DNA of 36,217 nucleotides. Origin: Aeromicrobium sp. GTDB lineage: Bacteria; Actinomycetota; Actinomycetes; Propionibacteriales; Nocardioidaceae. Below, one piece after another: positions 1-36,217 of the stretch. Position 1 is the first letter of the stretch. Each line of letters opens with the position of its first letter. The DNA lies in contig JAOPXL010000033.1 in assembly GCA_025965175.1 (NCBI GenBank), positions 1-36,217 of the forward strand. Direction: 5' to 3'. Position numbers and translations under genes: made by a program. The notes under the pieces were generated by a model that worked only from the letters and a program-made list of their open reading frames with translations, did no database searches and had not been told where the DNA came from.

Positions 1-2
1 AC

Positions 3-230
3 CGGCAGAACGAGCTGGCGCGCGAGCGCAACAAGTCCGTCCGCTCGGCGCTCAAGACCGCTGTGCGCCGCTTCACCGAGGCGGTTGACGCCGGCAACAC
101 CGACGAGGCCAAGCTCCTCGCCGCTGATGCGACCAAGAAGCTCGACAAGGCGGCCTCCAAGAAGGTCATCCACAAGAACCAGGCGGCGAACCGCAAGTCG
201 GCCATCGCCAAGAAGGCCGCGTCGCTCTGA
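3..230 (+). CDS. rpsT: 30S ribosomal protein S20 (5'-truncated by window edge)
   Basis: Frame from nt 3 reads [75 protein letters not shown], typical bS20; followed by a terminator and located near holA. Confidence 0.95.
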
Positions 231-244
231 CGTACGCCTGAACA

Positions 245-274
245 AACGCCCCGGCTCAGGCCGGGGCGTTTTTT
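245..274 (+). terminator. Rho-independent terminator of rpsT
   Basis: Perfect 11-bp stem aacgccccggc/gccggggcgtt with tcag loop followed by a T tract, 14 nt after the rpsT stop. Confidence 0.9.
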
Positions 275-1396
275 CGTGCCCGGCCACGCCACGCCGTGAC
301 CGACAGCAACCGCACGACGGACTCGAGCGGTCCGCGTCCGACGTGGCGCTGCCAGATCATCGCGAACGCCGCCAGCACGACGGCCTGCAGCAGCCAGTGC
401 GAGAAGCTGCCCGGCGTGAGGGCGTCGGGCCGGTCGTACGACTCGGTGGTCGCCGCGCGCCAGAACCAGAGGACGTGCGCGGTGTAGAGCGTCAGCGTCA
501 TGGCGCCGGCGGCGCGCACCGGCAGCAGCGCTGCTCTCGCCCGGGGCGCCCGGACGAGCAGGGCGCCCACCCCGATGACGAGCAGGGCGCCCACCCCGAT
601 GACGAGCAGCGCCGAGCCGATCGCGCTGATGACGTTGAGGGGCGCCGAGGTGTGCTCACCGAGCAGCAGGAGATCGTTCCACGACGCCTCGGTGTAGGGG
701 TAGGACCGCGGGGCGACCAGCAGCTCCCAGCCGAGGCAGGAGCGGTCGTCCACGGCTCCCGCCGAGATCAGCCACCAGGCCAGGCCAACGCAGGTCGAGG
801 CGGCCGACGAGCAGGCCCATCAGGACGTACGCGAACCAGACGATCGCGGGGTAGGCGCCCCAGATGAGGAGCTCGGTCCCGAGGTCGACGGGGTGCCGCA
901 GCTCCGCCAGCTCGGACTGCATCGCGACGACCGGCTCGTGCAGCACCTGGGTCCCGATCAGCACGAAGGGCACGACGGCGATTCAGCCCAGCGTCACGAC
1001 GACCAGTGCCCTGGTCGGGAGCCGCCGGAAGGGCAGCGCCACGACGATCATGAGGCCGTACGACGCAAGGATGACGTAGACCGGCACGTCGTGCAGCGAT
1101 CCGAGGCCGAGCCCCAGCGCGACGAGCAGGGCGCCGCGCACGATGGTCGCCCGGACCGATCCCACGCCCCGCGGGTCACGGCGGTGCACCAGGGTCAGCG
1201 CAACGCCGGCCAGAACTGCGAACAGCGGAGCCGCCCGACCGCCCGCCAGAACCTGCCCGACCGGTGGGCTCCTGGACGGCTCGCCGTGGGGGCCCACGTG
1301 CACCAGCATCATCCCGAGCAGCGCGATGCCGCGAGCGGCATCCACCGCATCGACGCGCGACGGGGGCCGGGTCCCCGACCGCATCAGGCCGGACAT
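256..1396 (-). pseudogene. Disrupted multi-pass membrane protein, DUF418 / heparan-alpha-glucosaminide N-acetyltransferase (DUF1624)-like
   Basis: Three consecutive minus ORFs (983..1396, 656..973, 256..753) form one protein (N-term VDAVDAARGIALLGMMLVHVGPH; C-term GAMTLTLYTAHVLWFW). They are interrupted by an in-frame TGA at 983-985 and a +1-type frameshift around 770-795. A 24-bp tandem duplication lies at 553-609. Confidence 0.75.
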
Positions 1397-1398
1397 GC

Positions 1399-2370
1399 TC
1401 AGCGCCGGCGCTGCGCCGCGACCTGGAGGACCATCCGCTCGACCGCGAAGGCGGGGTCGGCCGCGCCGCCCTTGACGTCGAGATCGGCCTGGGCGACCGC
1501 CGAGATGGCCTGTGCCAGTCCGGTCTGGTCCCAGCTCCGCAGCTGCTGGCGCATCGCCCGGATCTTGAACGGCGGTGCCCCGATCAGAGCGGCCAGGTCG
1601 TTGTCGCGGAGCCCCTCGGGCGCCCCGGAGAGCTTCGCGAGCGAGCGCAGGCCCGTCGCGAGCGCGCTCGTGATGAGAACTGGGGCGACCTTGGCGGCCT
1701 CAGCCCACCGGGCCTGCTCGAGGGCGACGCTGATGCGCCCGTCGATCGTCGCGTCCGCGATCTCGTAGCCGCGGACGTCGGCCCGGCCGCCGAAGTACTG
1801 CTGCACCAGGGACGCCGTGATCTCGGCACCCTTCTCCAGGTTGGCGACGAGCTGGTCGGCGGCTCCGGCGAGGGCTCGGAGGTCCTGTCCGACGGCGGCG
1901 ACGAGGAACGTCGCGGCCTGCTCGTCGATCCGGGCGCCGAGGTCGCGAACCTCCCCGAAGACCCACCGCGCGTAGTCCCGCTCGTACTTGGGCTGCTCGA
2001 GCTTGACCTCGCTGACGACCCCGGCCTTCCGCAGCTTGTCGAGCAGGCCTTTGCCCTTCTGGCCGCCGCCGTGGACCAGGATCACGGCGACGTCCGGGGA
2101 GGGCGACGCGACATAGGCCAGCAGCTCGGCCTGGGCGACGTCCGGCAGGTCCTGGAGCTCGGTCAGGACCAGGGCGCTGGCATCGCTGAACAGCGAGGGA
2201 CTCGTGAGGCCCGCGAGCTCGCCGGGCTGCAGTCCCGACGCGGTCGACGTCGCGACCTCGACCTCGGGCTGCTCGGCCGTCACTGCCTTGACCGCCTTGG
2301 CCCGGGTGCGGTCGGCCAGGAACTCGGCGTTGCCGGTGATGAGGAGGATCTTGCCGAATGCCGTGGCCAC
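1399..2370 (-). CDS. holA: DNA polymerase III subunit delta
   Basis: 323 aa, MATAFGKILLITGNAEFLADRTRAKAV...; conserved neighbourhood comEC-holA-rpsT. Confidence 0.9.
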   Translation of the reverse strand: MATAFGKILLITGNAEFLADRTRAKAVKAVTAEQPEVEVATSTASGLQPGELAGLTSPSLFSDASALVLTELQDLPDVAQAELLAYVASPSPDVAVILVHGGGQKGKGLLDKLRKAGVVSEVKLEQPKYERDYARWVFGEVRDLGARIDEQAATFLVAAVGQDLRALAGAADQLVANLEKGAEITASLVQQYFGGRADVRGYEIADATIDGRISVALEQARWAEAAKVAPVLITSALATGLRSLAKLSGAPEGLRDNDLAALIGAPPFKIRAMRQQLRSWDQTGLAQAISAVAQADLDVKGGAADPAFAVERMVLQVAAQRRR

Positions 2371-2379
2371 GGAGCCAGC

Positions 2380-4608
2380 CTAGTGCTGCGTCACCACAGT
2401 CTGCTCCGCGTCGCGCCGGACGATCGCGATGTCACCGTCGGTGTCGGTGCGCCACCACGTCGCACCCTGCCGGCGCAGGAGGGACAGCGCCGCCGCGGCG
2501 GGATGCCCGTAGTCGTTGCCCTCCCCCGCGCTGATCGTCACGATCCGCGCCCCGACTGCGGCGAAGAGCGCCGGCAGCTGCCTGGCGCTGCCATGGTGGG
2601 GCATCTTCAGGACGTCTGCGGCCAGGTCGGGATGCTCCCGGAGCAGGACCCGTTGTGCGGGGGGCTCGATGTCCCCCGTCAGCAGGAGGCGGATGCCACC
2701 CGCCTGGACCCGCAGCACGACGCTGGCGTCGTTCATCGCCGAGCCCTCGCCGGTCGTCGAGGGCTGGTCCGGGAGCGGCCACAGGACCTCGGCGGTGACC
2801 TCCCCGACGGTGAACGTCTCGCCCGGCGACACGACGTGCACCGGGACCCCGCGTGCGGAGGGACCGCCGGTCGGTCCCACCGCGACCTGGTCCACCCGGC
2901 GCCCGTCCTGCACCCCCGGCCAACCGTCGACGTGGTCCGCGTGCGCGTGGGTGAAGACCATGAGCCGCACCCGGCTGACCCCCAGCCGGTCGAGGCATCG
3001 GTCGACCGCCGGCGGGTCCGGCCCCGCGTCGACGACCACGGCGCTGCCCGGCCCGGCCGCCAGCACCGTGGCGTCCCCCTGGCCGACGTCGCAGGCCACC
3101 ATGACCCAGCCCTCGGGCGGCCAGCCGGTCTGCGGCGGCCGCCACACCCCGATCAGCAGTCCCAGGGACAGCCCGAGGAACAGCGCCGGGCGCGTCGAGA
3201 CGACTGCGATCACGACGATGACGACCGGAACGACCAGGAGCAGCAGCTGCCAGGGGGCGTGCCACTCCAGCGAGGCGGACTCGAGCCCGGCCGCATGGTG
3301 CCCCACTGCCAGGATCCAGCTCGCGCCCGCACCGGCCACGACCCCGGCGACCTGCGCCAGCGGGACGGACACCAGGGCGACCAGGCCACCCAGGAGGCCG
3401 GCGATCGTCGCCGGCGCCACGGCAGGCCCGGCGAGGAGGTTGGCGAAGACCGCCACGAGCGACACCTCCCCCGACAGTGCCGCGATGGCCGGGGTGCACG
3501 CGAGCTGGGCCGCCAGCGGCACCGCGACGCTCAGGGCGCACCAGCGCGGCATCCACCGCTCCAGCCGACCCGCCAGGGCCGGCGCCAGCAGCAGGATCCC
3601 GGCCGTCGCCAGGGTCGACAGGATGAATCCGGCAGAGCGGGACAGCCAGGGGTCGAGGAACACCAGCCCGATCACCGCCCAGCAGAGGGCCCGCACCCCG
3701 CCCCGGGACCCCAGACCCAGGGCGGCGATCCCGACCGCGCCCATCGCCGCAGCGCGGACGACGCTCGGGTCGGGGCGGGCCAGCAGCACGAAGGCCACGA
3801 TCGAGCAGGATCCGACGACCCACAGCCCGCGTTGACGGAGGCCGGCCCCCCTGGCCAGGAGCATCACGACCGCAAGCACGATCGTGAGATTGGTCCCGGA
3901 GACTGCCATGAGGTGCGTCAGGCCCGCTCGTCGGAAGTCCTCGTCGACCCCGTCGGGGATCCGGGTGTCGTCCCCGTCGACCAGCGCCGGGACGAGCGCG
4001 CGGGGCTCGGCGGACAGATGGGTGACGGAGCCCCGTACGCCCTCACGCACGCGCTCGGAGGCCTCCCACCACCACGCCGCGCGGTCGGCGGGTCCACGAC
4101 GACTCACGTTGACGACGGCAACCTCCTCCGTGGCGTCGGACGGGGCCAGCCGTCCACTCATGACGAGGCGACGGCCCACGACCAGGTCGTCGGCCTTCCC
4201 GTCGAGGAACGCCGTCGCCCGGTCCCTGACCCGGACGTCCCGGTCGCGGGAGACCGCCCGACGGACCATGACCTCGACGACGACCGACTCGCGACCGTGG
4301 ACCGTGTATGTCCGGGCGTCCCGCAGCACCTCGATGTCGAGCACGACCCGCGCGTGCTCCGCGGCCAGCTCCCGGACCGGGGAGTGTTCGACCGTGGTGA
4401 GGCGCCACGCGCAGGACGCCGCGACGACGGCCACGCACACCGCCGCGAGGGCCACGACACGGGCCCGACCCAGCCGCAGCAGCACCGCCGCGAGAGCCAC
4501 GGCCATCACGGTCACGGCCAGCGCCACCAGCGACCGGGACGTCACGAGCACCGCAGCACCGGCCCAGCAGGCCAGCGCCGCCGGGGCCGTCCTCAGGTCG
4601 TGGCTCAC
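2380..4608 (-). CDS. comEC: ComEC/Rec2 family competence/DNA internalization protein
   Basis: 742 aa multi-pass protein with competence domain (GLTHLMAVSGTNLTIV) and C-terminal metallo-beta-lactamase motif (FTHAHADHVDG, KMPHHGS); overlaps the comEA stop. Confidence 0.93.
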   Translation of the reverse strand: MSHDLRTAPAALACWAGAAVLVTSRSLVALAVTVMAVALAAVLLRLGRARVVALAAVCVAVVAASCAWRLTTVEHSPVRELAAEHARVVLDIEVLRDARTYTVHGRESVVVEVMVRRAVSRDRDVRVRDRATAFLDGKADDLVVGRRLVMSGRLAPSDATEEVAVVNVSRRGPADRAAWWWEASERVREGVRGSVTHLSAEPRALVPALVDGDDTRIPDGVDEDFRRAGLTHLMAVSGTNLTIVLAVVMLLARGAGLRQRGLWVVGSCSIVAFVLLARPDPSVVRAAAMGAVGIAALGLGSRGGVRALCWAVIGLVFLDPWLSRSAGFILSTLATAGILLLAPALAGRLERWMPRWCALSVAVPLAAQLACTPAIAALSGEVSLVAVFANLLAGPAVAPATIAGLLGGLVALVSVPLAQVAGVVAGAGASWILAVGHHAAGLESASLEWHAPWQLLLLVVPVVIVVIAVVSTRPALFLGLSLGLLIGVWRPPQTGWPPEGWVMVACDVGQGDATVLAAGPGSAVVVDAGPDPPAVDRCLDRLGVSRVRLMVFTHAHADHVDGWPGVQDGRRVDQVAVGPTGGPSARGVPVHVVSPGETFTVGEVTAEVLWPLPDQPSTTGEGSAMNDASVVLRVQAGGIRLLLTGDIEPPAQRVLLREHPDLAADVLKMPHHGSARQLPALFAAVGARIVTISAGEGNDYGHPAAAALSLLRRQGATWWRTDTDGDIAIVRRDAEQTVVTQH

Positions 4609-5351
4609 ACCACGACGAGGTCCCGCAGCTCGGCCAGGGTCGCGTCGCCGATGCCCTTGACGTCGAGCAGGTCGTCGACCGAGGTGAACGGCCCGTCGCC
4701 CTCGCGCCAGGCCACGATCGCTCGCGCCGTGACGGGGCCGACGCCCGGCAGGGTGTCGAGCTGCTCGAGCGTCGCGGTGTTGAGGTTGACCTTGGCCCCG
4801 GCGGCGGGTGCCCCGCCGGGGGTCGCCGCCACGGGAGCGCCCGAGGCGTCGACTGGCGCGATGCCGACCAGCACCTGCTCCCCGTCGGCGAGCTCACGGG
4901 CCAGGTTGAGCGATGTCGTGTCGACCTTGCCGAGCAGGCCGCCCGCCGCCTCGATCGCCTCGTAGACGCGCGACCCCCGCGGTACCGTGACGATGCCGGG
5001 ACGTCGCACCTTGCCGATGACGTCGATGATGAGCTCCCCGGCCGGCTTGGCCGTCGCTGCCGCGGAGCCGGGACTCGGGGTCCCGGAGAACGCGAGCGGA
5101 GCCACCGGGTCGCTCTCCTGCGGGCGCCCCGACAGCAGCCACCACACCAGCAGGACCGACGCCGCCACGCCGATCGTCGCGACGGCCCGGACGTGCGGGA
5201 TCTCGACCCTGCGACGTACGGTCACCGGCTCGTCCTCGCGGGGTGGGAGCTCGGCGTCGAAGGATGCCGCGAGCTGGGCCAAACGGCGCCGGGCGATCTC
5301 GGCGCGGGTCTCGTCGGGTGGGTCGGGTGGATTCGCTCGCTTGTGCCTCAC
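4605..5351 (-). CDS. comEA: ComEA family helix-hairpin-helix DNA-binding protein
   Basis: 248 aa; one TM segment, SLBB-like region (IDVIGKVRRPGIVTVPRGSRVYEAIEAAGG) and HhH (VNLNTATLEQLDTLPGVGPVTARAIVAWRE). Confidence 0.92.
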   Translation of the reverse strand: MRHKRANPPDPPDETRAEIARRRLAQLAASFDAELPPREDEPVTVRRRVEIPHVRAVATIGVAASVLLVWWLLSGRPQESDPVAPLAFSGTPSPGSAAATAKPAGELIIDVIGKVRRPGIVTVPRGSRVYEAIEAAGGLLGKVDTTSLNLARELADGEQVLVGIAPVDASGAPVAATPGGAPAAGAKVNLNTATLEQLDTLPGVGPVTARAIVAWREGDGPFTSVDDLLDVKGIGDATLAELRDLVVV

Positions 5352-5441
5352 ACCGTCGACGGTAGGCGGGACCGGCCCGGTCCTGAACCGGTCGGCCGGG
5401 GCATGTGGACAACCCGCAGGCGTCGCCTGGCTGTGGAGGAC

Positions 5442-6287
5442 CTAGCGCGGGGTGATCGTCACCGAGATCATCCCGGGGCCGACATGGGCGCCGATCGCGG
5501 CGCCCACCTCGTCGACGGGGATGGTCTCGACCCCGAGCGTCGTGGCGAGGTGCCCCGCGACGCTCGTCGCGCTTGACAGCCCGGCGAGGTGCTGGACGCC
5601 GATGTCGAAGCCGTCGGCGCAGGCCGTCGCCGCCTCGACCGCGAGCGCCTCGACCCGGGCCAGCGCCTTGGCCTGCGTCCGGACCCGTTCGAGCGGGACG
5701 ACGAGTCCGTCGGTGATCGTGAGGATCGGCTTGACTGCGAGCGCCGATCCGATCAGGGCCGCCGCGGCACCCACCCGTCCGCCACGCTTGAGGTACTCGA
5801 GCGTGTCGACGTACAGCAGGACCGTCGAGGACTCCCCCGCCCGGCGGGCAGCCTCGGCGACATCGGCGGCGTCCGCACCGGCGTCACGCGCCTGCGCCGC
5901 CCGTCCCGCGGCGAAGCCGGTCGCCACGCCGACCTGGGTCGAGTCGATGCAGGTGACCGGCACGGGCGACTGCTTCGCGGCGAGAACGGCCGAGTCGAGC
6001 GTCCCGGACATCCGGCGGCTGAGGTGGACCGACACGATCGCGTCGGCTCCCTCGTCCGCGAGACGCCGGTAGACCGCGAGGAAGTCGTCGGGGGTCGGTC
6101 GGGACGTGCTGACCGGCACGAACGAGGCGAGCGCCTCGGCGAGCATGTCCGCCGTGACGTCGACGCCCTCGATGTGGACGTCGGCGCCGATGATGACCTG
6201 CAACGGCACCACCGCGATGCCCTCACGGACGGCGTCCTCCGGTGACAGCGAGGACGTCGAGTCCGTGACGATCGCGATGTGAGGCAT
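5442..6287 (-). CDS. DegV family protein (fatty-acid binding)
   Basis: 281 aa, MPHIAIVTDSTSSLSPEDAVREGIAVVPLQV..., RRMSGTLDSAVLAA; canonical DegV motifs. Confidence 0.92.
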   Translation of the reverse strand: MPHIAIVTDSTSSLSPEDAVREGIAVVPLQVIIGADVHIEGVDVTADMLAEALASFVPVSTSRPTPDDFLAVYRRLADEGADAIVSVHLSRRMSGTLDSAVLAAKQSPVPVTCIDSTQVGVATGFAAGRAAQARDAGADAADVAEAARRAGESSTVLLYVDTLEYLKRGGRVGAAAALIGSALAVKPILTITDGLVVPLERVRTQAKALARVEALAVEAATACADGFDIGVQHLAGLSSATSVAGHLATTLGVETIPVDEVGAAIGAHVGPGMISVTITPR

Positions 6288-6330
6288 GCCGGGAATGCTA
6301 CTTGCCCCCGCGTCTGGACCATTGGCCGAA

Positions 6331-6404
6331 CGAGCGCAGCGAGCGAACGCAGGCGCACCGGCGCAGCCGGCCGCTGTTGGGGTCCCTCCCGCGAGCGCAG
6401 CGAG
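6331..6404. repeat. Two copies of GAGCGCAGCGAG-type short intergenic repeat
   Basis: cgagcgcagcgagcg at 6331-6345 and gcgagcgcagcgag at 6391-6404, in the degV/leuS intergenic region. Confidence 0.6.
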
Positions 6405-6449
6405 GGGGCGGAACGAGCAGCGGGGCGGGCGAGGAACGAGCCCGGCGCC

Positions 6450-9287
<2,838 letters not shown>

Positions 9288-9297
9288 TGCCCGAATG

Positions 9298-9576
9298 TTA
9301 CCGGTGGTGCGGCTCGTCCTTCGCGTCCGGTGACGTCTGCTCGTCCGGAACGGCCAGCGGGCGGATCCGCGCCCACGCCACGAACGCCACGCCGACCAGG
9401 ATCAGCGCCAGCCCCGCCCACAGGTTGATGTTGAGCCCGTCACCCTTCGCGAGCTCCTCGTCGGAGTTGTTGAGCAGTCCCAGCAGCGTGAGGATCACGC
9501 CGTACACGCCGATCAGCCCGCCGATGATGATCCGGATGTCGAACACCCCGACGGTGCGCTTGCCATCTGCAGCCAT
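9298..9576 (-). CDS. Small two-TM hypothetical membrane protein downstream of the symporter
   Basis: 92 aa, two hydrophobic segments ([40 protein letters not shown]); 9 nt after the symporter stop. Confidence 0.7.
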
Positions 9577-9585
9577 GTCGAACTC

Positions 9586-11283
9586 CTATCGGAAGATGAT
9601 GTTGAGGATGATGACCATCACCAGGCCGATGCCGGCGAGCTTGGGCGGGGACTGCCACCACGGCAGGTGCATCTCGTCCGGGTCGACCAGCGACTCCTTG
9701 GGCGTCAAGGAGTAGACGAGTCCTTCGAGGTCCTTCTCGTCCCGCGGCCCGGTGAACATCGTGACGATGACGCTGACCAGGATGTCGACGACGAACGCCG
9801 CACCGGCCGCGACGAAGCTCGCTCCCTGGCCCTTGAGGTTGAGCACCCCGAGGCTGGCCGAGCCCAGGGCGTCCTCGCTGAGCAGCGCGACGACGATCGC
9901 GGCGAGCGTGCCCGACACCAGCCCGGTCCAGCCGGCCGTCGCGCTCATCCGCTTCCACAGCATGCCGAGGATGAAGGTCGCGAACAGCGGCGCGTTGAAG
10001 AACCCGAACAGGGTCTGGAGGTAGTTCATCAGGTTGGAGTAGTTGGACGCGATACCCGCGGTGCCGATCGCGATGAAGGTCGCCGCGACGGTCGCGATCC
10101 GACCGATGCGCGTGTAGTAGGAGTCCTCACGCTCCTTGACGACGTACTGCTGCCAGATGTCGTAGGAGAAGACTGTGTTGAACGCCGAGATGTTGGCCGC
10201 CATGCCGGCCATGAACGACGCCAGCAGGCCCGCGATCGCGACGCCGAGCATGCCGTTGGGCAGCAGGTCACGCATCAGGAGCAGGATCGCGTCGTTGTAC
10301 TTGACGTCCCCCGCGCCCTCGCCGGCCTTGAGGGCCGCGAGCTCAGGGACGATGATCGCCGCGATGATACCGGGGATGATGACGATGAACGGGATGAACA
10401 TCTTCGGGAACGCGCCGATGATGGGCGCCCGCCGGGCCGACGAGAGCGAGTCCGAGGCCATCGCGCGCTGCACCTCGACGAAGTTCGTCGTCCAGTAGCC
10501 GAACGACAGCACGAAGCCCAGGCCGAACACGATGCCGATGACCGACAGGACGGGGTCGGCGATGCCGGTCAGCTCGGTGCCGGGCCACGACGACAGCTGA
10601 TCGTCACTGGGCTTGATCTTGTCCTGGATGCCCTCCCAGCCGCCGACCTTGTGCAGCGCGATGATTGTCAGGGGCAGCAGCGCCGCCACGATGACGAAGA
10701 ACTGCAGCACCTCGTTGTAGATCGCCGCGGACAGCCCGCCGAGCGCGGTGTACGACAGCACGATCGCCGCCGCGATGACGAGCGACACGAGCGTGGGCCA
10801 GCCGAGCAGTCGGTTGACGATCGTCGCGAGCAGGTAGAGGTTGATGCCGGCGATCAGCAGCTGGGCGACGGCGAAGCTGATGGCGTTGACGAGATGGGCG
10901 CCGGTGCCGAACCGCCGGCGCATGAACTCGGGAACGCTGCGCACACCGGATCCGTAGTAGAACGGCATCATCACGATGCCGAGGAACAACATCGCCGGCA
11001 CGGCGCCGATCCAGAAGTAGTGCACCGTCGCCATGCCGAACTCGGCACCGTTGGCGGACATGCCCATGATCTCGACGGCGCCGAGGTTGGCCGAGATGAA
11101 TGCCAGCCCCGTGACCCAGGCCGGCAGGGACCGACCGGACAGGAAGAAGTCGAGGCTCGTCGAGATCTGCCGGCGGGCGATCACGCCGATGCCGATCACC
11201 ACCGCGAAGTAGATCGCGATGATCGTGAAGTCGAAGAAGTCAGCATCGAGCCTGAACGTGTCATCGGTTGCCGCATGCAGCAC
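9586..11283 (-). CDS. Sodium:solute symporter family (SSS) transporter
   Basis: 565 aa; SLDFFLSGRSLPAWVTGLAFISANLGAVEIMGMSANGAEFG is typical SSS/SGLT; about 14 hydrophobic segments. Confidence 0.92.
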   Translation of the reverse strand: MLHAATDDTFRLDADFFDFTIIAIYFAVVIGIGVIARRQISTSLDFFLSGRSLPAWVTGLAFISANLGAVEIMGMSANGAEFGMATVHYFWIGAVPAMLFLGIVMMPFYYGSGVRSVPEFMRRRFGTGAHLVNAISFAVAQLLIAGINLYLLATIVNRLLGWPTLVSLVIAAAIVLSYTALGGLSAAIYNEVLQFFVIVAALLPLTIIALHKVGGWEGIQDKIKPSDDQLSSWPGTELTGIADPVLSVIGIVFGLGFVLSFGYWTTNFVEVQRAMASDSLSSARRAPIIGAFPKMFIPFIVIIPGIIAAIIVPELAALKAGEGAGDVKYNDAILLLMRDLLPNGMLGVAIAGLLASFMAGMAANISAFNTVFSYDIWQQYVVKEREDSYYTRIGRIATVAATFIAIGTAGIASNYSNLMNYLQTLFGFFNAPLFATFILGMLWKRMSATAGWTGLVSGTLAAIVVALLSEDALGSASLGVLNLKGQGASFVAAGAAFVVDILVSVIVTMFTGPRDEKDLEGLVYSLTPKESLVDPDEMHLPWWQSPPKLAGIGLVMVIILNIIFR

Positions 11284-11418
11284 GGAGTTCTCCCGTCCGA
11301 AAGAGACACGACCCCCCGGCCGGCTCCTCGAGGGACCTTACTCCCGGCCGTTCGCGGGCGCATGGCGGCCCACGTCGAGATCTGGCAGGTGTCGCAGGTG
11401 GCCCCTACCGTGGTCGGC

Positions 11419-12477
11419 ATGCGCCACGGCATCGTTCCCCCTTATCTCCTGGTCCGCCTGTCCGAGCTCGATCGCGAGGACCTCCGGAAGGCCACCGAAG
11501 CGGCCCGCCGCGCGCTGGCCACCGACGTGCGCCCGCGCCCGGGAGGCCCCACCGTCATTCCGACCCGCCCACCTCAGCCGGTCGCGCCAACCGGTCCCGA
11601 CCGCACCGTCAGTGACGCCGCCGGCGCCGAGATCCTGCCCGGCACAGTGGTGCGACGTGAGGGCGAGGAGGCGACGGGGGACCCCGCGACGGACGAGGCG
11701 TACGACGGTCTGGGCGCGACCTACGCGATGTTCGCCGAGGCCTTCGGCCGCGCCTCGATCGACGGGGCGGGGCTGCCGCTGCTCGCGACGGTCCACTACG
11801 GCGAGGCCTACGACAACGCGTTCTGGGACGGCGGGCAGATGGTGTTCGGGGACGGGGACGGTCAGGTCTTCGGCCGGTTCACGGCGTCGCTGTCGGTCAT
11901 CGGCCACGAGCTCGCCCATGGCGTGACGCAGTACTCCGCCAACCTGACCTACCAAGGACAGTCCGGCGCGCTCAACGAGTCGGTTTCCGACGTCTTCGGG
12001 GCCCTCGTCGAGCAGCACGCCAAGGGGCAGGCCGCCCAGGACGCGGGCTGGCTGATCGGCGAGGGCCTGTTCACCGACCAGGTCGAGGGCAACGCCCTGC
12101 GCTCGATGCGCGCGCCCGGCACGGCGTACGACGACGACGTCCTGGGCCGCGACCCCCAGCCGGCGCACATGGACGACTACGTCCAGACCCGCGCCGACAA
12201 CGGCGGCGTGCACCTCAACTCCGGCATCCCCAACAAGGCGTTCTACCTCGTGGCGACGGCGATCGGCGGCAACGCGTGGGAGGCGCCGGGACGGATCTGG
12301 TACGACACGCTGCTCGACGGCGGACTCTCCGCCGGCGCGACGTTCGCCGAGTTCGCCGCGGCGACGGCCCTGACGGCATCGACGCTGTATGGCGACGCCT
12401 CGTCGCAGCACCGGGCGGTCGTCGACGGGTGGTCGACGGTGGGCGTGCCGATCGGCGACACTGGCCGGGACGGCTAG
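11419..12477 (+). CDS. M4 (thermolysin-family) metalloprotease, protealysin-like, no signal peptide
   Basis: Internal ATG of ORF 9667..12477. Starts MRHGIVPPYLLVRLSEL (protealysin-type short propeptide), HELAH zinc motif, NESVSDVFG, GGVHLNSGIPNKAFYL. Confidence 0.9.
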   Translation: MRHGIVPPYLLVRLSELDREDLRKATEAARRALATDVRPRPGGPTVIPTRPPQPVAPTGPDRTVSDAAGAEILPGTVVRREGEEATGDPATDEAYDGLGATYAMFAEAFGRASIDGAGLPLLATVHYGEAYDNAFWDGGQMVFGDGDGQVFGRFTASLSVIGHELAHGVTQYSANLTYQGQSGALNESVSDVFGALVEQHAKGQAAQDAGWLIGEGLFTDQVEGNALRSMRAPGTAYDDDVLGRDPQPAHMDDYVQTRADNGGVHLNSGIPNKAFYLVATAIGGNAWEAPGRIWYDTLLDGGLSAGATFAEFAAATALTASTLYGDASSQHRAVVDGWSTVGVPIGDTGRDG

Positions 12478-12507
12478 CGCCCCCGCTGCCGGTCAGGAGG
12501 TGGCGTG

Positions 12508-12783
12508 ATGGACGATCTGCCGTTCGTCATCACGGTCGTGCGCAGCGGCGGCTTCGCGGGGTTGCGTCGCGAGTGGACGATCGAGGTCGTCGCCGCCGAC
12601 GAGGCCGAGCGATGGCGTCCCATCATCGAGGCATGCCCCTGGTCGGACGTCAGGGGTGACGGCTACCCCGACGGCTACGTCTACGACTTCCGGGTCGCCG
12701 ACCACGAGGCGGTCGTGCCCGAGCGCGAGCTCGACGGTCCCTGGCGCGAGCTCGCCGAGCAGGTCCGCCGGTACGCCGGCTGA
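12508..12783 (+). CDS. Emfourin-like protealysin inhibitor (candidate)
   Basis: About 91 aa; RBS aggagg at 12495-12500; SGGFAGLRREWTI... start, downstream of the protealysin-like gene as in PLP-emfourin operons. Confidence 0.72.
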   Translation: MDDLPFVITVVRSGGFAGLRREWTIEVVAADEAERWRPIIEACPWSDVRGDGYPDGYVYDFRVADHEAVVPERELDGPWRELAEQVRRYAG

Positions 12784-12818
12784 CCCACCCGACAGCGAAT
12801 CGTCCGTACGGGCGAGTG

Positions 12819-13493
12819 TCACGTCAGCGCGCAGAACGCCTCGACCTTGGTCGTCGGGCCGGACACGATGAGCTCGTCACCGGCATCGACGGGAGTCGTG
12901 GCCTGGGCGTAGGTGAAGTCCTGGCCCCGCGACTTGATCGCGACGATCGTGACGCCGTGGTCACGACGCAGCTGCGCCTCCTGCAGGGTCTTGCCGCTGG
13001 CCCGTGAGGGTGCCCGGGTGCGGGCGATCGCGAACCCCTCGTCGAACTCGATGAAGTCGGTCATGGTGCCGGTCACCATGTGCGCGACCCGCTTGCCCAT
13101 CTGCGACTCGGGGCGGATGACCTTGGTCGCGCCGACCCGCTCGAGGATCGCGGCGTGCTTGCCGCTGATTGCCTTGGCCCAGACCTCCTTGACGCCGAGG
13201 TCGAGCAGGCCCAGGACCGTCAGGACGCTGGCCTCGATGTCGGTGCCGATGCCAACCACCGCGACCTGGAACTGCTCGGCACCGATCTGGCGCAGCGCCT
13301 CGGTGTCGGTCGTGTCGGCGGCGACGACGTGGGTGAAGTCGCTGGCGTACTTCTGGACGATGTCGGCGCGCTCGTCGACCGCGAGGACCTCGTGCCCGAG
13401 GTGGACCAGCGAGCGTGCGACGGCCGTGCCGAACCGGCCCAGGCCGAGGACGATGACCGGCTGGGTCCTGGAGATGTTGCGATCTTTAGCCAA
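12819..13493 (-). CDS. TrkA/KtrA family potassium uptake regulatory subunit
   Basis: 224 aa, RCK_N Rossmann motif VIVLGLGRFGTAVARSLVHLGHEVLAVD and RCK_C region; overlaps the TrkH gene. Confidence 0.9.
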   Translation of the reverse strand: MAKDRNISRTQPVIVLGLGRFGTAVARSLVHLGHEVLAVDERADIVQKYASDFTHVVAADTTDTEALRQIGAEQFQVAVVGIGTDIEASVLTVLGLLDLGVKEVWAKAISGKHAAILERVGATKVIRPESQMGKRVAHMVTGTMTDFIEFDEGFAIARTRAPSRASGKTLQEAQLRRDHGVTIVAIKSRGQDFTYAQATTPVDAGDELIVSGPTTKVEAFCALT

Positions 13494-14841
13494 TGATCGG
13501 TTGCTCCTCGGGAAGGTGGTACCGCGGCATCCTACGCCGCAGCACCAGGGCGCCCGCGGCCGCGATCGTTCCGACCCGGCCGAGGAACATCAGGACGATG
13601 ATGACGCCCTGGGCGTTGACCGGCAGGTCGGGGGTGATCCCGGTGCTCAGCCCGACGGTCGCGAACGCCGATGTGCACTCGAACAGCACGACGTCGAAGT
13701 CGTAGTCAGTCATCAGCATGACCAGGAATGTCGTGGTCGTCACCAGCATCACGGCGAGCAGCGCGATCGCGATCGCGGTGCGGGCAACGCGGGGCGCGAC
13801 CGACCGTGAGCCGATCGTGATGTCGGGGTCGCCGCGCAGCTCGGCCCAGATGACGTACGCGAGCAGCAGGAAGGTCGTGACCTTGATGCCGCCCGCGGTG
13901 CTGGCGCTGCCACCGCCGATGAACATCAAGATGATGCCGACGTTGAGGGTCTCGGGGCGGACCTCGCCCCAGTCGAAGCTTTGGAGACCGCCGGAGCGCG
14001 GCATGATGCCGCCCTCGATCCCCGTCACGACCTTGTGCCACACGTCCGTGCCGCCGAGGGTCGCGGGATTCGTCCACTCGAGCAGCATGAAGACCAGCGC
14101 GCCGATCACGAGGAGCCCGATCGAGCCCCAGACCGTCAGTCGGGTGTGGATCGTCCAGCGGGCCGGGGTCCGCCACTCGGTGAACAGCTCCGCGAGGACG
14201 GGGAAGCCGATCGCGCCGACGAACACCGCCAGCGCGATCGGAATGATGACCAGACCGTCGCCGGCGTAGCTGACGAGGCTGTCGGGGTTGAGGGAGAAGC
14301 CCGCGTTGTTGAAGGCCATGACGGAGTCGAAGACACCGTGCCACAGGGCCGTCGGCAGGTCGTCGAAGTAGTGCGTGCGATAGCGGATCGTCAGCACGAG
14401 GGCCGTGACGGTCTGGAAGAACAGCATCGTCATCGCGACCCGTCTGAACAGCGGGCGCACCTCACCGATGTTGACGACGTGCATGTCGGCCTGGGCCACC
14501 ATCCGCGTCCGCAGCCCGAGGCGGCCGCCGATGAACAGGCCCAGCACGGTGGCCATCGCGATGATGCCGAGGCCGCCGATCTCGACCAGCGCGAGCATGA
14601 TGCCCTGGCCGGCGGGAGTCCAGTACGTCGCGGTGTCGACCGTGGCCAGGCCCGTCACGGTGACGGCCGACGCCGACGTGAACAGCGCCGGCATGAACCC
14701 GGCCGAGCCGGCGCCCGAGCGGGCGAACGGAAGCAGGAGCAGCAGTGTGCCGACCAGGATCAGGGCGAGGAACGTCAGCGGGAGGAGGCGCACAGGATGC
14801 GCGATCGAGGCCGGGAGCCTGAGCCTCAGGGCGGGGAGCAC
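13486..14841 (-). CDS. TrkH/KtrB family potassium transporter
   Basis: 451 aa; SASAVTVTGLATVDT, FNNAGFSLNPDS, GGGSASTAGGIKVTTF pore-loop motifs. Confidence 0.92.
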   Translation of the reverse strand: MLPALRLRLPASIAHPVRLLPLTFLALILVGTLLLLLPFARSGAGSAGFMPALFTSASAVTVTGLATVDTATYWTPAGQGIMLALVEIGGLGIIAMATVLGLFIGGRLGLRTRMVAQADMHVVNIGEVRPLFRRVAMTMLFFQTVTALVLTIRYRTHYFDDLPTALWHGVFDSVMAFNNAGFSLNPDSLVSYAGDGLVIIPIALAVFVGAIGFPVLAELFTEWRTPARWTIHTRLTVWGSIGLLVIGALVFMLLEWTNPATLGGTDVWHKVVTGIEGGIMPRSGGLQSFDWGEVRPETLNVGIILMFIGGGSASTAGGIKVTTFLLLAYVIWAELRGDPDITIGSRSVAPRVARTAIAIALLAVMLVTTTTFLVMLMTDYDFDVVLFECTSAFATVGLSTGITPDLPVNAQGVIIVLMFLGRVGTIAAAGALVLRRRMPRYHLPEEQPIIG

Positions 14842-14897
14842 GCGATGACGTTACCGCAGCAGGCGTGTCGTGCCCGCGCGCTAGACTTCGTCGGGTG

Positions 14898-15788
14898 ATG
14901 GACGACCCGGTCGAGATCCAGCCCGACCCGATCGACGTCGGGGTCGTGGTGCTCACGCAGGGCCGTCGGCCCCTGGAGCTGCACCGCGCGCTCGCGTCGA
15001 TCCGTAGGCAGCAGGGTGTGCGCCTGGATGTCGTCGTGGTCGGCAACGGCTGGGAGCCGACGGGCCTGCCGGCGGGCGTGTCGACCGTCGCGCTGGCGAC
15101 CAACGTGGGGATCCCGGCCGGCCGGAACGCCGGCGTCGACCACGTCCACGGTGACCTGCTGTTGTTCGTCGACGATGACGCCGCGCTGGATGCGCCTGAC
15201 TTCCTGATCGACGTGGCCCGCATGTTCGACGACGACCCGCAGCTCGGCATCGTCCAGCCCCGGGTCGAGAGCCCCGGCGAGGACGCACCAACCCGGTGGA
15301 TCCCGCGCATGCGCAAGGGCGATCCCCGCCACTCCTCACCCGCGTTCTCGCTGTGGGAGGGGGTCCTGGTCGTCCGCCGTGAGGCGTTCGACGCCGCCGG
15401 CGGGTGGGGCGCGGCGTACTTCTACGCCCACGAGGGCATCGAGCTCGCGTGGCGGGTCTGGGACGCCGGGTACGAGGTGTGGTACCGCGGTGACGTGCAC
15501 TGCGTGCACCCCGCCATCGACCCCGCGCGGCACGCCACATACCTGCACAACAACGCACGCAACCGGGTCTGGCTGGCCCGTCGCAACCTACGGTGGCCGA
15601 TCAGCTGGATGTACGTCGCGTCGTGGACCGCAGTCCAGGTCGCCCGCTCCGTACGCTCACCGCTGTCCCTGCGACCGTGGTTCGGGGGCTGGTGGGCCGG
15701 GTGGCGCCAGCATCCCGGCGACCGCCGCGCCATGCGCTGGTCGACCGTGTGGCGCATGACCCGTCGTGGCCGCCCGCCCGTCATCTGA
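14898..15788 (+). CDS. Family 2 glycosyltransferase
   Basis: MDDPVEIQPDPIDVGVVVLTQGRRPLELHRALASIRRQ... LLLFVDDDAALDAPDFL; GT-A fold. Internal ATG of ORF 14865..15788. Confidence 0.85.
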   Translation: MDDPVEIQPDPIDVGVVVLTQGRRPLELHRALASIRRQQGVRLDVVVVGNGWEPTGLPAGVSTVALATNVGIPAGRNAGVDHVHGDLLLFVDDDAALDAPDFLIDVARMFDDDPQLGIVQPRVESPGEDAPTRWIPRMRKGDPRHSSPAFSLWEGVLVVRREAFDAAGGWGAAYFYAHEGIELAWRVWDAGYEVWYRGDVHCVHPAIDPARHATYLHNNARNRVWLARRNLRWPISWMYVASWTAVQVARSVRSPLSLRPWFGGWWAGWRQHPGDRRAMRWSTVWRMTRRGRPPVI

Positions 15789-15831
15789 CCGCCGACCGCC
15801 GGCGCCGGACCCGCCGATAGGATGGCCAGCC

Positions 15832-16806
15832 ATGAGCGCGCCCGGAATCTCGGTCTTCATGACCGTCCGCAACGAGGAGGACCACCTCGCGGACTGCGTG
15901 CACCACCTGCTGGCCCTCGACCACGAGGGCCCGCTCGAGCTGGTCGTCGCGATCGGCCCATCCCAGGACCGCACGGAGGCGATCGCCGCCGACCTGGCCG
16001 CCCGTCACCCCGAGCTGACGATCGTGGCCAACCCCACGGGGCTGACCCCGCACGGGCTCAACGCAGCGATCGCCGCGACGTCGCACGACTTCCTCGTCCG
16101 GGCCGACGGGCATGCCCTGCTGCCCCGTGACTACCTCACCCGGGTCGTGGCCGGCCTCCAGGACACAGGCGCTGCGAACGTCGGGGGCCGCATGGCACCG
16201 GAGGGCGTCAGCGCGTTCGGCCGCGCGGTCGCCCACGTCATGTCCTCACGGTTCGGGCTCGGCGGCGCGGCGTTCCACACCGGCGGTCGGCCCGGGCCCC
16301 AGCCGACGGTCTACCTCGGATCGTTCCGCCGCGAGCCGTTGGAGCGGGTGGGGGGCTACGACGAGTACTTCGTGCGAGCCCAGGACTGGGAGCTCAACCA
16401 CCGTCTGCGCACGGCCGGGGAGACGGTCTGGTTCGACCCGTCGATCGCTGTGACCTACCGCCCGCGGGACACCTGGCGGGAGCTGGCCCGGCAGCAGTAC
16501 CGCACCGGGGTGTGGCGGCGGCGAGTCATCGCGCGCTATCGCGAGACCGCGTCGGTCCGCTACCTCGCGCCCGGCGCCGTGGTGGTCGCCAGCGGCCTCG
16601 GCGTGGTCGTCGGCCTCGCCGGTGTCATCACCTCATCCTGGCTGTCGTGGGCCCTCGCGGTCCCGGCGACCTACGTCGTCGGGACGACGGTCGTGGCGCT
16701 GGTCGACGGTCGCCAGCTGGACGGTGCGGCCCGACGTCGACTGCCCCTGGCGATGATCACGACCCACCTGTCGTGGGGCTGGGGCTTCCTGCGGAACCGG
16801 GACTGA
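15832..16806 (+). CDS. Family 2 glycosyltransferase with C-terminal TM segments (ExoA-like)
   Basis: MSAPGISVFMTVRNEEDHLADCVHHLLALDHEGPLELVVAIGPSQDRTEAIAADLA...; C-terminal hydrophobic region. Internal ATG of ORF 15766..16806. Confidence 0.85.
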   Translation: MSAPGISVFMTVRNEEDHLADCVHHLLALDHEGPLELVVAIGPSQDRTEAIAADLAARHPELTIVANPTGLTPHGLNAAIAATSHDFLVRADGHALLPRDYLTRVVAGLQDTGAANVGGRMAPEGVSAFGRAVAHVMSSRFGLGGAAFHTGGRPGPQPTVYLGSFRREPLERVGGYDEYFVRAQDWELNHRLRTAGETVWFDPSIAVTYRPRDTWRELARQQYRTGVWRRRVIARYRETASVRYLAPGAVVVASGLGVVVGLAGVITSSWLSWALAVPATYVVGTTVVALVDGRQLDGAARRRLPLAMITTHLSWGWGFLRNRD

Positions 16807-17980
16807 CCCGCCGCCACGCGAGGGCGTCGTCGACCGCGTTGGCAAATCGGGCCAGTGAGGCTCCGTTCGAGGTGTCACCGAAGTAGTGGGCGGTCAGCGC
16901 GGCCGCCTGGGTGGTCGATCGCGTGGCCGACTCCAACGCTGCGACCACGTCGCCGGCCGCGGCGGCGGTGAGCCGCGGGACCGAGTCCAGCAGTCGCGAC
17001 GGGGTGATGACGGCGTCAGTCCCGGTGGGGACCGTGACGATGACGGGTTTGCCGGTGGCGACCCAGTCGTACGCGACTGACGAGACGTCCGTGATGCACA
17101 CGTCAGCGGCATCCCACTGCCACCCGTACGGCCCGTCATCGATGAGGTGACGTTGATCTGAGAGGAGCTCACGGATGTGGCGGTCGGCCGCCGCGGTCGC
17201 CGCATCGTTCAGGCCGGTCCGGGGATGCGGCCGGTAGATCACCCGGAACCGTCCATCGGCCACCAAGGCCGACACCATCGCGACCCCGTGGCTGAGGACG
17301 GAGCCGTACGCCATGCTAGGCCGGTCCCCCTCGTGGGTGGGCGCGTAGAACACCCGCGTCAGCCCGTCGTCAGGCCAGTCGGGCGCGCCGGGGCGCGGCA
17401 CGTCGAGCTGGGGCCGGCCGACCTGCCGGGTGCATGCCGGCACGTCGTAGCCACGCAATCGCGCCGCCAACCGATCCGCGGCGGCCGGACCCGAGATCCA
17501 CACCTGGTCGTACGCCTTGGACTGGTGGGAGGTGCTGTAGTCCTTGTCGCTCTCACCGTGGCCGATGAACACGTGCACCGGGTCGGCGAACCGGAGCATC
17601 CGGAAGTTGAGGTCCTTGTGGTTGACGTAGATGACCAGCTCGACGGCCTGGTCGGTCACGACCCGCTCGAGATCGGCGCTGCCCGGGGCGAACACGAGCG
17701 GCAGGTCGGTCCGCGCGGCGACAGCACGGCCCGTGTCGGGCCGGGTCACGAGCACCCCGACAGGGTGACGCAGCGTCGCGAGCACGTCGGTCCAGGCGAG
17801 CAGCTGGTAGAGGTTCTCGGGCCCGTCCGCGAAGTGCACGAGGATGCGTGCTGCGGCACCGCGCTCGTCGGCTCGGCAGCGGGCCGCGAAGGCGCGTGCG
17901 TCACGGCGGTTGCGCAACTTGACCGCGACGACCCGGGCCGCCCTGGCCGCCTCGGTCCACCGCCGCCTGATCGTCCTCAC
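16757..17980 (-). CDS. CDP-glycerol glycerophosphotransferase family protein
   Basis: GTG start at 17980 overlapping (GTGA) the upstream CDP-alcohol phosphatidyltransferase stop; VFYAPTHEGD, ITDVSSVAYDWVATGKPVIVTVP typical of Glyphos_transf. Confidence 0.85.
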   Translation of the reverse strand: MRTIRRRWTEAARAARVVAVKLRNRRDARAFAARCRADERGAAARILVHFADGPENLYQLLAWTDVLATLRHPVGVLVTRPDTGRAVAARTDLPLVFAPGSADLERVVTDQAVELVIYVNHKDLNFRMLRFADPVHVFIGHGESDKDYSTSHQSKAYDQVWISGPAAADRLAARLRGYDVPACTRQVGRPQLDVPRPGAPDWPDDGLTRVFYAPTHEGDRPSMAYGSVLSHGVAMVSALVADGRFRVIYRPHPRTGLNDAATAAADRHIRELLSDQRHLIDDGPYGWQWDAADVCITDVSSVAYDWVATGKPVIVTVPTGTDAVITPSRLLDSVPRLTAAAAGDVVAALESATRSTTQAAALTAHYFGDTSNGASLARFANAVDDALAWRRVSPGSAGSPSPTTGGS

Positions 17981-18783
17981 GCTCCGGCCCGCACGCGGGA
18001 CGACTTCATGATCGCGATGAAGTGACCCACGACCGCCAACGCAGCCAGCGGGACCAGGGCGACGAGGACGATCTCCGTGCCCCGGATGCCGGGCACGAAG
18101 AGGTCGACGATGGCAGCGGCAGCAGCGATCAGGGTCAGCTCGACCGAGTGGTAGAGCCGGTGGAAGGGCACGAAGCGGGCGAGCCGGCGCAGGTGGGCGG
18201 CGAGACCCGGCTGCGGGGTCACCGCCTCGCTGGTGTCGGCCAACCGGGGCATGCCGGCGAAGCTGCGGGCCACGTGCACCATGTCGTTGAGGGCCTTGTT
18301 GAGCAGGATCAGCACCGCCAGCAAGGCGCCCAGGGTCGTCCAGCCGAGGTGGTCCATGACACTCGCGGGGCCACCCGCGGCGCGGACCCCCAGGGCGAGG
18401 GGGATCAACGACTCGGTCGTGTAGTGACCGACCTTGTCCAGGAAGACACCGGCCGGCGAGCTGATGCCACGCCACCGCGCGACCTCGCCGTCCGCGCAGT
18501 CCAGGAGCATCTGCAGCTGACCGAAGAACACTGCCAGCACGACCCCCCAGATGCCCGGCAGGAGCAGGGAGCCAGCCGCGAGCCAGCCGGAGAAGATCAT
18601 CAGCCCGGTCACGGCGTTGGCGCTCAGTCCCCACCGGACCAACGGCAGGCTCACGAACGGCGAGAGGTCCCGCAGGTAGAGATCGGCGGTCCAGTGCTCG
18701 GCGCTGCGGCGAGCTCGGACCTCGGGCGGCTGGGCGACGGACCGGTACTCGGCCAACGACGTCGGATCGGGGCGAGGTGTCAC
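17977..18783 (-). CDS. CDP-alcohol phosphatidyltransferase family protein
   Basis: 268 aa; QMLLDCADGEVARWRGISSPAGVFLDKVGHY matches the D-G-x2-A-R-x8-G-x3-D-x3-D signature. Confidence 0.9.
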   Translation of the reverse strand: MTPRPDPTSLAEYRSVAQPPEVRARRSAEHWTADLYLRDLSPFVSLPLVRWGLSANAVTGLMIFSGWLAAGSLLLPGIWGVVLAVFFGQLQMLLDCADGEVARWRGISSPAGVFLDKVGHYTTESLIPLALGVRAAGGPASVMDHLGWTTLGALLAVLILLNKALNDMVHVARSFAGMPRLADTSEAVTPQPGLAAHLRRLARFVPFHRLYHSVELTLIAAAAAIVDLFVPGIRGTEIVLVALVPLAALAVVGHFIAIMKSSRVRAGA

Positions 18784-18827
18784 GTCGAGTCATGCTACGC
18801 GGTCGGCGGGACGGATCGTCCCCTCGG

Positions 18828-19508
18828 CTACGACGCTGAGTCTGCGCCCAACAGGTGTCCCACGAGGACCAGATCGTGCTCGTGGGTGACCTTGTGCAGG
18901 CGCGGGTCCCCGGCCACGACGGCGACCCGGGCCCCACCGATCAGGCCCGACACACGGGACACGTCGTCGGTGAAGGCTCGCCCATCGTCGTCGACTGCGT
19001 GGGCCTGCTGCAGGATCGCTCGCCGGAATCCCTGCGGGGTCTGGTGGGCGAACACCGTGTCGCGGTCGGGGCTGGCCACGATCCGGCCGCCCTCCACGAG
19101 CACGATGGTGTCGTTGACGGGGACGACGGTCGCGACCGCGTCCGCCGATGCCAAGGCGTCCAGCACCCGGCCGATGACCATGGCCGGGACGGCTGGGCGT
19201 GCCGCGTCATGGACCAGGACGCGGTCCACGTCCGGACCCAGCTGCTCCACGGCAGCCGCGACGGACGCCGTCCGGCTGTCGCCGCCGTCGACCCAGCGGT
19301 CCACCAGCCCCGCCGTGGCGGCCCTCAGGCGGTCCCGCTGGTCGGGGGCGCCAACCAGCCAGATCAGGTCCACCGCGGGGTGGTCGTGGAAAGCCCGCAC
19401 CGCGTGCCAGACGACGGGGTGACCTGCCACGACCCGCAGCTGCTTGGGGATGTCGCCACCGACGCGGGTGCCCCGTCCGGCGGCGAGCACCACGGCCACG
19501 GTCGTCAT
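18828..19508 (-). CDS. IspD/TarI-family cytidylyltransferase
   Basis: 226 aa; VAVVLAAGRGTRVGGDIPKQL, VLVHDAARPAV, HQTPQGFRRAIL, FTDDVS motifs; overlaps the upstream glycerophosphotransferase stop. Confidence 0.87.
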   Translation of the reverse strand: MTTVAVVLAAGRGTRVGGDIPKQLRVVAGHPVVWHAVRAFHDHPAVDLIWLVGAPDQRDRLRAATAGLVDRWVDGGDSRTASVAAAVEQLGPDVDRVLVHDAARPAVPAMVIGRVLDALASADAVATVVPVNDTIVLVEGGRIVASPDRDTVFAHQTPQGFRRAILQQAHAVDDDGRAFTDDVSRVSGLIGGARVAVVAGDPRLHKVTHEHDLVLVGHLLGADSAS

Positions 19509-22099
19509 CAGCCTGACGCGGTCGAGTCGTCGACCTCGTCGGTGTCGAGCCGGGCACCCTCGGACGGGGGCCCCTCCGTCTCACCGGCAACGATGTCGTC
19601 CATGTCCAGATCGGCGTCACTGACTCCCTCGTCGGAGGTCCCGTGATGCGCCTCGGGCATGTAGGCGAACAGCGCGTCCAGGGCCCTGGTCGTCGCCAGG
19701 CCGTCGTCGAGGTGGTTGTAGCGCTCCTGCCAGGCGGCGTAGCGGTCCTTCCACTCCGGGGGCCAGACCTGCAGCGTGCGCAGCAGCCGCACGACCTCGG
19801 CGGTCTCCCGCGTGACCGGTCCGGGCGCCCGCGACTCGAGGTCGAAGTACGCTCCGCGCACACGGGTGTCGGTGTAGTCGTCGATGTCGGGGGTGTAGAA
19901 GATCAGCGGCCGTCCCGTGGCACTGAAGTCGAACATCATCGAGGAGTAGTCGGTGATGAGGACGTCCGCGACGTGCTGCAGGTGGTTGATCTGCGGGTAC
20001 GTGCTGACGTCGATCACGTTCGAGGCCTGCGATGCGGTCATCGTGCGCAATGACCGCACGTGGCCACGACGCAGGAGCACGAAGTCCGGCCCCAGGACGG
20101 CGCCCAGCCGTTCGAGGTCCAGCAGGACCACGTCCTCCTGCACCGCCTCGCGCCAGGTGGGTGCGTACAGCACGACGGTCTTGCCCTCGGGGATGCCGAT
20201 CCTGGCGCGCAGCGCGGCCCGGATCTCCTCGGTGCTGCGGGTCAGCTCGTCGTTGCGGGGATACCCGGTCTCGATGACCTGATCGGTCAGGCCGTACGCG
20301 CGCCGGATGATCGGTGTCGTCTCGGCGGCCTGCGAGACGAACAGGTCCCACTGCGACCGCTCGCGCTCCACCACCTTGAGGTGCGCCTTGCCGCGGCCGA
20401 CCCGGTCGAGGCCGATCTGCTTGTACATCGAGCCGTGCCATGTCTGCAGGACGGTCTGGAACGGCCGCTTGACGTAGTTGCCGCGCAGCCACTCGTTGGT
20501 GACCAACCATCGGGCGCTGCCGCGGATGCGCCACCACTCGGCGGTGCCGCGCACCAGCGGGGTCGCGCCCTCGGGCACGACGACCGACAGGTCCTCGACC
20601 CCCCAGTAACGCGGCATGGCGGGGTCGCGGCGAGCCAGCTCGGCGTCCATCGCCGCCGGGTTGCAGGTCGCGTTGCGGCCGAAGAAGCTCTCGAAGTAGA
20701 CCGCGTCCAACGGCGCGACCTCGCTCGTCATGTAGCGCTCGCGCAGCTGAAGCTGTCGCCAGGCACCGAACTCGTCGTCGGTCCGCGGCGGGCCGAACGC
20801 GAGGCTGAGCTGTCCGCGGTCGACAGTGAGCAGCCGCAGCCTGTACTGCTCGGTCGGGTACGCCTGCGGCATCGTCGCGCCGAGCGACCGATCGACCTGG
20901 GTGGGGTGCACGTCGGCGCCGACCCGCGCCACCAGGGTGTAGCGGCCTCGCGGAGGAGGCAGGAGGGGGCCGCCCCATCGGCTGAGCGCCAGGGTCGCCA
21001 CGGCCTCGAACCGTCCATCGGGGTGGATCGTGAGATCCACCGGCAGGGTCACGAACCTGGACCGGAACTCCAGCTCGAACCTTCCGACACCCACCCAGGA
21101 TCCGGCGAGGCGCAGCGCACGCGGATCACCGGTGACGATCTCCGCGGAGTCGACGACGACCCGGACGGGCGTCACCACCAGCTCGACCTCGTGGCGACGC
21201 CCGACGCGCACGAACGCGCCCGCACCGGGAGCGCGCTCGACCACGGTGTCCTCGGTGAGGACGACCTGGTGGGTGCCGCCGTCCTGCGCCTCCACCTCCA
21301 GGCTCCAGCACTTCGGGTCACCGCCGGTGACCCAGTCCTCGGACGACCACACCGGCACCGGAAGAGTCAGCGACGTGACCCCGTCGGACGAGCTGACCGT
21401 GCCGGGCTGGGGCTGCTGCTCGACACCGACCCAACGTGCCGCCCGCACCGAGGAACCGGGCACCAGCTCGATCTCGATCTGCGAGGACGTCACCCGGACG
21501 GTCGAGGCGGTGGCTGCCACGGCCTGCTTGACGAACCACAGGCCGGACTCGCGGTCGAGGTCCGGCCCCAGCAGATGGCCCACACGGTCCAGCTCGAGGC
21601 CCATCACCGCGGCCGAGCCCGTGAGGCTGACCCTGCGCACGACGCCGCGAACCCGGTGCCCGTTGCCCCGGATCTCCACGACGAGTCGCCACCGGGAGTC
21701 GAGGGGAAGACCGTCGAGCACGGAGTCGTCGATCCGCACGCCGAAGGCGTCCTGCGCGTAGTCGAACTCGGCCGCCCGGGCCGCCGCGCGCGCCTCGAGG
21801 TCGTAGCGGACCTGCGCGGGCACCTCGATCCGTCGACCCCGGCGCTTCAACCAGGCGCGGAACTCGCGGTCCGGCCCGAAGTCGGTGCCACGGTGGTAGG
21901 CCCATCCCTCCACGGTCCAGCCGTCACCGTCACGGGTGATCCGTCGGACCGAGTCGACCCAGCCCAGTCCGAGGAACCACAGAGTCCGGCCGAGCACCCG
22001 GTAGACCGCCCGCACGCGGGCGTAGACCCAGCGGGGGAACGGGTGGCTCGAGAGCCGCGCGCGGCGCAGGAACTCCTTGAAGAACGGGATACGATCCAC
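19508..22099 (-). CDS. Large CDP-glycerol:poly(glycerophosphate) glycerophosphotransferase family protein (TagF/TarF-like) with N-terminal extension
   Basis: 863 aa; C-terminal half FQTVLQTWHGSMYKQIGLD, VVLYAPTWREAV, VLITDYSSMMFDFSATGRPLIFYTPD. Confidence 0.9.
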   Translation of the reverse strand: MDRIPFFKEFLRRARLSSHPFPRWVYARVRAVYRVLGRTLWFLGLGWVDSVRRITRDGDGWTVEGWAYHRGTDFGPDREFRAWLKRRGRRIEVPAQVRYDLEARAAARAAEFDYAQDAFGVRIDDSVLDGLPLDSRWRLVVEIRGNGHRVRGVVRRVSLTGSAAVMGLELDRVGHLLGPDLDRESGLWFVKQAVAATASTVRVTSSQIEIELVPGSSVRAARWVGVEQQPQPGTVSSSDGVTSLTLPVPVWSSEDWVTGGDPKCWSLEVEAQDGGTHQVVLTEDTVVERAPGAGAFVRVGRRHEVELVVTPVRVVVDSAEIVTGDPRALRLAGSWVGVGRFELEFRSRFVTLPVDLTIHPDGRFEAVATLALSRWGGPLLPPPRGRYTLVARVGADVHPTQVDRSLGATMPQAYPTEQYRLRLLTVDRGQLSLAFGPPRTDDEFGAWRQLQLRERYMTSEVAPLDAVYFESFFGRNATCNPAAMDAELARRDPAMPRYWGVEDLSVVVPEGATPLVRGTAEWWRIRGSARWLVTNEWLRGNYVKRPFQTVLQTWHGSMYKQIGLDRVGRGKAHLKVVERERSQWDLFVSQAAETTPIIRRAYGLTDQVIETGYPRNDELTRSTEEIRAALRARIGIPEGKTVVLYAPTWREAVQEDVVLLDLERLGAVLGPDFVLLRRGHVRSLRTMTASQASNVIDVSTYPQINHLQHVADVLITDYSSMMFDFSATGRPLIFYTPDIDDYTDTRVRGAYFDLESRAPGPVTRETAEVVRLLRTLQVWPPEWKDRYAAWQERYNHLDDGLATTRALDALFAYMPEAHHGTSDEGVSDADLDMDDIVAGETEGPPSEGARLDTDEVDDSTASG

Positions 22100-22101
22100 C
22101 G

Positions 22102-23442
22102 TCAGCCGACCCGGACGAACTCGGACCGGGCCGACTCGATGACGTCTGCCAGCCAGATGGACTCGTCCCGGCGCAGCTTGAAGGTGTCCAGCTCGGAGTC
22201 GCGGATCATGGCCCCGAACTCGGCGATCTCGTAGCGCAGCCCGTCACCGTCGAACTTGAAGTAGAAGCGCTTGTTGTTGCGCGCGTCCTCGAACCGGGTC
22301 TCGAAGTACTCGGTCTTCCACCACGGCGCGGGGACGTAGAGCTGTCCCCTGGTGCCGGCGACGACCAGGTCGCCCTCGGCCTTGACCCCGATGCCCGTGC
22401 GTGCCGACGCGATCGCGTGCGGGAAGCGCAGGTCGATCCGGGCGAACTCGTCGACACCCTTCTCGGTGACGAAGGCGTGGGTCGTGATGGCCTCGTGGTC
22501 GGTGCCGATGAGCTTCAGCACCGCGAGGAGCGGATAGCTGGCCAGCTCGGAGATGCTGCCGCCGCCCTGCTCCGGGTCGAACTCCCTCAGGCCGGGGTCG
22601 ACGAGCTTCGTGAAGGTCGCGTCGACCGAACGGATGTCACCGATCGAGCCGCTGCGCGCCACCGCGACCATGCGCTGGAAGCCAGGCGCGAACGCGGTCT
22701 TGAGCGCCTCGAGCAGGACCAGGCCCTTCGACTCGGCCAGAGCGAACAGCTCGCGCGCCTCGGTGCCACTGAGGCTCAGCGGCTTCTCGCACAGGACATG
22801 GCGACCGGCCTCGAGCGCCTGTCGGACGATGCTGGCGTGACTGGGGTGCGGGGTCGCGACGTAGACGGCAGCCACGTCGTCGAGCAGCTGCTGGTACGAG
22901 TCCGCGCAGTGCTCGAGCTCGTGCTTCGCGGCGAACGCCTCGCGGGCGGCGGGCGTACGGCTGTAGACGGAGGCGACCTCGACACCGCTGACGTAGCGGG
23001 ACTCGTCGACGAAGCGGTGGGCGATGCGGCCCGAGCCCACTGCCCCGATCCGCAGGATGCCCGAGCTCTCGTTGCGCAGCTCGGTGGAGGACACGCCCTT
23101 GGTGCGGTCGAGGTAGACGACCTTGCAGTAGTCGTTCAGGTAGTCGAACTTGCCCAGCCAGTCCGAGCCGATCGCGAAGATGTCGACCCCGTAGCGCTGG
23201 ATGTCGTGGATCTTCTGCCCCTCGTACTCCTCGATGATGACCTCATCGGCGAGGCCGGACTCCTGGACCGTCCGCAGGCGGTCCATGAGGCTCTCACGCA
23301 CGTTCAGCTTGCCGCGGGCGTCGTCGAACCCCTCGGTGGTCACCGCGACGATCAGGTAGTCACCCAGCTCGCGGGCGCGCCGCAACAGCCGTCGGTGGCC
23401 TTCGTGGAACAGGTCGAACGTGCCGTAGGTGATGACCTTCAT
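22102..23442 (-). CDS. Fusion: N-terminal glycerol-3-phosphate cytidylyltransferase-like (TagD) + C-terminal Gfo/Idh/MocA oxidoreductase
   Basis: 446 aa: MKVITYGTFDLFHEGHRRLLRRARELGD...RTKGVSSTELR (TagD) then LRIGAVGSGRIAHRFVDESRYVSGVEVASVYSR...CEKPLSLSGTEARELF (Gfo/Idh/MocA). Confidence 0.9.
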   Translation of the reverse strand: MKVITYGTFDLFHEGHRRLLRRARELGDYLIVAVTTEGFDDARGKLNVRESLMDRLRTVQESGLADEVIIEEYEGQKIHDIQRYGVDIFAIGSDWLGKFDYLNDYCKVVYLDRTKGVSSTELRNESSGILRIGAVGSGRIAHRFVDESRYVSGVEVASVYSRTPAAREAFAAKHELEHCADSYQQLLDDVAAVYVATPHPSHASIVRQALEAGRHVLCEKPLSLSGTEARELFALAESKGLVLLEALKTAFAPGFQRMVAVARSGSIGDIRSVDATFTKLVDPGLREFDPEQGGGSISELASYPLLAVLKLIGTDHEAITTHAFVTEKGVDEFARIDLRFPHAIASARTGIGVKAEGDLVVAGTRGQLYVPAPWWKTEYFETRFEDARNNKRFYFKFDGDGLRYEIAEFGAMIRDSELDTFKLRRDESIWLADVIESARSEFVRVG

Positions 23443-23533
23443 GTAACTCCTTGTGTGATCTCTGGCAGTCTAATCGGCGCACGCGCCCTCGTTCGGTCGG
23501 CGGCCGGAGCGGGCGAGCCCCACGTCACACGGG

Positions 23534-24376
23534 TCAGGTCCCGGAGGGACGCATTCCGGCGTCCTGCTGGGCTGCCTTCCACTGCCGGAACCCCTCCTCG
23601 GTCGTCCCGCGACGCCAGTAGGCGGACACCGACAGGTCGGCCCGGGCGACGCCCCGGTCGTCCAGGACGTACGGCCGCACGCTCTTGAGCAACGCCGACT
23701 CCCCGTGGATGAACGCCTGCGCGCGACCCCCGCGCCACGGCCACGCCCGCACTGCGTCCTCCAGCAGGGTCGTCGTGCCGGCGACCCCGCCGCCGCGATG
23801 CAGCCAGTGGAGCTCCAGGTCAGCGGCCGTCAACAGCTCGATCTCGTCCTCGGGTCCGCCCACCTCGATGAACGCGACCGCCCGGTCCCCCTCCCCCAGC
23901 GCCGCCAGCGAGGCGGTGATCGCCGGCAACACCGCCTCGTCGCCCACGAACAGGTGCCAGTCGGCGGAGCGATCGGGGGCATAGCCACCGTTGGGACCAC
24001 GCAGGTGGATCACGTCGCCCGGCCGGGCGCGCGCGGCCCACGGGCCGGCAACCCCTTCGTCCCCGTGCACGACGAAATCGATGGCCAGCTGCCGCTCGGC
24101 GCGGTCGACCCAGCGGATCGTGTACGTCCGCAGGACCGGCCAGGACTCCTGCGGCATCGTCGCCTTGACAAGGCCCAGGTCGAGCGGCTCCGGGTAGCCG
24201 AATCCTTCTGCCAGGAACACGAGCTTGCCGTAGAGATCGGTGTAGGTCCGTGGCAGCGAGTCCAGGTTGCCGGCGAAGTCCCCGAACCCGTCTCCACCAA
24301 GCACGACCCGCACCATCGAGGGGGTCACCTCCTCGGTCCGGATCACGGTCAAACGGGCCGGAAGATTCTTGCTCAC
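23534..24376 (-). CDS. Siderophore-interacting (FAD-binding) protein
   Basis: 280 aa; RTYTIRWVDRAERQLAIDFVVHGDEGVAGPWAARARPGD, ADWHLFVGDEAVLPAI; SIP/ViuB family motifs. Confidence 0.92.
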   Translation of the reverse strand: MSKNLPARLTVIRTEEVTPSMVRVVLGGDGFGDFAGNLDSLPRTYTDLYGKLVFLAEGFGYPEPLDLGLVKATMPQESWPVLRTYTIRWVDRAERQLAIDFVVHGDEGVAGPWAARARPGDVIHLRGPNGGYAPDRSADWHLFVGDEAVLPAITASLAALGEGDRAVAFIEVGGPEDEIELLTAADLELHWLHRGGGVAGTTTLLEDAVRAWPWRGGRAQAFIHGESALLKSVRPYVLDDRGVARADLSVSAYWRRGTTEEGFRQWKAAQQDAGMRPSGT

Positions 24377-24393
24377 CTGTGTAGCCTAACGGC

Positions 24394-26337
24394 GTGACCC
24401 ACGGCATCGACATGACGCAGTTCGACCCCTCCGTCCGCGTCCAGGACGACCTCTTCCGGCACGTCAACGGGCCCTGGCTCGAGACCGCCGAGATCAAGCC
24501 GGACCGGGCCACCGCCGGCTCCTTCGTGACCCTGGTCGACGAGGCCGAGGCCAAGGTCCGCGAGATCATCGAGAGCTGCGCGGCAGACCCGCAGGACGAC
24601 GAACAGCGCAAGATCGGCGACCTCTACGCGAGTTTCATGGACGAGGAGCGCATCGAGGCCCTCGGCGCCCAGCCCCTCGAGGCCGAGCTCGCCCAGGTCG
24701 ACGCGATCACCGACATCGCCGGCTTCGTCGAGGCGCTCGGCGTGCTCGACCGTCAGGGCGTCGGCAGCGTCTTCGGGATGTACATCGCTCCTGACCGCGG
24801 CAACCCCGACCGCTACATCGCGCACCTCGGCCAGGGCGGCATCGGCCTGCCCGACGAGTCCTACTACCGCGAGGACGAGTCGGCCGCGATCCGCGAGGCG
24901 TACGTCGTCCACCTGACGACACTCCTCGGTCTGGCCGGTCTGGATGGCGCCGCCGACCGTGCCGCCCGCATCATGGACCTCGAGAGCCGCCTCGCGTCGT
25001 TCCACTGGGACCGGGTCGCCTGCCGGGACGCGCAGAAGACCTACAACTTGCTGCCCGCCGACGGGCTGCAGGCCCTGGCCCCGACGTTTGACTGGAGGAC
25101 CTGGTCCGCCGGCGCTCAGATCTCCCCGAGGGTCCTCGCCGAGGTCGTCGTCTCCCAGCCGTCGTTCCTCAAGGGCCTCGAGACCCTTCTGGTCGAGGAC
25201 GAGCTCGACACATGGAAGGACTGGCTGCGCTGGCAGGTCATCCACAGCGCCTCGGCCTATCTGTCGTCGGACTTCGTCGACGCCAACTTCGAGTTCTACG
25301 GCCGGACGCTCAGCGGCACCGACGAGCTCCGCCCCCGGTGGAAGCGCGGCGTCGGCTTCGTCGAGGGCGCGGTGGGCGAGGCAGTCGGCAAGATCTACGT
25401 CCGTACCGAGTTCCCGCCCGCATCGAAGGAGCGGATGACCGAGCTGATCGAGAACCTCCTCGAGGCCTACCGCCAGAGCATCACGGCCCTGCCGTGGATG
25501 AGCGACGAGACCAAGAAGCGCGCCCATGACAAGCTCGACTCGTTCAACCCCAAGATCGGGCACCCCGACGCGTTCAAGGACTACTCGGCCCTCGAGACGA
25601 CCCCCGACGACCTGCTCGGCAACATGCGCCGCGCGGTCGCCGTCGCGACGGACCGTGAGCTGGCCAAGATCGGCTCGCCGATCGACCGCGACGAGTGGTA
25701 CATGACGCCGCAGACCGTCAACGCGTACTACAACCCGACGATGAACGAGATCGTCTTCCCGGCCGCGATCCTGCAGCCGCCGTTCTTCCACGCCGACGCC
25801 GACGACGCGGTCAACTACGGCGCGATCGGCGCCGTCATCGGCCACGAGATCGGCCACGGCTTCGACGACCAGGGATCGCAGTACGACGGCACGGGCGCAC
25901 TCAACAACTGGTGGACCGAGGTGGACCGGGAGTCGTTCGAGAAGCTGACCTCGGCCCTGGTCTCCCAGTACGACGACCTGTCCCCCGTAGGGGCCGACGG
26001 ACGGACCGTCAACGGCTCCCTGACGATCGGGGAGAACATCGGCGACCTCGGCGGCCTCGGCATCGCGCACCAGGCGTTCCGGCTGACGCAGCCGTCTGCC
26101 GACCCGATCGACGGGCTGACCCCCGATCAGCGGTTCTTCATCTCGTGGGCGCAAGCCTGGCAGTCCAAGGTCCGCCCGGCCGAGACGGTCCGCCGCCTCA
26201 CGGTCGACCCGCACTCCCCGCCGGAGTTTCGCTGCAACCAGGTCGTCCGCAACATCGACGCGTTCTACGAGGCGTTCGGCGTCACGGCCGACGACGCCCT
26301 CTGGCTGGAGCCCGCCGACCGCGTCGCGATCTGGTGA
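24394..26337 (+). CDS. M13 family metallopeptidase (neprilysin/PepO-like)
   Basis: 647 aa; VIGHEIGHGFDDQGSQYDGTGALNNWWT, NPTMNEIVFPAAILQPPFF, GENIGDLGGLGIAHQA. Confidence 0.95.
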   Translation: MTHGIDMTQFDPSVRVQDDLFRHVNGPWLETAEIKPDRATAGSFVTLVDEAEAKVREIIESCAADPQDDEQRKIGDLYASFMDEERIEALGAQPLEAELAQVDAITDIAGFVEALGVLDRQGVGSVFGMYIAPDRGNPDRYIAHLGQGGIGLPDESYYREDESAAIREAYVVHLTTLLGLAGLDGAADRAARIMDLESRLASFHWDRVACRDAQKTYNLLPADGLQALAPTFDWRTWSAGAQISPRVLAEVVVSQPSFLKGLETLLVEDELDTWKDWLRWQVIHSASAYLSSDFVDANFEFYGRTLSGTDELRPRWKRGVGFVEGAVGEAVGKIYVRTEFPPASKERMTELIENLLEAYRQSITALPWMSDETKKRAHDKLDSFNPKIGHPDAFKDYSALETTPDDLLGNMRRAVAVATDRELAKIGSPIDRDEWYMTPQTVNAYYNPTMNEIVFPAAILQPPFFHADADDAVNYGAIGAVIGHEIGHGFDDQGSQYDGTGALNNWWTEVDRESFEKLTSALVSQYDDLSPVGADGRTVNGSLTIGENIGDLGGLGIAHQAFRLTQPSADPIDGLTPDQRFFISWAQAWQSKVRPAETVRRLTVDPHSPPEFRCNQVVRNIDAFYEAFGVTADDALWLEPADRVAIW

Positions 26338-26338
26338 G

Positions 26339-26731
26339 TCAGGCCGGCGTCGGCGGCACCGTCGGCGTGGGCCTCGGCGCGGGCTTCGACGTCCACTTGT
26401 ACTGACCGCGGGGCCCGTTGATCGTGACCTCGGCGATCGCGAGCCGCCGGTCGTCACTCGTCCGGCTCACGTCGCAGCGGAACGTCGTGCCGATCTTGTC
26501 GCTGACCTCCTTGGGGCACTTCGCCACCAGTGGGACGCCGACCTTCGCCGTGAGGCGCCGCTCGATGCTGGCGACGGCGCCCTTCGTGGAGATGTAGACG
26601 ATCTTCGCCTTCGGCGGGCCGACAGCCTCGTTCGCGTCCTTCTCGGCGGCCCTGGTCGTGAAGAACAGGACGACGGCTGCCACGACGGCGATGGCGATGA
26701 GCCCCAGCAGGACATTGACGAGTGTCTTCAC
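26339..26731 (-). CDS. DUF4333-like single-TM protein
   Basis: 130 aa; N-terminal TM; VAKCPKEVSDKIGTTFRCDV (CP...G..F.C motif). Confidence 0.6.
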   Translation of the reverse strand: MKTLVNVLLGLIAIAVVAAVVLFFTTRAAEKDANEAVGPPKAKIVYISTKGAVASIERRLTAKVGVPLVAKCPKEVSDKIGTTFRCDVSRTSDDRRLAIAEVTINGPRGQYKWTSKPAPRPTPTVPPTPA

Positions 26732-26752
26732 CCGAGGGAGCCTATCGGCCGC

Positions 26753-27862
26753 TCACCGTCGCGAGGCGCCGGCCCGGACCCGGTCGACGACGGCCCACAG
26801 CGTCCGGTCCAGCACGGCCGCCGACAGGTCCTGCATGTCGTACCAGCGCAGGACCAGCCAGTCACCGACCGGCGCGGCGGTGGCCCGCAGCCACTCGTCG
26901 AGGCGTTCGTAGGTCTCCCCCGAGACGAACAGACCGGTCAGGGCGATGAACGCCAGCGAGCTCCATGGCAGGGCGAGCAGCACGGCCAGCACGATGTTGA
27001 CCGCGATCGTCAGGAACAGCACGATCCTGCGGGTGATCGGGTTGAGCAGCAGCGGACCGAAGAACAGCTGGGTCAGCAGCACGACGTACGTCAGGAGCGC
27101 CAGCACGACCGAGCTGCTGGACACCGCGTCCGACAGCCCCGGATAGGGCCGGAACTCGGGCAGCTGCATCGTGGAGTAGAGCGCGGTCCCCCGCTGCCAG
27201 ACACCCTGCGAGACCTTGTCGAGGCCGCCGGCGGTGAACAGCAGGATGGTCTGCGTGATCAGGCCGATCAGTCCCACGTGGTGCAGTCCCGCCGACAGCC
27301 AGGGTGGGAAGACGCGCTCGCCGTCCCACGCCTGACGCATCGCGCTGACTGATCCGTCCGTGGCCGCAACCCGACGCTCACGGCGGCGCGCGTCGAGCGA
27401 CCAGAAGTCGGCCGTCTGCATCAGCAGCAGCCACAGCAGGGTGATGCGCAGCAGGTTGTCGCCTTCATCGCCGACGACGGGGTTCTGCGCGACGATCGCG
27501 ATGAAGCCGACCAGGGTCACGATGTTGGCGGCCTTGGTGTGCCAGCCGAGCGCCATGGCGAGCGCGGCCGCGATCGTGACGGCGTAGAAAGCCGTCAGGA
27601 TGTCGCCGCTGACGCCGTCGAGCAGGGCGAGCTCGGGGAACTGGCTCAGCTCGCGGACAGGCTGCGCCCAGATCGAGGCCTGCCCAACCCACACGTCGCG
27701 GCTGGAGAAGTTCGCGACGAGCAGCCCGAGCACCGACAACGCCGTGCCGATGCGGCACAGCGCGGCGCCGTGGATCGCGCGCGGCTCCGCCAGCAGCCAC
27801 TCCTCCGCCGCGACGACCCACCGCCGGGGCGCTTCGATCAGTCGATGTCCGAGCTCGATCAC
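26753..27862 (-). CDS. HTTM (vitamin-K-dependent gamma-carboxylase-like) domain membrane protein, copy B
   Basis: 369 aa multi-TM; LVANFSSRDVWVGQASIWAQPV, AANIVTLVGFIAIVAQNPVVGDEGDNLLRITLLWLLLMQTADFWSLDARR, GGLDKVSQGVWQRGTALYSTMQLPEF. Confidence 0.82.
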   Translation of the reverse strand: MIELGHRLIEAPRRWVVAAEEWLLAEPRAIHGAALCRIGTALSVLGLLVANFSSRDVWVGQASIWAQPVRELSQFPELALLDGVSGDILTAFYAVTIAAALAMALGWHTKAANIVTLVGFIAIVAQNPVVGDEGDNLLRITLLWLLLMQTADFWSLDARRRERRVAATDGSVSAMRQAWDGERVFPPWLSAGLHHVGLIGLITQTILLFTAGGLDKVSQGVWQRGTALYSTMQLPEFRPYPGLSDAVSSSSVVLALLTYVVLLTQLFFGPLLLNPITRRIVLFLTIAVNIVLAVLLALPWSSLAFIALTGLFVSGETYERLDEWLRATAAPVGDWLVLRWYDMQDLSAAVLDRTLWAVVDRVRAGASRR

Positions 27863-27866
27863 TCGC

Positions 27867-28622
27867 TCAGTCCTTCACATAGTCGTCGAATGCGGACTGC
27901 GCCTCGAAGGACGCCCGGTAGCCGAGGCGGTAGCCGAAGGTGAACCATCGGAAGTCCTTGTCGCGCAGCGAGCTCGTCGCCACCTCGGAGACCGGGGGCA
28001 CGGTGCGCCGACCGACCCGGTACTGCACCGCGATGACACGCCCCTCGACGCGCGCCTGAGCGTACATCGAGGCGAACCTCGTCGCCATCAGGTCATACGT
28101 CATGTAGGTCTCGACCGCGGCACGCCGGTCCGCGCCCGCGGCGAGCAGCCGACCGCGCAGCAGCGTGGTCGGGTCCTTGGTGTAGGTCTCGCGCACCAGC
28201 GCGCGCTGCTTGGCGTTGAGCCCGAACATCGCGCCGTTGAGGTTGGTCGCGAGCTTGCGGGCCATCAGGTGCGTGCGGGCGGGATCAAGGTCGTGGCGGA
28301 GAGCATCGTTCTCGGCCGCCGTGATGTCGACCCACGCGGTCACCCGGTTCTTTCCCGCGTCGTCGTCCCTGACCTGCGCCCGGACGAGGAACGACTCGTC
28401 CACGAACTGCGCATTGGGGGCCAGTCCGCTCCACGACTGCTCGAAGTAGGGGTTGACGTAGGTCGCCAGGGCGCGACCACCGATGACCTGGCGCACCGGG
28501 CTCTGCGGCGACAGCCAGAACGCCAGGACCACCGAGTGTCCGACCGCGAGGACCGCGAGGGCCACGACGATGCGCCGCTGCCACGGCCGGGGAGCAGGCA
28601 TGTCCGTGCTCGTCACCGACAT
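27867..28622 (-). CDS. DUF5819-like protein, copy B
   Basis: Likely start at internal ATG (MSVTSTDMPAP) of ORF 27867..28691; one N-terminal TM, VNPYFEQSWSGLAPNAQ, VTAWVDITAAE; 4 nt before the HTTM gene. Confidence 0.72.
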   Translation of the reverse strand: MSVTSTDMPAPRPWQRRIVVALAVLAVGHSVVLAFWLSPQSPVRQVIGGRALATYVNPYFEQSWSGLAPNAQFVDESFLVRAQVRDDDAGKNRVTAWVDITAAENDALRHDLDPARTHLMARKLATNLNGAMFGLNAKQRALVRETYTKDPTTLLRGRLLAAGADRRAAVETYMTYDLMATRFASMYAQARVEGRVIAVQYRVGRRTVPPVSEVATSSLRDKDFRWFTFGYRLGYRASFEAQSAFDDYVKD

Positions 28623-28662
28623 GGCCTCCATCCTAGGTGTGTTCGTTTCCCGGGTCCGGGAA

Positions 28663-28702
28663 CGCCGCTGCCGGTGACCTGGTCGGGTCACCGGCAGCGG
28701 CG
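28663..28702 (-). terminator. Strong hairpin (candidate terminator) after the LPDTG gene
   Basis: 17-bp perfect stem cgccgctgccggtgacc/ggtcaccggcagcggcg with 6-nt loop, between the LPDTG gene stop and the DUF5819-B start; no clear U tract. Confidence 0.6.
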
Positions 28703-28718
28703 GTCGAGCTGGGGTCGA

Positions 28719-30029
28719 TCAGGATGCGAGCATCTGGCGACGCTTCTCGTTGAGGAGAACGCCTCCACCGAACAGCACCAGGGCCAGGCCCAGGAACAGG
28801 AACGGCAGCAGGTTGCTCGGCGCACCCGTGTCGGGCAGCGCCTGCGTCACGTCGGCGTCAGCCTGCGCGTCGGCGTCAGCAGCAGCGTCGGCGTTGGCAT
28901 CGGCGTCGGCCGCCGCGTCAGCGTTGGCATCCGCGTTCGTGTCGGTGTCCGCGTCGGCCGCCGCGTCGGCGTTGGCGTCGGCAGCAGCGTTGGCGTCGGC
29001 GTCGTCACTAGCGACCACACCGTTCGGGCCACACGCGGAACGTGCCAGTGCCAGGGTCGCGGTCTCGCCGACCACGTTGAGGTCCAGTGCGGTGACCTCG
29101 ACCGAACCATCGGCGTTGGTGACCTGCTTGTTGACCGTGCCGTCCAGGACAGGCACGAGCGCGTCGCCAACCTGGTCCAGGACCGGTCCGAGCTGCGCGA
29201 GAACGCCGTCGACCAGTGTCTGCTGCAGGGTGGGCACCAGGTCTGCGAGTCCGCCGAGGGCGCCGCCCAGGCTGTCGTTCAGCGTGTCCTCGACACCCGT
29301 CAGCAGACCGGTGACGATCTGCTTGGGAGCGACGGAGCCGACCAGCTTCGCGTTCGCGGAGGTGTTCAAGTTCACCGGGACGGTGATGACGTTGCCCGGC
29401 GCGAGCTCGACCAGGAGGTCGATAGCGCCAATCTTCGAGCTCATCGTGCCGTCGCTGTTGCACTCGCTGCTGACAGCACCGATCCGCGCCGAGACCGGCA
29501 CGGCGGCCTGGACCGCGGCGAGCAGCGGCGAGAGGGCCGCGTCCTGGATGCCCGACAGCAGCGGGGTCAGGAGTGCCTCGAAGGCGGGACGAAGAACCAG
29601 CGGCTCGAGCCCGGCGACCACCTTGTCGAGGATGGTGCCGGTGTTGATCGCGCTGATCTCGTCGCCGACGTTCGACACGTCGATCGTCGTGAGGGCCATG
29701 TTCGTGCTCTCAACGCTCGCGCTCGCCTCAGAGGTGCCCTTCGTGCCGTCCAGACCCGTCGACGCGGTCTGGTTGATCAGACCGACGGCCGGTCCGGAGA
29801 CGCTCAGGCCGGTGCCACACGTGCCCGAGCCCGGGGTGGCGGGACCTGTGGACTCGGCGCGGCACTCGTCACTGTCGACGATGCCGGTCAGTCCCGACGC
29901 CGTGACGGCGCTGGAGTTGGACTGCGCGACGATCGCGTCGGCACCGTTGGCGGAGAACGACAGGCCAGCAGTGACGATCAACGTCGCCATTCCTACCGCT
30001 AGTGAGTTTTTGGCAAGCTTGTTCTTCAC
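28719..30029 (-). CDS. LPXTG-anchored (LPDTG) surface protein with Ala/Asp-rich stalk
   Basis: 436 aa; GTG start with aggag RBS, signal peptide MKNKLAKNSLAVGMATLIVTAGLSFSANGA, C-terminal LPDTG (28824-28838) + hydrophobic segment + NEKRRQMLAS. Confidence 0.88.
   Translation of the reverse strand: MKNKLAKNSLAVGMATLIVTAGLSFSANGADAIVAQSNSSAVTASGLTGIVDSDECRAESTGPATPGSGTCGTGLSVSGPAVGLINQTASTGLDGTKGTSEASASVESTNMALTTIDVSNVGDEISAINTGTILDKVVAGLEPLVLRPAFEALLTPLLSGIQDAALSPLLAAVQAAVPVSARIGAVSSECNSDGTMSSKIGAIDLLVELAPGNVITVPVNLNTSANAKLVGSVAPKQIVTGLLTGVEDTLNDSLGGALGGLADLVPTLQQTLVDGVLAQLGPVLDQVGDALVPVLDGTVNKQVTNADGSVEVTALDLNVVGETATLALARSACGPNGVVASDDADANAAADANADAAADADTDTNADANADAAADADANADAAADADAQADADVTQALPDTGAPSNLLPFLFLGLALVLFGGGVLLNEKRRQMLAS
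28850..29006 (-). repeat. Low-complexity Asp-Ala(-Asn) coding repeat
   Basis: DDADANAAADANADAAADADTDTNADANADAAADADANADAAADADAQADAD encoded by gcgtcggc/gttggc-type units. Confidence 0.85.
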
Positions 30030-30106
30030 AGGGAGGGCTCCTGGTGTTGTTCGTGCATCGAAAGGTCTGGGAATCCAGCCGGGGAAGTTGCTGAAAAGTT
30101 ACTGAA

Positions 30107-30126
30107 GTCCCGGTGCGAACCGGGAC
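30107..30126 (-). promoter_or_regulatory. Inverted repeat in the leader of the LPDTG gene
   Basis: Perfect gtcccggt-gcga-accgggac hairpin; further palindromes cctat-gga-atagg (30133-30145) and ctac-t-gtag (30156-30164) nearby. Confidence 0.45.
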
Positions 30127-30184
30127 AAAATGCCTATGGAATAGGTCACATCGCCCTACTGTAGCGGATTTTTGCGACCAAGAG

Positions 30185-31114
30185 TTACAGGGTGTCCACC
30201 GTCACGCGACGGCGCGATCTGACCCACGCTTCCGCGCGGAGCCAGGACCGATCGCTCACCAGGATCATGTCGACAGCGATCATGACGAGCGAGAAGTACA
30301 GGATCCCCATGAAGATCCCGATGCCCAGGTGCATCCCGGTGATCAGGATCAGGGCCACGAACCGGCTGGGCCGGTAGAGCAGCAGCAGCGGGAAGAACAG
30401 CTGCACGACGATCGCGGTGTAGGTCGCCCCCGAGATGACAGGACCGAAGGCGTACACGGGCTGCAGCAGGTCGTGCCACGGCGAGTACGCATCGGTCTGC
30501 AGCGGGTAGTAGACCGCCGTGCCGTCCTTCCAGACCGCGCTCTGCAGCTTCCAGAACGCGGAGCCGACGTAGACCATGACGACCTGGTGGATGATCAGGA
30601 CCGTGGCGAGGTTGTGCAGCGTCGACGAGGCCCACTCCGGCACGAGCGGGCGGATCTCGCCGCGCCGCTTCCCCAGACGCGCGTCAACGGACCAGCGGCG
30701 ACCCGAGTCGGTGAAGCACAGGTAGAGCAGCACCATGCGGAGCACCGCGTCGCCGCCCGAGCCGACGAACGGGCTCGAGACGTACAACGACATCCACAGG
30801 AACAGCGTGACCAGCGCCGAGCCACGTGTCCGGTAGCCGATCATCAGCAGCACGCCGAAGACGATCGTGCCGAGGTAGGCGAGATCGAACGCCACTCCCC
30901 CGAGCTGCTCGAACAACCCGAGGAACGACGGCCAGGACTTGGCGTCCCGGACCGGCTGGGTCCACACGGCCCCGTCGCCCCAGGTGTAGTGCCGGTCGAA
31001 CCAGTTGACCAGCAGCTGGCTGGCGACGATGAACCCGAGGATCATCCGCGTGACGGCCAGGCCGTACGTCGAGTGCTTCTCGCGGGTCAGCCAGCCCATC
31101 GCCAGGGCGATCAT
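30185..31114 (-). CDS. HTTM (vitamin-K-dependent gamma-carboxylase-like) domain membrane protein, copy A
   Basis: 309 aa multi-TM; VNWFDRHYTWGDGAVWTQPV, SSPFVGSGGDAVLRMVLLYLCFTDSGRRWSVDAR, SAFWKLQSAVWKDGTAVYYPLQ; ATGA overlap with DUF5819-A. Confidence 0.83.
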   Translation of the reverse strand: MIALAMGWLTREKHSTYGLAVTRMILGFIVASQLLVNWFDRHYTWGDGAVWTQPVRDAKSWPSFLGLFEQLGGVAFDLAYLGTIVFGVLLMIGYRTRGSALVTLFLWMSLYVSSPFVGSGGDAVLRMVLLYLCFTDSGRRWSVDARLGKRRGEIRPLVPEWASSTLHNLATVLIIHQVVMVYVGSAFWKLQSAVWKDGTAVYYPLQTDAYSPWHDLLQPVYAFGPVISGATYTAIVVQLFFPLLLLYRPSRFVALILITGMHLGIGIFMGILYFSLVMIAVDMILVSDRSWLRAEAWVRSRRRVTVDTL

Positions 31115-31857
31115 CGGTGCCTCCGGTCGAACGAGGCGACCGTCCGGCGTTCCGCCGCGGTGCCCGGAGTAGGACGGCGCCAGCCGCTGTCGCGCTCGGT
31201 CGCCTCCGGTCGCGAGGCAGCACGCTCGGCGGCGGTCCCCGACCGTGACTCGTACGGCACGACGGGGGCGCTGCGGAGGCGGTAGCGGACGGCAGTGAGC
31301 TCACGGTCGGGCCAGCGGGACAGCAGGACGTCGGTCGCGAGCCGCGCAGTCGCCTGCTCGTAGAGCAGGAACGTGCTGACGCGGCCCGGGCTCGCGCCGC
31401 CGGCCAGCAGGTCGGCCCGCAGCTGCGCCCACCTGGGCGGGCTGTCCTGCGGCGTCTCATCGGCGGTCTCGCGCTCGGCGGTGCCCAGGCCGCGGTACGC
31501 CTGGCCGAGCGGGCCGTACAGCTTGCTGGTCACGTAGCCGGCCCGGCCACCCACCAGACGGTGCTGGACCAGGTCGAGCTCGACCGCGGTCCAGTCGACC
31601 CACGCCGTCGTCTTCACCGAGCCGTCCGCGGCGGTGTAGGTCCCCTGGAACCAAACCTCGCGGTCCTCGGCGACCGGGGACGGCGCGAACAGACGCCAGT
31701 TCTGGGTGAAGTACGGCGCGAGGTAGCTCGTGCGGGGCGCAGCGGCGTCGCTGTAGCGGTTGGGCGGCAGCGCTGCCAGGGTGACTGCGACGAGCTGGAA
31801 ACCGGCCATGATGACGGCCACGGCGATGAACAGCGATCGCAGCGAGACCCGGGGCAC
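31111..31857 (-). CDS. DUF5819-like protein, copy A
   Basis: 248 aa; N-terminal TM, LAPYFTQNWRLFAPSPVAEDREVWFQG, TTAWVDWTAVELDLVQHRL. Confidence 0.78.
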   Translation of the reverse strand: MPRVSLRSLFIAVAVIMAGFQLVAVTLAALPPNRYSDAAAPRTSYLAPYFTQNWRLFAPSPVAEDREVWFQGTYTAADGSVKTTAWVDWTAVELDLVQHRLVGGRAGYVTSKLYGPLGQAYRGLGTAERETADETPQDSPPRWAQLRADLLAGGASPGRVSTFLLYEQATARLATDVLLSRWPDRELTAVRYRLRSAPVVPYESRSGTAAERAASRPEATERDSGWRRPTPGTAAERRTVASFDRRHR

Positions 31858-31900
31858 GCGGACACCGTACCAACCGCCGCGGCACCGCCCGACGCAACGC

Positions 31901-31934
31901 AGAACGCCCCTCCCGAACCCGGGAGGGGCGTTCT
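31901..31934 (-). terminator. Hairpin terminator downstream of tRNA-Ala
   Basis: Perfect 15-bp stem agaacgcccctcccg/cgggaggggcgttct with 4-nt loop, about 18 nt beyond the tRNA 3' end. Confidence 0.7.
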
Positions 31935-31951
31935 GTCCTGCTACCTACCGG

Positions 31952-32024
31952 TGGAGCATAGGAGATTCGAACTCCTGACCTCTTCCATGCCATGGAAGCG
32001 CGCTACCAACTGCGCCAATGCCCC
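31952..32024 (-). tRNA. tRNA-Ala (anticodon GGC)
   Basis: 73 nt GGGGCATTGGCGCAGTTGGTAGCGCGCTTCCATGGCATGGAAGAGGTCAGGAGTTCGAATCTCCTATGCTCCA; acceptor GGGGCAT/ATGCTCC, anticodon loop ATGGCAT. Confidence 0.93.
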
Positions 32025-32089
32025 TCGGTGAGCCCCTCAGCAGGGCCTTGCCAATCCTAGCCGCTGCCCACCCGCATCCCCAAACCGGG

Positions 32090-32734
32090 TCACTCCTCGT
32101 CCGACATGACGGGCACCGGGAGGGTGCCGGCGTTCCACTCCGTCAGCCGCCAGCGGGTGTCCGGACGCCACGGAGTCTCTTCCAGGACCGACCACGCACA
32201 GTTGTTGAGCGCGCCGAACGTGCCCCAGTGCGCCCGCGGGATGCCCAGGAACGAGCAGATGCCGGTCCGCAGTACGGCGCCGTGCGCGACGACGACCAGG
32301 ACGGCGTCGGCGGGCAGCGACGGGAGCGCAGCCTCGAGCCCTGCGGCGAACCGCTCCCCCGCCTCGACGTGCGTCTCGCTGCCGGGGATCTGCGTCTCGT
32401 CCCCGTCGACCCACGCCTGCATGCCCTCGGGCATCTGGTCCCACGCTTCGCGCCACGTGAGCCCCTCACGCGCGCCGAAGTTGAGCTCGCGGAATCTCTC
32501 GTCGACCTCGACCTCGACCCCGCTCAGGGCACCGAGGTAGGACGCGGTGTCGTGAGCGCGCTGCAGGTCCGAGCTGAGGATCCGGTACGGCTTGAGGGTC
32601 GCCAGTCGTGCGGCGGCCTCACGCGCCTGCTGGTGCCCGACCTCGTCGAGGGGAGTGTCGCTCTGCCCCTGGACCCGGCCGGCGACATTCCACTCCGTGC
32701 GACCGTGGCGCCACAAGATGACCTGGCGGCTCAT
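32090..32734 (-). CDS. Histidine phosphatase family protein (phosphoglycerate mutase-like)
   Basis: [33 protein letters not shown] (RHG motif), VVAHGAVLR; ATG internal to ORF 32090..32845, overlaps rsfS. Confidence 0.92.
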   Translation of the reverse strand: MSRQVILWRHGRTEWNVAGRVQGQSDTPLDEVGHQQAREAAARLATLKPYRILSSDLQRAHDTASYLGALSGVEVEVDERFRELNFGAREGLTWREAWDQMPEGMQAWVDGDETQIPGSETHVEAGERFAAGLEAALPSLPADAVLVVVAHGAVLRTGICSFLGIPRAHWGTFGALNNCAWSVLEETPWRPDTRWRLTEWNAGTLPVPVMSDEE

Positions 32735-33084
32735 GACAGCGGGAGGGTCGGGCAGTCGCTCCAGAGGCGCTCGAGTGCGTAGAACGCCCGCTCCTCCTGG
32801 TGCTGGACGTGGACGACGATGTCCTGGAAGTCGAGCAGGATCCAACGACCCTCCCGCTCGCCCTCACGTCGTACGGCCTTGGCGCCGAGGCTGATCATGC
32901 GCTCCTCGATGGCGTCCTGGATCGCCCGGACCTGTCGGGCGCTGGACGCCGAGCACAGCAGAAAGACGTCCGTGATCGCCAGGAGCTCGGAGACGTCGAA
33001 GGCGACGAGGTCCTGCGCGAGCTTGTCCTCCGCAGCCGCAGCGGCCGCCCGGGTCAGCTCGATGGCGCGTTCGGTGGCGGTCAT
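32731..33084 (-). CDS. rsfS: Ribosome silencing factor
   Basis: [63 protein letters not shown]...[32 protein letters not shown]. Confidence 0.95.
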
Positions 33085-33704
33085 TCGACTCTTTCCAGTG
33101 GCTGGGGGACGTACAGCTCGTGCTTGCCGATGTACTGCACGACCCCGTCCGGCACGAGGTACCAGACGGGCTCGCCGCGCTCGACGCGATCGCGACAGTC
33201 CGTCGACGAGATCGCCAGGGCGGGGATCTCGACGAGGGTGATGCGGTCCTTGGGGAGCCCGGTCAGGGTGGACTCGTCCATCTCGTGACCGGGCCGGGTG
33301 CAGCCGACGAAGTGGGCGAGCTCGAACAGCTCCTCGTGGTCGCGCCACGTCAGGAGCGCGGCCATCGCGTCAGCGCCGGTGATGAAGTAGAGGTCGGCGT
33401 CGGGACGCAGCGCCGAGAGGTCGCGCAACGTGTCGATCGTGTAGGTCGGACCGACGCGATCGATGTCGACCCGGCTGACCTCGAACCGCGGGTTGGCGGC
33501 GGTCGCGATGACCGTCATCAGGTAGCGGTGCTCCGCCGGCGACACATCCCGGTCGGCCTTCTGCCACGGCTGACCCGTCGGCACGAAGATGACCTCGTCG
33601 AGGTCGAACCATGACTGCACCTCGCTCGCCGCCACGAGGTGCCCGTGGTGGATCGGGTCGAAGGTGCCACCCATGACGCCGACGCGTCGACGCCCGGTGC
33701 TCAT
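33081..33704 (-). CDS. nadD: Nicotinate-nucleotide adenylyltransferase
   Basis: 207 aa; [44 protein letters not shown]. Confidence 0.95.
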
Positions 33705-33709
33705 GCGGG

Positions 33710-33859
33710 TCAGGAGTGCTCGCGGCCCTTGCCGAAGGCCAGCAGCGCGAGCATCAGGATCGTCAGGATCCCCAGTGCGATGCCGCCGACTGCGTAGGGG
33801 TCGATACCGATGTCACGGAGGTGCTCGGCCTCTTCGGCCGCAGCAAGGTACGAGTACAT
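33710..33859 (-). CDS. Small single-TM membrane protein
   Basis: [49 protein letters not shown]; between proA and nadD. Confidence 0.75.
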
Positions 33860-33872
33860 GGCAGCCAATCTA

Positions 33873-35120
33873 TCAGCGGGTGTGACCGTCACCGGTCACG
33901 ACGTAGGTCGTCGTCGTCATCTCGGTCAGCCCCATGGGGCCACGGGCGTGCAGCTTCTGCGTCGAGATGCCGATCTCGGCGCCGAAACCGAGCTCGCCCC
34001 CGTCGGTGAACCGCGTCGACGCGTTGATCATGACGGCAGCGGAGTCGACCCCCGTCGTGAAGCGGGTCGACGCCGCCAGGGACGACGTCACGATGGCCTC
34101 GGTGTGCCCCGAGGAGTACGTACGGATATGGGCGATCGCCTCGTCGATCGACTCGACCACCCGGGCCGAGATGTCCAGCGAGAGGTACTCCGCGGCGTGG
34201 TCCTGCTCCGTCGCGGGCGTGACGTCGGCGTTGACGGCGCAGAAGGCGGGGTCGCCGTGGACCGTGACCCCGAGGTCCTGCAGGGCCGTCACGACGCGAG
34301 GCACGAACGAGTCGGCCACGGACTTGTGGACCAGCAGCGACTCGGCAGCGTTGCACACGCTGGTGCGGTGGGTCTTGGCGTTGAGGACGATCGCGAGCGC
34401 CATGTCGAGGTCCGCGTCGGCGTCGACGTAGACGTGGCAGTTGCCGACGCCGGTCTCGATGACCGGGACGGTCGACTCCTCGACCACCGCCTTGATCAGG
34501 CCCGCTCCCCCACGCGGGATCACCAGGTCGACCAGACCACGTGCCTGCATCAGGTGGGTCGCAGACGAGCGGTCGTCGGCGGGAATCTGCTGGATCGCAT
34601 CCTTGGGGAGCCCGGACTCCGCGAGCGCGGCACGCATGATGTCGATGATCGCTGTGTTGGACGCCGACGCCGATGACGATCCGCGCAACAGCACCGCGCT
34701 GCCGGCCTTGAGGCAGATCGCCGCCGCATCGGCGGTGACATTGGGGCGGCCCTCGTAGATCATGCCGATGACGCCCATCGGCACGCGGATCTGCTGGAGC
34801 TGCAAGCCGTTGGGGAGGGTCGAGCCGCGTACGACCTCGCCGACCGGATCGGGCAAGGCGGCAATGTCACGCAGCCCGTCGGCGCATGCACGTATGCGCT
34901 GCTCATCGAGGGACAACCGGTCGATGACGTCCTCGCTCGTGCCATCGCCGCAGGCCCGGTCGACATCGATGGCATTGGCCGCGAGAATCTCCGCGGAGCC
35001 GGCCTCGAGAGCGTCAGCCATCGCCTGGAGAGCCGAGTCCTTGATCGCTCGGGTGGTCAGGGCGAGGGTCGCGGCGGCAACCCGGGCACGGCGAGCGGCG
35101 TCGTGGACCAGCTCTTTCAT
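33873..35120 (-). CDS. proA: Glutamate-5-semialdehyde dehydrogenase (gamma-glutamyl phosphate reductase)
   Basis: 415 aa; [63 protein letters not shown]. Confidence 0.96.
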
Positions 35121-35161
35121 GACGAAGCCTTCATAATGTCGATTCTAGGATCTCGCCGGAA

Positions 35162-36217
35162 TCAGCTGTCGCTCGACGCGGGCACTCCGCGTACGCACGC
35201 GGCCAACGCCGAGCGGGTCCGCACCTCGAGGCGGTCGAACAGGTCGGCCACATGCTTCTCGACCGTCTTCTCACTGATCGAGAGCGATCGTGAGATCGCA
35301 CTGTTGGAGAGTCCTTGGGCAACGAGGACAGCCACCTCACGTTGGCGAGGTGTGACCTTGGAACCGAACACCGGATCAACCTCATCGCCACCCAGCTCAC
35401 GACCGATGCCGACCCGATTGGTCGTGCCCAGCGCTCCGAGCACAGCGGCGACGTGACTCTCGACGGTCTTTTCCGACACGAACAGGGCGGCGGCGATCTC
35501 ACGATTGCGCAGCCCGGAGGCTGCAAGCCGGGCGATGACCTTCTGGGTCGGGGTCAGCGCATCCCAGCCGTGACCCGGCACATTGCGCAGCCGGCGGCCG
35601 TGAGCCGCGAGCTCACGCTCGGCCCAGTCCCGCACCGCCGAGGCGCCGCCGGAATTGGCACGCCGGGCCGCCTCCTCGAGCTCTTCGATGCCGCGAATCC
35701 GGTCACCTGACCCCGCACGAGCGGATGCCTCGATTATGCGCGCCCGGGTGACCTCGAGATCGCCACCGACCAGGGCGGCCAGGGTGCCGGAATCGGAGGA
35801 TTCGCGTATGCCGGCCGCGTTGTCGCTCTGCGACACCGCGACCCTGGCCCGGATGCGACCCAGAGCGGCCGAGGCCATGTGATGGCGTTCGACCGGCAGG
35901 GATGCCGCTCGTTCGGCCCAGAGCAGCGCCGCCGCACCGTCGCCCCGGGCCAGCGCGTCCTCGACCAGAAGCTCGTAGCCGTAGACCCGGTCGACCAGCT
36001 GGAGGCGCGGCAGATGGTCACCGCCGCCCCCGTGCACGATCAGTTCCGCCGCCTCCGAGAGCCGCCCGATCGCATTCGCACCGAAGGCTGCCAGGACGTA
36101 CGAACCGGCGTAGACGTAGTTGTGCTCGACCGTCTCGGGCACGACCTTGCGGAGGTCGACGAGCCCGCGGGCCACAGCCTCCTCGTCGCCCAGATTGCCG
36201 TCGACGAAGATGCGGGT
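35162..36217 (-). CDS. LuxR-type transcriptional regulator with two tandem C-terminal HTH domains (5' end outside window)
   Basis: Frame is open to the window edge (TRIFVDGNLGDEEAVARGLVDL...). Two LuxR HTHs: LTPTQKVIARLAASGLRNREIAAALFVSEKTVESHVAAVLGALG and VTPRQREVAVLVAQGLSNSAISRSLSISEKTVEKHVADLFDRLE. Confidence 0.85.
   Translation of the reverse strand, partial: TRIFVDGNLGDEEAVARGLVDLRKVVPETVEHNYVYAGSYVLAAFGANAIGRLSEAAELIVHGGGGDHLPRLQLVDRVYGYELLVEDALARGDGAAALLWAERAASLPVERHHMASAALGRIRARVAVSQSDNAAGIRESSDSGTLAALVGGDLEVTRARIIEASARAGSGDRIRGIEELEEAARRANSGGASAVRDWAERELAAHGRRLRNVPGHGWDALTPTQKVIARLAASGLRNREIAAALFVSEKTVESHVAAVLGALGTTNRVGIGRELGGDEVDPVFGSKVTPRQREVAVLVAQGLSNSAISRSLSISEKTVEKHVADLFDRLEVRTRSALAACVRGVPASSDS

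Follow-up and report, generated by a model that had tools for sequence, protein, structure and literature searches.

The window, the whole 36,217-nucleotide stretch of Aeromicrobium sp. DNA analyzed here, carries on its minus strand five genes in the order DUF5819-A, HTTM-A, LPDTG protein, DUF5819-B and HTTM-B (26753-31857). Each gene is an open reading frame with a strong codon-position GC bias, bearing out the gene order given in an earlier note on this DNA. The tight coupling described there is also seen: in pair A, DUF5819-A (31111..31857) and HTTM-A (30185..31114) overlap by ATGA (31114-31111), and in pair B, DUF5819-B (27867..28691) and HTTM-B (26753..27862) are separated by 4 nt (27866-27863). 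DUF5819-B was called from a GTG at 28691, but its true start is probably the ATG at 28631 or 28622. Between the pairs lies the gene of the LPDTG surface protein (28719..30029, 436 aa), identified by its translation, profile searches and orthologues and hereafter called the client (alpha type, short variant). A 17-bp RNA hairpin is predicted just after the client stop codon and before DUF5819-B (28663..28702; folding z-score -5.9). An ARAGORN tRNA-Ile call within the client gene is probably a false positive and was disregarded, and PADLOC gave no match to a defense system. Among 49 genomes of the genus, the A-client-B arrangement is found in 25 loci (one per genome, including that of the window); since the whole block recurs in this way, the arrangement is not due to chance.

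The family assignments were confirmed by profile search, with all four proteins exceeding the curated Pfam cut-offs. The two DUF5819 copies match PF19136 at 114.6 and 93.2 bits (cut-off 27.1; E 9.3e-33 for B and 3.6e-26 for A), and the two HTTM copies match PF05090 at 46.9 and 43.8 bits (cut-off 27.7; E 3.4e-12 for B and 3.2e-11 for A). HTTM directly follows DUF5819 in 86/87 cases of a first survey and in all 80 cases of a second, named set retrieved with an HTTM query. The two therefore form an obligate pair, and this part of the two-component membrane system proposed in the earlier note stands. DUF5819-A comprises an N-terminal membrane helix followed by an extracytoplasmic domain and keeps an intact PYFxQNWRLFAPxP motif at residues 48-61. 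Its AlphaFold2 model (mean pLDDT 91.4, pTM 0.77) matched no fold in the PDB at E ≤ 0.001. Our literature search found no mention of DUF5819 and no work treating HTTM together with SdpB.

HTTM-A is a multi-helix membrane protein with the fold of the transmembrane domain of GGCX, the human vitamin K-dependent gamma-glutamyl carboxylase (model mean pLDDT 96.2; Foldseek E 2.4e-7, TM 0.68). Together with a profile match at E 2.2e-20 and the conservation of GGCX Lys218, this establishes that HTTM is homologous to GGCX, as had been claimed. Only the membrane region at the N terminus of GGCX (chain residues 22-297 of ~696) is matched; HTTM-A, at 309 aa, has no fused counterpart of the propeptide-binding domain, and here a separate protein, DUF5819, is the partner. 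An alignment of HTTM with the GGCX catalytic residues gave a mixed answer. HTTM-A has intact Lys189, Trp195, Gly198, His262 and Phe274, and the GGCX residues Lys218, Trp223, Gly226, Tyr211, His287 and Phe299 are aligned. Lys189 aligns with Lys218, the catalytic base of GGCX (PMC12589487), and is kept in 26/26 A copies, 26/27 B copies and 103/103 external copies. In contrast, the Glu-binding His160 of GGCX is not conserved: as read from the alignment, Gly121 takes its place, with Asp122 adjoining. The systems also differ in that the HTTM client here is a bacterial wall protein, and carboxylation is an activity of GGCX, whereas HTTM is known here from its sequence and fold.

We further investigated whether pairs recur beside genes for LPXTG or other secreted proteins. 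An LPXTG-type gene lies directly upstream of 40 of the 41 single or B-type pairs in the genus, 16/20 Microbacteriaceae pairs and 3/3 Propionibacteriaceae-like pairs, against a background of about one convincing LPXTG gene among 656 other genes and 0-6 PF00746 matches per genome. In the second, named set, a client is directly upstream in 56/80 cases. The genomes surveyed include relatives, so these counts are not independent events. No LPXTG-type gene was found directly upstream of the 15 Streptomyces-type pairs, and no linked client was seen for any of the Streptomyces-type and most of the Brevibacterium pairs that we read. Orphan pairs were accompanied by an unlinked choice-of-anchor G gene in 7 of 11 genomes tested; in a phylum sample, this domain co-occurs with DUF5819 in 3/4 of its genomes (hypergeometric p 3e-4). 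The association is thus strong and recurs in several families, which argues against the pairs having no association with LPXTG genes. The locus does have conserved flanks in this genus, which speaks for fortuitous linkage or for hitchhiking at one conserved place in the chromosome. This is barely credible, as the same association is seen elsewhere and, with clients of unrelated types, in Microbacteriaceae and Propionibacteriaceae. That DUF5819-HTTM is a client-linked module is very likely.

The survey supports the LPDTG protein as a client, as the earlier note had suggested, but the pair is not restricted to a single client type: several ectodomain types, mutually unrelated in sequence, accompany it. 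In the trees of DUF5819 and of HTTM alike, pair clades track the type of client, and some clients are not of the LPXTG type, such as a Leucobacter choice-of-anchor G protein with apparent CWB2 repeats. No modification site common to all clients was found: their stalks vary (DA, NA, QA and TD repeats), and Asp is not favored as a shared site, since some stalks are NA- or QA-repeats. In the window's client, a signal peptide, an ectodomain, an Asp/Ala-rich low-complexity stalk (~residues 342-392; 28854..29006) and a C-terminal sorting signal of LPDTG, hydrophobic helix and KRR (28722..28838) can be recognized by eye, while its anchor scores fall below the curated cut-offs, slightly so for TIGR01167 (15.8 vs 15.9 bits; PF00746, 16.4 bits vs 20, E 0.0089). 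Orthologues with LPX(T/A)G are present in all 25 A-client-B loci. Choice-of-anchor G proteins (NF033766) provide the commonest client ectodomain beside DUF5819-HTTM, but the window's client, a short variant, falls outside this family: it does not match NF033766, its N-domain is unlike the choice-of-anchor G domain found in other alpha clients, and in profile comparison it shares mainly the C-terminal region with those that match. Several orthologues at the same locus do match NF033766. A role of DUF5819-HTTM as a sortase replacement is ruled out by the presence of sortases in 45/49 genomes of the genus, including two in the window's genome, neither on this contig.

The two pairs are not a simple duplication, as had been supposed. 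They share only 29.5% (HTTM) and 33.6% (DUF5819) identity, and the trees of both proteins exclude a recent tandem duplication and identify A and B as ancient paralogues. HTTM-B belongs to the same fold family as HTTM-A and keeps the Lys/Trp/Gly motif, but it lacks the His and Phe that are conserved in the region of the quinone pocket: the His262 equivalent is N in 24 and S in 3 of the 27 B copies, and the Phe274 equivalent is S in 19, A in 7 and T in 1, whereas H and F are found in 103/103 external copies. In DUF5819-B the W..FAP motif is degenerate (QSWSGLAP). The Phe57 equivalent is absent from 27/27 B copies and kept in 103/103 copies of the Microbacteriaceae/Brevibacterium/Propionibacteriaceae set. 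Only in clade B are HTTM His262/Phe274 and DUF5819 Phe57/Ala58 jointly lost. With His262, Phe274 and Phe57 lost, pair B looks like a pseudo-enzyme pair, and the loss of conserved motif residues from both components makes two equivalent catalytic pairs, as first envisaged, unlikely. Both pairs might still be active, on different client regions or different clients, with B a re-tuned enzyme; the B genes are intact in all 25 A-client-B loci and HTTM-B keeps Lys189 (26/27), Trp195 and Gly198. We consider this improbable, as HTTM-B is missing residues that hardly vary in any other clade, SdpB included, and the motif residues of DUF5819-B are lost as well. Pair A, being intact, is thus probably the catalytic one, and pair B, with motif residues missing from each of its proteins, an accessory adaptor or regulator.

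The hairpin that follows the window's client is a common feature of these loci. A strong hairpin is found after the client in 53/60 cases, as compared with 16/149 other genes with a same-strand neighbor. The client would be produced in excess, and a hairpin 3' of its gene may, by attenuation, damp expression of the enzyme genes.

The closest characterized bacterial arrangement, which the earlier note did not consider, is that of SdpC with SdpA and SdpB in B. subtilis (paralogue YitPOM); it likewise combines a homologue of HTTM, SdpB, with a small membrane-anchored partner and a secreted client encoded alongside. This raises the possibility, which we hold only tentatively, that DUF5819-HTTM is an SdpAB-like processing or export factor that helps to cleave, release or fold the C-terminal hydrophobic segment of the client, with HTTM as a scaffold and no quinone chemistry. 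HTTM aligns with SdpB over its whole length (hhalign 99.9%, E 1e-37; TIGR04033 E 1.5e-18), the actinobacterial sdp loci that we read have the order client-SdpA-SdpB, identical to client-DUF5819-HTTM, and the clients resemble SdpC and YitM in having both a signal peptide and a hydrophobic segment at the C terminus (PMC6818787). However, the near-absolute conservation of the catalytic-type residues Lys189, Trp195, His262 and Phe274 outside B goes beyond the seeming needs of a scaffold. The window's HTTMs score 67.4 and 22.2 bits against TIGR04033, below its cut-off of 178.4, and HTTM has His167-Asn168 and Arg41, which SdpB is without. A profile-profile comparison of DUF5819 with SdpA gave a match too weak to establish homology (12.6%, E 0.002, over 48 columns). 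As the studied SdpA/SdpB-type systems make toxins (PMC6818787), the LPXTG protein could instead be the toxin precursor of a bacteriocin-type system. This is very improbable: none of the window's proteins matches SdpA (TIGR04034, E ≤ 1), none of 21 clients (the window's and 20 others) matches the SdpC-toxin family (NCBIfam), and clients are LPXTG surface proteins, mostly long and wall-anchored, many with choice-of-anchor G domains. A further parallel, likened by description, is the linaridin HTTM protein crdG of the corynaridin cluster, suspected of Thr/Ser dehydration (PMC9927463), which also acts with a partner enzyme on a genetically linked peptide, although the partner is an alpha/beta hydrolase and the client a small bacteriocin peptide.

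We propose DUF5819-HTTM as an extracytoplasmic module dedicated to the maturation of wall-anchored surface proteins. HTTM would be its membrane-embedded catalytic subunit, given the GGCX transmembrane fold and the catalytic lysine, and would probably rely on menaquinol-linked base chemistry or something derived from it. The exterior partner would be DUF5819, its Trp-x-x-Phe-Ala-Pro loop probably docking at the HTTM pocket and presenting the client. The genus of the window has an additional, intact pair (A) upstream of the client, and pair B occupies the usual downstream position. On the proposal as a whole, including damping by the hairpin and the division of labor between a catalytic A and an adaptor or regulator B, we are evenly divided. 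Its most specific form, in which menaquinol-driven, lysine-base chemistry by HTTM-DUF5819 modifies wall proteins in the manner of the vitamin K cycle, with the pseudo-enzyme pair B as client adaptor, is doubtful.

In many actinobacteria, the pair sits right behind the gene of a wall-anchored protein, suggesting an unstudied system of surface-protein maturation or modification. The losses in clade B point to DUF5819 Phe57-Ala58 and HTTM His262-Phe274 as candidate contact residues. With a large set of natural clients now named, it becomes a testable question how a client is changed by an HTTM protein that has a small membrane partner, and maturing a neighboring secreted protein emerges as a likely job for a whole group of bacterial HTTM proteins.

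The minus-strand order proposed in the earlier note, with two DUF5819-HTTM pairs around one LPDTG surface protein, was confirmed, as were the family identities: all four pair proteins match Pfam over the curated cut-offs. Pair A consists of DUF5819-A (31111-31857) and HTTM-A (30185-31114), followed by the surface protein, or client (28719-30029), and by pair B, with DUF5819-B (27867-28691, start probably 28631 or 28622) and HTTM-B (26753-27862). A tRNA-Ala gene (31950-32024) lies upstream of pair A. ARAGORN also called a tRNA-Ile on the plus strand within the client gene (29614-29691), probably a false positive. Genes were called from codon-position GC and clients recognized by their sorting-signal pattern.

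DUF5819 and HTTM form an obligate pair. In a first survey using profiles from the window's proteins, HTTM directly follows DUF5819 in 86 of 87 genes from the window and 60 loci (genus, Streptomyces-like genomes and other relatives). A second survey scanned genome contigs with an HTTM alignment and yielded 80 named loci (Microbacterium, Leucobacter, Brevibacterium, Mycetocola, Gulosibacter, Galactobacter, Microlunatus, Auraticoccus and others); DUF5819 immediately precedes HTTM in all 80, a set biased by its discovery through HTTM of the same type. Distant relatives within the phylum (loci L116-L118) encode short DUF5819-like proteins (173-187 aa, QNWxLFAPDP-type motif), adjoining HTTM in L116 and L118, which are a possible bridge between DUF5819 and SdpA of the Bacillus subtilis Sdp toxin system.

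The note also asked whether the pairs recur beside LPXTG or secreted proteins, and they do so in several lineages. In the genus, a gene encoding a C-terminal sorting signal lies immediately upstream of 40/41 non-A-type pairs, and the same client lies directly downstream of A pairs in 25 loci (19 LPXTG, 6 LPXAG), two more A pairs sitting at contig ends. A client is upstream in 16/20 distinct Microbacteriaceae loci and 3/3 loci of the Propionibacteriaceae-like family f76, and directly upstream of 0/15 Streptomyces-type pairs. The names of families f8 and f76 were inferred from named records and shared loci, with the same client C-terminus in L148/L240, L167/L217 and L168/L231. The Streptomyces-type pairs L099-L109 are not immediately preceded by a gene for a surface protein; gene-by-gene reading covered L099, where the end of the pair shows an overlap of HTTM with an RNA-methyltransferase-like gene downstream of it. 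The client is linked in 56 of the 80 named loci, a set overlapping the preceding ones. The others include two Leucobacter loci whose choice-of-anchor G client has apparent CWB2 repeats replacing LPXTG, two whose client ends in a C-terminal membrane helix, and orphan Brevibacterium pairs. An unlinked choice-of-anchor G gene is present in 7/11 tested genomes with an orphan pair, and in a phylum sample DUF5819 occurs in 3/4 choice-of-anchor G genomes (p 3e-4, assuming that two 397-genome draws are identical). As background, 15/656 other genes of the loci passed the relaxed sorting pattern, only one being a convincing LPXTG protein by eye, and genomes hold 0-6 PF00746 matches.

Most clients carry the choice-of-anchor G domain NF033766, to which profile-profile comparison showed no relation for the beta (L089-L092), gamma (L060, L062, L074) and L151/L157 clients. 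At the A-client-B locus, the N-domain alternates between the choice-of-anchor G type and the window's short type, with at least five label changes forced by well-supported branches, or maybe fewer after merging four rows labelled "other" that later proved choice-of-anchor G-like. The signal peptide, membrane-proximal region, stalk and sorting signal persist across these switches, which suggests that client recognition by the pair does not depend on the N-domain. LPXAG replaces LPXTG in the L067, L071, L075, L076, L077 and L079 clients; the loci most closely related to the window's own are among them. In L089-L092 the beta client-pair is bordered by the flanking genes that also border the A-client-B locus, and in L064 the two adjoin each other, so this position may be an insertion hotspot or hold interchangeable cassettes.

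Searched against the PDB, the HTTM profile matches only GGCX, the vitamin K-dependent gamma-glutamyl carboxylase (E 2.2e-20), and the predicted HTTM-A model (mean pLDDT 96.2) matches it at E 2.4e-7 and TM 0.68. Lys189 aligns with Lys218, the GGCX catalytic base (PMC12589487). The suggested alignment with GGCX also matches Trp195 (Trp223), Gly198 (Gly226), Tyr182 (Tyr211) and, in the quinone pocket, His262 (His287) and Phe274 (Phe299); His160 of GGCX is not conserved in HTTM-A. HTTM further aligns with SdpB (hhalign, 99.9%), and the predicted DUF5819 model (pLDDT 91.4) has no fold match in the PDB. By analogy, the module may share with GGCX and SdpAB an outline in which an HTTM membrane protein and a client-binding part act on a secreted client. 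However, it lacks His160 and the fused propeptide-binding domain of GGCX, and falls outside the SdpB cut-off and the SdpA and SdpC toxin families; by these sequence tests it is therefore a member of neither system. Actinobacterial sdp loci (L119, L120-L124) have the order client, SdpA, SdpB. The window's proteins are members of the HTTM and DUF5819 families, neither of which is known to have a defined function.

A 17-bp hairpin (28663-28702) follows the client stop codon. The 70 bases after the stop fold with z below -2.5 in 53/60 clients versus 16/149 other genes with a same-strand neighbor within 250 bases (mononucleotide shuffles; Fisher p 2e-27, the genomes being related and not independent). 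As an attenuator or terminator, the hairpin could keep client level above enzyme level.

The trees of HTTM and DUF5819 are largely concordant, placing A and B in distinct, ancient clades, with the beta pairs nearest to B. All 27 HTTM-B copies have Asn or Ser in place of His262, and Ser, Ala or Thr in place of Phe274, whereas both residues are kept in all 26 A and all 103 external copies. DUF5819-B has likewise lost Phe57 in 27/27 copies and Ala58 in most, both kept in 26/26 A and 103/103 external copies. This simultaneous loss in both proteins suggests direct contact between the affected residues or a common role for them, and would fit B being a pseudo-enzyme pair.
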